Source: Verrucomicrobia bacterium LW23 (GTDB lineage: Bacteria > Verrucomicrobiota > Verrucomicrobiia > Methylacidiphilales > UBA1321). From it: a stretch of DNA of 64,000 bases. The DNA lies in contig QAZA01000056.1 in NCBI GenBank assembly GCA_003054695.1, positions 434,001 to 498,000 on the forward strand, in the 5' to 3' direction. Of the stretch, positions 1 through 64,000 are shown piece after piece. Both the position numbers and the translations under genes were made by a program. The first letter of the stretch is position 1. Each line of letters opens with the position of its first letter. The notes beneath the pieces were generated by a model. The model was not told the origin of the DNA, searched no databases, and saw only the letters and a program-made list of their open reading frames with translations.

Positions 1-359
1 AGCTTATCGACAAAGCCGGCCGCGGCGTCCTGGTTTATATGCGGCAAGAGGGCCGCGGCATCGGCATCGCCAACAAAATCCGCGCCTACAAACTGCAGGA
101 GCAAGGCCTGGACACGTTGGAAGCCAACATCCACCTGGGCTTCCCCGGCGACCTGCGGGAGTACGGCCTCGGCGCGCAGATTCTAACGCACCTCGGCGTC
201 AAGAACATCCGCCTGATGACCAACAACCCCAAGAAAGTCATCGGCCTCGCCGGCTACTGCCTCAAAATAGTCGGCACCGAACCCATCCGCATCCCCCCCA
301 ACGAGCACAACAAAGAGTACCTGCTGACGAAGAAGCTGAAGATGGGGCATATGTTGTAG
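1..359 (+). CDS. ribA: GTP cyclohydrolase II, C-terminal part (RibA or RibBA), cut by window edge
   Basis: The reading frame is open from base 3 and ends at TAG 357-359, so only the last ~118 residues are present and the true start lies outside. GTP cyclohydrolase II opens GTP to the pyrimidine precursor of riboflavin. Visible family motifs are [10 protein letters not shown], the [11 protein letters not shown] stretch, [18 protein letters not shown] and the C-terminal [12 protein letters not shown]. The zinc-binding cysteines would lie upstream of the window. It cannot be told whether an N-terminal DHBP synthase domain (RibB) is fused, as in many bacteria. The gene converges on a GxxExxY gene, with a large palindrome in between. 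Confidence 0.93.
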
Positions 360-371
360 TCCAATCAAGTT

Positions 372-503
372 CCCCCTCTATCCCCACTTAGCGGCTTCGT
401 CCCCCTTCGTGCGAAACAATCTGATTCAGTCGCTGTAAAGGCTTCGGATCGCAGATAGTTTCGCACGAAGGGGGACGAAGCCGCTAAGTGGGGATAGAGG
501 GGG
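372..503. repeat. Large palindrome with 46-bp perfect arms (MITE/REP-like)
   Basis: Bases 372-417 and 458-503 are perfect inverted copies (46 bp each), separated by 40 bp. The arms read CCCCCTCTATCCCCACTTAG... on the left. It fills the gap between the convergent ribA and GxxExxY stop codons, so its transcript would form a long hairpin from either side and could stop both genes. No flanking T-run or open reading frame of note is present. Arm length and perfection are far beyond an ordinary terminator and suggest a recently inserted non-autonomous element. Confidence 0.85.
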
Positions 504-522
504 GAAACTGACGGAGGACCCT

Positions 523-921
523 TTAAGGATGGGAACGAGGTCTCCAATGATTGTTGATCAGGCGATGAACATTTCCTTTTAGCAGTGCGGCCCCAAAATT
601 AATAAGCAGGCCAAGGCGTATGTTGGAAAGCCTGATGTAGGTGATTGTTTGCTTTTTATGAACGCTCAGTAGTTGCTCTACAGATTTGAGCTCAATAAGT
701 ACCAGGTTTTCAACAATCAGATCAGCTCTGTAGGCATCTACAAAGCTTCGGTTACCATAGGTAAAGGAAATAGGCTTTTGTGTTTCCACATAGTATCCTT
801 GCCGTGTGAGCTCGTCGGCCAGCACGAGTTCGTAAACGGACTCGAGCAATCCTGGGCCCAACTCACAGTGGATTTCGTATGATTTTTGAATGATACGGCT
901 CGCAATGTGTTCTTCGTCCAT
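523..921 (-). CDS. GxxExxY family protein
   Basis: A 132-residue protein with the signature GPGLLESVYE (the GxxExxY motif) near residue 22 and the later core RADLIVENLVLIELKSVE. The conserved D and E-x-K resemble the PD-(D/E)XK nuclease fold to which this family (TIGR04256) is usually assigned; its cellular role is not established. The start is well supported: AGGA lies 8 bases upstream of ATG 921 and overlaps the TAG of nuoCD, whose stop is only 10 bases away, so the two genes are probably translationally coupled. Such proteins are common, patchily distributed and often multi-copy in Verrucomicrobia, Planctomycetes and Bacteroidetes; a link to complex I is not expected. Confidence 0.88.
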   Translation of the reverse strand: MDEEHIASRIIQKSYEIHCELGPGLLESVYELVLADELTRQGYYVETQKPISFTYGNRSFVDAYRADLIVENLVLIELKSVEQLLSVHKKQTITYIRLSNIRLGLLINFGAALLKGNVHRLINNHWRPRSHP

Positions 922-931
922 AGTCGTTATC

Positions 932-2998
932 CTACCGATCCACCTCCCCCAGCACGATGTCGATGCTGCCCAGGATGGTGACGGCGTCGGCGAGTTTGTG
1001 GCCGAGGCACATGTCTTCCAGCAGGGTGAGGTTGATGAGGGAGGGGGGGCGGACCCGGTAGCGGTAGGGCTTTGGCGTGCCGTCGCTTATGAGGTGGAAG
1101 CCCAGCTCTCCTTTCGGGCTCTCGATCCGGCTGTAAATCTGGCCGGCGGGCGGCTTGAAGTTGCGTAGTTTGTTGGGGGGCGGCGCCACGGGGCCTTCGG
1201 GGATGTCCTTGAGCGCTTGGCGCAGGATGTTGAGGGATTCGCGCATCTCCAGCAGGCGCAGCATAAAGCGGTCGTAGCAGTCGCCGATCTCGCCCAGGGG
1301 GACACGGAAGGTGAAGCGGTTGTAGATGCCGTAGCTGTCGACTTTGCGCAGATCGTAGTCCACACCGCTGGCGCGCAGGCACGGGCCGGTGATGCCCGCG
1401 TTGATGGCGTCGTCGCGGTGCAGGATGCCGATGCGCTGCGTGCGGGTGCGCACAATTTCGTTCTCCGTCAGCAGGCGCTCAAACTCGTCGAGGAACCGCG
1501 GGAAGCGGTCCACCAGTGCGCGGGTGCGGTCCAGCCAGCCGGGGGGCAAGTCCGCGCGGCAGCCGCCGAAGCGGAAGAAATTGCACATCATGCGCGCGCC
1601 GGTGGCCTGCTCAAAGAGATCCAGGATGTGCTCGCGCTCCTGCAGTGCATAAAGCAGGGGCGTGCCGATAGCGCCCAGATCGTTCAGCAAAAAGCCGGCC
1701 AGGGCCACATGGTTGACCAGGCGGGTGAGCTCGGCCGTGATGACGCGGATGTGCTCCGCGCGCTCCGGCACAGCCAGGCCCGCAAGTTTCTCCACCGCAG
1801 CCACATAGGCCCAGTTGTTGGTGAGCGAGCAGAAGTAGTCCAGCCGGTCCGTGTAGGGGATGGAGGAGAGCCACGTAATGCTCTCGGCCAGCTTCTCGTG
1901 ATTGCGGTGGAGGTAGCCAAAAACCGGCCGCAGTTTCACCACCGTCTCGCCGTCCAGAGTAACGTCCATGCGAAACACCCCGTGCGTGCTGGGGTGCTGC
2001 GGGCCCAGAGCCACCTCCATGAGAGAGGTTTGCAGATCCGAGCCCGCGTACAGCTGGCGGCTGGCCGGCGCCGTGCCAGCCGGCTTGCGCGAAGCTGAGG
2101 AGATGGGAAGCGCCGGATTCAGCCCGCGCGCCGTCGTCTCGCCAGTCTCGCCAATGGCGGCCGTAGCGGCGGCGGATGCGGCGAACGGCGACCACGGCGC
2201 GGCGGGGGAGGGGACCGGGGTGGTTGAAGTAGACGCCGGGGCCGAAGGCGAAGCTTGCCCGGCGGCCGGCTTCGCAGCGGTATCCGCGGGGCCGGGTGCA
2301 GCAGGCTGCGCGCCGACCGGGGCCGGTTTCAGCTTCTCCAGAAGCGCGCCGTGGGGGGTGGGTTCCCACTCGTAGTCGCTGGGCGCAACGTAGTCGCGGC
2401 GCATCGGGTATTCGGTAAACTCATCCCACATAAGCAGGCGGCGCGGATCGGGGTGGCCGAGAAAGGCGATGCCGAAGAGATCGAGCACCTCGCGCTCCTG
2501 CAGCTCCGTGCCGCGGTACACGCTTACCAGCGACGCCACGGCCGGCCGCTCCCGATCCGCCGCACGCTGCACAAGCAGGATGGGCTGCGTGAGCTTGCGC
2601 ACCATGGAGCCCAGGTGATAGACCACCTCCAACCCCGCAAAGTCATCCGCCACGGGCTCGGGAGGCGGCGCCGGCGGCACAGCGGCACTCGCAGCTGCGG
2701 CCGCGGCGGCATGCGCGTGCACGTGCGGGTAGCCGTGCGGATGTTGCGGGGGCTGGCGGGGCGGCAGCTCCAGGCAGTCCACCCCGGTAACGTTGGTTAC
2801 GTGGTCCAGCCGGTAGGCGGGGGAGTCGCGAAGGAAACGGGCCACGCGCAGCGCGCTGTCGGCGGGCACAAGCAGCGCCAGCTCCAGCCCGTGCGCATGG
2901 TGGCGCACTTGCACCTGTACCTCGGGAAAGGCCGAGCGCACTGTGTCGAGATCCGACGCGGTGTAGTACACCACGGGCCGGGCGGCGGGCAGGTTCAC
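932..2998 (-). CDS. nuoCD: NADH-quinone oxidoreductase, fused subunits C and D
   Basis: 688 residues forming the peripheral-arm C (30 kDa, about 1-225) and D (49 kDa, about 322-688) subunits of complex I, next to the quinone site. NuoC shows the [13 protein letters not shown] signature; NuoD shows [27 protein letters not shown] and the C-terminal [12 protein letters not shown]. Two inserts are unusual: residues 81-116 split NuoC with a His/Ala/Pro-rich stretch ([15 protein letters not shown]), and residues ~226-320 are a Pro/Ala/Ser/Thr-rich linker. The start is GTG, overlapping the TGA of the upstream lipoprotein as GTGA, with AAGGAAGG before it. No other nuo genes are adjacent on this strand except nuoN/nuoM beyond an opposite-strand gene. 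Confidence 0.95.
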
Positions 2999-3723
2999 CT
3001 CTGGCCTTCCTTGGATGATTTGGTGGTGACCGGCGGCGGCGCCTTGGAGGTGAACTGGCCTTCCCGCTTGGGCGCCATCGCCCTGGACGGGTCAATCCAC
3101 CCCTTCTCCGCGCCATACTGGGAGATGAGGGCGACAATCATGCGCGCCGTGCGGATGGAGTCCTCCGAGAGGCCGCGGCCGGAGTTCATGACGGCGGTGG
3201 CCGCCATGGAGAAGGGATCGGCGTTAAAGATGGCGCCGGGTTCCGCATTGCTGCCACCGGTAGTCGTGGTGCTAAGTACCACGGGGGCGCCTTCACTGCT
3301 CAAGTCGCGCACCACAATCTGCGTCTCCATTTTGGTGCCGCCGGCGCCCAGGCCCACCACCATGCGCAGGGCGCGGCTGCCCTGGTACACGCGCACAAAC
3401 CTGCCGGTGAGAAGCCAGCCGTTGGCCGGCATGGTCTGGCCCGGGCGCAGATGTACGGAGGCGGTGATGTTTTTGTCAATGCGCTCCGCAATCGCATCCA
3501 CCACCATGTTGTTCACGTCGCGCTTAAAGGTGGCCAGGTCGGTGCCGGTACGGTCCACTTTCCAGTCGCCGGATTTCGTGTCGAAATCGGCCACATAAAT
3601 GCATACCGGTCTGGTATGGCCGGCAAGGTTGGACTTATGCACGTCCTTAACGCTTACAGAAGCGCATCCTGTTATCAGGCAAAGGATTGCCAACCAACAC
3701 GCAAAGGGAATCCAGCGCACCAT
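2995..3723 (-). CDS. Predicted lipoprotein, DUF4410-like
   Basis: 242 residues. The start at 3723 is chosen because it gives a clean lipoprotein signal: [20 protein letters not shown] with lipobox ITGC, cysteine at residue 20. The rest ([10 protein letters not shown]..., [39 protein letters not shown]) resembles DUF4410-type outer-membrane-associated lipoproteins, a family without known function. The C-terminus is Lys/Pro-rich. It overlaps nuoCD by four bases (GTGA), so it is the first gene of a lipoprotein-nuoCD-GxxExxY unit. A functional tie to complex I is not established; the overlap may only reflect compaction. Confidence 0.75.
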
Positions 3724-3860
3724 GCGCCTATTTGCGCACAATCGGAAGGCGGATGCAACACTGCTGTGGTTCAACCCGGAATCGTCCCGGCCAAGGTATC
3801 GCCATGCGCTTACGGCTTGCCAACGCGGGGCGGAATCCCTTCTCTGGAGCTTTTGCTGCA

Positions 3861-4571
3861 ATGATGGAGTGGCTATATCGCAAATGCGTGGAGTGGGCGG
3901 GGCACAAGCACAGCTTCTGGGTGCTGATGGCCATCTCGTTTGGCAACTCGTCGGTCTTCCCCGTTACGCCCTATATTCCGCTGGTGCCCATGTGCTATGC
4001 GCGGCCGGAGATGTGGCTGTGGTACGGACTGGGCAGCTCCCTCGCGTGTGTGCTGGGGGGAGTGGTGGGCTGGCTCATCGGCGCCGTCTTTTGGGATGCA
4101 GCCGCGCCGTTTGCCTATGCGTGGATCCCCGGCCTTACCCCGGCCGTTATCGAGAGCCTGCGGCCGGAGGCGGGCGCCGGGCTCTTTGTGGCGATAGCCG
4201 CGCTGGCCGTCAGCCCGGTTCCGTACAAGGTGGTGGCGATAGCCGCGGGCGTTTTTCAGGTGCCGCTGCCTCTCTTTCTCATCGCGTCGTTCGTCGGCCG
4301 CGCACCGCGCATGGTGGCCACGGCGGCGGTCGTCTCCTACGGAAGCGCCAGGTGCCGCGCGTTTATTGAGCGCCACCTGGTGGCCATTGCCATCGCTTCG
4401 GCGGTCGTGACAGTCCTGAGCTGGATGTACGGCTTGCCTCTGCTGCGGGCGCTGACGGGCAAAAGCGGCGGCGAGAAGGCGGCCGCGGCGCAAAGCGTAG
4501 CGCCCGCCGCGCTGCCGGCATCCACCAACGGCGGCGCGCCACCACCACAGGATTACCCTACATCTCGTTGA
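3861..4571 (+). CDS. YqaA/DedA-like (SNARE-associated) membrane protein
   Basis: 236 residues from the ATG pair at 3861/3864. The sequence has several hydrophobic segments and the family-like features FGNSSVFPVTPYIPLVPMCY near the N-terminus, LGGVVGWLIG, VSPVPYKVVAIAAGVF and a GRAPRMVATA segment, which match the YqaA branch of the VTT/SNARE-associated family (proposed lipid scramblases or transporters). The C-terminal 40 residues are an Ala/Gly/Pro tail. It is divergent from the lipoprotein-nuoCD unit (starts 138 bases apart) and its stop overlaps the nuoN stop by 14 bases tail to tail, so it interrupts the nuo genes. An upstream in-frame ATG at 3801 is possible but less likely. Confidence 0.8.
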   Translation: MMEWLYRKCVEWAGHKHSFWVLMAISFGNSSVFPVTPYIPLVPMCYARPEMWLWYGLGSSLACVLGGVVGWLIGAVFWDAAAPFAYAWIPGLTPAVIESLRPEAGAGLFVAIAALAVSPVPYKVVAIAAGVFQVPLPLFLIASFVGRAPRMVATAAVVSYGSARCRAFIERHLVAIAIASAVVTVLSWMYGLPLLRALTGKSGGEKAAAAQSVAPAALPASTNGGAPPPQDYPTSR

Positions 4572-6159
4572 GGCCCTGCGAGATAAGATCCAGCAAGGGC
4601 GCGGGCAAGAGGCCCGTGAACGCGAGCAGCAGCGCCAGCACCCAGAGCGCCAGAAGCTCCGGCAGCGCGCGTTTGGTTTCGTAATCCTGCCGCGCTAGGC
4701 AGAGGGCGCTGCGGATGGCGGTGGTGCCCCCGCGCTCGTCGGGATGGCCGTCGTCGGCAAAGGCGTCATGGCCATGCACTTCGGCGGCGGCGTTGGGCAA
4801 AGCGGCTCTGTCCTCGGTCACCAGTGCGGCTTTAAGGATGAGGAAGTAGTAGTACAGCGACACAGCGCTTGCCGCAAGGGCCAGGGCCACAAGGACATAG
4901 GGCAACCATGTCCAGGCCGGCGGCAACGCCGTGGCCCCGCCGATGGCGCTGGCAAACAGAAAGTACTTGCCGAAAAAGCCCGGCAGCGGGGGAATCCCCG
5001 CCAGCGTCGCCACCGCGCCCAGCAGCAGCGCGGCCAGCAAAGGCGAGCGTGTGGCGAGGCCGCGCAGGCCGTCGAGGGTGGCCGGGCGGCCCTGGCGCTC
5101 GCAGGCCAGCAGCACCACGCCAAAGGCTACCATCGTGGCCAGCACGTAGACGATGGAGTAGAAGACAGCCGTCGCAAAGCTCTCGCGCGTGCCGCCGGCC
5201 ACGCCGATAAGCGTGTACCCCGCGTGCACCACGGCGCTGTAGGCCAGCAGCCGCTTCAGCTCCACCTGACGCAGCGCGCCCACCGTGCCCAGCACCAGGG
5301 AGAGCGCCGCCATGCAGGAAAGCGCGGCGATCCAGTCGGCCTTCAGCAGCGGGTACTCCAGCGTGGGCAACAGGATCTGGATCAGCACCGCCAGCGCCGC
5401 CAGCTTGCTGGGCCCGGCAATCCATGCGACAACCGGAGTCGGCGCGTGGCGATAGGTCTCCGGCACCCAGTAGTGGAAAGGCGCCGAGGCCAGCTTGAAG
5501 CCAAGCCCCGCCAGCACAAAGAGATACGCCACCGTCAGCAACGAGGACGGCAGCGGCACGGACGCAAGCGCCGGGCTCATTTGCGAGAGCGAGAGCAGGT
5601 TAACTGCGCCGTACAGGTAGCTCAGTCCAAACAGGAAGAACGCGCCGGCCGTCGCGCCAAAGGTAAAGTACTTGAACGCAGCCTCCACCCCGCTGCGGGT
5701 GCGGTCCAGCCCCACCAGGCTGTACTGGCAAAGCGCTGTAAGTTCCAGCGCCAGAAAGATAAGCAGCAGATTGCGCGTGCTGACGGCCACGGCAACGCCT
5801 ATCGCCGCCAGCACTACCAGGGCATGGTACTCGCTGATGTGCTGGATGCGAGGCGCTCCGCGCGAGAAGATGAGGCAGATAATCGCCCCGCCATACACAA
5901 GTGCTTTGAGCGAAAGGGTATACGTCGTCGCCACAATCTGTCCGTCAAACAGCGTGCCGTCGGGGCGGTCCACCCGCAGCAGGATGAGGCTGGCAATCAC
6001 CGCCGTCAGCAACCCGCTGCAGCAAATGCGCAGCGCGGCGGGCTCGCGCACAAACGCGGGCTCGTGACGCAGGGCGCCGTAGTCATAGCCCAGGCACACC
6101 AGCAGCGCCACAAGCGCGGCCAGCTCGGGGGCCATCAGGTGCAGTAGGGTAAAGTCCAT
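4558..6159 (-). CDS. nuoN: NADH-quinone oxidoreductase subunit N
   Basis: 533 residues, about 14 membrane segments, an antiporter-like proton-pumping subunit of complex I. Family landmarks include LELTALCQYSLVG, the GVEAAFKYFTFGATAGAFFL block with its conserved lysine, APFHYWVPETYRHAPTPVVAW (TM7 region), ELKRLLAYSAVVHAGY and PPLPGFFGKYFLF. A soluble insert near residues 460-490 (VHGHDAFADDGHPDERGG) is longer than usual. It follows nuoM by 18 bases on the same strand, so nuoM-nuoN is an operon. The rest of the complex, including nuoL, is not in this window. Confidence 0.95.
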   Translation of the reverse strand: MDFTLLHLMAPELAALVALLVCLGYDYGALRHEPAFVREPAALRICCSGLLTAVIASLILLRVDRPDGTLFDGQIVATTYTLSLKALVYGGAIICLIFSRGAPRIQHISEYHALVVLAAIGVAVAVSTRNLLLIFLALELTALCQYSLVGLDRTRSGVEAAFKYFTFGATAGAFFLFGLSYLYGAVNLLSLSQMSPALASVPLPSSLLTVAYLFVLAGLGFKLASAPFHYWVPETYRHAPTPVVAWIAGPSKLAALAVLIQILLPTLEYPLLKADWIAALSCMAALSLVLGTVGALRQVELKRLLAYSAVVHAGYTLIGVAGGTRESFATAVFYSIVYVLATMVAFGVVLLACERQGRPATLDGLRGLATRSPLLAALLLGAVATLAGIPPLPGFFGKYFLFASAIGGATALPPAWTWLPYVLVALALAASAVSLYYYFLILKAALVTEDRAALPNAAAEVHGHDAFADDGHPDERGGTTAIRSALCLARQDYETKRALPELLALWVLALLLAFTGLLPAPLLDLISQGLNEM

Positions 6160-6177
6160 CGGGGTGGGGAAGGGGAG

Positions 6178-7674
6178 CTAGCGCCAACGCGTAGGGTAGT
6201 GGGCGACGATGGAATTTAGCCCTGACTCGATCTGCCGCAGCATGGGGGAGGGGTAGAGGCCGATCCACACGCTGAAGCCGAGCAGCAGGACGCAGATGGC
6301 GATCTCCCGCGGGTGCGGCGGCGCAAAGCGTTGCGGCCAGGGCACTTCCGGCGGCGGCTCGACACTCTTCTGGAAGAACGCCATGTGCAGGCGGGTGATG
6401 GTGTAGGCGGCCGTGAGGATGATGCCGACCCCCGCCAGGACGACCACCACATTCGCAATGGCCGGCTGGCGCCACGCGCCGATCAGGATGTGCAGCTCCG
6501 CCACAAAGCCGCTGAAGCCCGGCAGCCCCATGGCGGCCAGCCCAGCCACCACCGTAAAGGTGGCGATGACCGGCATGCGCTCGCCAAAGCGGTCGAACAC
6601 GGCCAGATCCCGCGTGTGCGTGCGCGAGTAAATAATGCCCGCCACCAGAGCAAAAAGCAGCGGGCTCAGCACGCCGTGCGAGAACATCTGCAGCACGGAG
6701 CCCGTCAGGCCGGTGCGATCCAGACTGCACAGGCCCAGCAGGACAAAGCCCATGTGGCTGACGCTGCTGTAGGCAATCACGTACTTGAAGTCGCGCTGCG
6801 CCAGCGCGGCCAGCGCGCCGTGCAAAATACCGGCCAGGGCCAGGATGGCGAACATCGGCGCCCATGCCTGCGCGCCGGCCGGCAGCGTGCCGATCGCCAT
6901 GCGCAGGCATCCGTAGGCGCCCAGCTTCATCACCACGCCCGCCAGCAGCATGCTCGCGGCGGGCGGCGCGGCCACGTGGCCTGTCGGCGCCCAGGTATGA
7001 AAGGGCCACATGCCGGCCAGGATGCCAAACCCGGTAAACAATACAGGAAAGATGGCGTACTGAAAGCCCTGCGAAAAGTTGGACGCGCGCGTGAGCTGCG
7101 TGATATCCAGCGTGGCGGAGCCTGAGCCGTAATACATCGCCAGAATGCTGAAGAGCACCAGCGTGCTGCTGGCAAACGAGAAAAGCGCCAGCTTCATCGC
7201 CGCGTAGGTGCGGCGCTCGCCACCCCATATGGCAATAAGGAAGTATTTGGGGATGATCGCAATCTCGTAAAAGATGAAGAAAAGCACCATATCCAGCGAG
7301 ATAAACACGCCGTACACGCCGCCGATCAGCACCAGGTACCACGCAAAAAACTCGCTGCGCCGGTGCTCCACGTCCCAGGAGATAAGCACGCCGGCAACGG
7401 CCACCAGGCCGGTCAGCACCATCATCGTAACGCTCACGCCGTCGATGCCCGTGCGCCACCAGATGGCCATATCCGGCACCCACGGCACGGCCACGACCTG
7501 CTGGAAGCCGCTCTGGCCGGGATCGTACATGCACCAGCAGGCCAGGGAGACGGACAGCCCGGCGGCCGCGGTGGCAAGCGCGATCCATCGCACCAGCCCG
7601 GGTGAGTGCCGCGGCAAAAACAGGCACAGCACCGCCGCTGCAAAACTCAGCAATGTGGGTACGATGGGCAGCAT
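6178..7674 (-). CDS. nuoM: NADH-quinone oxidoreductase subunit M
   Basis: 498 residues with about 14 membrane helices, a proton-pumping subunit of complex I. The start at 7674 (MLPIVPTLLSFAAAVLCLFL) gives the usual N-terminal helix; a longer in-frame extension to 7770 would add a charged, non-homologous stretch. Diagnostic motifs are FFIFYEIAIIPKYFLI (conserved glutamate), GGERRTYAAMKLALFSFASS, MWPFHTWAPTGHVAAPPAAS, VMKLGAYGCLRM and YSSVSHMGFVLLGL. No clear ribosome-binding site was seen. Transcribed away from ugd, with nuoN directly downstream. Confidence 0.95.
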   Translation of the reverse strand: MLPIVPTLLSFAAAVLCLFLPRHSPGLVRWIALATAAAGLSVSLACWCMYDPGQSGFQQVVAVPWVPDMAIWWRTGIDGVSVTMMVLTGLVAVAGVLISWDVEHRRSEFFAWYLVLIGGVYGVFISLDMVLFFIFYEIAIIPKYFLIAIWGGERRTYAAMKLALFSFASSTLVLFSILAMYYGSGSATLDITQLTRASNFSQGFQYAIFPVLFTGFGILAGMWPFHTWAPTGHVAAPPAASMLLAGVVMKLGAYGCLRMAIGTLPAGAQAWAPMFAILALAGILHGALAALAQRDFKYVIAYSSVSHMGFVLLGLCSLDRTGLTGSVLQMFSHGVLSPLLFALVAGIIYSRTHTRDLAVFDRFGERMPVIATFTVVAGLAAMGLPGFSGFVAELHILIGAWRQPAIANVVVVLAGVGIILTAAYTITRLHMAFFQKSVEPPPEVPWPQRFAPPHPREIAICVLLLGFSVWIGLYPSPMLRQIESGLNSIVAHYPTRWR

Positions 7675-7884
7675 TGTGTGATTGAACCTGGACCGGATGC
7701 GCCCCCGGCCGGAACCCGGGGGCAAAGGTACTAGATGAGAACCATGCGCCGCGCTCATGTCAAGGACCATTGGAGCCGGAATGCGCTACAGGCCAGGGGA
7801 GCGGAGGCCTTGCGGTGCACGCGCCCATTTCGCGATTATTCCGCTGGCGTCGGCCGCGCGGTTTGGCTATCGTCGCCGCTTCTC

Positions 7885-9174
7885 ATGAATCTGGCGATTA
7901 TTGGTTCCGGCTATGTCGGGCTTGTTACGGGCACCTGTTTTGCAGAGGTGGGTCATAACGTTATCTGCGTCGACAGCGACGCCGCAAAAGTGCGCACGCT
8001 GCGCGAGGGCCGGGTGCCTATCTACGAGCCCGGCCTGGAAGAGCTGATTGCCAAAAACGTGGCCGCCGGCCGCCTCTCCTTTACCACGGAAATTGCGGAA
8101 GCCGTTGCCAAGTCGCTGGTTATCTTTATCGCCGTACCCACGCCCCCGCAGCCGGACGGCAGCGTGGACCCCACTTATATTGAGCGCGTGGCCCGCGAAA
8201 TCGCCGCCGTGCTGACGGAGTACCGCGTCATCGTCGACAAAAGCACCGTGCCCGTCAAAACCGGCGAGCGCGTGGCCCAAACCATCGCCCGCTACAGCCA
8301 GGCCGGCGTGGAGTTCGACGTCGTCAGCAACCCGGAGTTCCTGCGCGAGGGCTCCGCCGTGGACGACCTGCTGCGGCCGGACCGCATCGTCATCGGCGCC
8401 TCTTCGGAGCGCGCGACGCAGATTATGAAGGACGTGTACGAGCCGTTCCACTCGCGCATGATGTGCACGGACCTGAACAGCGCAGAACTCATCAAGCACG
8501 CGTCCAACAGCTTCCTCGCGCTTAAAATCTCCTACATCAACGCCTTAAGCCGCATTTGCGAGGCCAGCGGCGCCAACGTGCAGATGGTGGCCGACGGCAT
8601 GGGCGCCGACAAGCGCATCGGCCGCGCGTTCCTGGATGCGGGCATCGGCTACGGAGGCTCGTGCTTCCCCAAGGATGTCTCGGCGTTTATCCACATTGCG
8701 GAGGAGTTGGGCTACGATTTCCGCCTGCTGAAGGAGGTCGAGGCGATCAACCGCTCGCAGCGCGACTACTTTCTGCGCAAAATCCGCGAGCGCCTCTGGG
8801 TCATCAAGGGCAAACGCATTGGCCTGCTGGGCCTGGCCTTTAAGGGCAACACCGACGACGTGCGCAGCTCCGTAGCTGTTGAAGTGGCGCAAGCCCTTGT
8901 GGCTGAAGGCGCTGAGCTGCGTGCCTACGATCCCAAGGCGATGGAAAAGGCGCGCCCGATTCTCCCGCAGGTTACCATGTGTGCCCGTGGCGAGGACGTG
9001 GCGGAAGGCGCCGAGGCGGTTATCATTGCCACGGAGTGGAGAGATTTCATCGGCCTGGACTGGGCCGCGATGAAGTCCGCCTGCGTAACGCCGCAGCTTT
9101 TTGATGGTCGCAATCTCCTTAACCCTCTGGAGATGAAGGCTTTGGGTTACGATTACGTGAGCATCGGCCGCTAA
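7885..9174 (+). CDS. ugd: UDP-glucose 6-dehydrogenase
   Basis: 429 residues. Oxidises UDP-glucose to UDP-glucuronate with two NAD+ for envelope and exopolysaccharide synthesis. The start MNLAIIGSGYVGLVTGTCF places the NAD-binding Rossmann motif GxGYVG at the N-terminus, as in the family; the frame is open upstream but those residues are not homologous. Other markers are AVPTPPQPDGSVD, KSTVPVKTG, SNPEFLREG, the catalytic-cysteine motif YGGSCFPKD and LGLAFKGNTDDVR. It stands alone, divergent from nuoM and followed by a promoter-like sequence for the next gene. Confidence 0.96.
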   Translation: MNLAIIGSGYVGLVTGTCFAEVGHNVICVDSDAAKVRTLREGRVPIYEPGLEELIAKNVAAGRLSFTTEIAEAVAKSLVIFIAVPTPPQPDGSVDPTYIERVAREIAAVLTEYRVIVDKSTVPVKTGERVAQTIARYSQAGVEFDVVSNPEFLREGSAVDDLLRPDRIVIGASSERATQIMKDVYEPFHSRMMCTDLNSAELIKHASNSFLALKISYINALSRICEASGANVQMVADGMGADKRIGRAFLDAGIGYGGSCFPKDVSAFIHIAEELGYDFRLLKEVEAINRSQRDYFLRKIRERLWVIKGKRIGLLGLAFKGNTDDVRSSVAVEVAQALVAEGAELRAYDPKAMEKARPILPQVTMCARGEDVAEGAEAVIIATEWRDFIGLDWAAMKSACVTPQLFDGRNLLNPLEMKALGYDYVSIGR

Positions 9175-9268
9175 CGGCGGCCCGGGCGGGGAGGGGGCGC
9201 GAGAGACGCGCGGGCGTGATTCATCCGTATAGAAGCGACGGAGATTTGAAATTCTCAGCCCGCTGAGG

Positions 9269-9297
9269 TTTACCTCGCGCCGGAAAACTGCTATAGC
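9269..9297 (+). promoter_or_regulatory. Sigma70-type promoter before the disordered giant protein
   Basis: TTTACC at 9269-9274, a 17-base spacer and TATAGC at 9292-9297 match the housekeeping -35/-10 layout. The predicted start of transcription near 9303 leaves a leader of about 58 bases before ATG 9362, which also argues against the in-frame TTG codons at 9302. A small inverted repeat CTCAGC-CC-GCTGAG (9254-9267) touches the upstream edge of the -35 box and could be a regulator site. Confidence 0.5.
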
Positions 9298-9361
9298 ATG
9301 GTTGTTGTGTCGTACCGTGCCCCGCTCACCTGCAGCGGTGGACATTGCCCGCACTTTCCCT

Positions 9362-12300
9362 ATGCTCCAAGTCCTCTCCAAACAACAACAGCTTCGCTGG
9401 CTCGAGGTTGGCAGGCGCTTCTCCAGCATGGGGGTCCGCGCCATACAGGACCCCGCTTTCGTATTTGACGACGCGCCCTCCACCCTGCCCGAGGCGGTGG
9501 ACCCGGCCGAAATGGGGCACCCCGCGGCCGAGGCGGGCGAACCGTCTGAGGCGGCCGAAGCAAGCCTGCCCGCCGCCGGCGAGACCGAGGCGGAGCAGTA
9601 CGAAGGCGCCGAGGCTTACGAGGCCGTGCAGGCCGCCGAAGAGCCGGACGCCTCCACCACCGCAGAGCTTGACGACACGGCCATCACCACAGAGGCCGGC
9701 ATCGTTCTCGAGGGCACGCCCGTCACCAACTTTGGCGACCTGCTGAGCATGCCGGAGCCTGCGGAGTCGGAGCCCGAGGTTGCGTCCGCGGCGTCGTTGC
9801 AGACGGACAGCGCAGTGCTCGAAGCTTTGCCCGCAATTGAGGGCGAAGTTGTTGATGATGAGGTGGTTGCAGAAGCAGTCGTTGATGAAGCCGTGGAGAC
9901 GCCGGCTCCGTCCACAGAAGCTGACCAGCCCGTAGCAACGGAGGAATCCGTTGCGGAGACGTCGGCCCACGCGGCTGGGGAAATCCGTGCCGCGGCGGAC
10001 GACAGCGCAGTAACGGCGCCCGTGGAAGCGACAGCGCAGCCGGCGGTGAGCACCGATGCGGAATCGCAACCTGTTGCCCTGGAGGATGTTGCGTCTGTGG
10101 TGTCGGCGAGCATCCCCCAGGCTTCGGACACATCTGAGCAGGTCGCTGTCGAGACCGGGGAAAGTGCTGCGGAGATGACACGTGCCGCGAGCCGCGAAGG
10201 CGTTGCCACGGCTGATGTCGAAGCACCAGACACCGCAATTGCGCCGACTGCCGAGCCCGATAAGCCGGAGGTGGAGCCCATTGCAAGCGCCGAGCCGCAA
10301 GCGGAGGCAGCCCCCGCCTCAGCCCCGGAACCCGAGCCGGAGCCGGACCTGACGACGCTGAGCGCCGAGGATTGGGCGCGCGGCATTTGGGGCGAGCCTG
10401 TGCAGGCTGAGGAGACCGAGGCCGCGTCCCCCTCCGCCGCTGCCGCCGCCGACGCAAGCGTGGAAAGCTGGAAGGCCGTCGCGCCGGAACTGGCGCCGGC
10501 CATCGAAACATGGGCGCGCACCGCACCGGAAGCCGAAAGCGCCGCCGCCCTGTCCACTCCCGCAGAACCCGAGCCCCAGCCCGAGCCCTCCCCAGCGCAA
10601 GCTGTAGAGGCGGAAACCGCTGCCGTACCCGAATCCACGAAGGTTGCAGCAGCAGCGCCGGCGACGGACACCGCTACGGTTGCCGCCACAGCGCCCGCCA
10701 CGGCGACCGAACAAACCGAAGCGCCGGCACCATCCGATACCGCCGCCGAGCTGGCCGCGCCGGAGCTGGAGCCAGAATCGATCGCCGCCCCCACGGCCGA
10801 CGCCTCCGAAACGCCGGCTCCCGCAGAAGCAGCGGCCGAAGCGCCGGAAGCCGTGGCCGACGAGCCCCTGCCAGCCGCAGGCGGCGACTCCTTTTTTGGC
10901 GGCGCCGACTTTTTTGCGCAGACGCCGCCCCCGCCGGCTCCGCTCACCAAACCGGCGCTCTCCGCCAGCACGCGTCCCCGCCTCCCCAAGCCGCTGCCCA
11001 CCCGGCCCCGCTACCTGGAGACGCGGCACATCGACGCCCGTAACCTGGAGCCTTTCAAGCCCAGCGCCGCCACCGTGCCCGCCGCGCCGCCGGAACCCAT
11101 CGCAGCGCCCGAGCCTGAGGAGCAGGGGCTGCGCTCAGCGGAGAGTCCCGCCTGGCCGGAAGCTTCAGCCGACATCGCGGATGCTGAGCCCGGCGTAGAA
11201 GCCGCCGCGCCCGAGGTGGAGCCTGAGCCCGCCGCAACTGCAACCGCCGGCTCCCCCGCAGGCGAGCCCCCCGCTGAGGAACCCGAAGATTTTGTAGCGG
11301 CCGAGTTTTTGTCGGCCCCGCGCAACGCGGAGCTGGATTCCGTTGCCGAAGCCGCGACGGATGCCGTGCCGGTCGCAGTCGATCCCGCGGCCTCAACCGT
11401 TTCGGACGAAGCACCGGATGCCTCCACAGCACCGATCGAATTCGTCACCACCGCGCCTGAGGCAAGCGCCGAAGCCGCCATTGTTGCGACCCCAACAGAG
11501 GCAGAAGCCGAAAGCGACGCGATATCCGCAGCCGACGCACTGCCCGCTCAGCCAATGCCTGAGGCATCCGAAGCGCCTCCCGCAGAACCGCTTACGAGCT
11601 CGGAGCCCGACGTGGTCGAAGCGATTGAGCCCTCGCAAGCGGACGCAATACTCGAACCCGGCGAGCCGGCCCTTGTCGCGCCACCGGCCGCCGGCGAAAC
11701 GCCGGACGAAGCAATATCGGCCGACGATTCCCCCTCGGAATCGGAACCGCTCGCCGAGCTTTCGACCGAGACGGAACCGGTGACTGCCACTGCCCCCGCC
11801 GGAGAAGTTTCGGAGATCCCCGAATCGCAGCCGTTGCCGGAACCCGCCAGCGCCTTCGCCCCCGAGGAGGCAGAGGCCCCCACCGCAACGGAGAGTGAGG
11901 AGCTGCAGGCGGCCCACGCCACCGAGCCCGCCGACGCTACGGCCGCGCCCGCCACCATCGCCGCCACGTCCAACGAGCCCGAAGCGGAACTCCCCACCCT
12001 GCCTGCTGCCCAGGCTGCAGAGGAGGGTCCCGGCCCCGCGCCCGCCCCGCCCGCGGCGCCAATGCCCACCTCCGCGCCCGCACCCGCCACGCCGCGACTG
12101 CTGCGTGCGGTAGGAACCGGGGCCCCCACGCTGTTCCGGCAGCGCAGCACGGTCGTGACACCGCAACCCCAGGTGGCGGCCACGGCGGAGCTTCCCCCTT
12201 CCGAGCCCAAGCCGGAGCCCGAGCTCGCGACGCCCGCCATCCCTGCCGAGGAGCCTGCTCTGGCCGCGGCGCCCTTGCTCCAGCGCTCCGCAGGTGCGGC

Positions 12301-13039
12301 ATCCATCGGCGAGAAACCGGCGGCGGCGCCTTTATCCCGCGCGGGTGCAGCTGCGCCGCAACTGCCCAAGTCGGCCTCCAGCACGGGGCCGCTCCCCGCG
12401 GTGAGCATATTGCGACGGCAGGCGCCCAGTCTCACGCGGCCCAAGCGCCCGCTTCCGGCGGCGGTACGGCCTATCTTTCCCAAGCAGGCGTCTACGGTAG
12501 TCGTGCTTCCCTCGGCGATGGCCGCGGCGCCGGTTTCGCCGCCGTTGTTGCGCTCGCAGCGGGCGCCGCTTACCGCGTCGCAAATCGCCGTCCCCGCCGC
12601 TGAAACCCCTGAGCCAGAAGCTGTTACGCCGGCACCTGCCGCCCCGCCCGTCTCGCCTGCCCCGCCCGCGCCTCGCGCGCCGGTGCTTATCAGCCGGCGC
12701 CCCGTCGCGTTGCCCATCGCACCTCCCTCGCCGTCGTCGATTGCGGAGGCTATACCCATGCCGCAGAATCCCGGCGCCAACTTCTTTCCCAAGCCGTTGC
12801 CGTGGGAGATGAAGTCGAGCGTCCCCGCCGGCGGCGGTGAGGGAGAGGCGCGCACCCCGGCGCCCCTGCAGCGCCCGGCCCCGCCCGCGCCGCCCCTGGC
12901 GCTCAGCAGGTCCGGTTCGGCACTCCACCCGGCTGCCGCTCAGGCGCCCGCAACCGCCCAACCCGGCAAGGCCGCCGCCGCAACGCCGCCCCCCAAGGGC
13001 GATGCCTTTTTTGATGACCTGCCGTGGGAGAAAAGCTAG
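9362..13039 (+). CDS. Giant intrinsically disordered Ala/Glu/Pro-rich protein
   Basis: 1225 residues with no recognised domain. Only the first ~40 residues look ordered (LSKQQQLRWLEVGRRFSSMG). The rest is low-complexity Ala/Glu/Pro/Ser/Thr with almost no aromatic residues, except short islands: DWARGIWGE, FFGGADFF (511-518), a basic stretch ARPRLPKPLPTRPRYLETRH-like after it, FFPKPLPWE (1141-1149) and FFDDLPWEKS at the extreme C-terminus (1216-1225). The C-terminal third becomes basic and Pro-rich. No signal peptide, so probably cytoplasmic. Acidic first two-thirds and basic last third suggest a scaffold or tether with repeated short binding motifs. Codon use and GC are like the neighbours. 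A V4R-like gene follows 93 bases downstream. Function unknown. Confidence 0.75.
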   Translation: MLQVLSKQQQLRWLEVGRRFSSMGVRAIQDPAFVFDDAPSTLPEAVDPAEMGHPAAEAGEPSEAAEASLPAAGETEAEQYEGAEAYEAVQAAEEPDASTTAELDDTAITTEAGIVLEGTPVTNFGDLLSMPEPAESEPEVASAASLQTDSAVLEALPAIEGEVVDDEVVAEAVVDEAVETPAPSTEADQPVATEESVAETSAHAAGEIRAAADDSAVTAPVEATAQPAVSTDAESQPVALEDVASVVSASIPQASDTSEQVAVETGESAAEMTRAASREGVATADVEAPDTAIAPTAEPDKPEVEPIASAEPQAEAAPASAPEPEPEPDLTTLSAEDWARGIWGEPVQAEETEAASPSAAAAADASVESWKAVAPELAPAIETWARTAPEAESAAALSTPAEPEPQPEPSPAQAVEAETAAVPESTKVAAAAPATDTATVAATAPATATEQTEAPAPSDTAAELAAPELEPESIAAPTADASETPAPAEAAAEAPEAVADEPLPAAGGDSFFGGADFFAQTPPPPAPLTKPALSASTRPRLPKPLPTRPRYLETRHIDARNLEPFKPSAATVPAAPPEPIAAPEPEEQGLRSAESPAWPEASADIADAEPGVEAAAPEVEPEPAATATAGSPAGEPPAEEPEDFVAAEFLSAPRNAELDSVAEAATDAVPVAVDPAASTVSDEAPDASTAPIEFVTTAPEASAEAAIVATPTEAEAESDAISAADALPAQPMPEASEAPPAEPLTSSEPDVVEAIEPSQADAILEPGEPALVAPPAAGETPDEAISADDSPSESEPLAELSTETEPVTATAPAGEVSEIPESQPLPEPASAFAPEEAEAPTATESEELQAAHATEPADATAAPATIAATSNEPEAELPTLPAAQAAEEGPGPAPAPPAAPMPTSAPAPATPRLLRAVGTGAPTLFRQRSTVVTPQPQVAATAELPPSEPKPEPELATPAIPAEEPALAAAPLLQRSAGAASIGEKPAAAPLSRAGAAAPQLPKSASSTGPLPAVSILRRQAPSLTRPKRPLPAAVRPIFPKQASTVVVLPSAMAAAPVSPPLLRSQRAPLTASQIAVPAAETPEPEAVTPAPAAPPVSPAPPAPRAPVLISRRPVALPIAPPSPSSIAEAIPMPQNPGANFFPKPLPWEMKSSVPAGGGEGEARTPAPLQRPAPPAPPLALSRSGSALHPAAAQAPATAQPGKAAAATPPPKGDAFFDDLPWEKS

Positions 13040-13132
13040 TCTGCCGAGCGTGGGGAGACAAAGGCGCGCCGCCGCGGCAAAGCTCGGTTATCCCTCCCCC
13101 GGCACTTTTCCCTCACCTCTCCACCTTTACCC

Positions 13133-13810
13133 GTGACAACCCCCGCCGCCGCATCCACCCCGCCCGCCGCAGCGCCGCCGCCCGTGCTGTTTGCGGAGCT
13201 GTTTGACGACAGCCGCGTGGTGCACGATTTGCGCGATGGCGCCCTGTGGGACGCCGCGCACACACGCCTTTGCCTGGCGCCAGCCGACATGCTGGCCGGC
13301 ATCGCCCACGGCGTGCGCGAGCGCGCCGGCGAGAAATGGCGCCCCGCCCTGCGCCAATGCGGGGCGGCATGGGGCCGCCGGGTGGCGGAGGGCCTGGACC
13401 GCGCATGCCAGGACACCCTCAAAAAGCGCCTCGGCGCCATATCCATGGACGCCTTCCTGCGCTACATTGTCCGCTACTACAGCTTTGGCGGCTGGGGCCT
13501 GCTGGAGATGGACCTCTCCCTCGCGCGCCGCGGCATTGTGCAGGCCAGCCTTCGCGACTCGCTGTTTGCCTTTGCCACCGCAAGCGAGGTGCACGAAGCA
13601 GACGGCATGGCCGATCCCATGACCGAGGGGCTGCTCGCCGCGATGCTCTCCTACCTCTCCGGACACGACCTGGACTGCGTGCAGACGGCCTGCACCACCC
13701 GCGGCGCGGAGGCATCCCGCTTCATCATCAGCGCCCGCCCCCGCGTGGCCATGTTTGCGGAGCGCGTGCAGGCGGGCATGAGTCACGAGGAAATCATCGC
13801 CATGCTGTAG
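13133..13810 (+). CDS. V4R (4-vinyl reductase)-domain-like protein
   Basis: 225 residues starting at GTG 13133. After a Pro/Ala-rich leader of ~20 residues comes a compact domain. The pattern RRVAEGLDRACQDTL...FLRYIVRYYSFGGWGLLEMD and the C-terminal EGLLAAMLSYLSGHDLDCVQ-TACTTRGAEASRFIISAR is like the V4R small-molecule-binding domain (a basic residue/ligand pocket ending in a Cys-containing strand pair). V4R domains sense small hydrophobic ligands or support enzyme assembly. No DNA-binding domain is fused. It lies downstream of the giant disordered protein on the same strand and may be co-transcribed. The assignment rests on pattern resemblance only. Confidence 0.6.
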   Translation: MTTPAAASTPPAAAPPPVLFAELFDDSRVVHDLRDGALWDAAHTRLCLAPADMLAGIAHGVRERAGEKWRPALRQCGAAWGRRVAEGLDRACQDTLKKRLGAISMDAFLRYIVRYYSFGGWGLLEMDLSLARRGIVQASLRDSLFAFATASEVHEADGMADPMTEGLLAAMLSYLSGHDLDCVQTACTTRGAEASRFIISARPRVAMFAERVQAGMSHEEIIAML

Positions 13811-13997
13811 GGCTGTTGCGCGGAGCGGATAAGACAGGTTCTTGTGTGCACCACTCCCACGAGTATGAAAAACCGTATGGGAATCGGACAAATACGGTCG
13901 ATTCGCGATTGAAAAAGGACGGGCAATGGCTCATGTTGTCTGACCTATTGCCTGTGGTGCAGCCCCGGGCAGCGCACGTAACGACTGAAAACGACGA

Positions 13998-14939
13998 ATG
14001 AACATAGTTTTTGTAGGCACCGGCGAACTCGGCGTTAAGGCTTTGGAGGCGATTGCATCGTCGCCCATACACTCCGTCCTTGCCGTCATTACGCAGCCGG
14101 ACAAACCGGCGGGACGCGGTATGAAGATGAAGGCCAGCGCCATTAAGGAGTTTGCCGTAAAAAAGCACCTGCACGTGTATCAGCCGGAGAAGATCAACCA
14201 GGCCAGCAGCATCGAGCAAATCCGCTACCTCAACCCGGACGTTATTGTGGTTGCGGCGTACGGGCAGATCTTGAGCAAGCGCGTGCTGAACGCGGCCGTG
14301 CACGGATGCCTTAACATCCACGCCAGCCTGCTGCCGCGCCACCGCGGCGCCGCGCCCATCCAGGCGGCCATTCGCGAGGGCGATCGCGAGACGGGCATCA
14401 CCATTATGTGGATGGACGAGGGGCTGGATACCGGCGACATTTTGCTGCAGGAGGCCACCCTTATTCGCATGAAGGACAACGCGCAGGTGCTGCACGATCG
14501 CCTGGCGGAGATCGGCGCGCGCACGCTGCTTAAGGCGCTGGATCTCATCGCGGCCGGCAAAGCGCCGCGCACCCCGCAAAGCGCAGCGGAGGCCACCTAC
14601 GCGGGCAAACTCAGCAAGGACGACGGCCGCATCAACTGGGCCGCCAACGCCACCGATATCGACCACCACATCCGCGCCATGACGCCATGGCCCGGCGCGT
14701 GGTCGCTGGTGCCACTTGGCGACGAGATGCGCACGCTGAAGGTGTTTGATTTCATCCCCAGCGCCCGCGTCAGCGGCGTGCCCGGGGAGATCATCAGCGC
14801 CGACAAACACGGCGTTATGGTCGCCGCCGGCCATGGCGGAATTTTGCTGAGGGAAGTGCAGCTGGAAGGCAAGAAACGCATGTCCGCCGCCGAATTCGCG
14901 CGCGGGTACTCGCTGCCCGCCGGGGCGATTCTGAGCTGA
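13998..14939 (+). CDS. fmt: Methionyl-tRNA formyltransferase
   Basis: 313 residues. Formylates initiator Met-tRNA using 10-formyl-THF. N-terminal Rossmann-like hydrolase domain with MNIVFVGTGELGVKAL, the substrate loop QPDKPAGRGMKMKAS, the catalytic NIHASLLPRHRGAAPI (Asn/His) and MDEGLDTGDIL (Asp); the C-terminal tRNA-binding barrel begins near residue 205 (YAGKLSKDDGRINW). Length and order are normal. Usually next to def; here it is alone and converges on the phosphatase gene across about 210 bases in which no gene is seen. The leader 13811-13997 has only a weak 7-bp inverted repeat (13872-13898). Confidence 0.95.
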   Translation: MNIVFVGTGELGVKALEAIASSPIHSVLAVITQPDKPAGRGMKMKASAIKEFAVKKHLHVYQPEKINQASSIEQIRYLNPDVIVVAAYGQILSKRVLNAAVHGCLNIHASLLPRHRGAAPIQAAIREGDRETGITIMWMDEGLDTGDILLQEATLIRMKDNAQVLHDRLAEIGARTLLKALDLIAAGKAPRTPQSAAEATYAGKLSKDDGRINWAANATDIDHHIRAMTPWPGAWSLVPLGDEMRTLKVFDFIPSARVSGVPGEIISADKHGVMVAAGHGGILLREVQLEGKKRMSAAEFARGYSLPAGAILS

Positions 14940-15148
14940 GCGATGGCCCCAGGGCGTGCGTCCTCGATCCTGTAACGCACCTTCTCCAGGGCGGCTAGAG
15001 CATTTTCCAGAGAGCTTCTCGCGAATCTGCCAGGCTCCATCTGACTCCGGCAAGTTCGTCGGTGCGCCTGGTGGAGTGGAAGTGGGCTTGCCAGTTGTCT
15101 CACCTCTGGGATCATGCCGCATCACACTTTTATTGCAACCATTTCCTT

Positions 15149-16435
15149 CTACGCAAACCGCACTTCAAGAATCGATAAATCGTCCGCGAAATTATCGTGG
15201 CCCTGCTGGCGGCGCACTTCGGCTACAACGGCGTCCAGCTTGGTTTTGTCGCAGGGATTGGGGTCGGGGATGAGGATCTGTTCCAGGTCTTCCAGCTCCA
15301 TCATCTCGCGGCCGGGGCGCTTTACCTCGTAGGCGCCGTCGCTAAAGACGTAGAGGCGGGCGCCGGCCGGGATTTCCGTCGTGTCATTCTCAAACTCCGA
15401 GAAGCTGAGCGCGCCGATCATCATCCCGCGCGTGCGCAGCATTGCCGTCTGGTGGGGGCCGTCGCCGGTGGGGCCGGGCGTGCCGGTAATGAGGATGGCG
15501 GGGGGATGGCCGCCCGTGCCATAGATCATCTTCCGTGTATCACGATTAAACACGCCGTACCACATGGTAAAGTACATGTTGTTGTTCTTTTCCATCGGGT
15601 AGGCGCCGTTCAGCGCTTTCAGCACGTCGGCCGGCTGGTGAAAATCGACACCGCCCGAGCCCGCGCCGTCCGTCAGGCTGCGCGTTTTCAGCGAGTTCAG
15701 GATCGAGACGCTTAGCAGTGCTGCGCCGACGCCGTGGCCGCAGACATCCAGCAGAAAGATGGCGAAATGCGTCTCATCCAGCCACAGATAACCGAAGGCG
15801 TCGCCCCCTAAGCTTGTGGAGGAGAAGAACTTCCACGACGTGGAGATAGGCCCGGCGCTTAGCGGGGCGGGCAGCAGGGAGCGCACATATTCGGCCGCCT
15901 CCTGAAGCTCGGCCGCCAGCGCGCGCTGGCTGGCCATCAGCGCGTCGTACGCGTCGTTACGTTGCAGCAAGGTGATGTAAGCGTTGGAGTGATAACGTAT
16001 TCGCGCGATCAGCTCGATGCGGTCCGGCAGCTTTACCAGGTAGTCGTTGGCGCCCACGGCAAACGCCTCGGCCTTCACCTTCGGCTCCTCCTTGGCGCTT
16101 AGCACAATCAGCGGGACTTGCGCCGTGGCCGGGTTGGCGCGAAAGGTGCGCACCATCGTCAGACCGTCGATGCCCGGCATGATCAGGTCGAGCAGAATCA
16201 GCGTGGGATGGAACTCCACGGCCATGGCCTCGGCGCGCGCAGGGTCGCTGCAAAATCGGAAGTCGATGCCCGGCTCCCCGGCCAGCATGCGCCGCACGGC
16301 CTCACCTATAAGCAGCTGATCATCAATGAGAAACACTTTGATGGCGTGGTGCCGAATCTCGCCGCGGGCCGCCGTTGCCAGGGCGGCGGGGGGTGCGGTT
16401 GCGGCCGATGTCTCCGGAGAAGCTTGTGTCGTCAT
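15149..16435 (-). CDS. Response regulator with SpoIIE/PP2C phosphatase output
   Basis: 428 residues. Receiver domain about 32-155 (FLIDDQ acidic pair, phospho-acceptor in LILLDLIMPG, VLSAKEEP, conserved lysine in YLVKLPD), a short helical linker (~160-195), then a PP2C-type SpoIIE phosphatase with the metal-binding aspartates in LGGDAFGY, FLLDVCGHG, FSDGAYE and HDNFADDLSIL. Such RsbU-like proteins dephosphorylate anti-anti-sigma factors. It is the last gene of a chemosensory run (CheW, CheA-REC, CheB, this gene), in the place held by the GGDEF regulator WspR in Pseudomonas Wsp systems. It is therefore the likely output, phosphorylated by the CheA upstream. Confidence 0.92.
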   Translation of the reverse strand: MTTQASPETSAATAPPAALATAARGEIRHHAIKVFLIDDQLLIGEAVRRMLAGEPGIDFRFCSDPARAEAMAVEFHPTLILLDLIMPGIDGLTMVRTFRANPATAQVPLIVLSAKEEPKVKAEAFAVGANDYLVKLPDRIELIARIRYHSNAYITLLQRNDAYDALMASQRALAAELQEAAEYVRSLLPAPLSAGPISTSWKFFSSTSLGGDAFGYLWLDETHFAIFLLDVCGHGVGAALLSVSILNSLKTRSLTDGAGSGGVDFHQPADVLKALNGAYPMEKNNNMYFTMWYGVFNRDTRKMIYGTGGHPPAILITGTPGPTGDGPHQTAMLRTRGMMIGALSFSEFENDTTEIPAGARLYVFSDGAYEVKRPGREMMELEDLEQILIPDPNPCDKTKLDAVVAEVRRQQGHDNFADDLSILEVRFA

Positions 16436-16536
16436 GGTCGCGGGGGGAGGAGGGTCGAGGGATAAACTGGCTGGTTAAACTCTTACAGTAATATCAATAA
16501 AGGATCATTTTCTTGGCAACGCCCGGGCGCCTGAAA

Positions 16537-17589
16537 TCAATCGTCGTACGGCACGGTTGTCGCCCAGCGGATCAAACGCTCCGCAATCCTCTCCAGCGGA
16601 AGCACTTCGCGGGCGGCGCCCAGTTCCACGGCGGCGCGCGGCATACCATACACCACGCTTGATTCTTCGTCCTGCGCAATCGTCAACGCGTTGGCTCGTT
16701 TCAGGTCCAGCAACCCGGCTGCGCCGTCCTTGCCCATGCCTGTCAGCAGTACGCCGCAAAGCCTTGCGCCGCGGCAACTTGTGGCGGATCGAAACAGCAC
16801 GTCCACGCTTGGGCGATAGGGTGTCTCGGTTGGCACTGCCGTATAATATACCGTACGGTTCGAGCGAATCGCCAGGTGATCCTCCCGCGAAGCCACCAGA
16901 ATTTTGCCCGGCTCCAGCGCATCGCCGGGCTGGGCCATGCGCACTTTAAGCCGGCATTGATCCTGAATCCACTGCACCAGACCGTCCACAAAATGGTGGT
17001 CCACATGCTGCGTAAGTGCCACAGCTGCAGGAAAATCCGCCGGCAGCGCCGCAAAGATGGATGCCAGCGCCTGCGGCCCGCCGGTGGACGACCCGACGAC
17101 CAGAATCGGGAACGGCGGCGCCGCCGGCATCAACCGACGCGAGCCCTTCATCATCAACCGCATACGCTGTGTCGTCGTCGCGTCCGGCCGTCCGCCGCTG
17201 AGAATGCGCAGCCGGTCCATTTTGCGCAGCAAAAGCGCGCCGCCTTCCATATCCCCGTTCAGGTCCAGAGTCGGCGTGTCCACAGCATCGGCGGCGCCGT
17301 AACCCATGGCGTCGTACACGCGCGACGTGTTGCGCTCCACCCCGGCCGTGACGATGAGGATCGTGCAGGGCGTCAGCTGCATAATGCGGCGCGTGGCCTC
17401 CACGCCGTCCATCACGGGCATGATCAAGTCCATCAGGATCATGTCGGGCCTGTCGGAGAGGCACTTGCGCACGGCTTCGTCGCCGTCGCGGGCGATCCAG
17501 CATACGGTGTAGCGCGGCGCGGCCTCCGCCACCACGCGGCGCAGCGCCTCGGCGGCAAACGCCATATCATTAACAATGGCAACCTTCAT
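16537..17589 (-). CDS. CheB-type receiver-methylesterase, WspF-like
   Basis: 350 residues. N-terminal receiver with MKVAIVNDMAFAAEALRR, where the acidic pair is Asn-Asp, as in WspF, and MILMDLIMPVMDGVEATRR as phospho-site. The C-terminal methylesterase (about 160-345) has the catalytic triad in VVGSSTGGPQ (Ser), LTQHVDHHF (His) and TGMGKDGAAG (Asp). CheB enzymes remove methyl groups from receptor glutamates and so set adaptation. The gene lies 57 bases after cheA and 101 bases before the phosphatase gene. No CheR methyltransferase or receptor gene occurs in the window, so its substrate is encoded elsewhere. Confidence 0.93.
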   Translation of the reverse strand: MKVAIVNDMAFAAEALRRVVAEAAPRYTVCWIARDGDEAVRKCLSDRPDMILMDLIMPVMDGVEATRRIMQLTPCTILIVTAGVERNTSRVYDAMGYGAADAVDTPTLDLNGDMEGGALLLRKMDRLRILSGGRPDATTTQRMRLMMKGSRRLMPAAPPFPILVVGSSTGGPQALASIFAALPADFPAAVALTQHVDHHFVDGLVQWIQDQCRLKVRMAQPGDALEPGKILVASREDHLAIRSNRTVYYTAVPTETPYRPSVDVLFRSATSCRGARLCGVLLTGMGKDGAAGLLDLKRANALTIAQDEESSVVYGMPRAAVELGAAREVLPLERIAERLIRWATTVPYDD

Positions 17590-17646
17590 TCAACGGCGCG
17601 TTCCCGGCGCAATGCGTTTTGCCATAAAGTATTGCCTTGCTGCATG

Positions 17647-20600
17647 TTAGACGGCCTTGCCTATGAGATCCTCCACGGCGCTCACCAGTCCGGCGTCGTG
17701 AAAGCTGCTTTTGGGGAAGTAGTGGTCTGCCCCGGCGTCGAGCCCCTCGGCGCGGTCTTCGGGCCGATCCTTGTAGCTTACGATCATCACCGGCAGGCTC
17801 TTGAGACGAACATCCTCCTTGATTTTGCGCACAAGATCAATCCCCGTCATGCGCGGCATATCTACATCCGTCACAACAAGATCGTACTTGCTGGCCCGCA
17901 CCATGTTCCAGCCTTCCATGCCGTCCACGGCCACGTCTACGGAGTAGCCGTAATTCTCCAGCAGGCGCCGCTCCGCTTCGCGCACCGTTATGGAATCATC
18001 GACGACAAGCACGCGCGGCACGCGGCGGGTGGCCGGCGCCTCCGCCTGCTGAATGCGCCGCAGGCCACCGCCGGAAACCAGCGTATCGATTGACCTCACA
18101 AGGTCATCCACATCAAGCACTAACGCAATGCGGCCGTCCTCCATCACGCTGGCGCTGCTGATGTCCGGCACCTTGCCCAGGCGGGGATCCAGCGGCCGCA
18201 CCACCAGGTCGCGCGCGCCCAGAAACTCGTCGACGACCAGGCCGTAGCGGTTCATCCGGTCGCTCACCACCACCACGTTCACCTCGGCGGAGGGCTGCGG
18301 ATCAAGGGTGGAGGCAAGCTTCAAAATCTCCTGCGCGGAAACCAGGCCGACGTTGCCGTACTGATTGCAGCTCAAGTACATACGGCCTTCCAAGCTGTCC
18401 AGGTCGCTACGCGGCACACTGGCGGTTTTATCGATACGCGCCAGCGGCAGAGCGTACGGCTCGTCGGCCACCCGCACTATCAGCGCCTTGATGACAGAGC
18501 GGGTGATCGGCACGCTGATCTGGAACGTCGTACCCACATTCTCCCGGGCGTGCACGTTAACGGACCCACCGGCCGCCTGCACCACGTGCCGCACCACATC
18601 GAGACCCACGCCGCGCCCGGAGACATCCGTTACCCGCGTGGCCGTGGAGAAGCCGGGCAGGAAGAGAAATTCCATCACCTCCGCCTCGCTCAGCCGCCCC
18701 ACAACCTCCGCCGTTTCCAGCCCGCGCTCCACCACTTTCTGGCGCAGCTTATCGATGCAAATGCCGTGCCCATCGTCACTTAGCGTGACGACCAGCACGC
18801 CGCCGCGATGGCGCGCCTCCACGCGCAGCACCCCTTCCTCCGGCTTGCCCAGGGCGCGCCGCTCCTCGGGCGTCTCCAGGCCGTGATCCACCGCGTTGCG
18901 GATAAGGTGCGTTAGCGGTGCCTCCAGCTTTTCCAGAATCTCGCGGTCCACCTTGGTATCCTCGCCCATAATCTGCATGCGCACTTTCTTGCCCAACTGC
19001 CGCGATAGATCGCGCACCAGCCGGGGGAATCCGTGCGTGCCATCCGCAAAAGGCCGCATGCGGGAGGAAAGCACCGCCTGGTAGAGGCGATCCGCCGTGT
19101 TGCCAAAGCGATGCATGTACGAGTCGAACTCCTGCATCCACGCCGCAAGCGTCTCGCTGTTAGCGGAGAGAATGTGCGTAAGCTCCGTAAGCAAATAGCC
19201 CCGCGCCCCGCCCACCGCCGCGCCGTTACCTCCGCCGCTTGTTGTTGTTGTGGTTGTGGAGGATACCGATGTGCCTGCGATAGCGCCGCCCCCGGGTAAA
19301 ATGGTAGGCAAAAACGGTAGCGGCACGCCCGACTGCGCGTCGGCACGCAGCCCGGAGAGACCGGCCAGAACGCTGTGCTCATGCGCACTCATCGGCGCCA
19401 CGCCGCCGGTGCCGGCCATCGCGTTCAGCTCGCCGGGGGTAAGCCCCATGCGCACCCCCTCGCCGGTGATGGCGCCGGACTGCATCCGCGCCAGCACGCC
19501 GCCCAGCTTGTTTTGCTCCTGCCGAAACGCCGTTAGCCGCAGCGCCAGCGCCTCCATCTGCCGCGAGCCCACTAAAACCTCCGCCGCCAGCCCCGTAAGG
19601 CTGGAAAGCAGCTCCGCGGAAATACGAACGGTCGCCTCGTTGCGCGGGGCCATCGCGGCGGCCACCTCGCGCGTGTGCGACTCCTTCGCGTCGTCGGGCA
19701 GCTTGCTCAGATGCCTCGGCGAGGCCTCCGGGCGCGGCTTTGCGGGAGCGGCAGTTGCAGCCGGTGTCACTGATGCAACCGGGGCGACAGCAGCTTCCGA
19801 AGCTGTTGTATCCAGGGAACTTGTGGCAGGAGCCGCCGATGCCGAACGCAGCCGCACGGCAACCTCTTGCATGGCCTCGCGATTGCGCTCAAGCCACTCC
19901 GCCAGTCCATCGTTGGGAGAGGCCGCGGCCTCATGAAAGAAACGCACAGCCACATCCAGCAGCGACGAACGTTGCGTGGCCAGATCCTGTCCGGAAGCCC
20001 GCCAGCGCGACAAGCTGTGCTCCATAGCGGACGCAAGCTCCTGGATCTCAACGCATTCCACAATCTGCGCGCACGACTTTGCCGCCTGGCATGCCTGAAT
20101 CATCTCCTGCTGCAGCGCCATGTCGCGCCGCGCCGCCCCCTTATCCACCGCATGCAACGCATCGTGCGTCTCATCCGCCGCGCGAAGGCACTCCTCTATC
20201 ACGGCCGCCTGCCGGGCCAGCTCCTCACGAAACAAGCCGAGAAACGAGAGCTCCCCCTTTTCCAGCGCCGCGTCGTCGACGGAAGTGTGCGGAGCGGCAG
20301 CAGCCCCATGCCCCGGCGGCAGCGGCTGTACAAAGCCCGCCGCTCCGCTCGCAACGTGTTTCTCCGCAACTACTTCCGACTTCGGTGCTGGCTCATCCGC
20401 CCGCTGCCTGGCCAGCGCACGCTCGCTCAGGGCGGATGCTGCGGCGTCGCTCTCCAGCAGTCCGCAAAGGCGGGCCTCCAGCACGGCCACCTCGCCTCGA
20501 ACGCTCGCCTTCCAGCTGTCCACCTCGTGCTCCTGCAGCGTGCGCAGGCGAGTAAGGAAATCGACGGCCGTCAACAGGTCGTCCACCTGCGGGGCGCCCA

Positions 20601-20865
20601 GCGCCACCCGGCCCTGTTGCGCGGCCACAAAAACATCCTCCATCATGTGGGCCACGCGCTCGGCAGGCTCCAGCGCCACAATGCGCGCGGCGCCTTTTAT
20701 AGAGTGGGCGGCGCGCATCAGCTCCGCCAGCAGCGCGTCCGGGTCGGCGGTCGTCTCCAGCGCCACCAGCCCGTTGCTCAGCGCCTGCGTCTGCCCTTCC
20801 GCCTCGGCACGAAACAGCTCCAGCATCGAGAAGCCGCCCGAATCCATGAGATCGTCGCCGGACAT
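17647..20865 (-). CDS. CheA-type hybrid histidine kinase with C-terminal receiver, WspE-like
   Basis: 1072 residues. Order: Hpt domain with phospho-His in AAHSIKGAAR (His54); a second Hpt-like helical region (~205-320) in which the matching segment reads ACQAAKSCAQIVE, Gln replacing His; low-complexity linker (~345-390); dimerisation region; kinase core with HLIRNAVDHG (N), DDGHGI (G1), FLFLPGFST (F) and GRGVGLDVV (G2); CheW-like domain; and a receiver with LVVTDVDMPRM and the lysine in FPKSS. This matches the CheA-REC hybrid of the Wsp/ACF class of chemosensory systems. The own receiver can act as a phosphate sink. Followed by cheB and the phosphatase regulator. Confidence 0.93.
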   Translation of the reverse strand: MSGDDLMDSGGFSMLELFRAEAEGQTQALSNGLVALETTADPDALLAELMRAAHSIKGAARIVALEPAERVAHMMEDVFVAAQQGRVALGAPQVDDLLTAVDFLTRLRTLQEHEVDSWKASVRGEVAVLEARLCGLLESDAAASALSERALARQRADEPAPKSEVVAEKHVASGAAGFVQPLPPGHGAAAAPHTSVDDAALEKGELSFLGLFREELARQAAVIEECLRAADETHDALHAVDKGAARRDMALQQEMIQACQAAKSCAQIVECVEIQELASAMEHSLSRWRASGQDLATQRSSLLDVAVRFFHEAAASPNDGLAEWLERNREAMQEVAVRLRSASAAPATSSLDTTASEAAVAPVASVTPAATAAPAKPRPEASPRHLSKLPDDAKESHTREVAAAMAPRNEATVRISAELLSSLTGLAAEVLVGSRQMEALALRLTAFRQEQNKLGGVLARMQSGAITGEGVRMGLTPGELNAMAGTGGVAPMSAHEHSVLAGLSGLRADAQSGVPLPFLPTILPGGGAIAGTSVSSTTTTTTSGGGNGAAVGGARGYLLTELTHILSANSETLAAWMQEFDSYMHRFGNTADRLYQAVLSSRMRPFADGTHGFPRLVRDLSRQLGKKVRMQIMGEDTKVDREILEKLEAPLTHLIRNAVDHGLETPEERRALGKPEEGVLRVEARHRGGVLVVTLSDDGHGICIDKLRQKVVERGLETAEVVGRLSEAEVMEFLFLPGFSTATRVTDVSGRGVGLDVVRHVVQAAGGSVNVHARENVGTTFQISVPITRSVIKALIVRVADEPYALPLARIDKTASVPRSDLDSLEGRMYLSCNQYGNVGLVSAQEILKLASTLDPQPSAEVNVVVVSDRMNRYGLVVDEFLGARDLVVRPLDPRLGKVPDISSASVMEDGRIALVLDVDDLVRSIDTLVSGGGLRRIQQAEAPATRRVPRVLVVDDSITVREAERRLLENYGYSVDVAVDGMEGWNMVRASKYDLVVTDVDMPRMTGIDLVRKIKEDVRLKSLPVMIVSYKDRPEDRAEGLDAGADHYFPKSSFHDAGLVSAVEDLIGKAV

Positions 20866-20951
20866 GTAGCGTGGTGGAAGGAGTTAGAGGAAAAGAAAAA
20901 AGTTAGAGAAATCGCAACGCAACGCTTTGCATAGCAAAAACTTACCGCACG

Positions 20952-21701
20952 TTACATGTGATTCTTGCGCAAATAATAGAACACAAGGTCATCATCCAGC
21001 AACGCGGCCGATTGCCCTCCGTGCGTAAACACGCCGCGGCTGAATGTTGTGTGCGACTTGGCCACCGTAACCGGCACAGGCTTAAGGTCTTCCGCCTCGT
21101 CCAGCTCCGTAACGCCATAAAATTCGTCCACAGGGAAAACCCAGGTGGCCCCCTCCTTGCTTGCGACAGCCAGGCGCTTATACACGGTGTCGCTCAACTT
21201 GACGCGTCGCTCATCCACCGGCGCCTCGTCAATGCCTAGCAGGCGCGCCATGGAGAAGCAGATCTGCACCTCCCCGCGCACATTCACCAGGCCCAGCAGC
21301 ACCTCCGACGTGCGATGCGGCACGCGGCGCACCTCCGTGCGGTCCATCGCCTCGCGAAACACCTTGGCGCACATGCCCAGCCACTCGCCGCCCAGGCGAA
21401 ACAGCATGACTTGACGCAACTTCCTTATCCGCTGCACTTTAGGCTCGGAAAGCAGCGTCATCCACTGCAACATGTAGCCCTCCGGCGCGGGCCGGTCCAG
21501 CAACTCACGCCCCGCCCTCGCATACACGGGGCAATTGCGACAGTGCGTCATTACCTCCAGCTGGGGGCAGGTCGCATCGCCCTCGGCGCCGATAGAACTC
21601 CAGCAAAAAGGCGGCGGCACAAACTCTTCAGCCCCAGCGCCTTGCAACACCGCGCCTTCCCGGGCTGAATGTGTGGAGGTGCCGCTTTCGCTCTCGCTCA
21701 T
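20952..21701 (-). CDS. CheW-like coupling protein, WspD-like, with a four-cysteine N-terminus
   Basis: 249 residues from ATG 21701 (in-frame extension to 21785 is not homologous). Residues 33-57 carry CW..IG..GD..CP, then HCRNCPVYARAG and LLDRPAPEGY, the hallmark of WspD-type coupling proteins; the four cysteines (C33, C45, C54, C57) follow C-X11-C-X8-C-X2-C and could hold a metal or Fe-S centre. A CheW domain follows (~95-245): VMLFRLGGEWLGM, VPHRTSEVLLGLVNVRGEV, WVFPVDEFYGV. It links receptors to the CheA immediately downstream (86 bases). A pseudopilin gene lies 84 bases upstream on the same strand. Confidence 0.88.
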   Translation of the reverse strand: MSESESGTSTHSAREGAVLQGAGAEEFVPPPFCWSSIGAEGDATCPQLEVMTHCRNCPVYARAGRELLDRPAPEGYMLQWMTLLSEPKVQRIRKLRQVMLFRLGGEWLGMCAKVFREAMDRTEVRRVPHRTSEVLLGLVNVRGEVQICFSMARLLGIDEAPVDERRVKLSDTVYKRLAVASKEGATWVFPVDEFYGVTELDEAEDLKPVPVTVAKSHTTFSRGVFTHGGQSAALLDDDLVFYYLRKNHM

Positions 21702-21785
21702 GCCCGCACTATACACGCAAACGCCCGCGTGGGCAGGAGAAAAGCGCGGGGAGCTTGCATGCCGTCCGTCAGGTAGTGACGACAA

Positions 21786-22283
21786 TCACTGCCCCTGCCA
21801 CAGGCTGGCGGGGCTTTGCGATGTTACGGTAAACGTGCGCACAAACTCCCGCGAGGCAGCGCCTAACTGCTTGATAACCACGGTGTTAAGCTTCTTGGCC
21901 GCAAGGCCCTTTGTCGCGTCGTCCACCACCGGGGTCGCCTCAATCGTCACCTCGTACATCGCGTCGGTCGCCGCCGTCACCCGGTCGCCGGCGGCCGAAA
22001 AGAAATAAGGCGCAGCCTCGCGATTTTGCACTAACGCGTTGACCTGCTGCATGATATGCGCGCTGGTAGAGCTGCGGATGGAATCCTGAGCGGCTCCCAT
22101 GCCGACGCTGAGCAAACCCATAACGGGCAGCATGGCAAACGACACAATGCTAATAGACATAACGACTTCCACAAGCGAGAAGCCCGCCTTTGCCGCCCGA
22201 CCGCGCAGGCCGGTGCGCGTGGTTGCGTTGCGCTGCGTAAGGAGCCCGTGGACTCCGGCTTGGAAGAGGTCGTTCAGCGTCAT
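21786..22283 (-). CDS. Pseudopilin, Verru_Chthon cassette protein B-like (stand-alone)
   Basis: 165 residues. A basic leader ends at AKAG and is followed by the prepilin cleavage/methylation motif FSLVEVVMSISIVSF with Glu at +5 and a hydrophobic helix to about residue 60; a short periplasmic globular part follows. Such proteins are cut by a prepilin peptidase and polymerise in type IV pili or type II secretion pseudopili. The segment after the helix (GLLSVGMGAAQDSIRSSTSAH) parallels the B protein of the cassette at 54.8-55.3 kb. No A, C or D partner is adjacent; neighbours are a secreted glycosidase upstream (78 bases) and WspD-like cheW downstream (84 bases). Confidence 0.82.
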   Translation of the reverse strand: MTLNDLFQAGVHGLLTQRNATTRTGLRGRAAKAGFSLVEVVMSISIVSFAMLPVMGLLSVGMGAAQDSIRSSTSAHIMQQVNALVQNREAAPYFFSAAGDRVTAATDAMYEVTIEATPVVDDATKGLAAKKLNTVVIKQLGAASREFVRTFTVTSQSPASLWQGQ

Positions 22284-22328
22284 GGCATTAATTTGCAGCT
22301 AAAGCCTCTCGCACACAACAGCGGCTGC

Positions 22329-22358
22329 GCGGGACCTGTCCCACAGCGCATGTCCCGC
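22329..22358 (-). terminator. Hairpin between glycosidase and pseudopilin genes
   Basis: GCGGGAC (22329-22335) pairs with GTCCCGC (22352-22358) just after the glycosidase stop codon. There is no T-run after it, so it is at best a weak or attenuating terminator and may let transcription continue into the pseudopilin and chemosensory genes. Confidence 0.3.
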
Positions 22359-22361
22359 CCC

Positions 22362-25300
22362 CTATTTCGCAATCGGGGCCGTAGGAATATGGTCCATATC
22401 GACAGCCTCGTCAGGATTCTGAGGGATTTCCTGCACCGGCGGCGCGGTTACCGGCAACGCGGCACGGGGTTGCTGATTGGCGACAAACACCAGCTCGTAA
22501 GCCAGCGTCGTTTTGTCCCATAGCGTTGTGGCCGTGTCATTTACAGTGGAGGCGCGCAAGCGCAGGTCGCCCGGCTCCGCGCCCTGGCCCAGCACAAGGT
22601 CCTCCTTGCGCAGTCCCGTGGCGTCCACGGCGTAAGCGCGCCAAACCCCATCGCCGCGCAGGCGCAAATCGATGTCCGCCGTGCCGCGCCGCACGAGGTG
22701 GGGCAAGCGTCCGGTGTCGTCGAGGCGGCGGAGATCTTCGTCGGCAAAGCTCATGCCGGTATTCATGCTGTTGGTAAGGTGGACGACGAGGAGGCGCTGG
22801 CTGAACTCAAGCGGAGCCCCATCCACCGATGTAACTACCACGGAGCCAAAGACTTCGCCGTTTCGCACCGTCACCCGCTGCCCGCGCAAAACCTGTCCGG
22901 AGTGCACGACAAACCCCTCCGTCAGGGGGGTTGCGACGCGGAAGGCACCGGTATGGCCGGTCAGCTCAATCTCGCCGGTCTCGCTGACAAATCGCCGTGT
23001 GGCCGTATCGATCCGTGCCGGCTCCTTAAGTCTCTCCTGCACAACGCGTTCCACTAGTGTGGAGCCGCTCGTGTAGATACCGTTTCCGTCTTCCGGAGCC
23101 TCGCTTTCGGCGTCCCCGGACGGATTGGAAACGATGGCGACGACCCGATTCTTTCTGAGCATGGCCTTCAGCTGCTTCCCCTTGCCGTCCAACATGTTAA
23201 GGCCGCCGGAGATATCTTCGCGCACCACGCCGATGGTTTCGCCGGGCAAGAATTCCTCCGCGCTTTGCCACATGGCGCCGATGCGCGTGATCAGGCCCAG
23301 GTGCGTGAAGTCGGCGGGGAAGGCCGGCCAGCGCCCTTTCTCGCGGCCCAGCGCGCCGGGTCCGTCCGCGGCAAAGACGACGGAGCTGGGGGCCGGCATA
23401 ACGTCTCCGCGCCTAAACATCAGGGCGCCAACGCGATCCGCAAGTAGGCTGATCGGGTCGGTAACAATCGAGAAGCCCGCGGCGGCGGCCGGAGTAAACA
23501 TGTTGGCGGCATCCGAGGAGTACTCGAAGTTATACATCGCGTCCCAATCCTGAAGCCCGGCATATGCAGGCATCAGCATCATGCCCTGGGCACGGAACTT
23601 GTTGGGCTGCACGTAGTTAAACTCGGTGCAAGTGAAGGGTTTACCTAAAATGCGGCTGGCAAACATGCTGCGCGGCACGTTGGCGAGAAGCTTTACCGCA
23701 TCCCCCTGCCGGAAGGTGTAGGGTAGCGCCCACGGATTTTTGGGGAAGCTGGGGTGATCCTGGTACGCGTGATCATCCACGTAGTCATATCTCTCGCGCA
23801 GAGGCACTTGCGTTATGTTGCAGCCAAAATTGGTGCCGGTGATCAGCGCCTGCACGCCAAGGCTCTTCAGGTAGTCGCGCATCCGCGTATCGCTTTCCTG
23901 CTGTTTAACTTGCAGAAAAAGATTCAGCTCTTCCTCCGGCGTCATCTTCGGCAGCCGCGGGTTGGCCTCCTTCCAGGCGGGCAGCAGCTTTTCGTAGGCG
24001 GCAAGCATCGGCTCGCGCTCGGACTGCATGGTGATGGTATCCTCGTTGACGGGGCAGATGCCGATAAGGGCAGGGTCTTCGGCCCAAGTCATGCCGGTAT
24101 ACGGATTCCGGTGCGACAGAAGCCTTTTTGCGAATTTACACCAGGATTCATGTGCTTTTGCGGAGATGGGCAGGATCCACTTGAACCAGGCACGGCGATC
24201 GGTGATTTCCGGGTCGTCCGAGCCATGACCGAAGCTTTTGAACTCTTCGTCACTAAAGGTGCGGAACGTATAGAGGTCGATATTGATGTAAATGCCCCGC
24301 TTTTTCAGCGCCGCAAACAGGTAGTCCAGCCGGTCCAGCTTGTTGGCGTCCACCTCCCAGGACGGGTTGCCGGGTCGGATTAACTCTCCGTCAAAGTGAT
24401 GAAAACGCACCGCGTTGTAGCCACTGCGCTTCAGCCTCTCCGCCAGCGCGTCAGCTTCCTTGCGATCGAGGTAATTGGCTGTAAAGCAAAGGTTTACACC
24501 CCAAAAGCGGACGCGGTTGCCGGGGCGCCCGCGAAACTCGAAATGCCCGTCCGAAGTTGCCACAATCGGGCCGAATTTTCCCGCCGGCGCCTCGGTCAGT
24601 GAGGAGAAATCGAAGACGCTTCCCGGCAGGATATCGATGGCGTGCTGGTGCGGCACCCAGTCGCCATTGGCGCCCACGTGCACGGGCATGGAGAGGGTGC
24701 GGATCTCCTCGGCGGAGGTGCTGAGGGCGGCGATCATCCACGCCGCCTGGCCGGAGCCCTCCAGCGTGAAATCCAGAACGGGCTTTTTGGAGAGCGTGAA
24801 GCGGGATACGTAGAGGCCGACGATTGCGCTGCCGTTCTCGCCGGCCCAGCCGACCCTTGCGTTTTCTTTGGAATCCAGCTTCCACCAGTCACTTACGTCG
24901 CGCCCGGCAATAACGGGGAAGGCTTCGCCCGAGCCATCGGCATAGCGCACGCGCACTGTTCCCACAGGCATGCCGTTGGGGGGGCTTCCGGCGGTGGCGT
25001 GGAGCAGGTAGAGGTATCCGGAGGGGGCGGTCGCTCGCGTTGTAACCGTCACGCTGCGAGGTAGTTCCGACTGCTCGGCGCGCCCGAGAACCACGGCGCC
25101 ATTGCCTCCGTTGGCGGTGGCGTCCAGTATCTCGAAATCGACGCCGGCGGCTGTCAGGGGCCCGGGCTTCAGGGGCGACATATCATTGTCGGGGCCCTGA
25201 TCCGTCCAGCCGCCGCTGCGGTCGCCCGCAAGATCGTCGCGAAAGCCCCGGTTGGCCGCGGCCTTGAGCGAGACGGGCTGGCTGCCGTTAAAGATGCGTC

Positions 25301-25973
25301 GAACCGTAGCTGTAAGCCCCGCTTTGGTAAGCACTTCCGCAGCGGGAAAGAACTGGAGCCGCACCGTAAAGTGGGTCCCTTCGAACTTGCGCTCGTCCTG
25401 AATCAGTACACTGAACGCCGTGCCGGGGTCGGCGGTGATGATGACGTCGCAGCGCCGACCGGGCAGGCGCAGTGTACGCACTCGCGGGGCTTCGGCCAGG
25501 ACCAGGTCGCGGAACTCGGCCGGGAGGCGGACGGCATCGGCGTCCAGCATAACGGCTTGTCCCACACCAAGTTGCAGGGGAATCTCCAGGCTGAGGCCCA
25601 GGGCGCGGGTGGGGATGCCGCGGGCGTGGGTTACCAGGTAGTTAACGCGCAACCCGTTGTCGTCCAAGCGCTTAAGGCGCTGCGCCAACTGCAGGGGCTC
25701 GGCTCCCCCAGCTACGGGAAGTTTGCCTTGCGTCTCCCATACGTCGCCACCGGTACCACGGGGGAAGCCGGGCGCGGCTTGCAGTGCGGCCTGGTCCACG
25801 CCTTTCCAGTGACTATCGAAGTGTTTGATGTGGAAGAAGATATCGCCCAAGCGAAAAGAGCCGGATTCGTCGCTTTCAAATCCTGTCACACGCAGCTTAT
25901 CGGCTGAGCTGCATGTGGCTACCGCGGTGATCCACAAGGCTATCCAGTACGTCAGAAGGCGCGAGGCGCACAT
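22362..25973 (-). CDS. Secreted GH-A clan glycosidase (cellulase/GH5-like) with beta-sandwich modules
   Basis: 1203 residues from ATG 25973, which gives the signal peptide MCASRLLTYWIALWITAVAT. Residues ~30-480 look like beta-sandwich modules; a (beta/alpha)8 catalytic part begins near NRVRFWGVNLCFTANYLDR (~500), with the Asn-Glu acid/base in ICPVNEDT (E644) and the nucleophile in FTCTEFNYV (E784), 140 residues apart as in clan GH-A. A C-terminal beta region follows (~850-1203). Substrate cannot be read from sequence; beta-mannan, cellulose or other beta-glycans are possible. It heads a minus-strand run with a pseudopilin and a Wsp-like chemosensory set, and is divergent from gpmI. Confidence 0.8.
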   Translation of the reverse strand: MCASRLLTYWIALWITAVATCSSADKLRVTGFESDESGSFRLGDIFFHIKHFDSHWKGVDQAALQAAPGFPRGTGGDVWETQGKLPVAGGAEPLQLAQRLKRLDDNGLRVNYLVTHARGIPTRALGLSLEIPLQLGVGQAVMLDADAVRLPAEFRDLVLAEAPRVRTLRLPGRRCDVIITADPGTAFSVLIQDERKFEGTHFTVRLQFFPAAEVLTKAGLTATVRRIFNGSQPVSLKAAANRGFRDDLAGDRSGGWTDQGPDNDMSPLKPGPLTAAGVDFEILDATANGGNGAVVLGRAEQSELPRSVTVTTRATAPSGYLYLLHATAGSPPNGMPVGTVRVRYADGSGEAFPVIAGRDVSDWWKLDSKENARVGWAGENGSAIVGLYVSRFTLSKKPVLDFTLEGSGQAAWMIAALSTSAEEIRTLSMPVHVGANGDWVPHQHAIDILPGSVFDFSSLTEAPAGKFGPIVATSDGHFEFRGRPGNRVRFWGVNLCFTANYLDRKEADALAERLKRSGYNAVRFHHFDGELIRPGNPSWEVDANKLDRLDYLFAALKKRGIYINIDLYTFRTFSDEEFKSFGHGSDDPEITDRRAWFKWILPISAKAHESWCKFAKRLLSHRNPYTGMTWAEDPALIGICPVNEDTITMQSEREPMLAAYEKLLPAWKEANPRLPKMTPEEELNLFLQVKQQESDTRMRDYLKSLGVQALITGTNFGCNITQVPLRERYDYVDDHAYQDHPSFPKNPWALPYTFRQGDAVKLLANVPRSMFASRILGKPFTCTEFNYVQPNKFRAQGMMLMPAYAGLQDWDAMYNFEYSSDAANMFTPAAAAGFSIVTDPISLLADRVGALMFRRGDVMPAPSSVVFAADGPGALGREKGRWPAFPADFTHLGLITRIGAMWQSAEEFLPGETIGVVREDISGGLNMLDGKGKQLKAMLRKNRVVAIVSNPSGDAESEAPEDGNGIYTSGSTLVERVVQERLKEPARIDTATRRFVSETGEIELTGHTGAFRVATPLTEGFVVHSGQVLRGQRVTVRNGEVFGSVVVTSVDGAPLEFSQRLLVVHLTNSMNTGMSFADEDLRRLDDTGRLPHLVRRGTADIDLRLRGDGVWRAYAVDATGLRKEDLVLGQGAEPGDLRLRASTVNDTATTLWDKTTLAYELVFVANQQPRAALPVTAPPVQEIPQNPDEAVDMDHIPTAPIAK

Positions 25974-26145
25974 GTGAACATAATGGGTGGATTTAGTGGA
26001 AAGGAAAAGGAAATATCTCGCCTTAGTGCAGACCATTTTCTTTATAACATCTGTACAATAAGCCAGGTGAATCGCACGATTTCCGGAGCGCATCTGCATC
26101 GGGAAGCGCTTGCCAAGGCGTGGGCGCTTGGCCATAACGTTGGGT

Positions 26146-27690
26146 ATGAAACACCCGGTGGCACTCATTATCCGCGACGGTTGGGGCATTAGCCCCCAGG
26201 GGCAGGCCGCAGCCGAAATAGAAGGCAACGCCCCTCTTCTTGCCAGGCTTCCCTTCCATGATCACCTTTTTGCCACCTACCCGCAAAGCCGCCTGAGTGC
26301 GAGCGGGCTGGACGTGGGCCTGCCGGACGGACAGATGGGCAACAGCGAGGTGGGCCACCTTAATCTGGGTGCGGGACGCATTGTGTATCAAGACCTTACG
26401 CGCATTAACCTGGATATTGCGGAAGGCCGCTTTTCGTCCAACCCGGTGCTTGTGAATCTGCTGAATAAGCTGAAGGCTAGCGGTAAAGCGTTGCACCTGT
26501 GGGGTTTGCTGTCGGACGGCGGCGTGCACTCGCACCAGAATCACCTGTACGCGTTACTGCAGGCCGCGAAGGAGTACGGGGTGCAACACGTTTACGTGCA
26601 CGCCTTTATGGATGGCCGCGATACGCCGCCGCAGGGAGGCGCCGGCTATGTGGAGGCGCTGCTGGCCAGGATCCAAGAGATTGGCGTGGGCGTGCTGGCG
26701 ACGATGGTGGGCCGCTATTATGCGATGGATCGCGATCAGCGCTGGGAGCGCACGTCGCTGGCCTGGAACCTGGTGTTTAAGGGCGAAGGCACGCCTTCGG
26801 ACGACCCTGTGGCCTACGTAAAGTCCTGTTACGCAGCAGGTAAGACGGATGAGTTTATGCCGCCGGCGGTGTTTGTCAAGGAGCCGCGGCCGCTGATCGT
26901 CGACGGCGACGGCATCCTGTTTTTCAACTTTCGCTCCGACCGCGCCCGGCAGTTGAGCCGTCCCCTGCTGGCGGCCGACTGGCCGCACTTCGATCGTTCG
27001 TATCACCCTGCCGTTACGTATGTTACGATGACGGAATATGATGCGACGTACGGTGTGCCAATGCTCTACCAGCCGCAAAGCATGAAGCATTTGCTGGGCG
27101 AGGTGGTGGCCGCCGCCGGCAAGACGCAGCTTCGCATGGCCGAGACGGAAAAATATCCGCACGTGACCTACTTTTTTAACGGCGGCGAGGAAACCCCGAA
27201 CACCGGCGAGGACCGCGAGGTCATCCCCAGCCCCAAGGTGGCGACGTACGACCTGCAGCCGAGCATGAGCGCACCGCAACTGACCGACGAGGTGTTGCGA
27301 AGGCTGGATACAGGTGAATACGACCTGCTTGTTCTCAACTTTGCCAACCCCGATATGGTGGGTCACACCGGCATCCTCCCCGCGGCAATTGAGGCGGTCG
27401 AGACCATCGACGCCTGCCTTAAACGTGTGGTGGAGAAGATTCTGGCCATGGGCGGCAAAGTGCTGGTGACCGCCGACCACGGCAACTGCGAGCGCATGAT
27501 CGCGCCCGACGGCACGCCGCACACGGCCCACACCACCAACCTGGTGCACTTCATCTACGTGGCCGCGGATGCCCCGAAGGCAACGCTGGAGGACGGTATT
27601 CTGGCGGACGTGGCGCCCACGCTGCTCTATTTGCTGGGCATCCCCCAGCCGGCGGAGATGACGGGGCACAGCCTGGTGACGCTCAGCTGA
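26146..27690 (+). CDS. gpmI: 2,3-bisphosphoglycerate-independent phosphoglycerate mutase
   Basis: 514 residues. Interconverts 3- and 2-phosphoglycerate using two Mn ions. The start MKHPVALIIRDGWGI puts the metal aspartate in the usual DGWG motif. Further landmarks are GQMGNSEVGHLNLGAGR (catalytic serine), MDGRDTPP, MVGRYYAMDRD.RW, NFRSDRARQ, NFANPDMVGHTG and VTADHGNCE. Length is normal. Stand-alone glycolytic gene, divergent from the glycosidase and followed by a hairpin with a T-run. Confidence 0.96.
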   Translation: MKHPVALIIRDGWGISPQGQAAAEIEGNAPLLARLPFHDHLFATYPQSRLSASGLDVGLPDGQMGNSEVGHLNLGAGRIVYQDLTRINLDIAEGRFSSNPVLVNLLNKLKASGKALHLWGLLSDGGVHSHQNHLYALLQAAKEYGVQHVYVHAFMDGRDTPPQGGAGYVEALLARIQEIGVGVLATMVGRYYAMDRDQRWERTSLAWNLVFKGEGTPSDDPVAYVKSCYAAGKTDEFMPPAVFVKEPRPLIVDGDGILFFNFRSDRARQLSRPLLAADWPHFDRSYHPAVTYVTMTEYDATYGVPMLYQPQSMKHLLGEVVAAAGKTQLRMAETEKYPHVTYFFNGGEETPNTGEDREVIPSPKVATYDLQPSMSAPQLTDEVLRRLDTGEYDLLVLNFANPDMVGHTGILPAAIEAVETIDACLKRVVEKILAMGGKVLVTADHGNCERMIAPDGTPHTAHTTNLVHFIYVAADAPKATLEDGILADVAPTLLYLLGIPQPAEMTGHSLVTLS

Positions 27691-27707
27691 CGCCTGCCGG
27701 AACGGGT

Positions 27708-27745
27708 TGCGGGGGATGGGGCCCCCGCAGCACAGGAGTTTTTTT
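27708..27745 (+). terminator. Rho-independent-type terminator after gpmI
   Basis: TGCGGGGG (27708-27715) pairs with CCCCCGCA (27722-27729) around a 6-base loop. Seven T residues follow at 27739-27745, 9 bases after the stem, so termination may be somewhat inefficient. Confidence 0.6.
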
Positions 27746-27965
27746 CCTTCATCCGGTTGAGACAGAGTTGCATTTTGTACCGGGCGTCTGTAAATTCCCC
27801 ACTATATCGAAACTGCCGGGTAATAGTCGCCGCATTCGGCCCGGAATTGTTGGTAAAAATTGCCCCCTTTACATTAGGCGTTTTGCTCCGACGATAGTAG
27901 TAGAGACGCGCGGTATGCCGCACGCCGCGACCACGCTTATACACTCTGCTCCCGCTCTAATACCG

Positions 27966-28760
27966 ATGAATTACGATCTGGCACCCCTGCTTGAAGGATG
28001 GGATTACACCACCGGCGAAACTGTTGCGCGCATGATCACTGGCGTTGATGGCCGGGAGAAGGTGCAGCTTCGGCTGGACCTCGGCGTTCTGCAAATGGAG
28101 CTGGACGGCCGCCCGGACGGGCAGAAGGTGGAGGGGCGCGACTCGCTGCTGGACCATTTTCGCGCCCAGGCGCAGGAGTTCGAAGAGCGTCAAACAGAGG
28201 AACTTACGTTTAAGCTGGATAACGAGGACTGCAGCCGGCTTCATGCGGAGGCGGTGCAATATTATCACCGCTACGTGGCGCTGTTTCACCTGCGCGACTG
28301 GAAGCGGGTCATTCGAGACACCCAGCGTAACCTGGCGCTGTTTGATTTTGTGGAGGACCACGCAGAGCATCCGATGCTGACGTGGAGCTTTCAACAGTTC
28401 CGTGCCTATGTCATCAATCTGCGCACGCGTGCACAGGCCCAGGTTTGCCTGGATGATCAACAGGTTACCGCAGCGGTAGCGCTGATCAACGAAGGCATCG
28501 ACGAAATCCGTGGCTTTTTCCGGCGGCACCGTCGCGAGGAACTGATTCCTCAAAGCGGCGAAATCCGCTCCCTGGAGGAGTGGCGCGAGAAGCTGCTGCG
28601 CGCCGTGCCAACGACCAAGCTCAACATCCCGATGCCGGAGCCGCTGACCGAGCGCCTGCGCTTTGAGAAGGCGCTGGAGGAAGCGATTGCGCGCGAAGAT
28701 TACGAAGCCGCCGCCGCGCTGCGGGACAGCATCCGCCAGATGGACGCGTCTTCCACGTAA
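27966..28760 (+). CDS. UVR-motif (UvrB/UvrC-type) protein of unknown role
   Basis: 264 residues from ATG 27966 (MNYDLAPLLEGWDY). The N-terminal ~60 residues form a beta-rich stretch (KVQLRLDLGVLQMELDGRPDG) and the middle is helical, with TPR-like spacing (~85-190). The last ~40 residues (ERLRFEKALEEAIAREDYEA-AAALRDSIRQM) are a classical UVR motif as found in UvrB, UvrC, ClpC and McsA, where it mediates protein-protein contact. Homologues of this layout occur in Verrucomicrobia as uncharacterised proteins. The leader 27746-27965 shows no gene. Converges on the SurA-like gene. Confidence 0.75.
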   Translation: MNYDLAPLLEGWDYTTGETVARMITGVDGREKVQLRLDLGVLQMELDGRPDGQKVEGRDSLLDHFRAQAQEFEERQTEELTFKLDNEDCSRLHAEAVQYYHRYVALFHLRDWKRVIRDTQRNLALFDFVEDHAEHPMLTWSFQQFRAYVINLRTRAQAQVCLDDQQVTAAVALINEGIDEIRGFFRRHRREELIPQSGEIRSLEEWREKLLRAVPTTKLNIPMPEPLTERLRFEKALEEAIAREDYEAAAALRDSIRQMDASST

Positions 28761-28849
28761 TCCACTGCGTCCACGCCAGGGCCGCGAGGGCCCCGTTAAA
28801 GGGCCAGATAACCGGGCCGATGGGTCGACATGTGAGATTTTCTCGCCTC

Positions 28850-28990
28850 AGACCAATTCGCAAAGTTATTTGCTCTTTATGCGAATTGGTCTCAGTCTTG
28901 GCGATCTTTCCGTCCTTGGCGCTTCACCCCCCCCCTCGACATTCATCGATCGAACAGATTTTTATCGCCAAGGGCGGAAAGATCGCCAAG
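28850..28990. repeat. Two hairpin repeats between convergent genes
   Basis: First hairpin: 28850-28862 against 28880-28892 (13 bp, core GACCAATTCGCA). Second: 28897-28921 against 28966-28990 (25 bp, one mismatch, core CTTGGCGATCTTTCCG). They fill the 271-base gap between the UVR gene and the SurA-like gene, where they could stop transcription from both sides. The second contains the TTGGCG word at both ends of each arm, as in dispersed palindromic repeats. Confidence 0.7.
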
Positions 28991-29031
28991 AGGAAACGCA
29001 GAATGCTGTATAAACCTGTGCTTTAGCCGCG

Positions 29032-30081
29032 TTAGAACATCTTGACGTACGCCTTTACTTTCAGGCTGTCGAGCCACTCCTGGCGCAGGCGCAGGCGCTC
29101 GTTCTGGATGAGGGCGCCTTCGATTTCGTCGCGCACTTCGGCCAAGGGGCGTACGGAGGCGCGTTTGACTTCGTCGACTTTGAGGAGGTAGTAGCCGGGC
29201 ATTTCGGTGTCGGCAATTTTGATGACTTTACTCATCTCGCCCGGGCGCAATTTAAAGGCCACGTTGGCCAGGGTGGGGCTGATGTCGCCGCGCTTGGTCC
29301 AGCCCATGTGGCCGCCGCGGTCGCGCATCACGCCTTCTGAGTAGTCGCGGGCCATGTCTTCAAAGCTCTCGCCCTGCACAATGCGGTCGTAGATGGCGCG
29401 GATCTGCTCTTCACGCGGGTCAAATTCCTCCTCCACGCCCTTGGCGTTCAGGCGGCGCTCCTTAAAAGCGCTGGCGGAGATGAAGATGATGCGGAGGTCG
29501 ACCTGATCCTCCTGCATGTATTGCTTAAAGTTCTCGCTGTAATATTGCTCGATGCGGTAGGGCGAGATGAGGACGGACTGGCGGACGTTGCGGGCCTCCA
29601 GTGCGGCGACGATGAAGGTGTTTTTGATTTCGGTACGGTAACTTTCGATCGAGAGACCCTGGGCGGCCAGGGTGCGAACGAAGGCCATGCGGTCGCCGTC
29701 GAATTTCTCGACGATGGTGCTGCGAATGCGTTCGTCGATGATGTTATCCGGGATGGAGGCGCCCATCTCGTTGAAGCTTTCGATAATAAGCTGCTTCTCG
29801 ATCAACGTGTTAAGCGCGCCAAGGCGCAGCTCTTTAATCTTTTGCATCGCCTCCGCCGGTTGCATGGTCTGGGCCACGGCCTGCTCGGCGGGGCCGACGA
29901 GGCGGCGGACTTCGGAGAAGGTGATGACGCGTTTGTTGACCACAGCGGCGACGCCGTCCACGACATGAGGGCGTTGCTGCGCGCGCGCATCGGCGGCAAA
30001 AAGCGCAAACGCAGCGAGAACCGCGCTCCACGTGGCAGCAGTCGCTTTCCAGCCCGTGAAATTGCACATATACATATCCAT
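29032..30081 (-). CDS. SurA-like periplasmic peptidyl-prolyl isomerase
   Basis: About 350 residues from ATG 30081; ATGs at 30075 and 30069 are equally possible. Signal peptide (WSAVLAAFALFAADARAQ), a SurA N-terminal chaperone domain (DGVAAVVNKRVITFSEVRR ... LNTLIEKQLIIESF), and one parvulin PPIase domain from about residue 195 (VDLRIIFIS..., GESFEDMARDYSEG, GGHMGWTKRGDISP, LRPGEMSKVI). It assists folding of outer-membrane proteins in the periplasm. Only one of the two parvulin domains of E. coli SurA is present. Lies 105 bases downstream of a large membrane protein on the same strand. Confidence 0.88.
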   Translation of the reverse strand: MDMYMCNFTGWKATAATWSAVLAAFALFAADARAQQRPHVVDGVAAVVNKRVITFSEVRRLVGPAEQAVAQTMQPAEAMQKIKELRLGALNTLIEKQLIIESFNEMGASIPDNIIDERIRSTIVEKFDGDRMAFVRTLAAQGLSIESYRTEIKNTFIVAALEARNVRQSVLISPYRIEQYYSENFKQYMQEDQVDLRIIFISASAFKERRLNAKGVEEEFDPREEQIRAIYDRIVQGESFEDMARDYSEGVMRDRGGHMGWTKRGDISPTLANVAFKLRPGEMSKVIKIADTEMPGYYLLKVDEVKRASVRPLAEVRDEIEGALIQNERLRLRQEWLDSLKVKAYVKMF

Positions 30082-30186
30082 ACCAGGAGCGCAGGCGGTG
30101 AAGTGAGGGAGTGCGCAACTCTGCAGCGCGCGCCTGACTCGACAATGGTAGGGGAGTTTACGCAACTTCCGTGCAAAGTCAAGCCA

Positions 30187-31947
30187 TCACGGCCGCGCGG
30201 CCTCGTTCCAGAGCGGAGTTACATCCTCGGTGGTGCCCTGGGAGGGGTTGAGCAGCTCCACATGAAATGGTTTCAGACTAATCGCACGCAACACGCGGAT
30301 TCTTTCGTCTTTCTTCATCCAGTCGGGGAAATCCTCCACGCGCGGGGGCAGCGGGGCATGGTGGCCAAAGCCGCTGAACGTGCCGCCTTCCGGTCTCTGA
30401 TAGGTTTGGCGCAGGGGGCTATAGTAGTAGGGAGTGACGACACCAAACTGCGCACCAAAGAAGTAGTTGGCAATGCTGGATTGCGGAAGACTCCAGAAAT
30501 CGTTGCCTATATCCATACATGCGGGCACAACGATAACATCTTTGGGGAGCTTCTTCTTCAGCTCCGCCCAGTAGCGGTCGGCCTGGCCGGTGGTTAATGC
30601 TTTAAGGTCATTCTCGCGAAAGGAGATAGAGGGCGGGCCGCTTGTAACAAGGGGAAGACACCAGAAAGCAACGCCTATCACAATGAGTGTGAGAAGCTTT
30701 TTGGGCGCTACTACGGGAAGTGTAAGTACAATAAAAAGGTGGCCAAAGACTATCAGGAAGATGAGCTCTTTAAGGGGCCAGCGCATCGCGTTGAGCAGCG
30801 GAATGTATCGTATGACGTTCTCCTGAAACCATAATGGCCTGTCCGTAAGTAAAAAGGTAAGGGCCAGTACAGGAAGGCAGCACCATGCGGCTGCCGGAAT
30901 CTGCTTAACAGGCCGCCAGCAGCAGAATAACAATACACCGGCAAAGCTGGAGGGAAGCGCCATGGAATACTCGGGTGCGAGACCGGCCCACTGGTAGTGG
31001 AGCTGAAAGAGGAGGCAATCGCCAAGGCCGATCAGGAAGGCGACGAGGCTGCTGGGGAACGGGAAGCTGAGTGCGATAACCTCCTCCGTGCTTAGCGCGG
31101 CAACGCGTTTGGTTTCAGCAAAACCGAGGCCGACCCAATACATGTAGGGGGATACGATGAGCAGGGAGAGAATTCCACCCGCAAAAAAGCTCAGCAAAGG
31201 GGTAAAACGCCTTTCGTAATAGCAGTAGGGGATAAGGAAGAAAGGCATCAATACCAGGGTAAAGATGAGCGTGCCCGGGTAGCCAGCCATAAACATCCAG
31301 GCAAAGCCTGCAGCGGTCCACAGGAAGCCTCGCCTTACGTTGTCATGAATTACACCTATGAGAATAAGTGCCAGGCCGGACTGATTATTGACGTAGACGC
31401 TGCAGGAAGACGCGATGACTAAAGAATAGATAGAGAAATTGGCACTTAATGTGATATAGACAATAAGCCCATTAGTAACCGCCAGGTTATATTTTTGCTT
31501 TAGCCGTACATAAAGCAGCGCTGTGCACATGGCAGCGATAATAAAGTAGATCGTGGTAACCACATCCATTATGGCATAAAGAAACGGCGTATGAACCAGC
31601 AGGACCGACACCAGCAGGGCAACAGGGTTAGCCTGGTACAGAACGGGGAGTTCTTTTGTCACCACAAAATTCCCCTCATACAAATACTGGCTGACAAAGG
31701 GATTGCGTCCCGCCCAGATGTTTCGCCCCTCCTCCACCAGCACCGGGGAGTGGTTGAGGTTATCGTCGGTGAGGCAGAAGTAGGGCCGCCAGATCTCCAG
31801 GGCCAGCATAAACAGCAGTGCGCCCAGGCCGGCCAGCAGCACGGGGCGATCCAGCCAGGCGTTCCAGTAGCCGGGGCCGGCGGAACTCGCGGGGCCGGTG
31901 GCGGGGGAAGCGGCGGCGGGGGTGGAGGGCGCCTGTGGGTCGTCCAT
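30187..31947 (-). CDS. Large polytopic membrane protein, possibly GT-C type
   Basis: 586 residues from ATG 31947 (MDDPQAPSTP). A Pro/Ala-rich cytoplasmic leader is followed by ~11 predicted membrane helices (residues ~35-430), with a first extracytoplasmic loop that contains paired acidic residues (YFCLTDDNLNHSPVLVEEGR), and a C-terminal soluble domain of ~150 residues (QADRYWAELKKKLPKDVIVV ...). The layout is like lipid-linked sugar glycosyltransferases (GT-C fold) or YfhO-like proteins, but no family signature was recognised with certainty. Divergent from the alpha-2-macroglobulin gene; upstream of the SurA-like gene. Confidence 0.6.
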   Translation of the reverse strand: MDDPQAPSTPAAASPATGPASSAGPGYWNAWLDRPVLLAGLGALLFMLALEIWRPYFCLTDDNLNHSPVLVEEGRNIWAGRNPFVSQYLYEGNFVVTKELPVLYQANPVALLVSVLLVHTPFLYAIMDVVTTIYFIIAAMCTALLYVRLKQKYNLAVTNGLIVYITLSANFSIYSLVIASSCSVYVNNQSGLALILIGVIHDNVRRGFLWTAAGFAWMFMAGYPGTLIFTLVLMPFFLIPYCYYERRFTPLLSFFAGGILSLLIVSPYMYWVGLGFAETKRVAALSTEEVIALSFPFPSSLVAFLIGLGDCLLFQLHYQWAGLAPEYSMALPSSFAGVLLFCCWRPVKQIPAAAWCCLPVLALTFLLTDRPLWFQENVIRYIPLLNAMRWPLKELIFLIVFGHLFIVLTLPVVAPKKLLTLIVIGVAFWCLPLVTSGPPSISFRENDLKALTTGQADRYWAELKKKLPKDVIVVPACMDIGNDFWSLPQSSIANYFFGAQFGVVTPYYYSPLRQTYQRPEGGTFSGFGHHAPLPPRVEDFPDWMKKDERIRVLRAISLKPFHVELLNPSQGTTEDVTPLWNEAARP

Positions 31948-32378
31948 GGCGGCGGAATGTATCAGGACGGCAGCGATGCTGCAACTATTGCGGCGCAGTG
32001 CGTTTCTAGGGGACAATCCAACCCACCGGCGTGGGGTGTGGACGGGCGTCGCCTCGGCGGTTCCTTTCCCATCCTGCGCGATAAATGTAAGAAAGCAGTC
32101 ATCTTCGCGAACTCAAATAAAGAGCAGCAAGGCGGGAATAACCATTACTTACGCGCAACGCGATTTTCGCCATCCCAATCCCCTTGCAATCCGGGCGTGA
32201 AGGCTTCATAACGAGCATCTTCCGCGCTTCGGATTTCGGGCCTGCACGGGCTGTCTCCTTTCTACCTGCATTTTTACATATCGACGCAGATAAAGTGCGT
32301 AGCGTGATGCATTAGCTATACACCTCCGCTTCAGCATCTGTGCCGCAATGGCAAGTAATGTTAATACAAAACACCTTT
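31948..32378. other. Divergent intergenic region, no gene seen
   Basis: About 430 bases between the divergent membrane protein and alpha-2-macroglobulin genes. It is AT-richer than its flanks and must hold both promoters. No convincing -35/-10 pair, riboswitch or RNA gene was identified; the best box pair (TTGCAA 32184, TAACGA 32209) has a 19-base spacer and is not called. Confidence 0.5.
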
Positions 32379-35300
32379 ATGAAAACGCAACGTTCAGAGT
32401 CAGCCCGCCGAAGGCTGATGCGCCAGATGGGCACTCTGCTCCTTGGCTCCATGCTGGCCGCCGCCACGCTTTGCCCTGTATCCAGCCTCCAGGCCCAGGA
32501 GACGAAGCGCCTGGGGCCGGGCCCCAAAAAGGAAGCCAAACCGGCCGCCAAGGCCGAGAAGCCGGGCCCGGAAATTACCGTGCGGCTGACGGCGGAGAAT
32601 TCGCCCGTCGCCGGCTTCGTGTTCAAGTTCCCCGTCGCCATGGTTAAGGGCGAGGAAGTGGGCTTTGAGGCCGAAAGCCCGGTCGTCTTTTCGCCGGCGC
32701 TCTCCGGTACGTGGCAGTGGAAGACGCGCAGCGAAGGTGAATTTACCCCTGGCGAGCCCACCAAACTCGGCACCGAGTACACCGTCTCGCTGGCCCCCGG
32801 CGTCAAGCCCGCGGAAAAGCGCGGCACGCTGCCGGAGCTGAAGTATACCTACGTCACCCCGTCGTTCCGCGCGTTTCGCGACAAGAAGGTGGATCCCGAA
32901 AAGCTGCCGCAGTTGACGGTAAAGCCGACGGCCGACATCATGTTTAATGATGAAGTGGACCTGGGCGGGCTCTCCAAAGCCATCGTTTTCCAGAGCACCA
33001 CGGGGGAGTCCGTACCGGCGGTCGTCAAGTCGACGATGGTGTACAAGTACCAGGCGGGGTATCGCCGCACGAAGCCGGAGCTGCTGCCCTGGGCGGAGCG
33101 TTTCTATGTCGTCAAAAACCGCTCGCGCAGCAAGTTCTTCCCGGTGGAGACCTCGTCCGCGCAGCCAGACTTTGCGCTGCCTAACCAGGTGACGGTAACG
33201 CCGGCGGAGCCCCTCAAGCCGGGCATCTGGTCGGTGGTTATCAAGGCCGATACGGAGTCCGCCAGCGGCGCCAAACTTCCCGAGCCCGCGGAGTTTGTGC
33301 TGGGCGTGCTTAAGCCGATGCAGCCGAGCAGCATCTACGGCGTCAACGACATCGACGACGGCCGCCGCATTGTGGTGATGTTCAACAAGTCGCTGCAGAA
33401 GGACTTCCCCATCGCGGAGTACCTGAGCGTGAGCCCGCAGCCTGCCGACTTTAAGGTAGTGCCGCTGGATAACGGCGCTGTGCTGCAAGGCAAGTTCGAG
33501 CTGCGCACGGACTACACTGTCAAGGTAAAGGCCGGCGTAGTGAGCGATGAGAACCTGAAGCTGGCTGCCGATACGTCGAAGGACGTGAAGCTGACGCCGA
33601 TTGACGAGGCGCTGGTGCTGCCATTTTTCTCGACGACGCAGAACGCCTCGGGCTCTCGCAAGTTTATGCTTAAAAGCATTAACTCGCCGGAGTACACCCT
33701 TAAGGCGCGCCTGCTGGATCGCAACAACATCATCAAGACGTTTGCGCGTTACGAAACCAAGTATGCCGGCGCGGGCGAATCGCGCGTGCCGATCGACTTT
33801 GCGGAGATCCAGGGCAAGCCGGTGTTTACCAAGGATGTGCTGCCCGGGGGCGAGGAAGACAAGTTCACCGAAACCACCTTTGCGTGGGACGACATCCTCT
33901 CCACAGCCGGCACCAAAACCGGCGCGGTGTACATGATGGCCCAGAGCAAGGGCCGCGGCGTGCAGGCGCTGGTGCAGCTTACGGATATCGGCCTGTACTG
34001 GAAGGAGGAGGAAGGCAAGAACCTGCGCGTGTTTGCCTTCTCCCTGGCCACCGGCAAGCCGCTGCAGGGCGTTAAAATCAGCACCGCCACGCACACCAAT
34101 AAGTTCCTTAAATCCGGCACCACGGGCCAGGACGGCTGGGCCACGCTGCCCAAGCCCCTGCCCAGCGACAAACCCGGCGCCGGCAATACGGATACCAACA
34201 CCAACGCCGCCAACTCCGACGAGCCGGAACCCAACTTCTGGATCCTGGCCGAGAAGGACGCCGATCTGTTTGCCGCCGAAATGGGCGACAGCAATGAGGT
34301 GGCCCGCTGGCGCTTTGACCTGCCCATCTACTGGGACGAAGAAGGCACCACCAGCACGGCCAAACTCAAGGGCTATCTCTTTACGGAGCGCCCGGTGTAT
34401 CGCCCCGGCAACACCGTGTACCTGAAGGGCATTTTCCGCCGCCAGGATGGCGATGACATCGCCGTGCCCAAGGGCGAGAAAGTGATGATCAGCGTAACGG
34501 ACGGCGACAGCAACTCCGTGTTTGAGCACGAGGCGACGCTGTCGGAGTTTGGCACGTTTGACCTGAACTTTACCCTGCCGGAGGAGAAGGTCTCGTGGTT
34601 CAACATCACCGCCACCATGGGCGACGACACCTTTGACCACGGCATCCAGACTCTCGAGTTTGAGCCGATTGCCTTCGAGACGAAGATTACCGTGCCCGCC
34701 TCTGTGCCCGCCCCCGGCGAGTACACGTTCCCCATCCACGGCAACTACCTGATGGGCCGCCCGCTGGACGGCGCGAAGGTGAAGTTCTCCTGGAGCGGCT
34801 ATGACGGCACCTTTACGCCGGAAGGCTTCGATCCGTTCGTGTTTATCGGCTACAGCCGCGGCCGCGACGACGAGAATATTGCGGACAACAACGGCTACGC
34901 CGGCAGCGATGGCGAAGGCGTGCTGGATAACAAGGGCAACTTCGACATCGTGTTGGACCTGACAACCAACAAGGCGTTCCCCGCGCCGCGCACGGCCACG
35001 ATTACGGCGGAGGTTACGGACATCAACCAGCAAACCGTCTCCAGCAACCGCGAGCTTACCGTGCATGCCTCGGAGTTCTACCTGGGTGTGGCCAGCCTTA
35101 ACCGGGTGTTCCGCGCCGGGCAGGAGGTGCCGATCAAAGCCGTGGCTGTGAAAACGGATGGCTCCCTGTGGGGCAAGCCGCTGGAAGCCAAAGTGACACT
35201 GCGCCGCGTGGACTACAACCCCGTGCGCAAGGAAGGCGCCGGCAACGCGGCCACCTACGAGACGGAGCGCACCGTTACGGATATCTCCGAGTCGACCGCC

Positions 35301-38186
35301 ACCCTGGCGGCCCCGACCGACAGCGGCCGTGACCCCGAAACCACGCCCACCCTGCTGAGCGTGAAGACGGAGAAGGCCGGCCTGCACTACATCGATATTG
35401 AGAGCAAGGACGACAAGGGCAACCGCGTCTTCACCCGCACCGGCTTCTACGTGTATGGCGAGGAAACCATGGCGTGGGATTACAACGACATAGCCAAGCT
35501 GGACCTGGTGGCCGATAAGAAGAGCTACAAGCCCGGCGACACCGCCGTGTTGCTTGCCAAAGCGCCCTTCTCCGGCACGGCCATCGTGACGGTGGAGCGC
35601 CATAAGGTGCTGCGCACCATTGCGGTGCCCATCGACTCCAACGCTGCGTCCATCAGCCTGCCGCTGACCGACGCCGACGGCCCGAACTGCTTTGTGAGCG
35701 TGCTGCTCATCCGCGGCAGCGACGAGTGCCCGCGCCAGTTCAAGGCGACGGACCACCGCGTCGGCTACGTGCAGCTTAATGTGGAGAAGCAGAGCGGCAA
35801 GCTAAATGTCGTCGTGGAACCCGGCAGCAAGGTCTACAGCCCCGGCCAGGACGTAACGCTCAACGCCACCATTACGGACCTCAAAGGCAACCCGGTGCGC
35901 AATGCCGAGGTAACGCTATACGCCGTGGATGAAGGCATCCTGAAGCTGACCAGCGCGGAGAATCCCGACGCGTTCGCGAAGTTCTACGAGCCGATCTCTC
36001 TCGGCATTCGCTCGGCGCTGACGCTGCAGTCCATGTTCTCCGACGACCCGCGCGGTCAGCGTTACTCTAACAAGGGGTACGTGATCGGCGGCGGCGGCGA
36101 CGAGTATGGCCCGCTGCGCAACAACTTCCCGCCCTGCGCGTACTGGAACGCCAGGCTGGTTACGGACGCCAACGGCAAGGTGAGCGCCAACTGCAAGGCC
36201 CCGGACGGCCTGACCCGCTACCGCATCGTGGCCGTGGCCAACACCACCGCCTCGGCCTTCGGCACCGGCGAGAGCGCTTTTGAGATCAAGAAGAAGCTGA
36301 TGGTGCAGCCCAGCCTGCCCCGCTTTGCCAATGTGGGCGACAAGATTATTGCCCGCGCCGTGGTTCTTAATGAATCCGGCCTGCCCGGCAAGGCGGATGT
36401 GATTCTGGAGCTGGACCCGACCGCGGTTGCGGCCCCTGGCACGCAGCTCAAGCAGACGATCGACCTGGCCGCCGGCGAGAGCAAGGCCGTGGACTTCCTC
36501 ATCGACGTGGCCGGCGTGGGCAGCGCCAAGTGGCAGTGGAAGGCTGGGCTCAGCACCGCCTCCGGCACCCGCGAGGTGGACGCCGTGCAAAGCACGCTGG
36601 AGATCGGCTACCCGCTGCCCAAACGCAGCGATGTGGCGGGCCGCCGCCTTGGCGGGGGTCAGGTCAACCTGCTGGCCGGCATCGAGAGCGATCTGCTCAC
36701 CAGCAACGGCACCGCCTCGGTGCTTGTCTCCACCAGCCGCATTACGGAGACCGGCGAGGCCGTGAACCGCCTGCTGGACTACCCGTACGGTTGCGTGGAG
36801 CAGACCTCCTCGTGCCTGATGCCGTGGCTGATGTTCGAGGGCATCCAGAGCGCCCTGCCCCAGGTGCGCCGCACGCCTCGCGAGATTCAGCGCAACATCA
36901 CCGCCGGCATCAACCGCCTGTTCAGCATGCAGCATGATAACGGCGGCCTGGGCTACTGGCCCGGCGCCTCGCAGCCCCTGTACTGGGGCAGCGCGTACGG
37001 CGGCATGACGCTGGCCGTTGCCAAAAGCAAAGGCACCGTTAACGTGCCGGACGAAAAGCTGAACAAGCTGGTGGCCTACCTGCAAGGCCAGCTGCGCGGC
37101 CGCCTGGACAACCCCGGCAAGGACGACTTTGAGGCGGACTGCATGTCCCTCTACGCCCTGGCCCTGCTGGACAAACCCGAGCCCGCCTACGTGGAGAAGC
37201 TCTTCAAGATGCGCGACCGCCTCTCCAAGGAAAACCGCGCTCTGCTGGCCCTCACCATCCTGCGCGGCAATGGCGACCCCGACATGGCCAAAACGCTGCT
37301 CGAAACCGCCTCGCCCGACGAGCCCGCCCCCGCGTGGTTCTACACCCCCGCCCGCGAGACAGCCATCCAGCTCCTCGCCTGGATGATTCTGGACCCCGCC
37401 GGCCGCAAGCCCGCGGAGCTGGAAGACACACTCCTTCGCCAGCGCGAAGGCGGCCACTGGGGCACCACTCAGGGCAACGTGTGGGCGCTGATGGCCATGG
37501 CCGAGCGCGCCAAGTCGGCCAACCCCGGCCTGGCCATCCAGCCTACGCTGTCCTTTAACAAGGGCGCCGTGGAGACGCTGGACCTGAACGAAAGCGAAAT
37601 GGCCGCCGAGCGCAAATACCCGCTCACGGCCACGGGCAAGGCGCCGGACCTGGCGTTCAAGAATCCCAGCCAGGCCGAGCTGATTGTGCAGGTGCGCGTG
37701 GACGCTTGGCCGCAGCAGACCAGCAGCGAGGCGATCGACAAGGGCTACGCCATCAGGCGTAAGTATGAGAAGATCAACAACAACGGCGCGATTGAAGACG
37801 TGACGGACAGCAACCTCACCGCCGGCGACCTCGTCCGCGTGACGCTTACCGTCGACGTGAAGGAAAAGGTCAGCTACGTGGCCATCGACGATCCCCTGCC
37901 TGCCATCCTTGAGGCGCAGCAGGAGTCCTTCGACACCGCGCAGACCAGCGCCAGCGTAAAGCTGATCAGCCAGCTGGGCGGCAGCAACAAGGAGATCCGC
38001 GACGAGCGCGTGCTGTTCTTCGACGACCTGCTGAACCCCGGCACCTACACCGTCCAATACCTCACCCGCGTGCGCGCCGCCGGCACAGTAACCGCGCCCT
38101 GCGCCAAGGTGGAGGAGATGTACAACCCCAAACGCTACGGCTTCAGCGCCACGCAAACGCTGCATGCCGCCCCGCTGCAAAAGTAA
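32379..38186 (+). CDS. Bacterial alpha-2-macroglobulin with intact thioester
   Basis: 1935 residues. Signal peptide in GTLLLGSMLAAATLCPVSS..LQAQ; there is no lipobox, so unlike E. coli YfhM it is predicted to be soluble periplasmic or secreted. A string of beta (MG) domains follows (TGRPVYRPGNTVYLKGIFRR-like core at ~680: RPVYRPGNTVYLKG). The thioester is intact in YPYGCVEQTSS (Cys1472, Gln1475), followed by the alpha/alpha toroid (NGGLGYWPG) and a receptor-like C-terminal domain. Such proteins trap proteases in the envelope. The usual partner PbpC (penicillin-binding protein 1C) is not next to it. A clear terminator follows. Confidence 0.93.
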   Translation: MKTQRSESARRRLMRQMGTLLLGSMLAAATLCPVSSLQAQETKRLGPGPKKEAKPAAKAEKPGPEITVRLTAENSPVAGFVFKFPVAMVKGEEVGFEAESPVVFSPALSGTWQWKTRSEGEFTPGEPTKLGTEYTVSLAPGVKPAEKRGTLPELKYTYVTPSFRAFRDKKVDPEKLPQLTVKPTADIMFNDEVDLGGLSKAIVFQSTTGESVPAVVKSTMVYKYQAGYRRTKPELLPWAERFYVVKNRSRSKFFPVETSSAQPDFALPNQVTVTPAEPLKPGIWSVVIKADTESASGAKLPEPAEFVLGVLKPMQPSSIYGVNDIDDGRRIVVMFNKSLQKDFPIAEYLSVSPQPADFKVVPLDNGAVLQGKFELRTDYTVKVKAGVVSDENLKLAADTSKDVKLTPIDEALVLPFFSTTQNASGSRKFMLKSINSPEYTLKARLLDRNNIIKTFARYETKYAGAGESRVPIDFAEIQGKPVFTKDVLPGGEEDKFTETTFAWDDILSTAGTKTGAVYMMAQSKGRGVQALVQLTDIGLYWKEEEGKNLRVFAFSLATGKPLQGVKISTATHTNKFLKSGTTGQDGWATLPKPLPSDKPGAGNTDTNTNAANSDEPEPNFWILAEKDADLFAAEMGDSNEVARWRFDLPIYWDEEGTTSTAKLKGYLFTERPVYRPGNTVYLKGIFRRQDGDDIAVPKGEKVMISVTDGDSNSVFEHEATLSEFGTFDLNFTLPEEKVSWFNITATMGDDTFDHGIQTLEFEPIAFETKITVPASVPAPGEYTFPIHGNYLMGRPLDGAKVKFSWSGYDGTFTPEGFDPFVFIGYSRGRDDENIADNNGYAGSDGEGVLDNKGNFDIVLDLTTNKAFPAPRTATITAEVTDINQQTVSSNRELTVHASEFYLGVASLNRVFRAGQEVPIKAVAVKTDGSLWGKPLEAKVTLRRVDYNPVRKEGAGNAATYETERTVTDISESTATLAAPTDSGRDPETTPTLLSVKTEKAGLHYIDIESKDDKGNRVFTRTGFYVYGEETMAWDYNDIAKLDLVADKKSYKPGDTAVLLAKAPFSGTAIVTVERHKVLRTIAVPIDSNAASISLPLTDADGPNCFVSVLLIRGSDECPRQFKATDHRVGYVQLNVEKQSGKLNVVVEPGSKVYSPGQDVTLNATITDLKGNPVRNAEVTLYAVDEGILKLTSAENPDAFAKFYEPISLGIRSALTLQSMFSDDPRGQRYSNKGYVIGGGGDEYGPLRNNFPPCAYWNARLVTDANGKVSANCKAPDGLTRYRIVAVANTTASAFGTGESAFEIKKKLMVQPSLPRFANVGDKIIARAVVLNESGLPGKADVILELDPTAVAAPGTQLKQTIDLAAGESKAVDFLIDVAGVGSAKWQWKAGLSTASGTREVDAVQSTLEIGYPLPKRSDVAGRRLGGGQVNLLAGIESDLLTSNGTASVLVSTSRITETGEAVNRLLDYPYGCVEQTSSCLMPWLMFEGIQSALPQVRRTPREIQRNITAGINRLFSMQHDNGGLGYWPGASQPLYWGSAYGGMTLAVAKSKGTVNVPDEKLNKLVAYLQGQLRGRLDNPGKDDFEADCMSLYALALLDKPEPAYVEKLFKMRDRLSKENRALLALTILRGNGDPDMAKTLLETASPDEPAPAWFYTPARETAIQLLAWMILDPAGRKPAELEDTLLRQREGGHWGTTQGNVWALMAMAERAKSANPGLAIQPTLSFNKGAVETLDLNESEMAAERKYPLTATGKAPDLAFKNPSQAELIVQVRVDAWPQQTSSEAIDKGYAIRRKYEKINNNGAIEDVTDSNLTAGDLVRVTLTVDVKEKVSYVAIDDPLPAILEAQQESFDTAQTSASVKLISQLGGSNKEIRDERVLFFDDLLNPGTYTVQYLTRVRAAGTVTAPCAKVEEMYNPKRYGFSATQTLHAAPLQK

Positions 38187-38238
38187 GCCCACGGCGCTGC
38201 CACAACACAGCGCTCAGAGTTCAGATCAGCTAGCCCCG

Positions 38239-38275
38239 TCGGGCCGGATTCCCAGGAGTCCGGCCCGATTTGTTT
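38239..38275 (+). terminator. Rho-independent terminator of the alpha-2-macroglobulin gene
   Basis: TCGGGCCGGA (38239-38248) pairs perfectly with TCCGGCCCGA (38259-38268), 10-base loop, followed by TTTGTTT. Lies 52 bases after the stop codon. Confidence 0.8.
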
Positions 38276-38400
38276 GTGAATGCGATTCGCTGATCAGGAT
38301 CCGGCCTGACTGTGCATTTGAACCATGCATGCTCGAATGGCCTGACAACTGCGCGAACTGGACTCGAGGAGCAGATATCAACGGATATCAACGGGTAAAA

Positions 38401-38529
38401 TACGCGAAGCGTTCTTATGTCGATCCACTCGCGCTCGATTACTGCATATGCGAGGCATTCTCTGTGGCTCTGAACATGGCCCGCGCGAGGAACGAGCGCG
38501 AACGGTCCAACGGAAGAACGCTTCGCGTA
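38401..38529. repeat. Imperfect 129-bp palindrome
   Basis: TACGCGAAGCGTTCT at 38401-38415 is matched by its exact reverse complement at 38515-38529; further inside, the arms keep pairing imperfectly (TCGCGCTCG against CGAGCGCGA). This is the shape of a decayed MITE or REP pair, unrelated in sequence to the AGAGCGGTTTCA elements. Confidence 0.6.
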
Positions 38530-38753
38530 GGGTTCCTGATTCCTGCCTACCCGGGGTAGTCCTCGCATCAGAATGCTGCGGGCAACCCCAGGCTATGGTA
38601 TGGAACGGCTCCGCCGTTCTCAGAGCGCTATGCTTCGGCAAAGCCCTTTCTCAAACGTCCGGATACCGTTCTTGGAGACCTGACCCCCGTGGAATCCATG
38701 CATAAAGCTGAATCCACGGGGTTAGAACTGCGGAGAAGTCGCCCTGAATCTGT

Positions 38754-41690
38754 TCACAGCTTTACGACAACACGCTGGCCGGAGTATCTGATCGTTGTGG
38801 CGGGGGCGGGTTCTTTTACTCCGGGCTTGATGAGGACGATGTTGAGTTCGCGCTCTGGAATCATTCCTGGAAACGCGCCTTTGCGGGGGCTAAGGGTCAG
38901 TGTTTTTGCGGCGTCGTCCCAGGCCAGGGTGTAGGTGGCGTACTGGCCTTTTTCATAGTCGTATGTCTCGTTGTCGTCTTCATAAATGGTGAAGGAGGCG
39001 TTGGCGCCCGGGTAGATCCGGATCTGCCAGGGAGCATCCGCCTTTTCCGTGGCGTACTGAATGTCCGGGCCCATAGGGACGATGGAACCTGCGCGGACGT
39101 AGAGGGGGAAGCGATCCAGCGGACAGTCCATGCTCTGCGTGGCGCCTCCGGTCACTCGCTCGTTGGTCCAGAAGTTGTACCAGTCCGCGCCGGGCGGGAG
39201 CCATGTCTCGATGCTGTTGTTTGTCCTGGTGTTCGCGATTTCGCGAAAGGCTGAAGGCGTGCGCCAGCTCAGGCGCAGGAGGCGATTGCCGGTGCCCTGG
39301 AAGTACTCGATTTTGACCGGCAGTTTTTGACCTTTGGCCAGCGTGACGCGGGTGCCGGCATAGCGCGCGCCGGCAACCTTCCAGTCTTCGGCCACCAGTT
39401 TTCCGTCGAGCCAGAGGCGGTAGCCGTCGTCGGCTTCAATCCCAATCTCGTGCTCGCCATCTTCTTCCGCCACAATGGAGCCTTCCCACCGCGCGGAGAA
39501 ATGATTCGGTCCCTTAAGCCCGCCGGGAAACTCCGCCAGAGGCGGCCCCGGCCATGTGTGTTCGATCTTGCCGTCGACAACCGCTCCGAGAGGCTTCTCC
39601 AGGTTTGTGCCCTCGAAGTACTGTCCGGCAAGGCCCGGCTTGCCATCCGGCGTCAACAGGGCTGTGGGGGGAATGAGGGGCATTGCGGGACCCTTACCGT
39701 AGTACATGGGCCGCGTTATTGTCTGAACAAGGAAGGCGGGGCCGAACATGAACTCATCCGTCAGCTTGCGACTTTTCATATCGTCCGGAAAGTCCATGGG
39801 CAGGCCCCGCATCATGGTGTAGCCGTTGCTGGTGCTTTGCCATGCCAGGCTGTAGATGTAGGGCAGCAGCCGGTAGCGCAGCTTCGCCGCGTCCAGAAGC
39901 GACTTGTAAATGTCCGGGGCCATTTCCCGGAAGATATAGGGCTCGCGCTCCACGCTGGTGCCGTGAATGCGATAGATGGGATTGAAAATGGCAAACTGGT
40001 TCCAGCGTGCGAGAAGCTCGCGGTATTCTGGATTCTTCTCCCCGCCGGGGTAGCGCACAAAAAAGCCGCCGGTATCCTGTGTCCAGTAGGGCTGGCCCGC
40101 CATGGCCACATTGATGCCGCCGACAATCTGCGCGCGCAGCGTGTCCCAGCCCGCCGTGGTGTCTCCGGACCAGGAGACGGCGCCATACCGTTGTTGGCCG
40201 GTGAATGCGGAGCGCGTGAGCGTAAAGACGCGTTTGTTGCTGGTGGCGCGCTGCCCCTCGTAGGTGCCCTGCGTGGTAACCAGGCTGTAGGGATTGAGGT
40301 ACCGGGTAAAGTCGCCCATGGCGTTTTTGCCGAGCTTCTTGATGTCTGCCTCCACGTGCGCAGGGTTGTGGCAGGCCCCGCCGACTTCGACTTCCGTTCC
40401 GTCCATCCAGAGGGCGTCCACTCCGACATCAAACAGCCCTTTTTTGATGTGTTTGAAGTAAATCTCGCGGCCTTCCGCGCTAAAGGCGTCATAAATGCGC
40501 GCCTTTTTGGAGATCCAGTGCAACGGCTCGAAGCGCAGACCTTTGGCGTCCAGCTCGCGGGCCAGTTCCGTGTCATTGCCCACGGAGGGCCAGATTGAAA
40601 CCATCAGCTTGACGTGCAGCTCGTCGTGGAGCGTCCTGGCCATGCCCGCAGGATCGGGGAAGCGCTGCTTGTCCCATGTCATGCCGCTCCAGGTTCCGTC
40701 GGTGCCGCCCCAGTACTGCCAATCCTGTACGATGTAATCGAGCGGGAAGCCGTCGCGGCGGAAGGCGCGCACTACCTCCAGCAGGCGCTCCTGAGTTTTG
40801 TAGCGCTCCTTGCTCATAAACAGCCCAAAGGCCGCTTTGGGAAACATGGGCGCCTCGCCCGTAAGCTGGCGATAGGCGGAAATGACGCCGTCCATCTTGC
40901 CGCCGCCGGCCATAAAGTAGTAGTCCACCCCGGCGGGCGCGCTTTCGGCCGAGAAGACGGCGCCGCTGGAGTCATCCTTGAAGGTCATTTTGGAGTAAAC
41001 GTCCCACATGATCCCATATCGCCTTGTGGAGACCATGAAGGGGATGATGATGCCGATGTTGGTCTGCACCAGCAGCACCTCGCGCCCGCGGTAATCCATG
41101 AAATTGGCGCACTGGCCCAGGCCGTACAGAGATTCATCCGGCGACATAACGAAACCCTGGCGGATTTCGTATGTAGGGGCATCGGAGATCGTTACCTTCC
41201 GGATATCTGCCGGCGCCAGCGGGCGCTCCCGCGTCAGCTCCTTGCCGGCGGAGTCGAGAAAGGTGAGAGCACCGGACTTTTTGTCGACAATCAGCCGAAC
41301 CTGATCTGAGACGATGGAGAGCTGGTCCGGCTGGTCATCCAGCCTGAACGGCACCGCGGCAGGCTTTTTCACCACCACCAGGCTGGGCTGCTCGGTAAAC
41401 GCTTCGCCAAGGTTGGTGTTAACGCGCACGGTGGACGGACCGTAAAAGATCACGTTCCGGGTGATTCCGTTGAGGCGGATCTGCACGCCGTGCTGAAGTT
41501 TTGTGTACGAAAAGCCTTCCCCCACAGGAGCCCCCGCCACCAGGACAAACTGTCCTTGCTCACTCAGCCCTGTGGGCTCGGGCGCGGCCGGGGCAGCAAA
41601 CAGGGCCAAGGCATTGAGGTGGGCAAACGCTGCGGCAAGTAGGAACGGCTTCAAGGGCCCGGCGAGGGTCTTACCAAACGGATGGATCAT
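38754..41690 (-). CDS. GH31 alpha-xylosidase/alpha-glucosidase with PA14 module
   Basis: 978 residues with a signal peptide (FLLAAAFAHLNALALFAAP). N-terminal beta-sandwich, (beta/alpha)8 domain with nucleophile in DALWMDGTE (Asp430) and acid/base in SWSGDTTAGWD (Asp510), then a PA14 module (~660-800: LAGQYFEGTNL ... GIEADDGYRLWLDGKLV) and C-terminal beta domains ending in RVVVKL. This layout equals that of xyloglucan alpha-xylosidases such as those in Bacteroides loci; alpha-glucosidase activity cannot be excluded. Follows GH95 by 76 bases on the same strand, so one transcript is likely. A partner that removes fucose before xylose fits fucosylated xyloglucan. Confidence 0.9.
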   Translation of the reverse strand: MIHPFGKTLAGPLKPFLLAAAFAHLNALALFAAPAAPEPTGLSEQGQFVLVAGAPVGEGFSYTKLQHGVQIRLNGITRNVIFYGPSTVRVNTNLGEAFTEQPSLVVVKKPAAVPFRLDDQPDQLSIVSDQVRLIVDKKSGALTFLDSAGKELTRERPLAPADIRKVTISDAPTYEIRQGFVMSPDESLYGLGQCANFMDYRGREVLLVQTNIGIIIPFMVSTRRYGIMWDVYSKMTFKDDSSGAVFSAESAPAGVDYYFMAGGGKMDGVISAYRQLTGEAPMFPKAAFGLFMSKERYKTQERLLEVVRAFRRDGFPLDYIVQDWQYWGGTDGTWSGMTWDKQRFPDPAGMARTLHDELHVKLMVSIWPSVGNDTELARELDAKGLRFEPLHWISKKARIYDAFSAEGREIYFKHIKKGLFDVGVDALWMDGTEVEVGGACHNPAHVEADIKKLGKNAMGDFTRYLNPYSLVTTQGTYEGQRATSNKRVFTLTRSAFTGQQRYGAVSWSGDTTAGWDTLRAQIVGGINVAMAGQPYWTQDTGGFFVRYPGGEKNPEYRELLARWNQFAIFNPIYRIHGTSVEREPYIFREMAPDIYKSLLDAAKLRYRLLPYIYSLAWQSTSNGYTMMRGLPMDFPDDMKSRKLTDEFMFGPAFLVQTITRPMYYGKGPAMPLIPPTALLTPDGKPGLAGQYFEGTNLEKPLGAVVDGKIEHTWPGPPLAEFPGGLKGPNHFSARWEGSIVAEEDGEHEIGIEADDGYRLWLDGKLVAEDWKVAGARYAGTRVTLAKGQKLPVKIEYFQGTGNRLLRLSWRTPSAFREIANTRTNNSIETWLPPGADWYNFWTNERVTGGATQSMDCPLDRFPLYVRAGSIVPMGPDIQYATEKADAPWQIRIYPGANASFTIYEDDNETYDYEKGQYATYTLAWDDAAKTLTLSPRKGAFPGMIPERELNIVLIKPGVKEPAPATTIRYSGQRVVVKL

Positions 41691-41766
41691 GATTGACGGC
41701 TTGTATCTACAGGGTTTAATCCGACACGCAGGCTTGTTACTTCTGCCTGTGAGTCATCGTCAGGGT

Positions 41767-44259
41767 TCAGGGCAGGGGATTGAGCGCGGCGTCGAGCGTT
41801 ACTGTCTTGCCGTTTTTCAGCGTCAGTTCGACGACTTTGCCGCCGTAGCGGACTTTGAAGCTGGTATCGGCCAAAGCCTGGAGAGTGGCCTTGACCAGTT
41901 TACCGTCCTTCCAGGTGAGGTTTGAGACCTCCACACCGCCGCGGGCACGCAGTCCGGTAACGGTGCCCGAGGGCCACGCATCCGGCAGGGCGGGCAGAAG
42001 GTCGATGACATAGCGATCCACGGCCAGAGGTGTTTTCGGAAGGGCCTGGTCCGGTATGGTGCGATAGAGCTCGTGGCTTTGCAGCAGCATCTCCGTGATG
42101 CCGGAAGTAGCTCCAAAGTTACCGTCAATCTGGAAAGGCGGGTGAGCGTCGAAAAGGTTGGGATAAGTTCCACCGTCCGTCATCACAACCTTCAGCTGCG
42201 ACGTGGGGCGGAGTTGCTCCGCGATGATCTTATAGGCGTGGTTGCCGTCGCGCAGGCGCGCCCAGAAGTTGATCTTCCACGCCTTGCTCCATCCTGTGCC
42301 GTTGTCGGAGCGCATCTCCAGCGTTTTGCGGCAGGCGTTGGCCAGCTCCGGTGTACCCAGCGCGGTGATCTGCCTGCCCGGATGCAGGCCGTAAAGGTGA
42401 GAAACGTGGCGGTGGTGCATATCGCGGGAGTTCGCGTCCCAGTCGCCGCCCCACTCCATCAACTGGCCTGCCTTGCCAATCTGCGGAGGGCGGATGCGGT
42501 CGCGCGCGGCGATAAGCCGGGCCCGGAAGTCGGAGTCCGTACCCAACGCCGTGGAGGCGAGGATGGTGTTGTCGAACAGGTCCCATACGATGGCCTTTTC
42601 CATCTCAGCACCTTCGCAGACACTGGAGCGCATGCCGCTGTCCGTCCAGAAGGAGGCCTCGGGCGATGAGCTGGGAGAGGTAATGAGCTTCCCGTCCGTG
42701 CCTTCCACCAGTTGCGACAGCCAGAATTCGCAGGCGCCTTTCATCGTGGGGTAGGCGCGGCGCAGATCATCTGCGTTGCGGGTAAAGGCGTACCGCTCCC
42801 ACAAATGCTGGCACAGCCAGCCGTTGGAGCCGAACCACACGCCCCAGGGCAGCTTGGCGCCGGGGCTTGTCCAGCCCCACACATTGCTTTTGGCCGCGGT
42901 AACCCATCCGGGCGTATTGGGCCCAAAGTAGGCTTTGGCGGTTTTGGCTCCGGGATCTGCGAGACTCTGGATGTGGCGCAGCATGGGCTCGTGCATCTCG
43001 CTCAGCCCGGTAACCTCCGCCGGCCAGTAATTCATCTGGAAGTTGATGTTGATCGTGTAGTCGCCGTTCCACGGTGTGCTCAGCGTATCGGCCCAGAGGC
43101 CCTGGAGATTGGCGGGCACGGGGCTCTCCGGCCGGCTGCATGAGATGAGCAGATAGCGGCCGAACTGGAAGAAGAGCGCGGAGAGAGCCGGGTCCGACTT
43201 GAAGTCCGACTTGCTGAACGCGACAAGTCGTTCATCCGTAGGAAGTTGCGTGGCGGCGCTCGTGCCAACGTCAAGAGAAACGCGCCGGTAATAGCGCTCA
43301 TAATCGGCAATGTGCGCGCTACGGAGCGTTTCGTACGGTTTGGCGGAAGCGGAGGCCATATTCATTTGCGCCACAGACATGTCGGCGCCTTCGTAGCCCC
43401 GGGCGTAGTCCATCACATAGCTGGTCTGCGCGGTGAGACACAGAGTGACCTCGGTGGAGCCCTGCACGGTGATTTTACCGTTTGCACTGCGCACAACGCC
43501 ATCGCGGGAGAGGAGGCGGGCGCGCACGGTGTAGGCAAGTTTGTCGCCCTTGGTTTTGCCGTTCATCACCAGCTCGTTCTCTGCGATGCTCTCGGTCTGC
43601 GCGCCTTCGGGGCGGGTAAGGTCCATTTCCAGGCTGATGGCTCCGGGTTTATCCGCGGTAATGCGCTGCACCAGGGCCTGATCTGGCGCGCTGCACAGCA
43701 CCTCTCGGCGGAATCGCGTTCCTCCGGCGGTGAACTCCGTTGTTGTGATGGCGCGCTCGATATCAAGCGAGCGACGGTAATCGGTGATCTCGCCTTCAGG
43801 CAGGACAAAAGTCTGGGTCACATCGCCCAGAGTCTGGAACTTGCTGACGTCATAATTGGCGCGGCAGGTCATTACCGCGTTGCAGAGCTTCTCCGCTTCG
43901 TCATAACGGCCTTCGCGAATAACCTTACGAATTTCGTCCAGTCGGGTGTACGCGTCCGGACGATCCGCGTCGAGACTCGGGCCGCCTGACCATACGGTAA
44001 TGTCATTGATTTGAAGCCGCTCCTTCTCCACACCGCCGAAAACCATGGCGCCAAGGCGTCCGTTTCCGACAGGCAACGCCTCCACCCACACCGAAGCCGG
44101 CTTGTTGTACCAAAGCGTATTGCCCCCCGGAGCGGGAGCCTTCGACGGCAGGAGCGTATGCACGGGAGCGGGAGATGACGGGGACTGGGCGAACGCACTT
44201 GTGGCCGTAACGAACGCAACAAGGGCACAGACGAGTTTAGTGTGTGATTTGAATAGCAT
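41767..44259 (-). CDS. GH95 alpha-L-fucosidase-type glycosidase
   Basis: 830 residues from ATG 44259, giving signal peptide [21 protein letters not shown]-terminal beta domain starts at [28 protein letters not shown], the family hallmark. The (alpha/alpha)6 barrel shows [33 protein letters not shown] (catalytic-base asparagines), LMEWGGDWD (glutamate acid) and [15 protein letters not shown] (aspartate). GH95 enzymes cut alpha-1,2-fucose (some act on alpha-L-galactose) with inversion. In front of GH31, behind the unknown secreted protein. The spacer 44260-44380 shows no gene. Confidence 0.93.
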
Positions 44260-44380
44260 GGGAGGGAGGTACAAAGATGATCGACAAGAGGCAGAAGAGG
44301 ACAATGCGTGCTCCGGTTACGCATGTGACGGAAGACACGGTAGGCTCTTCAAGAGCCAGGGGTGGGGGACAACAACACCA

Positions 44381-45196
44381 TCAGAACGGCTTGACCGACT
44401 GGGTCGTCAGCTGGCGCAGCGCCGCGGCGCGTTCTTTAAGCAGCGCCTGAACGTTGGGTGGCAGGACGAGAGCGCTGGCGGGCGCCTCTTTCCACTCATA
44501 TGTCATGACGATACCCGCTTTCTGGAGGGCTACCGGCTTGCGAGATTCCACGTCGACACAAGCGGTTACAGTGTAAAAAGCTATCGGCTTTCCAGAGTCA
44601 TCGTGGGCGGAGACCAGTTGGTCCTGGTAGACCAGGCAGTTTTTGTCACCATATGTTGCAATGGTGCGGAAGTTGGCGGTCGTAACCCATTCCAGGCCTG
44701 GAAAGTCCGAGATTGAGGTATTGTGAGAATACAAGTCTATGGCGTCCAGACTGTTGGTGAGATTGAGCTCCGCGCACTGGCTGCCATCCGGCCAGACAAG
44801 AAACTGAAGCTGACCCACGACCCAGGTCGTCCATTTCTTGCCGGAGGTACCCGCTCGCTCCACGCGCATGGTGTCCCCGGTTTTGGTCACGGTTAGTACC
44901 TCAAGCGTTGGAGGCTCACCGGCCGCTTTCGTCGCCTTACCTTCGGTTTCCACCTTGGCTTCCTGCTCGTATTCGGGGAGATACTGCACTTTGATGGACC
45001 ATTGTGCGGATGATGGAGCCCGCTTCAGATAATTCTGCCCTCCAGGATAAGCAGGTTTTTCCGCGGCAGGGGACGAGGAGACAAGGGACTCGGGGGCCTT
45101 GGAGGGCTGTCCGTACGACTGACCGGCGCCAAGCAGCAACGCCGGTATCAGCACCAGCAGCGCGTTCAGCAGGCTATAGTAAGGGAAAGGTTTCAT
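44381..45196 (-). CDS. Secreted protein of unknown function, cassette A neighbour
   Basis: 271 residues from ATG 45196 (MKPFPYYSLLNALLVLIPAL signal peptide). No family recognised. After a Pro/Ser-rich stretch the body is beta-rich, with repeated Trp/Tyr (AQWSIKVQYLPEYEQEAKVE, VERAGTSGKKWTTWVVGQLQF) and two Cys (GSQCAEL, KNCLVYQD, TACVDVES) that could form disulphides. The C-terminal ~40 residues are helical with Pro-Asn (LPPNVQALLKERAAALRQL). It lies 51 bases after cassette A and 121 before GH95 on the same strand, so it is co-expressed with both and may be a partner of the pseudopilin tip or a carbohydrate-binding protein. Confidence 0.7.
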   Translation of the reverse strand: MKPFPYYSLLNALLVLIPALLLGAGQSYGQPSKAPESLVSSSPAAEKPAYPGGQNYLKRAPSSAQWSIKVQYLPEYEQEAKVETEGKATKAAGEPPTLEVLTVTKTGDTMRVERAGTSGKKWTTWVVGQLQFLVWPDGSQCAELNLTNSLDAIDLYSHNTSISDFPGLEWVTTANFRTIATYGDKNCLVYQDQLVSAHDDSGKPIAFYTVTACVDVESRKPVALQKAGIVMTYEWKEAPASALVLPPNVQALLKERAAALRQLTTQSVKPF

Positions 45197-45247
45197 AGCA
45201 GTACTCAATCTTGATGAATCGGACGAGCGGATCAGAAGATGCGGGAG

Positions 45248-48200
45248 CTATTCGGTTACAACTTCAATGTGCTTATCAAGGATGGCGCCCGTATAGCGGT
45301 CTATGGCGACATGCACCCAGTAACGCTGTTCGCCTTTGACGGTAAACTTGCTGAGATCAGTCGCATTCTCTGGACAGACACCCGTCTGGGCCACCACGTC
45401 AATCATCAGATTCCACACACGCGTCTGGCCGCCGGCAGAGAGCGTGCGGATTACCGCCTCGCGGTAGCGCTGGTTAACGCAGGCCGTGTATCCGTTGGCG
45501 GAGTTGTCCGCCATGAGCAGAGACGAAAGGTTGGCGGGCGTGGCGGGGGGAGCTGAAGCGGTTGTGGTTGTACCGCTAAAGCCCGTGTACGAAGCGCCGC
45601 CGTCTATGTTGAACGGTGCCGCTCCTCCTGCAAAGGTCTGGCTCGTATTCCATTTTCCCACCAGCTCGCTCACATTTTGCAACGGCCCTGCTCCGGAGGT
45701 GGAAGTATCCGTAGTGCGAGAAATCAGCCCGCTCGCAATTGCATCCGCCGACGTGCTTCCGCTGGATTGGATGCGGGTGATGAGGGAGGAAAGGGAGAAC
45801 GTATCCTTATAGGCATTAACGAGAAGGGCGCGCAAAACGGGCGCCTGCCGGGTATTCAGGTTTATCTTCCCGTCTGTCAGCGCATCCTCATTGTCGTTAA
45901 CGTCGATACAAAAGACATCCAGGAAGGCGCTTGTTCCGCTCTCCGGCGTGATGAAATCCACATTGCGCCAGGGAGTACCGCTGAACACATAGCCTAACTC
46001 CGCAACGCTGCGGAAGGGTCGGTTGAGGATGATCGGCCGGCTCGCGGCGTCCCCCGCGTCCGTGATGGTTCCGTTGCTGTTGAATCGATAGGCGGTGCGC
46101 ATGGGCAGGCCGGTGGCAGCGCCGGATGCCGGTTTATTGATCGCGGGATTGCCTGTGGGAGCCGTCTGCCCCTGGAGCTGCACGTGCGCACTCATGCCCC
46201 GGCGCATAACGCCGTCAGGATCAGCAAAGCCACGCAAGCCTACGGTGGAATTGCCCTGCCCGTCTACAAGGAAGCGCCACTGTTGAACGGTACTGTTGAT
46301 CGCAGGGTTATTCTGGCACAGAACGCCGACAGGAAGGCTGCCGTTGGTGCCCGCCGGATACCAGCCGGCCACGCTGGGGCCGGTCTTCCACCCCTTACAG
46401 CCACCCAGGTAGCCGGACTGATCCGTGGAAAGGAGGAAGCCCGCACGCTCATCCGGACGATTCGTCCAGAGCGACATCTGGTGGGCCGCGTTAATCATGT
46501 AGGGCTGAATGGATGCCCATGCCGTACCTGGGGCAGGCGACGGAATGCTCCACCCCGCGCGGCTGGCATTGTTGAGCGGAGCGTTATAATCTCGCTTGCA
46601 AACGGGAAAGTCCCACGTGGCATTGCTGTTGTTCCCGTTTCTTCCCATGAATTGCATCCCAAAGCGCCCCGTGCGGGGATCAAAGCTGGTGCTTGCCCAC
46701 TCGTTGCCAAAAGTCTGCCATCCCCATGTGTAGGTATTGGTGGAGTTATCGCCCCCGTTGCTACCGACGCCCGACGCACCATAGTCCGAGGCGCAAAGCA
46801 CGGGAGCGAATTTCTCATCATACGTAACCCAGTTTCCATTCGGGTCCTTGTACTGCACACGGTAGGTGATGGCATCGCCCGCAATCAGGGAATTCATGCC
46901 GGTTGGCACAATGACCGACGGATTTTGAACAGCAAAGGCAGCGGGCAGGTTCTTTGCGATCACCATGCCAAAGTACCTCAGGTTATCGGTCGTCCCAATC
47001 CTGACAAAGGCCCCGTTGCCGCCGGTAATCGGCGTTGTTATGTAATCCAGGCCGAGTGTTGTCTTGATCGTATGTCCACTGCCAATCCGCAAATTGCTGT
47101 TGGTGGGTACCCCCGGCTTCACCAGCAGAGCGGGCTCGCGAAACAGGTAGTCGAAGTTGGTATTGATATCGAAGAGCATTTCCGTATTTGCCGCTGTCAG
47201 CTGCTCATTCTGCAGCGAAACGGGTGAGATCGTACGGACGGTGTCATTTGTCGCGAAGGTGTGGTTGCCGGGGTTATACTTGAACACGCCTGCCACATTA
47301 ATAGGAGTGGTGGGGTTGCCGTTGGGATCCTGCGTAAGCCCGATGACGCGGAACTCCTTCGGTCGAAAAAGCGTGTCTCCCCGGCTGGAATTCCAGGCGT
47401 GCGGATTCCAGATCTCGAGCTGCTGAACGGCCATGGCGAGGCCGCGGTCCGTCAAAGCCGAAGCCGGCAGCGTGCTGTTGGGAAGGCTCTGCATGACGTC
47501 CGGACCCGCAATTCCTGTAACAACAGGCTGCCGCACCAGCAGTTTACCCTCCCGCACCCGGTAAAAGTAAGGCAGGTCCGCCACGCCGCGGTACTGCTGA
47601 ATCCTGCCAAACAAGCCGTTGTTGAACATGATGCGGACGGGAAAGCCCGATGTGGAGGACTGCGAAAGGATATTTGCCCCCAGCTGAATGACCGCCGCGT
47701 CAAAGTCGGCGTCTCGTGTAGCTGCATAAACACGGGGTCGCCACGCCGTGCTGAAGGTAGCGCCGGTATCCGCGGTACCCGTGTAGGCCTTGGCCATGGA
47801 ACCCGCGTGCACCGACGCTTTCAGCAGCTCAAAAAAGTCCGCCTCGCGGCCCGTAACGTTCCTCGTTCCCCCGGTGAGTGTGCGGATTGCGGCGACGGGA
47901 GCAGCAGATGCCGCCGTGAGAGGTGTTGTGCCCTCGTGGCTGTACACCCAAAGCCTTGAGGAAGGATTGTCCGGATCAGTCACCCAGCTCAGGCCGAAGT
48001 ACTTGTGAATATTGGCCTCCGTGCCCTGGCGCAGAAACTCCTCCGTAACGCCGTACTTGTTTTTCAGCAGCCACAAATCATAGTCCGCGCCGCCCACTGC
48101 CGGGCTGGGAGAAGCAAGGTTGGAGCGATCCGCGCTGGGGCCGGCGTAGGTGATCCACGCCAGGCGGGCCAGCGCAAAGCGCTTCTTCACCAGGGGCTCG

Positions 48201-49558
48201 CCCTCGGTGGCCGTTGTGCCGTCGTTGCGGGTAAAGGTGCCGGCGACTCGCGCGCTCAGGAACGACGGATTCACCACGTCGTCGCCTCCCTGCATGTTGT
48301 TGCCCCCGGCCATCTGCGACGCTTTGACTTTGGGGCGGCCTGGCGCGGGAATGTACGAGGGCTGATCAAGATCGCGCGAGAATGTGCCCAGGTACTGCAG
48401 CGCGCTCTGGAACTTTGCTCTTTCGCCCGAATCTACGGCAAGGCCCTGGAGCAAAAACTTCATCAGCTCCTGCCTGCTGGCAAAGGCTCTGTCGGATTGC
48501 GCATTATAAAGGGAGGTGTTGCCCGCTTTGAGAAAACCCTTGCTCTGGGATGAAACATATCGGTGATACGAATCGCCGGCGCCGGATGTAAGGACAAAAT
48601 TGGGCAGCGTACCCGTCGGCTGAAGCGTTGCGTAGTTACGCCACCCGAGGAGCTGGTTGACGATTTCGCCCGCCCTCGTTGGAGAAAAGCCCGCGCCGCC
48701 GGTATTGCCACCGAGAATTTCGGTAAGGTCGGCCAGGGGAACCCCGCCCTTCAGGGACTTTTGTTCCTCGGACATGCCATTTGAACCCGAGGGGAAGCCG
48801 GCCACATTGGCATTCAGCAGCCCGCCTTCGTCGTATATGCAGTACGCGTACCGTCCCAGCACCGCATTACTGCCCTTAATCGAGAGGTTTGCGTTCCATG
48901 AAAGGGGATTGGAGCCGTCGCGCGATACGTAGATCCAGTCCGGAGAAGTGAAATCTGCGATCGGCGTTGCCGATGTACTGCTGGCTGGATCCAGCTTTGG
49001 TAGCAGATACGCCTTGTTCCATCGGGACGCCGTCATGACACGCCCATTGAGCGATTCTGTCTCGGTGGAAACAGAGGATGCTCGTGCTGGTCCTGCTCCC
49101 GACGCAAGCGTGAACACGGGGACCCCTGACGCACTGCGTTTGACAAGGTTGGGCAGTGTGTCCGCTGTTCCGATCCGCTGAGGCACCATATTGGTGGACC
49201 CGCTTGGCACATACAACTGGGTTCCATCCGCAAACGAGGCGGGGGTTGCCGAACCGTCCACGATTTCCTGCCGAAGGTCGCCCACGATGGATTCGACAGT
49301 GCCGTTGGCAAACAGCTCGGTCTTGATGCGGTCCGCATTTGTTTCCGAGATTTTGCGGCTGCTCAGGGATCGCGCAAAGAACGCCAGCACAATGCCGCTG
49401 AGCAACACCACAAACAGCAGGACGACAACAAGGGCGACACCCTTTTTTGCCTCTGTGGAGCGACTCAGCAAAACGTGCGCCTGACGGGGGCTGCACCATG
49501 AGCGCGTGCGGCTGCGGGGACTCGTAACAGTACGAAGCGCAAAAGGTCTGTATTTCAT
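45248..49558 (-). CDS. Verru_Chthon cassette protein A (GspK/PilX-like, giant)
   Basis: 1436 residues. After a basic leader of ~38 residues comes KKGVALVVVLLFVVLLSGIV, a single membrane helix of the GspK/PilX prepilin type, then a very large extracytoplasmic region. Landmarks of the family (TIGR02600) are SSRKISETNADRIKTELFAN, SWNANLSIKGSNAVLGRYAY followed by CIYDEGGLLNANVAGFP, and the closing TRVWNLMIDVVAQTG...YWVHVAIDRYTGAIL. As in GspK, helix-rich parts after the first helix suggest the top subunit of a pseudopilus. Usual partners B, C and D are 5-9 kb away rather than adjacent. Likely first gene of A-unknown-GH95-GH31. Confidence 0.93.
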   Translation of the reverse strand: MKYRPFALRTVTSPRSRTRSWCSPRQAHVLLSRSTEAKKGVALVVVLLFVVLLSGIVLAFFARSLSSRKISETNADRIKTELFANGTVESIVGDLRQEIVDGSATPASFADGTQLYVPSGSTNMVPQRIGTADTLPNLVKRSASGVPVFTLASGAGPARASSVSTETESLNGRVMTASRWNKAYLLPKLDPASSTSATPIADFTSPDWIYVSRDGSNPLSWNANLSIKGSNAVLGRYAYCIYDEGGLLNANVAGFPSGSNGMSEEQKSLKGGVPLADLTEILGGNTGGAGFSPTRAGEIVNQLLGWRNYATLQPTGTLPNFVLTSGAGDSYHRYVSSQSKGFLKAGNTSLYNAQSDRAFASRQELMKFLLQGLAVDSGERAKFQSALQYLGTFSRDLDQPSYIPAPGRPKVKASQMAGGNNMQGGDDVVNPSFLSARVAGTFTRNDGTTATEGEPLVKKRFALARLAWITYAGPSADRSNLASPSPAVGGADYDLWLLKNKYGVTEEFLRQGTEANIHKYFGLSWVTDPDNPSSRLWVYSHEGTTPLTAASAAPVAAIRTLTGGTRNVTGREADFFELLKASVHAGSMAKAYTGTADTGATFSTAWRPRVYAATRDADFDAAVIQLGANILSQSSTSGFPVRIMFNNGLFGRIQQYRGVADLPYFYRVREGKLLVRQPVVTGIAGPDVMQSLPNSTLPASALTDRGLAMAVQQLEIWNPHAWNSSRGDTLFRPKEFRVIGLTQDPNGNPTTPINVAGVFKYNPGNHTFATNDTVRTISPVSLQNEQLTAANTEMLFDINTNFDYLFREPALLVKPGVPTNSNLRIGSGHTIKTTLGLDYITTPITGGNGAFVRIGTTDNLRYFGMVIAKNLPAAFAVQNPSVIVPTGMNSLIAGDAITYRVQYKDPNGNWVTYDEKFAPVLCASDYGASGVGSNGGDNSTNTYTWGWQTFGNEWASTSFDPRTGRFGMQFMGRNGNNSNATWDFPVCKRDYNAPLNNASRAGWSIPSPAPGTAWASIQPYMINAAHQMSLWTNRPDERAGFLLSTDQSGYLGGCKGWKTGPSVAGWYPAGTNGSLPVGVLCQNNPAINSTVQQWRFLVDGQGNSTVGLRGFADPDGVMRRGMSAHVQLQGQTAPTGNPAINKPASGAATGLPMRTAYRFNSNGTITDAGDAASRPIILNRPFRSVAELGYVFSGTPWRNVDFITPESGTSAFLDVFCIDVNDNEDALTDGKINLNTRQAPVLRALLVNAYKDTFSLSSLITRIQSSGSTSADAIASGLISRTTDTSTSGAGPLQNVSELVGKWNTSQTFAGGAAPFNIDGGASYTGFSGTTTTASAPPATPANLSSLLMADNSANGYTACVNQRYREAVIRTLSAGGQTRVWNLMIDVVAQTGVCPENATDLSKFTVKGEQRYWVHVAIDRYTGAILDKHIEVVTE

Positions 49559-49854
49559 AAACTCAGGGAGTGGAGAGAAATAGCTGGCTGGTCATCTGGT
49601 AAAATGGATTGCGCGCCTCAGCGAAACGGTTCGTCGCCCGCTCGAATGTCAAAAGTGGTAGCCGCGCCTCTTTTCCCTGTAGTCGCGTTTCCTTCAGCCA
49701 CGTTGTGGGCGACATCTTTTGCTCTGAACTACGGTGATGGGGCAGGGGATATCCGGGAAGTCAGGTCGGCGGACTTTGCTGCACCTTCACAACTGTGGAT
49801 TGCGCATGCAAATAAAACTATCGTCGCTCAAGATTCGGCGCATGCTCTTTTTTA

Positions 49855-49868
49855 GTCATGCGCATGAC
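49855..49868. promoter_or_regulatory. Perfect 14-bp palindrome with central CG
   Basis: GTCATGCGCATGAC is a perfect dyad, the size and shape of a LacI-family operator. It lies in the 431-base gap between cassette A and the serine hydrolase. GCGCATG/GCATGC words recur nearby (49801, 49839, 49952). The sequence differs from the 14-mer shared by the three divergent regions, so it would be for another regulator, or chance. Confidence 0.4.
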
Positions 49869-49911
49869 AAACAGCGGCGCTCCGTTTTCATCCCCGGCTC
49901 TCTTCCTGCCG

Positions 49912-49925
49912 ATTAATTGTGTAAC
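49912..49925 (+). promoter_or_regulatory. Operator-like 14-mer, copy 1 (A/hydrolase region)
   Basis: ATTAATTGTGTAAC matches 12 of 14 bases of GTTAATCGTGTAAC (complement of 55492-55505), and 14 of 17 when the following CCG is included. It stands 64 bases before ATG 49990 of the hydrolase, close to the spacing of the copies before lacI (57) and cassette D (62). The central CG is TG here, so it may be the weakest site. Confidence 0.55.
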
Positions 49926-49989
49926 CCGTGGCTGTATTGCGAAGCCGGTAACGCATGCAATAACTTCGTTTCAGCACGCCCCTCTCTCC

Positions 49990-51696
49990 ATGATTACTTT
50001 CCCATTCCTCCATCTCCACCATAAAGCCTTTCGCTCTGCAGGAATCCGCCCCAGGCCGGCGTCGTGGCGCGCTGCACCGGGGGCCCTGCGCATTGCCACC
50101 GTCGTGATGCTGACGGTATTGGCATGGAACGTGACCGCCACCAGTGCGGCCGAATGGCAGTGGTCGGTCCCTGTGGAAGGCGTCGTTTCATCCGAGACGA
50201 AAGGCGTTCCTCGTTCTTACCTCTGGATTCCTCCCGGTTGCACTCACGTGCGAGCCGTGGTGGTCGGCCATCATAACATGCAGGAGGAGCCCATTTTCGA
50301 GCATCCCCGGTTCCGCGCCGCACTGGCTGAGCTCCAGTTTGCCGTAGTGTGGACAACGCCGCCCGCCGACATGTTTTTCCGTTTCGACAAGGGCAGCGGC
50401 GAGCGTTTCACCTCCGTCATGAAGGCGCTCGCCGTCGAGTCCGGCTACTCCGAAATCGCCAACGCCCCGGTCATCCCGCTGGGACACTCCGCCGCAGGAA
50501 GTTACCCGTGGAACTTTGCCGCCTGGGCGCCGGAACGCACTGCTGCGATCATATCCGTGAGCGGCCAGTGGCCTTACTATGTGGATCAGAATACGCCTCC
50601 CTGGGAGGGCCGTAACGTGGATAACGTTCCGGGCCTGGTGTGTGTGGGAGAATTTGAAGGCGCGGACTGGCGAGCGGACATTGGCCTCCGTCAGCGAGCG
50701 GAACATCCCCAAACAGCGCTGAGTATGTTTGCCGAGCCCGGCGCAGGTCACTTTGATGTGAGTGAGGAAAAGGTGGAGTATCTTGCCCTTTACCTCAAAA
50801 AGGCTGCGCAGTATCGATTGCCCGACACCGTGTCGGGCGACGGGTCGGTCAAACTCAGGGCTGTCGATCCCACCAGACAAGGCTGGCTTGTCCAGCGCTG
50901 GCGCCGCGGCCTTGCGCCAACCGCACAGCCCGGCCCTGTCGGCCAGTACAAGGGCGATCCAAAAGAGGCGTTCTGGTACTTTGACGAAGAGCATGCCGCC
51001 GCCACGGAGAGAATCCACGCTTTCTACAGGGGCAGGAAGCCTCAGCGCGTCGGCTACGTGCAGGACGGCGAGAATGTGCCAACAGATCCCAAATCTCACT
51101 TTGGCACTGCGTTGCGTTTCCTGCCGCAGAGTGATGGCATCAGCTTTAAAGTCACGGGCGCCTTCCTCCAGTCCGCGACCGATGGCACGCCCCTTGGGCA
51201 CGCCACGGGTGGCGGCCCCGTCGTCATCAGCCGGGTTTGCGGCCCGATGGTGCAAACCGGTCCGGACACCTGGTCCATCCGTTTCAACCGGGTTGGCACC
51301 GACAACGAAAAGCGCGCCCGCGACTTCGCCTTCATGGCCTCGCACCCTGGCGACGGCGAGTACAGCCGCGCCGTTCAGCAGGGATATCTCCGGATTCCCC
51401 TGCGCAATACCCAGGGTGCGGACCAGAGCATCACTTTTCCCGCCATCGCGGACCAAACCGTCGGCGCGGCGCCTGTCACCCTGGCCGCAACGTCCAGCTC
51501 CGGGCAACCGGTATACTACTACGTGCGCGAAGGCCCGGCGGAAATCGAGGGAAACAAACTCAGGCTAACCGCACTTCCGCCGCGTTCCCGGTTTCCCGTG
51601 CGAGTGACGGTAGTGGCATGGCAGTGGGGCCGCGCCACGGAGCCGCTTCTGAAAACAGCGCCACCGCAGGAAAGAACCTTTCTTGTCCAGAAGTAA
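49990..51696 (+). CDS. Secreted alpha/beta hydrolase (putative carbohydrate esterase)
   Basis: 568 residues from ATG 49990; a basic stretch precedes the hydrophobic IATVVMLTVLAWNVTATSAA signal. The first ~260 residues form an alpha/beta hydrolase with nucleophile elbow GHSAAGSYPW and a late His in GAGHFDV; AVVVGHHNMQEEPIF fits the strand before the oxyanion loop. The C-terminal ~300 residues are beta-rich and unrecognised. Substrate unknown; being just before the sugar transporter, removal of acetyl or feruloyl esters from hemicellulose is a sensible guess. Stop codon and transporter start are 34 bases apart, so both are one operon. Confidence 0.75.
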   Translation: MITFPFLHLHHKAFRSAGIRPRPASWRAAPGALRIATVVMLTVLAWNVTATSAAEWQWSVPVEGVVSSETKGVPRSYLWIPPGCTHVRAVVVGHHNMQEEPIFEHPRFRAALAELQFAVVWTTPPADMFFRFDKGSGERFTSVMKALAVESGYSEIANAPVIPLGHSAAGSYPWNFAAWAPERTAAIISVSGQWPYYVDQNTPPWEGRNVDNVPGLVCVGEFEGADWRADIGLRQRAEHPQTALSMFAEPGAGHFDVSEEKVEYLALYLKKAAQYRLPDTVSGDGSVKLRAVDPTRQGWLVQRWRRGLAPTAQPGPVGQYKGDPKEAFWYFDEEHAAATERIHAFYRGRKPQRVGYVQDGENVPTDPKSHFGTALRFLPQSDGISFKVTGAFLQSATDGTPLGHATGGGPVVISRVCGPMVQTGPDTWSIRFNRVGTDNEKRARDFAFMASHPGDGEYSRAVQQGYLRIPLRNTQGADQSITFPAIADQTVGAAPVTLAATSSSGQPVYYYVREGPAEIEGNKLRLTALPPRSRFPVRVTVVAWQWGRATEPLLKTAPPQERTFLVQK

Positions 51697-51730
51697 GATC
51701 CCTCTCCACTTCACTTCCCATCCGTTATCC

Positions 51731-53332
51731 ATGACCCTGCCCGCCCCGATTATCCAAGCCGAGCCACCCAGCACCAGAGTGCCTGATATTTCGGAGTCCC
51801 CGGCATCCTTGTCAGCGCCGGCTCCAGAGGCAAAGCAGGTGTATTCGGCGCCTCCCTCGCAGATCTGGGCATGGGCTTCGGGTGGTATTGCTAACCATAT
51901 CCTGATCTGCACGTACGGGCACGCCTCCAATATCTTTTCGATGGGCTTTGGGCTGAACCCCGCGCTTGTGAGCTGGGCCATCATGCTCCCCAGGCTTATC
52001 GACGGGCTTACCGATCCGATCCTGGGACATGTGTCGGACAACATGCGCTCGCCGTGGGGGCGGCGCCGGCCCTTTCTCGTTATCGGATCGGTACTTGGCG
52101 CCATTTTCCTGTGCGCCCTGTACTGGGTCAACCCGGATTGGAGCGCGGAGATGAAGCTGCTTTATCTGTTTCTGATGGGCACACTTTTCTACTGTTCCTG
52201 GGGGCTGTACTCCATGGCATGGACGGCCATTGGCTACGAGCTTACGGACAGCTATCACGAGCGCTCACGAATCGCCGCGATCGGAAGCCTTTTCCTCTCC
52301 CTGGTGCTTCTGCTTCACAGCTGGACTTACTGGCTGGCCCTGCGCCCTGTTTTTAACCACGGCGTTTTCCTTACTCTCGGGGATCTCTGGCACTCCCTGG
52401 GTGACTGGCAGCTAACGAGCACGCTGTTGACGAAGGCATTCATCGCGGAAACGGGCGCTCCCTCCAACGTCATCAACGGAATCAGATGGATCTCCGGCGC
52501 CGTGGGTATCGTCGCCGTCCTCTCCGCATTCCTCACGGCCTGGGTGTGCCGGGAGAGGTTTGCCGATTCTACCGCACGACGAGAGCATGTCCCGATGTTC
52601 CAGGCCATCCGTGCCACGCTGCGCAGCCGCCCGTTTGTTGTGCTGCTGCTCATCAAGCTGTGTCAGACACTGGGGGAAAGGGCCGCCGGCGGCGTCCTGG
52701 TATTTGTCGGGGTGTATTACGTGTGCAAGGGCGATCAGGCTCTGGCCATGCAGATTAACGGAATCGGCGGCATGGCGGGCATTGCGTTCGGCTTTCTCAG
52801 CGTGCCGCTGATCGGGCCGATCAGCCGGCGCCTGGGAAAGAAAGGAGCGCTTTGCCTGGGAGCAGGCGTGAGTCTCTTTGCCGCGCTGGTTACCCCCTTC
52901 ACCTTCACGGCGGAGCATCCCTATTACATGCTTGTCCCGTCGCTGGCCGCCGTTTCCGTCATTGCTCTGAGCAACACCATCCTGGGCGCGATTATGCCGG
53001 ATATCTGCGATGAGGATGAGCTGGCCAGCGGCCACAGGCGGGAGGGTGTTTTCACCGCCGTGATGGGTTTCATGGCCAAGATCGAGATTTCTCTGTGCGC
53101 ACTCCTGGTGGGCTATGTCGTCGTGTGGGCAGGGCTGGATACGAAGATTGCCGAACAGCCGCAGGAGGTGCTCAGCCGCCTTTACTGGCTGGCGGTTATC
53201 CCAAACATCGTATTTACAACAGGTTACTTTATCCTGGCCCTATACTTCCCGATGACGGAATCCACGATGACCGAGATCCGCACTTCGCTGGAAGAAAGGC
53301 GCTCCCGGGAAGCCGCAGCCGCCAGGGCGTAA
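51731..53332 (+). CDS. GPH-family (MFS) sugar:cation symporter
   Basis: 533 residues from ATG 51731; 12 membrane helices after a Pro/Ser/Ala-rich cytoplasmic leader of ~40 residues. GPH signatures are LPRLIDGLTDPILGHVSDNM-R with the following SPWGRRRPFLVIGS, MAWTAIGYELTDSYHERSR, and ILGAIMPDICDEDELASGHR with REGVFTAVMGF. The family (MelB, XylP, GusB type) imports glycosides, pentosides and hexuronides with a cation. Likely imports the oligosaccharides or free sugars released by the enzymes around it, and is controlled with the hydrolase in front. Confidence 0.92.
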   Translation: MTLPAPIIQAEPPSTRVPDISESPASLSAPAPEAKQVYSAPPSQIWAWASGGIANHILICTYGHASNIFSMGFGLNPALVSWAIMLPRLIDGLTDPILGHVSDNMRSPWGRRRPFLVIGSVLGAIFLCALYWVNPDWSAEMKLLYLFLMGTLFYCSWGLYSMAWTAIGYELTDSYHERSRIAAIGSLFLSLVLLLHSWTYWLALRPVFNHGVFLTLGDLWHSLGDWQLTSTLLTKAFIAETGAPSNVINGIRWISGAVGIVAVLSAFLTAWVCRERFADSTARREHVPMFQAIRATLRSRPFVVLLLIKLCQTLGERAAGGVLVFVGVYYVCKGDQALAMQINGIGGMAGIAFGFLSVPLIGPISRRLGKKGALCLGAGVSLFAALVTPFTFTAEHPYYMLVPSLAAVSVIALSNTILGAIMPDICDEDELASGHRREGVFTAVMGFMAKIEISLCALLVGYVVVWAGLDTKIAEQPQEVLSRLYWLAVIPNIVFTTGYFILALYFPMTESTMTEIRTSLEERRSREAAAARA

Positions 53333-53398
53333 AGCAAGGCCGCGTTACCCGTAGACAGAGCGCCGGCGCATCAGCTTTCCTTCGACGTCACAGGCTTT

Positions 53399-53490
53399 TT
53401 GCGGCTCAGGGGAGGGAACAGGCGTAAGCCCTGGGTGCGGATGAAAATCCGCAGCGTTCCGAAGGAGCGCAACATCGCTCCCCCATTGAA
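53399..53490. repeat. Dispersed repeat fragment with GAAA-loop hairpin
   Basis: Contains TGCGGAT-GAAA-ATCCGCA (53436-53453) followed by CAGCGTTCCGAAGGAGCGCA. Its complement reads CGATGTTGCGCTCCTTCGG, near-identical to 59066 onward in the MITE-like element at 58.9 kb (CGATGTTGCGTTCCTTCAG). GGCGTAAGCCCTGGGT also matches that family. The rest of 53333-53589 shows no gene. Confidence 0.65.
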
Positions 53491-53589
53491 CGGAAGTTTA
53501 ACCACGGATACCACGGATTGCACTGAGGGGATGGAGCGATCCCGTCGTGCGATGCGAGCGCGAATGTCGACTACCTCCGTCCCGACTTC

Positions 53590-53702
53590 TAGAGCGGTTT
53601 CATTACGCGTGTAGACACGGCTGCCGCTTAAACGCCGCAGGCGCGAAAGCCTAAAGCCCAGGGCGTAAGCCCTGGGAAGAGTCTCGTATTGAAACCGCTC
53701 TA
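53590..53702. mobile_element. MITE-like element, copy 1 (complete, 113 bp)
   Basis: Ends are inverted: TAGAGCGGTTTCATTACG (53590-53607) against CGTATTGAAACCGCTCTA (53685-53702), one mismatch in 18. The outer TA on both sides could be a TA target duplication, as with IS630/Tc1-type transposases. The centre holds CCCAGGGC-GTAA-GCCCTGGG (53657-53676), a perfect stem with a GNRA-type loop. No coding capacity. It is 73 bases downstream of the cassette C stop. Confidence 0.7.
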
Positions 53703-53774
53703 ACCGCCAGTAAGGGCGCAATTGCTGCCGGCAGTCTCGTACTCCCATCAACGGGGCGATGAGATCCGACAGCT

Positions 53775-54767
53775 TCAGAGTGCCTTCAGCGGATAGATTC
53801 TCTGGTAGGCGCGAATTTTGGCGATGACGGACGCTGGTGCGTCTACGGACGTTGCGAAAGCGGGCGACGAAAGCTCGCTTTGCCACTTCCTGGCCATCAG
53901 CACTGGGGGATTGGCACTCAGTTCGGCAGGGGTGGGATCTCCGAGGGCAGAGGCTATCTGAGCCAGCTTTGCTTTGGTAATCTGCTTTTGCGAGTACTCA
54001 TCCAGCACGGCTATCGTTACTATCACAGCCGCAACGTCATCCAGCGAGCTGGCGATCCTGCTTCCATCCCCGTTAACATCCTGCGTTATCGTTCCGTCCT
54101 TTTTCAGAAAGGCGATTTCCAGGCGGATCACGCCGTCGGAGAGAAGCTGGTAGGTCGAATCGACGCCATCATTGTAGGAGGGCGCGGCGCCTACAACGGA
54201 GGAGAACGCATTGGTCATGCGACTGCCCGGAAGCGCCGCTCCAGCGGAATCAATCGAAACCAGGATCATGGAATCGGGCTTGCCCGAGGTCGCGCCGGCC
54301 CACTTCAGCCCCTTGCCAAGTCGCTCCAGCTGGTTCTCGTTCTCGCTTCCGGCGCCCGCGATGCGGTAGCCTATCAGGGCCACGCCGCTTTTATCCTGCG
54401 TCACTGTGCCCGAGCCAAACGCGGCGGGGGCCTCGCTGTAGAAATACATGGAGTCGTTGCCATTTGCCGCGACGAAGAGGCAGTCCGCGTCCCGCAGTCT
54501 CACCCTGCGTGCCAGGTCATCGCCAATGCGGCCGAGAACCAGGCGGGCCTGCCCTTCCGCGTCAAGGCGCATGCGGCTGCCCATGGCAACTTTGCCACTG
54601 CTGTTGACCAACTGCGCCACGATAACGCTGATGAGACTCAGAACGGCAAGAGCCACAAGTAATTCCGCCATACTGAACGCATTCCGAACGGACCGGGCGC
54701 GATGCGACAGAGGGGAGGGAGACACGGCAACAGCGCGGTTGCTTTCTGGATAGGGCACGGTTTTCAT
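53775..54767 (-). CDS. Verru_Chthon cassette protein C (GspJ-like pseudopilin)
   Basis: 330 residues, ATG 54767. Basic leader, then the prepilin-type motif NAFSMAELLVALAVLSLISV (A|F cleavage, Glu at +5) and the conserved post-helix stretch VAMGSRMRLDAEGQARLVLG with RIGDDLARRVRLRDADC, typical of family TIGR02599 and similar in position to GspJ. C-terminal domain is beta-rich. Follows cassette B by 19 bases, so B and C are one operon. Presumed minor pseudopilin after cleavage by a prepilin peptidase, which is not encoded here. Confidence 0.9.
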   Translation of the reverse strand: MKTVPYPESNRAVAVSPSPLSHRARSVRNAFSMAELLVALAVLSLISVIVAQLVNSSGKVAMGSRMRLDAEGQARLVLGRIGDDLARRVRLRDADCLFVAANGNDSMYFYSEAPAAFGSGTVTQDKSGVALIGYRIAGAGSENENQLERLGKGLKWAGATSGKPDSMILVSIDSAGAALPGSRMTNAFSSVVGAAPSYNDGVDSTYQLLSDGVIRLEIAFLKKDGTITQDVNGDGSRIASSLDDVAAVIVTIAVLDEYSQKQITKAKLAQIASALGDPTPAELSANPPVLMARKWQSELSSPAFATSVDAPASVIAKIRAYQRIYPLKAL

Positions 54768-54786
54768 TGCTGTACGCGTGGGGGGA

Positions 54787-55302
54787 TCACCACTTTTTCA
54801 TCGCGGAGATTACTTCAAAAGAGCCCGTGAAGTTGGCAGGTGGGTTACTTACCTCCGGATCGGCCAAAGCAGGCCAAGTCACGAGTATCCTTACAGGAAC
54901 AGCCGGCGTGTTTGCACTCCCGGCAGGTGCTGTAAACTCAACATAGACACGGTAGCGTGGAGACTCCGCCGGCAACGCATCAGCATCCACATTGCCTGTC
55001 CTGGCGCCGTTCTCGTCCAGAAAGACGGTGTGAGATATGGAGGACGAAGCACCTGAAGCGGGGCGTTCCAGGCCAAACAGGCTGGATACGCTGCCGGGGC
55101 TGGTCGCATCAAGGTCCGCCAGCACCGTCGCCGCGATGTTGGCGGCCGCGGATTGCTGGATGGTATGTTGGTCACTTGCAATGCCGACTGGCAGCAGGGC
55201 CATAAGCGTAAGCATGCAAAACGCAATCAGGCCTATTGCAAGAGCAACCTCCGTTAAGGTGAAGCCGAGTGATCCGCCGTGTTTCTTTTTCCTGAAATTC
55301 AT
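54787..55302 (-). CDS. Verru_Chthon cassette protein B (GspI-like pseudopilin)
   Basis: 171 residues. ATG 55302 is preferred because GAAGGGG precedes it at good distance; ATG 55320 in frame is the alternative. Prepilin motif LGFTLTEVALAIGLIAFCML (G|F, Glu at +5), then LMALLPVGIASDQHTIQQSA as in TIGR02598, and a short beta domain. The layout corresponds to GspI of type II secretion. Same family as the lone pseudopilin at 21.8-22.3 kb. First gene of the B-C operon, divergent from lacI, with a conserved leader 130 bases upstream. Confidence 0.9.
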   Translation of the reverse strand: MNFRKKKHGGSLGFTLTEVALAIGLIAFCMLTLMALLPVGIASDQHTIQQSAAANIAATVLADLDATSPGSVSSLFGLERPASGASSSISHTVFLDENGARTGNVDADALPAESPRYRVYVEFTAPAGSANTPAVPVRILVTWPALADPEVSNPPANFTGSFEVISAMKKW

Positions 55303-55431
55303 AGTACGTTGCCCCTTCATATAGCATCGGCACAATGGCGAAAGGCGTTTAGCACGGGCACAAACCAGCGGTCGAGAGCGGTGCACTGGATACGTCAAGA
55401 TTCGTCTCTTGCTCGCTGTTATTTCAACTAT

Positions 55432-55510
55432 TTCTGCCTTTCATTAATCGCAATCATGACATATGGTGAAAATAACGCGATCAGGTTCCCGGTTACACGA
55501 TTAACTTGTC
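55432..55510 (-). promoter_or_regulatory. Conserved bipartite leader before cassette B, with operator-like 14-mer copy 2
   Basis: Read on the minus strand: element 1 at 55489-55510 (contains GTTAATCGTGTAAC, complement of 55492-55505) and element 2 at 55432-55460 (GTCATGATTGC, ATTAATGAAAGGCAGAA). Both recur before cassette D with 19/22 and 26/29 identities and nearly the same spacing (28 and 29 bases). The 14-mer is a dyad GTTA-N2-CG-N2-TAAC centred on CG and is also 57 bases before lacI on the other strand, so autoregulation is likely. Here element 2 is followed by AATAG, not by a start codon. Confidence 0.7.
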
Positions 55511-55562
55511 TCCTCCTCCCGGCCTTCCGTTGGTATAAAGCTGAGCCGTACTTCCTTTCCAC

Positions 55563-56606
55563 ATGTCTAACCAGCGCGTCACCCTCAAGGATATTGCAGC
55601 CAAACTGGGCATAAGCCACGCCACCGTATCCCTGGCACTCAAGAATCACCCCCGTATTTCGGCCGAGCGCCGCCAGCAGGTTCAGATTGCCGCGGAGGAA
55701 CTGGGGTACCAGCCCGATCCGATGCTTTCGTCGCTCGTGGCCTATCGCCACAGCAAGCGCTCCGTCACTATTCACAGTGCTATCGCCTGGATCAATCACT
55801 GGGACAAACCCGGCGAACTTCGCCAGCTGCACGAGTTTGATCTTTACTGGCAGGGCGCCTCCAAGGCTGTGGAGCGTTTCGGCTACCGCCTTGAGGAGTT
55901 TATCTGGAACCAGGACATGACTCCGCAGCGCATGGAGACCATTCTGCGAACGCGCGGCATAAAGGGGGTGCTTGTCCCGCCCCATCCCAGCCAGCCCCAC
56001 TGGGAAGAGTTTCACTGGCAGGATTTTGCGGTCATCCGGTTTGGGCTCTCAATCAAGAATATTGCGTCCCACCTCGTCACGTCGGACCAGATGCAAGGCG
56101 TGTACCTCGCCACGAAAACGATAAGTGAGTACGGGTATGAGCGCATCGGCTTCGTCATTGCGGAGCACTTCGACGCTCACCTGGGAGGGAATCACATGGC
56201 GGGATTTCAGGCGGCGCAACGCATCATTCCGCTTCGCCACGCGCTGCCGCCATTGCTGCTTCCGCTAAAACCTAATGAGCGGGAGCCATCCACCACCATG
56301 CTGAAGAAGTGGCTGGAGAAGTATAAGCCGGACGCCGTCCTGACAACGGAACGGGCTCTTCCCAAAGCTCTCCGGGAGCTCGGCATTCGTGTGCCCCAGG
56401 ATCTTGCTCTGGGCTCTACAAGCCTCTCCGACATTCCGGAAATCGGGTCCGGACTGGATCAGAACTCGGAGGAAATTGGGCGGGTAGCTGCCGAAAACGT
56501 TATCTCGCTGATCAACGCCAACGACGAGTCACGGGCCTTTATACCGCGCCGCATTCTGGTGGCCTCCACCTGGCGCGATGGGGAATCCTTGCCGCGGCGC
56601 CGCTGA
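55563..56606 (+). CDS. LacI-family transcriptional regulator
   Basis: 347 residues. N-terminal helix-turn-helix with VTLKDIAAKLGISHATVSLA-LKNHPRIS and the hinge helix EELGYQPDPMLSSLVAYRHS; the remaining ~280 residues are a periplasmic-binding-protein-like sensor (GIKGVLVPPHPSQ, YERIGFVIAEHF, PDAVLTTE, DLALGSTSLSDIPEIGSG). The effector is probably a sugar released by the enzymes here. It is divergent from cassette B-C and sits amid the three operator-like sites, so it is the natural candidate to control cassette, hydrolase/transporter and itself. Converges on the dehydrogenase gene (31 bases between stops). Confidence 0.94.
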   Translation: MSNQRVTLKDIAAKLGISHATVSLALKNHPRISAERRQQVQIAAEELGYQPDPMLSSLVAYRHSKRSVTIHSAIAWINHWDKPGELRQLHEFDLYWQGASKAVERFGYRLEEFIWNQDMTPQRMETILRTRGIKGVLVPPHPSQPHWEEFHWQDFAVIRFGLSIKNIASHLVTSDQMQGVYLATKTISEYGYERIGFVIAEHFDAHLGGNHMAGFQAAQRIIPLRHALPPLLLPLKPNEREPSTTMLKKWLEKYKPDAVLTTERALPKALRELGIRVPQDLALGSTSLSDIPEIGSGLDQNSEEIGRVAAENVISLINANDESRAFIPRRILVASTWRDGESLPRRR

Positions 56607-56637
56607 GACGGGCGGCCCGCGCACGCGGCGCGCGGCT

Positions 56638-57642
56638 CTACGCGGCGATAAGCAGCAATTCGGGTGCAACCAGTCCCTGCAGCGGTTTGCCGGATAAAAA
56701 GCGAGTCAGCTCCTGCAGCACCCATTGCCCCATCCGGGAGCATTCCTTGTCCAGGCTGCCCGCAATGTGGGGGGTAAGGCAGACGTTGGGCAGATCAAAC
56801 AGCTCGCAGTCGGGCGCGGGCGGCTCAGGGTCCACGACGTCCAGCACGGCCGAGATGTCTGTCCGCTGCTTCAGGACTTCGATCATGTCGTCCTGCCGAA
56901 TCACGCCGCCTCGCGCCGTGTTGATCAGCGTGGAGCCGAACTTCATGGACGCGATGTGGCGCCCCGTAATGAGGCCGCGGGTAGATTCGCTCATCGGCGC
57001 ATGAATGGAAAGCACGTCGGACTTCGCAAAAAGCTCATCCAGCGACACCATCGTAACGTCCATCTTTGCAGCTTCCAGCTCCGTCACAAATGGGTCGAAG
57101 GCAATGACATTGACGTCCATGCTCAAAAGCCTCTTTCTCACCAGCCGACCAATCGCACCCAGCGAGAGAAGACCCACGGTGCTTCGGAAACCACCCGCGC
57201 ACTTTACCTGGGGCAGTATAAAAGTGCGCTGCCGCAATGTCTCCTGCACATTACGCCGGAAGGATTTCAGCCCCAGGATAATGTGGGCAAAAGAAAACTC
57301 CGCCACGGGTATGGCGTTAATGTGGTTTGCCGTGGAAATGGGAATATTGCGTCGGGAAAACTCCGGGGTCACCATGTAGTTAACGGCGCCGGCCCCATAA
57401 AGCACAATGCGCAGCCGCGGCATCATGGAGAGAAAACGCTCGTCGAGTCGAGGGCCGGCCCAGCCCGAGAGCAGAATGTCCGCATCCCGAAGGACGTCCG
57501 GCCGAAGCAACGCCTCCTGAGAAGACATCACAGGGCCAAGGATGTTGACCTTGCGGGCAATGGCTTCCCTCTCTTCCTGCGCATAGATTTTGCTCCAGTC
57601 AGCAGGATCCATCACATAAACGGCATTCAAAGAGGGAAGCAT
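56638..57642 (-). CDS. D-isomer-specific 2-hydroxyacid dehydrogenase family protein
   Basis: 334 residues from ATG 57642 (MLPSLNAVYVMDPADWSKIY); ATG 57720 would add 26 non-homologous residues. NAD-binding motif GLLSLGAIGRLVRKRL, catalytic Arg in NTARGGVI, Glu in VVDPEPPAPD and His in LTPHIAGSLDKE are all present. The enzyme reduces a 2-keto acid or oxidises a 2-hydroxy acid or sugar acid. Proteins of this subgroup are frequent in Verrucomicrobia sugar loci, but the substrate is not known; a sugar-acid step after fucose or xylose oxidation is only a guess. Divergent from cassette D. Confidence 0.85.
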   Translation of the reverse strand: MLPSLNAVYVMDPADWSKIYAQEEREAIARKVNILGPVMSSQEALLRPDVLRDADILLSGWAGPRLDERFLSMMPRLRIVLYGAGAVNYMVTPEFSRRNIPISTANHINAIPVAEFSFAHIILGLKSFRRNVQETLRQRTFILPQVKCAGGFRSTVGLLSLGAIGRLVRKRLLSMDVNVIAFDPFVTELEAAKMDVTMVSLDELFAKSDVLSIHAPMSESTRGLITGRHIASMKFGSTLINTARGGVIRQDDMIEVLKQRTDISAVLDVVDPEPPAPDCELFDLPNVCLTPHIAGSLDKECSRMGQWVLQELTRFLSGKPLQGLVAPELLLIAA

Positions 57643-57781
57643 AATGAGCGAATGAAAAGCCAGATAGCTTTGATTCGATCGAGTGTTCCGCTGAAGAGTA
57701 AGAGAAACAAATAGTTTCATGGTTACACTATAAATCGGGATCGCAGGCAACGCCCGCCACGCGCCGCCGATCGTTCCTGTT

Positions 57782-57870
57782 GGATGGCTTTCGCCATCCT
57801 GGTACGGCACGAGCGGTTTCGATACGCGTGTAGACGCGGTTGCCACTGAAGCGCCAGAGGCGCGCGCGGC
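57782..57870. mobile_element. MITE-like element, copy 2 (left end only)
   Basis: GAGCGGTTTCGATACGCGTG at 57811-57830 and the following TAGAC..GG.TGCC.CTGAAGCGCCA match the left part of copies 1 and 3; no right end is found, so it is truncated or decayed. Just before it, GGATGGC-GAAA-GCCATCC (minus strand, 57782-57799) is another hairpin with a GAAA loop. Lies between the dehydrogenase and cassette D leader; the rest of 57643-57929 holds no gene. Confidence 0.55.
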
Positions 57871-57929
57871 ACAGGCGGTGCTGGGCTTTTGCTCACACTC
57901 TTTCCAAACGCGGCGATTGATTTATTAGC

Positions 57930-58009
57930 GACAGGTTTAACGTGTAACCGGCAAACCCTTAGCATGCGCCCGGGGGACGTGTCATCATTGCTATTAACGA
58001 AAGGCAGAA
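57930..58009 (+). promoter_or_regulatory. Conserved bipartite leader before cassette D, with operator-like 14-mer copy 3
   Basis: Element 1 at 57930-57951 contains GTTTAACGTGTAAC (57935-57948), a dyad with central CG, 12/14 identical to the copy before cassette B. Element 2 at 57981-58009 (GTCATCATTGC, ATTAACGAAAGGCAGAA) includes the GAAAGG ribosome-binding site and runs straight into ATG 58011. The homologous block before cassette B shows the whole ~80-bp leader was duplicated. Confidence 0.7.
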
Positions 58010-58010
58010 C

Positions 58011-58757
58011 ATGACTACCCCTCTTATGAACTACGTCTCCTCCCGTTCCCGCTCGCAGCGCTTCAGCAAGGCCAACCGTGGATTTACACTGGTTGAACTG
58101 CTGGTCGTTATCGGTGTAATGGCTACCGTGGTAGCCTGCATGCGCCCCGCGCTCAATGCGCTCACGGCCTCCGGCAATTTTAGCCGCAACTCCTACCAGA
58201 TTGCGGGAGCCCTGGAGGAGGCCCGCTCCTATGCCATGGCCAATAACACGTACGTTTACGCGGCCTTTACCGAGCGCGATGGGATTAATTCGCAGCAAGC
58301 CGGCAAGGGACGGATGATCTTTGTCGTGCTGGCCTCGAAAGATGGCACCCGGGGGTACGATGCCGCCAACCCCACACAACTCGATCCCTCCCGCCTCACT
58401 CCGGTTTCCATGCCGGTTGTTATCACCGGGCTGCAGGTGGTGGATTCAACCCAGTTGAGCGGCGTCGTTCAACGTCCCACAGCGCCTTCGTCCGGCAGGT
58501 ATGATATGGGCGCTACCACCAGCGCAACTCCTTTCTCCAGCCAGATAAACGGCACCGCTTACACTTTTGATAAGGTCATCCAGTTTGATCCCCAGGGCGT
58601 CGCGCGGATCCAGACTGCCTCCAGCTCGGATGACGTGCCCGTCCAGATCGAGCTTGGCCTGAAGGAAATGCGTGGCAACACGGCACCCGCTAACGCACAG
58701 GGCAGCATTATCCAGGTGGCGGGAGTCAGCGGATCAGTCAGGGTGTACCGGCAGTAA
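58011..58757 (+). CDS. Verru_Chthon cassette protein D (GspH-like pseudopilin)
   Basis: 248 residues. ATG 58011 follows GAAAGGCAGAAC, a good ribosome-binding site. Leader ends at NRG, then FTLVELLVVIGVMATVVACM (G|F cleavage, Glu at +5), the strongest prepilin signal of the four cassette proteins. The following RPALNALTASGNFSRNSYQI and AGALEEARSYAMANNTYVYA are the family hallmark (TIGR02596) and resemble GspH. The C-terminus ends with a beta motif (SGSVRVYRQ). Transcribed opposite to A, B and C, alone, with its own terminator. Confidence 0.92.
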   Translation: MTTPLMNYVSSRSRSQRFSKANRGFTLVELLVVIGVMATVVACMRPALNALTASGNFSRNSYQIAGALEEARSYAMANNTYVYAAFTERDGINSQQAGKGRMIFVVLASKDGTRGYDAANPTQLDPSRLTPVSMPVVITGLQVVDSTQLSGVVQRPTAPSSGRYDMGATTSATPFSSQINGTAYTFDKVIQFDPQGVARIQTASSSDDVPVQIELGLKEMRGNTAPANAQGSIIQVAGVSGSVRVYRQ

Positions 58758-58831
58758 CGCGTGACGCGTTGCTCGCGTCCTGCCGATACCCGCTCGTGGC
58801 CGGCCTTTCGTTGCAATCTTCCATAGTTCCA

Positions 58832-58868
58832 GGCAGTGAGGAAACCAGCAATCCTCACTGCCTTTTTT
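58832..58868 (+). terminator. Rho-independent terminator of cassette D
   Basis: GGCAGTGAGGA (58832-58842) pairs perfectly with TCCTCACTGCC (58852-58862), 9-base loop, followed by six T. Lies 75 bases after the stop; it confirms that cassette D is a single-gene transcript. Confidence 0.93.
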
Positions 58869-58928
58869 GTGCCTTGCTCAGCGCATTTCTGATTCGCTTG
58901 CAGACGGGGTGTCTGCATCGCTCCGGCC

Positions 58929-59194
58929 AGAGCGGTTTCAATACGCGTGTAGACAAGGCCGCCTCTGAAGCGCCACAGGCGCGAAAGCCTAAAGCCCAGG
59001 GCGTAAGCCCTGGGAGGAGTCCAAATGGAATCGCGTCCTGCAGGGACGCAACAGCTTCTGCCAGGCGATGTTGCGTTCCTTCAGAACGCTAAGGATGGTC
59101 AACCTCACCCAGGGCTTACGCCCTGGGCTTTAGGCTTTCGCGCGTAGGGCGCTTCCGATTGGGATATGTCTATACTCGTAGTGAAACCGCTCTA
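58929..59194. mobile_element. MITE-like element, copy 3 (complete, 266 bp)
   Basis: Ends AGAGCGGTTTCAATACG (58929-58945) and CGTAGTGAAACCGCTCTA (59177-59194) are inverted. Inside, 58979-59014 and 59108-59143 are perfect 36-bp inverted copies, each itself containing the CCCAGGGC-GTAA/TTAC-GCCCTGGG hairpin. The middle (59030-59100) has the CGATGTTGCG..CCTTC module also present at 53.4 kb. No coding capacity. Its right end overlaps the GH43 stop codon (59192-59194). Confidence 0.75.
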
Positions 59195-61345
59195 AGGAGC
59201 TAGGGAAACCGGAGAGATACCCGCGTGGGAAGGAAGGACTTCTTTAATGCTGCCATCGCTGTTGAACTCAAGCCTGTCTATACAAACTTCGCGGTGGTAG
59301 CCTGCATCCCATCCCATACTAATCCCTTTAGGATACACAAATCGGTGGTAAACAATGTACCATTCATCTTTACCTGGAACCTGAATGACTGAGTTATGCC
59401 CGGTTCCATAAATGCCTGCTTTGGTGTCTTTTGCGATTACTATGTTATTCTGCGGAATTTCCAGAGGCCCTGTTGGGCTGGTGGAATACGCATAGCGAAC
59501 ACGATAATCTTCGCTGCGCGTATCGTTCTCTGACCAGAGAATATAGTAACGACCATCCCGGAAAAAGACGGTACAGCCCTCGCGAAAGGTTTTATCCGGT
59601 GTCATAATCTTGATCGTATCCTCTTTGATAGAGAGCATGTCTTCCGCCAGTTCTGCAACGGCGAGGTAAGCATTTCCCCAGTAAAGAAAGTACTTGCCGC
59701 TCTGTGGATCGCGGAAAACGGCGGGGTCGATTTGCTGTCCCCCGTTGATTCCGCTGGGTCGGCTGGAAATAACCGGACGGCCGCTGTCGCGAAAGGGGCC
59801 GGCAGGATCATCCGCTACAGCAACTCCGATCTTTTTGGCGGCGGTAAAGTAGTAGTAATAGCGGTATCCGGATAGACTTTTAGAGTCTTGTATCTCCATA
59901 ATGCAGGGAGCCCAGGCATTGGCTTTTCCCCAGGAGACATCGGATTTAAGATCAAGAATGACGCCTTCATCCTTCCAGTCCACAAGATTTGCAGAAGAGA
60001 AAGCTTTGAATGTGGTGCCGGCCCACTCCTTATAGCCGTCTGTTGTCGGATACAGATAGAACTTCCTGTTCTTTCGCGAGTATATAATATCGGGGTCCGC
60101 GTAATAGCCTTCTACTATCGGATTGTTTCGCACTTCTACAGAAACACGAACTGTGCGTTGAGGACTTCCGTCTGCAGATGATAACACATAGTTTACAGCT
60201 TGTTTTGAGAAATCCTGAGGCCCCGACGGAGATAACGAATAACCTGGAATAGGCTTGAACATGGGATCGAAAGCATGCAGATCAGTTCCATGCTTTACGG
60301 GAAGCATAACAGAGTCAGGAGTTGAAACAGAGTTGAGCGCTTTGACATGAGGCGAAGTCGACTCAAGAGCAGGTAGAGGCGCCCATTTCTTGGTGAGTCG
60401 TTGATACTCATCCGCAGTAATGGGAAGGATGGAACCGTGGCGGAACTTGAAGGGAAAGCTAAAGCCTTCAGCGGCCTCAAACTTACCTGTGGACAGATCG
60501 CTTGTAGTAAAAGGCTTATATCCGGCGCCTTTGGTGTAGTGATCCAGAATGAGGCACCATGTTGCTGGTTTGTTCCCGGAAGCTGGCTCGAGCTGATAAC
60601 ATTCCGGGCCTTCATATCCCTTCCATGTGGCTAAACTGAAGCCCGGCATTTCCTGCCAGTTATTCAGCAACTCGTTACTGACTTCCATCGTAATGGCGCT
60701 GTTCTTTTCATCTTTATTAAATCGATAGTACTTGTCTCCGTCACGAACTATCGTCGTGTCAATAACCGAGTCTGGCTTATCGATGTAGATAAAGGGCTCG
60801 CTGAAGGTAATGAAATCCGTCGTGCGGGCCGCCCATATACGGAACTTGCGGTAGTTATCCGCTTTATTTTTGGAGGCCCAGAACAGCAGATAATCCCCTG
60901 TCTCCTGCGAGTAAACGGCCTCGGGCGCCCACGTACATCCTGCGTCATCCACAGACACTTTTGCGAGTCGAGGAGGGCTCCAGTTTACGAGGTCATCGGA
61001 CTCCCAGATAAGGATCGACTTACTGCCTTTCTCCGAAGCCCGCTTCCAGTCCCGGTTGCGATTTATGGACAGATCAGTTGCAACAATAAAAAACTTCTTA
61101 CCATCGGATGAACGGAACAGATACGGGTCGCGGGCTCCCTTTTCACCTAACGTACTCACAAGCACGGGATCAGCACCATTCAGGGCCGTCCACCGTTTTC
61201 CGTCCTTGCTCAAAGCAAAATAGATCTGTTCAGTCATAGGAGTCTGCTCTCCCTTGAATGTGACGAAGAGATAACCTCCGTCGTGAGCCAATAGCGTTGA
61301 AGCCATGATCTGTAATATAGATAAAAGAGTGATAAATATTCTCAT
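59192..61345 (-). CDS. Secreted protein with two GH43-type propellers
   Basis: 717 residues from ATG 61345 (signal MRIFITLLSILQIMASTLLA). First five-bladed propeller ~25-325 (KGARDPYLFRSSDG, TWAPEAVYSQETGDYLLFWA, PDSVIDTTIVRDG, KGYEGPECYQ); a linker beta domain ~340-410; second propeller ~415-705 with the GH43 start YYADPDIIYSRKNRKFYLYP (Asp base), NAWAPCIME, IDPAVFRDPQSGKYFLYWG and REGCTVFFRDGRYYILWSEN (Glu acid). Activity is probably alpha-L-arabinofuranosidase or beta-xylosidase. The TAG stop is formed by the end of a MITE-like element, so the original C-terminus may have been longer. Base composition is a little AT-richer than the neighbours. Confidence 0.88.
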   Translation of the reverse strand: MRIFITLLSILQIMASTLLAHDGGYLFVTFKGEQTPMTEQIYFALSKDGKRWTALNGADPVLVSTLGEKGARDPYLFRSSDGKKFFIVATDLSINRNRDWKRASEKGSKSILIWESDDLVNWSPPRLAKVSVDDAGCTWAPEAVYSQETGDYLLFWASKNKADNYRKFRIWAARTTDFITFSEPFIYIDKPDSVIDTTIVRDGDKYYRFNKDEKNSAITMEVSNELLNNWQEMPGFSLATWKGYEGPECYQLEPASGNKPATWCLILDHYTKGAGYKPFTTSDLSTGKFEAAEGFSFPFKFRHGSILPITADEYQRLTKKWAPLPALESTSPHVKALNSVSTPDSVMLPVKHGTDLHAFDPMFKPIPGYSLSPSGPQDFSKQAVNYVLSSADGSPQRTVRVSVEVRNNPIVEGYYADPDIIYSRKNRKFYLYPTTDGYKEWAGTTFKAFSSANLVDWKDEGVILDLKSDVSWGKANAWAPCIMEIQDSKSLSGYRYYYYFTAAKKIGVAVADDPAGPFRDSGRPVISSRPSGINGGQQIDPAVFRDPQSGKYFLYWGNAYLAVAELAEDMLSIKEDTIKIMTPDKTFREGCTVFFRDGRYYILWSENDTRSEDYRVRYAYSTSPTGPLEIPQNNIVIAKDTKAGIYGTGHNSVIQVPGKDEWYIVYHRFVYPKGISMGWDAGYHREVCIDRLEFNSDGSIKEVLPSHAGISPVSLAP

Positions 61346-61477
61346 AGGGAAAGTACCTTCCATCAGCGGCGTTAGAAATGGTCTTGGTTCTGTTTATCGA
61401 CAATAAAACACAAGGCGAAAGCATACAGGACACCGCATGTTCCGCTCCTGCCCGAAACCTTCACCCTCGCCACCTTC

Positions 61478-63931
61478 TCAGGGCGCAGCCGCATCAAGTG
61501 GTCTCATCAGACGGACATCGAATATGCCGCCGGCAATTGAACCTGGCCTGGCTACAAACTGCACAGTCAGCTTCCCCTGCGGGGCCGAAGCAATTACGGG
61601 AGCCGGAATGGAATAGCGCTTTTCCACGAACGCTCCAGGACGCTCCGGCCGATCCTGCAACGTTGCGAGGAGGCTGCCGTTGATCATAATGTCGTACTGG
61701 CGATTGTCGGCGCTCCAGCACGTAATCACGAGATCCGCGGCGACGGCGTCTTTGGCGCTGAGCGTGTACTGGAAGGATTGCCCGTGGCGGTATCTCCGGT
61801 TCATGTGCGTCCCGGTTGAGGAATCCGGTCCGGCAAACGCGTGATCCATTTCGGGTTGCTGCTCGCCTACCGCAACGGAGTCCAGCGTCGCTTTCTCCCT
61901 GGCGGCAGCGGCCCGCTCTTCGGAGGCGATCCGTTCGCGCCTGGCAGCCAGAGCCTCCGTTGACGTAACGTCCCAATAGATCTGGTAGCGGGAATCGTGC
62001 AGGCGGAAGAAGGGGATAAGCTCAATGCCTTCAGCCGGCAAGGGATCCGCCCCATCCCTTATCCGGCACTGCATGGTCTTCCCGCTTTCCACGAGGATGT
62101 GCGAGGGGATGTCCGCGCTCTCGCCTACAAGGGCGGGCATACGGTCCAAAGGAAGCATGGGGCCTTTTGCGATGTGTCCTGCCTCGCCATGCAATCCGTC
62201 CAGGTTCTCCTTTCCCGACGGCGCGGCCAGGAGTATGGGCCCGCGCATGATGGCGGACCATGAGGAGTTGTCCGGCAGCTTTTCCAGCGTTGTACGCAGG
62301 GGGAGTTCGACCTCTACGCTGTCTCCGTCGCGCCACTCGCGGTGGATGATGGCGTAGGACGAAGGTGAGGAGTTTGTGTTCACCGCGGCGCCATTCACAC
62401 GCACCGCAAAGTCTTTCGGCTTAACCCAGGCCGGGTGGCGGATCTTCAGGGCAAACGTGGAGGGCTGGGCCAGCTTCATAGTCAGCTTCGTCCGGGGCTC
62501 GTCGGGAAACGATGTTTCCTGTCGCAGTACAAGGCGCCGCTCGGGTACACTTACCTCCGACGCCATGTAGAGATTGACGAAAAGGCTTCCGTCCTGACCG
62601 GCGGCGTAGATGAATTCTCCATACTTGCCGGGGTTTTCCATCCCCGTGCCCACACAGCACCAGAAGTGCTTTTCCGGGGCGGAATAGACACGATAGTGTC
62701 CGGGGCGAATCGGCGTAAAGTAGACATATCCCGGCTCCTTTGTATTGATGGACGAGAGGATGTGGTTGAAGAGAGCGCGCTCGTAGTAATCAGCGTAGGC
62801 CGCCTGAGGCGCCGCGGTAAACAGCTGCCCGGTCAGACGCAGCATGTTGTAGGTATTGCAGGTTTCCGGCCCCTCCCGGTGCTCCAGCATGCCTTTAAAA
62901 TTCGACGGATTGTTGAAGTGCTCGGAAACACTGTTTCCCCCAAAGGCTACGGAACGTCGCTGCGTTACTATCTGCCAAAAGAAACTTGCGGCATCCGCGG
63001 CCTTACCATCCGCTGTCAGTGCCGCGATGCGCTGTAGTCCGATGATTTTGGGGATTTGCGTATTGGCGTGCAGGCCTGTCAGCTTATCCTCCCGATTCAT
63101 CAGGGGATCAATCACCGCCCGGTGATTGAAGTGGCGTGCCAGTGTCAGGAACTTCCTGTCACCAGTAAGAGTGTAGATATCCGCCAGCACTTCGTTCATA
63201 CCGCCATGCTCGGCGCGCAGCATGTCCTGCATTTGCGCAGCGGACAGCCCCGAGGTGACGTTTTCGCACCAGTCGCCCAGCTTGAGGAGAATCGTCCGAG
63301 CCTTGCCACTCCCTCCCGCAGTGCAGGCGTCGCGCAGGCCTGCAAAGAGCTTGTGCATGTTGTACCACGGTACCCACTTGCCGTTAAGGTTGAAGCCCGA
63401 GGCCTTGATGCGCCCGGCGGCAATATCGGTCCAGAAAGCACGGCTTCCCGGAACTCCTCCCACGTAGCCGTCACCGTTTTTCTCCTGGCAAAGAGCCATC
63501 TCGTCGATCATGTAGTCCAGGCGCCGCTTCAGTTCTCCGGTGGGATCGTTTCCAGAGGCAATCATGAAGGAGAGCGCCGACAGATAGTGGCCTGCGGTGT
63601 GCCCGTCGAGACCTCTGCTTTCCCAGTCGGGATACGGAGTGTTGCGAGGCTCCAGCCCTGCTTCGCGACGGAAGGGGGCAAGCAGGCGATCGACATTGTG
63701 CGAGAGCAGGTAGCTGCTGTTCGCCTTCACCGCATCGGAGAACGGGCCGCTGAGGAGTTTCACCGATGTGAGCGGAAAGAGGCTGGCGGGCTCGTTAGCG
63801 CGAATCGGTTTAACCTCCGCGGTTGCCTCTGCCTTTACGGGCGTTTCGGCGTGGGTAACCACCAAAACCACGGAGCCCATCACGGCCGTGGAGCACACGG
63901 CTGCCATAACAAGGGATCGGAAGTTCTGCAT
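61478..63931 (-). CDS. GH127 beta-L-arabinofuranosidase-type protein
   Basis: 817 residues with signal peptide (MAAVCSTAVMGSVVLVVTHA). The (alpha/alpha)6 barrel has GLDGHTAGHYLSALSF, WVPWYNMHKLFAGLRDA and the catalytic zinc-site residues in EGPETCNTYNMLRLT and HFWCCVGTGMENPGKYGEFI (Glu and Cys nucleophile). A C-terminal extension from about residue 640 is a beta-sandwich (YQIYWDVTS..., GQSFQYTLSAKDA). GH127 enzymes release beta-L-arabinofuranose from arabinooligosaccharides and hydroxyproline glycans. Followed by GH43 after 132 bases on the same strand, so co-transcription is likely. The 5' flank is cut by the window end. Confidence 0.93.
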   Translation of the reverse strand: MQNFRSLVMAAVCSTAVMGSVVLVVTHAETPVKAEATAEVKPIRANEPASLFPLTSVKLLSGPFSDAVKANSSYLLSHNVDRLLAPFRREAGLEPRNTPYPDWESRGLDGHTAGHYLSALSFMIASGNDPTGELKRRLDYMIDEMALCQEKNGDGYVGGVPGSRAFWTDIAAGRIKASGFNLNGKWVPWYNMHKLFAGLRDACTAGGSGKARTILLKLGDWCENVTSGLSAAQMQDMLRAEHGGMNEVLADIYTLTGDRKFLTLARHFNHRAVIDPLMNREDKLTGLHANTQIPKIIGLQRIAALTADGKAADAASFFWQIVTQRRSVAFGGNSVSEHFNNPSNFKGMLEHREGPETCNTYNMLRLTGQLFTAAPQAAYADYYERALFNHILSSINTKEPGYVYFTPIRPGHYRVYSAPEKHFWCCVGTGMENPGKYGEFIYAAGQDGSLFVNLYMASEVSVPERRLVLRQETSFPDEPRTKLTMKLAQPSTFALKIRHPAWVKPKDFAVRVNGAAVNTNSSPSSYAIIHREWRDGDSVEVELPLRTTLEKLPDNSSWSAIMRGPILLAAPSGKENLDGLHGEAGHIAKGPMLPLDRMPALVGESADIPSHILVESGKTMQCRIRDGADPLPAEGIELIPFFRLHDSRYQIYWDVTSTEALAARRERIASEERAAAAREKATLDSVAVGEQQPEMDHAFAGPDSSTGTHMNRRYRHGQSFQYTLSAKDAVAADLVITCWSADNRQYDIMINGSLLATLQDRPERPGAFVEKRYSIPAPVIASAPQGKLTVQFVARPGSIAGGIFDVRLMRPLDAAAP

Positions 63932-63944
63932 AACGAAGTATCGG

Positions 63945-63954
63945 CAAAGCTTTG
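63945..63954. promoter_or_regulatory. Small perfect palindrome before GH127
   Basis: CAAAGCTTTG, 14 bases before the GH127 start. Short, with a central GC instead of CG, and unlike the shared 14-mer; noted only as a possible protein-binding site. Confidence 0.2.
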
Positions 63955-64000
63955 TGCTGCGAAAAATTATCTACGAAGCCATTTCGACACCGGCCATTAG

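Follow-up and report, generated by a model that had tools for sequence, protein, structure and literature searches.

A low-complexity protein encoded beside V4R-B in Verrucomicrobia bacterium LW23 as a candidate motif-bearing linker of a V4R/bilin-globin complex

The 64,000-nucleotide stretch of the Verrucomicrobia bacterium LW23 genome analyzed here (the window) raises the question of what a 1225-residue chain, nearly featureless apart from a few short aromatic motifs, might be doing next to the gene for a V4R protein. The open frame extends on the forward strand from an ATG at position 9362 to position 13039; an alternative TTG start at 9302, 60 bases 5' of the ATG, would give 1245 residues. 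Its GC content by codon position (0.76/0.62/0.75) fits a coding frame of A/P-rich content, 83% of its residues are disorder-promoting by simple composition, and no Pfam or NCBIfam family was matched. The initial annotation had described an Ala/Glu/Pro-rich protein almost free of aromatics that turns from acidic to basic, and this description stands: the frame and its three motifs lie at the residues it gave, its aromatics number 8 W, 19 F and 3 Y, and the net charge per 100 residues is -15 to -26 across most of the first 900 residues (the exception being residues 501-600, with -2) and then +1, +7 and +4. Its expectation that the protein is well expressed could not be upheld, because it rested on a strong-looking promoter for which we found no support: the sole sigma-70-like match (9 of 12 positions, 9339-9366) overlaps the ATG, and shuffled sequences average 0.3.

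The three motifs are not equivalent. FFDDLPWE at the very end of the chain (residues 1216-1223, positions 13007-13030) is a canonical copy of the pattern F-[FLM]-x-x-(hydrophobic)-x-W, with its tryptophan three residues from the C-terminus. FFPKPLPWE (residues 1141-1149, positions 12782-12808) is a variant copy whose FF-to-W stretch is one residue longer than in all 28 canonical copies described below, and FFGGADFF (residues 511-518, positions 10892-10915; FFxxAxF) might at best be a degenerate copy in which F replaces W. Back-translated into degenerate DNA, FF-x(1-3)-LPWE has two sites in the 6.6-Mb genome, both inside this gene, and the reversed pattern, as a control, has none. Over 200,000 shuffles of the protein, a motif came to lie with its W among the final six residues in 0.043%. 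A copy at any place is seen in about 10% of shuffles of a chain this long. Since a single copy is thus not rare, it is the place and the conservation of the motif, and not its mere presence, that constitute the evidence. FFDDLPWE also occurs in two other genome-contig stretches (Synergistaceae and Bacteroidales), which was treated as chance.

The neighboring gene on the same strand, separated by 93 bp (13133-13810, 225 residues from a GTG start), encodes the presumed partner, a V4R-B protein recognized by its full-length similarity to V4R-B of other genomes. Against the Pfam V4R family (PF02830) it reaches E 6.7e-5 and 23.3 bits, with a curated cut-off of 31; the V4R-B of genome G341 has no Pfam match itself. 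Assignment to V4R clade A or B is by tblastn scores, and the G341 V4R-B query found the window protein with E 4.5e-40 vs. 1.1e-8 for the G341 V4R-A query. Among the V4R-B proteins compared, its identity is 33-34% for three other genomes and 24% for the two from Acaryochloris. A V4R-B profile had no match among PDB sequences, no viral contig encodes a V4R-B relative, and an AlphaFold2 model of V4R-B alone was poor (mean pLDDT 54) and was left out of the evidence. Any connection to the chemotaxis-like genes (15-22 kb of the window) was also considered and rejected: they lie on the opposite strand, and we noticed no comparable block among the ORFs listed for the other linker loci.

V4R-B was found in eight other genomes (G341, G192, G688, G678, G649, G105, G081 and G195), in all of which V4R-A adjoins, and in each of the eight a low-complexity protein lies between V4R-A and V4R-B that carries one to six copies of F[FLM]xx(hydrophobic)xW. 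For three of these genomes the motif-bearing middle protein was foretold before the locus was read, correctly each time. The window protein occupies the same place relative to V4R-B, and, as in the rest of the group, its gene lies beside V4R-B (or, elsewhere, the preceding globin) on the same strand. The spacing of the motif is identical in 28 copies from 11 linkers, while the linkers range from 74 to 1225 residues in length and the chains between the motifs are unalike in sequence. The annotation had suggested looking for orthologues that keep the C-terminal motif while the rest diverges, and the outcome is positive; its reading of short linear binding motifs on a tether is likewise supported by the fixed spacing within unalike chains. 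In eight of the nine non-cyanobacterial linkers, the window protein included, the W lies at most six residues from the C-terminus, a placement shared by 2 of 224 further ORFs from these loci. This control counted the L029 linker as a non-linker, so that one of its five ORFs with at least two motifs is in fact a linker. The exception is the G341 linker, with six internal copies and none at the C-terminus; the other seven genomes have the C-terminal motif. LALHALPW in G192 was not counted as a copy, and a Planktothrix match (E 0.2) was dropped. The pattern alone is not specific, because folded V4R proteins match its loose form as well.

Apart from the motif, the linkers have little in common. 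No Pfam match was obtained for those of G341, G192, G688 and pREC2, and only a weak ENT match for that of G649. An N-terminal element, M-x-x-W-x-x-x-H-x-x-R, occurs in six of nine linkers; the window protein scores -1.0 bits (E 1.4), which is not significant, and since G105 and G081 also lack the element we did not treat it as group-defining. A second element common to five linkers, N-x-L-x-x-G-L-x-x-A-x-x-T, is absent from the window protein. The start methionines of the G192, G105, G195 and G678 linkers were chosen by hand and the G081 frame was shortened by its first residue, choices that affect N-terminal statements and not C-terminal ones.

The V4R/linker cluster is the pre-PcyA/BBAG cluster of Rockwell, Martin and Lagarias (2023, PMC10151467), which, in the available excerpts, comprises V4R proteins of clades A and B, an Fe-S protein, a bilin-binding globin (BBAG) with a CXRD motif, a bilin reductase (FDBR; pre-PcyA) and often a heme oxygenase (HO), with BBAG function described as not yet known. 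Five of the loci or genomes that we examined have most of these components, and the gene order linker-globin-V4R-B is found in G341, G192, G688, G678 and G649. The LW23 genome differs in that its genes are not clustered: the linker with V4R-B, a V4R-A (C45:969418, 40% identical to that of G341), a BBAG (C10:271142, PF00502 above cut-off, with the CXRD motif as KCTRD) and an FDBR (C56:286685, PF05996, E 2e-21) lie in at least four separate places. No PF01126 heme oxygenase match was obtained in this 95% complete genome, which may still encode a divergent HO. Variable pre-1 clusters with distant genes are noted in the same excerpts (PMC10151467), which do not name the motif-bearing linker or a protein of about 190 residues among the cluster members. 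The latter follows V4R-B in the other clusters, with weak similarity in G105 and G081, and was not found near V4R-B in LW23.

A cyanobacterial counterpart is carried by two Acaryochloris plasmids, again in the order linker-globin-V4R-B with a degenerate globin. Located between V4R-A and an slr0146-like protein, at the slr0145 position of the photosystem II (PSII)-associated slr0144-slr0152 cluster of Synechocystis, is a 120-residue protein with little linker, compared with 1225 residues in the window, and with three copies of the motif (REFLEGYNWSG, QTFFSQFNWTG and QAFFQHFIWEG). PDB sequences gave it weak matches only, the best with E 0.099, to which no meaning could be attached. In the excerpts available, the Synechocystis proteins Slr0144-Slr0149 are described as interacting, by co-fractionation and Slr0149-GFP pull-down, and as located at the thylakoid (PMC9880817).

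Which partner does the motif bind? G105, G081 and G195 (94-100% complete) have no PF00502, PF05996 or PF01126 match and yet keep V4R-A, a linker with a single C-terminal motif, and V4R-B; because the linker is retained with the V4R pair where globin, reductase and heme oxygenase are missing, this pair is the best candidate. We favor, with moderate confidence, the reading of the window protein as the linker of a V4R/bilin-globin (pre-PcyA/BBAG) complex that docks onto V4R above all by its C-terminal motif, and it is probably a tether holding a pigment-protein-related complex together. Counting against this reading are the two shared elements missing from the window protein, the missing C-terminal copy in G341, and the location of V4R-A and the globin outside the window locus. 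The protein of about 190 residues could be the partner instead of V4R. A rather unlikely alternative is that the motif docks the BBAG, in the manner of a primitive phycobilisome linker, with the V4R neighbors incidental. Gene order and copy number speak for it, with 2-6 canonical copies in the five genomes that have BBAG in the cluster and three in each Acaryochloris protein, vs. one in genomes without BBAG; however, the C-terminal motif persists in those three globin-free genomes, and LW23, which has a BBAG, carries a single canonical copy and one variant.

Unlikely roles for the motif, in place of protein docking, also include those of an amphipathic aromatic anchor to membranes or lipids and of a binding site, jointly with V4R, for a small hydrophobic ligand. 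The aromatic cluster with its fixed spacing, the described thylakoid location and the binding of small hydrophobic molecules ascribed to V4R domains (PMC13174344) would suit such a role, but the motif spans only seven residues, and its surroundings vary across the linkers between acidic (DAFFDDLPWEKS) and basic (FFKKMAWKKG), a variation uncommon in membrane-anchoring helices. We regard it as improbable that the window protein is an ordinary low-complexity chain unrelated to the other linkers, with a chance FFxxLPW end before V4R-B. It lacks both other conserved elements, is 2.4 to 17 times as long as the other non-cyanobacterial linkers, and has no close relatives that we could find, V4R-B being absent from all 59 other near genomes; against this stand the rarity of the C-terminal placement in shuffles, the correct position of the gene and the LPW form shared with G192, G688 and G649. 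Finally, FDDLPW resembles the acidic C-terminal tail by which SSB recruits DNA-repair enzymes and which ends in DDDIPF. This reading was rejected as highly improbable, since the chain continues past the W and does not end in Phe, there is no OB-fold domain, and the homologous tails elsewhere are basic (FFKKMAWKKG, VFKKIPWKK).

If the window protein is a V4R linker, a disordered chain would dock onto V4R proteins through the motif, chiefly the copy at its very C-terminus, with V4R-B supplied by the next gene and V4R-A by another locus in LW23; in genomes with additional copies and a bilin-binding globin, the linker might string several V4R units and the globin together as a larger assembly. We infer all three of these components: the binding of V4R by the motif, the disorder of the chain in vivo and the model of assembly. 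Such an arrangement recalls the repeat-motif scaffolds EPYC1 and CsoS2, disordered chains whose spaced short motifs are presumed to gather copies of a folded protein; we claim no sequence relation, and the partner here is probably V4R and not Rubisco. Phycobilisome linker polypeptides (PF00427, CpcG/ApcE type) share the association with phycobiliprotein-type globins but have a folded linker domain, while the window protein has no Pfam match and looks disordered.

The motif code was not found in the literature searched. Across its whole range of lengths the protein is recognizable by seven residues, and this explains why it escapes family searches. The BBAGs share their clade of bilin-binding globins with the phycobiliproteins, and in cyanobacteria the cluster has an effect on PSII; the conserved motif, in a gene between two V4R genes, offers a testable handle on partner binding and complex integrity. 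It is tempting to speculate, tentatively, that this linear-motif code organizes V4R/bilin-globin assemblies in heterotrophs and, via Slr0145-type proteins, in cyanobacteria, as a disordered scaffold older than or parallel to phycobilisome linkers that may physically hold the PSII-associated Slr0144-Slr0149 complex together.

The ORF at 9362-13039 (+) encodes a protein of 1225 residues that matched no Pfam or NCBIfam family, and its codon-position GC is consistent with a coding frame. The elements FFGGADFF, FFPKPLPWE and FFDDLPWE claimed in the initial annotation indeed start at residues 511, 1141 and 1216, and the change from acidic to basic described there was recovered as a chain that is strongly acidic at first and weakly basic later. 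Searching the 6.6-Mb genome for a DNA pattern encoding FF-x(1-3)-LPWE gave two occurrences, both inside this gene, against 0 for the reversed control. The strong promoter and high expression also proposed are unsupported, because the sole promoter-like match near the ORF start is a 9-of-12 site overlapping the start codon.

The gene starting 93 bp downstream (13133-13810, +) encodes a V4R-type protein of clade B (V4R-B) rather than clade A (V4R-A), as tblastn with the V4R-B of genome G341 gave an E-value of 4.5e-40 vs 1.1e-8 with its V4R-A. It scores 23.3 bits against Pfam V4R, below the cut-off of 31; its identity to known V4R sequences is 33-34% for three other genomes and 24% for two proteins from Acaryochloris. 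The V4R-A of this organism lies on a different contig (C45:969418). Further along the window, a minus-strand block at 15149-21785 has the appearance of chemotaxis-like ORFs, which we take to be response regulator/phosphatase, CheB-, CheA- and CheW-like.

V4R-B is rare. In overlapping genome sets it was found in 6/384 genomes of the class (this organism counted), 1/60 near relatives (this organism itself), 3/387 genomes of the phylum under a stricter limit, both genomes of one family and 6/223 of G341's order. Eight further genomes carry it (G341, G192, G105, G081, G195, G688, G678 and G649), presumably all from Verrucomicrobiota judging by their sizes and family structure, and V4R-A adjoins V4R-B in all eight. 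The sole gene between the two, or the first of two, encodes in every case a low-complexity chain, here called linker, with the motif F-[FLM]-x-x-(hydrophobic)-x-W; its presence in G688 (FFRHLPW, FFTALPW, FFTNLNW), G678 (FFGSINW, FFSRVPW, FFGNLNW, FFNSVRW) and G649 (FFAALDW, FFSKIPW, YFKNLPW) was predicted from the first five genomes and borne out in all three. The G341 linker has six copies (FFNSAKW, FFQNISW, YLAKANW, FLKSSTW, FMQNARW, FFEEAAW), and tails read FFKKMAWKKG plus two residues in G105 and G081, VFKKIPWKK in G195 and FLSQLPWK in G192. Spacing is identical in all 28 canonical copies from 11 linkers; a few motif copies start with Y or V instead of F.

The motif tryptophan is one of the six C-terminal residues in 8/9 non-cyanobacterial linkers, vs 2/224 other ORFs at the same loci, a control set that takes in one unannotated linker (on L029). 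When the window protein was shuffled, 0.043% of trials placed the motif C-terminally. Per-protein shuffles gave p < 0.003 for linkers with at least two copies and p 0.03-0.10 for single-copy linkers, so that for the latter, the window protein included, position and gene context carry the argument. In the window linker the motif occurs once in canonical form, once as a variant longer by one residue and possibly once more in degenerate form. This linker is an outlier of the group, greatly lengthened and missing both shared elements: the N-terminal M-x-x-W-x-x-x-H-x-x-R common to six of nine linkers (E 1.4; also absent from G105 and G081) and the N-x-L-x-x-G-L-x-x-A-x-x-T near the end of five.

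The G341 cluster (Fe-S protein, V4R-A, linker, phycobilisome-family globin, V4R-B, kinase, ∼190-aa protein, heme oxygenase, ferredoxin-dependent bilin reductase) is a pre-PcyA/BBAG cluster in the sense of Rockwell et al. 2023 (PMC10151467). In the window genome a bilin-binding globin (BBAG) that has the CXRD motif is encoded at C10:271142 and a bilin reductase at C56:286685; no match to the PF01126 heme oxygenase was found there. In five genomes a protein-kinase-like gene either comes after V4R-B within the cluster or is found near the cluster (L017:4249-5991, L018:4913-6796, L049:10315-12093, L050:6676-8439, L051:11306-13048); the kinase may be an old member, as the cyanobacterial counterpart likewise includes a Ser/Thr kinase, SpkG (slr0152). 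The ∼190-aa protein, which matched no Pfam family in G341, is encoded downstream of V4R-B in all eight genomes (L017:3677-4252; equivalents on L018, L021, L049, L050, L051; weak on L019, L020) and is a second unassigned member. Five clusters have a gene for a helix-hairpin-helix protein ahead of the Fe-S protein or V4R-A (L017:9601-10305; equivalents on L018, L049, L050, L051).

With G341 V4R-B as query, tblastn also matched two Acaryochloris marina plasmids, both with the order V4R-A, small protein, slr0146-like protein, V4R-B, Fe-S protein, "allophycocyanin". The small protein of pREC2 (120 aa) has three motif copies (REFLEGYNWSG, QTFFSQFNWTG, QAFFQHFIWEG), as does the unannotated slr0145-type ORF of pREC3 (L029:7096-7434), whose tail appears in a different frame. 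Since the slr0146-like protein weakly matches the phycobilisome family (E 0.0093), the order V4R-A, linker, globin, V4R-B fits G341, G192, G688, G678 and G649. Additional Fe-S protein copies near the cluster (L028:15266-15748 and 12832-13065) suggest duplication.

In the accessible text of papers on the slr0144-slr0152 cluster, BBAG, V4R and the motif spellings, including PMC7189237 (which mentions slr0145 or slr0146), PMC13174344 and PMC6002478, we found no description of the motif or of a linker role. Synechocystis Slr0144-Slr0149 reportedly interact with one another (PMC9880817), and the operon has been tied to PSII function (PMC9145668). Provided that the variant copy of the window linker is counted, motif copies number 2-6 with BBAG vs one without; this association is weak, because it needs that copy and two of the three BBAG-less genomes belong to one genus. 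We infer that V4R is the partner of the motif, mainly because G105, G081 and G195 retain V4R-A, linker and V4R-B with no globin, reductase or oxygenase by the families searched. The C-terminal motif of a presumably disordered linker would then dock on V4R, and extra copies would let one chain assemble several V4R units, together with the globin where present.
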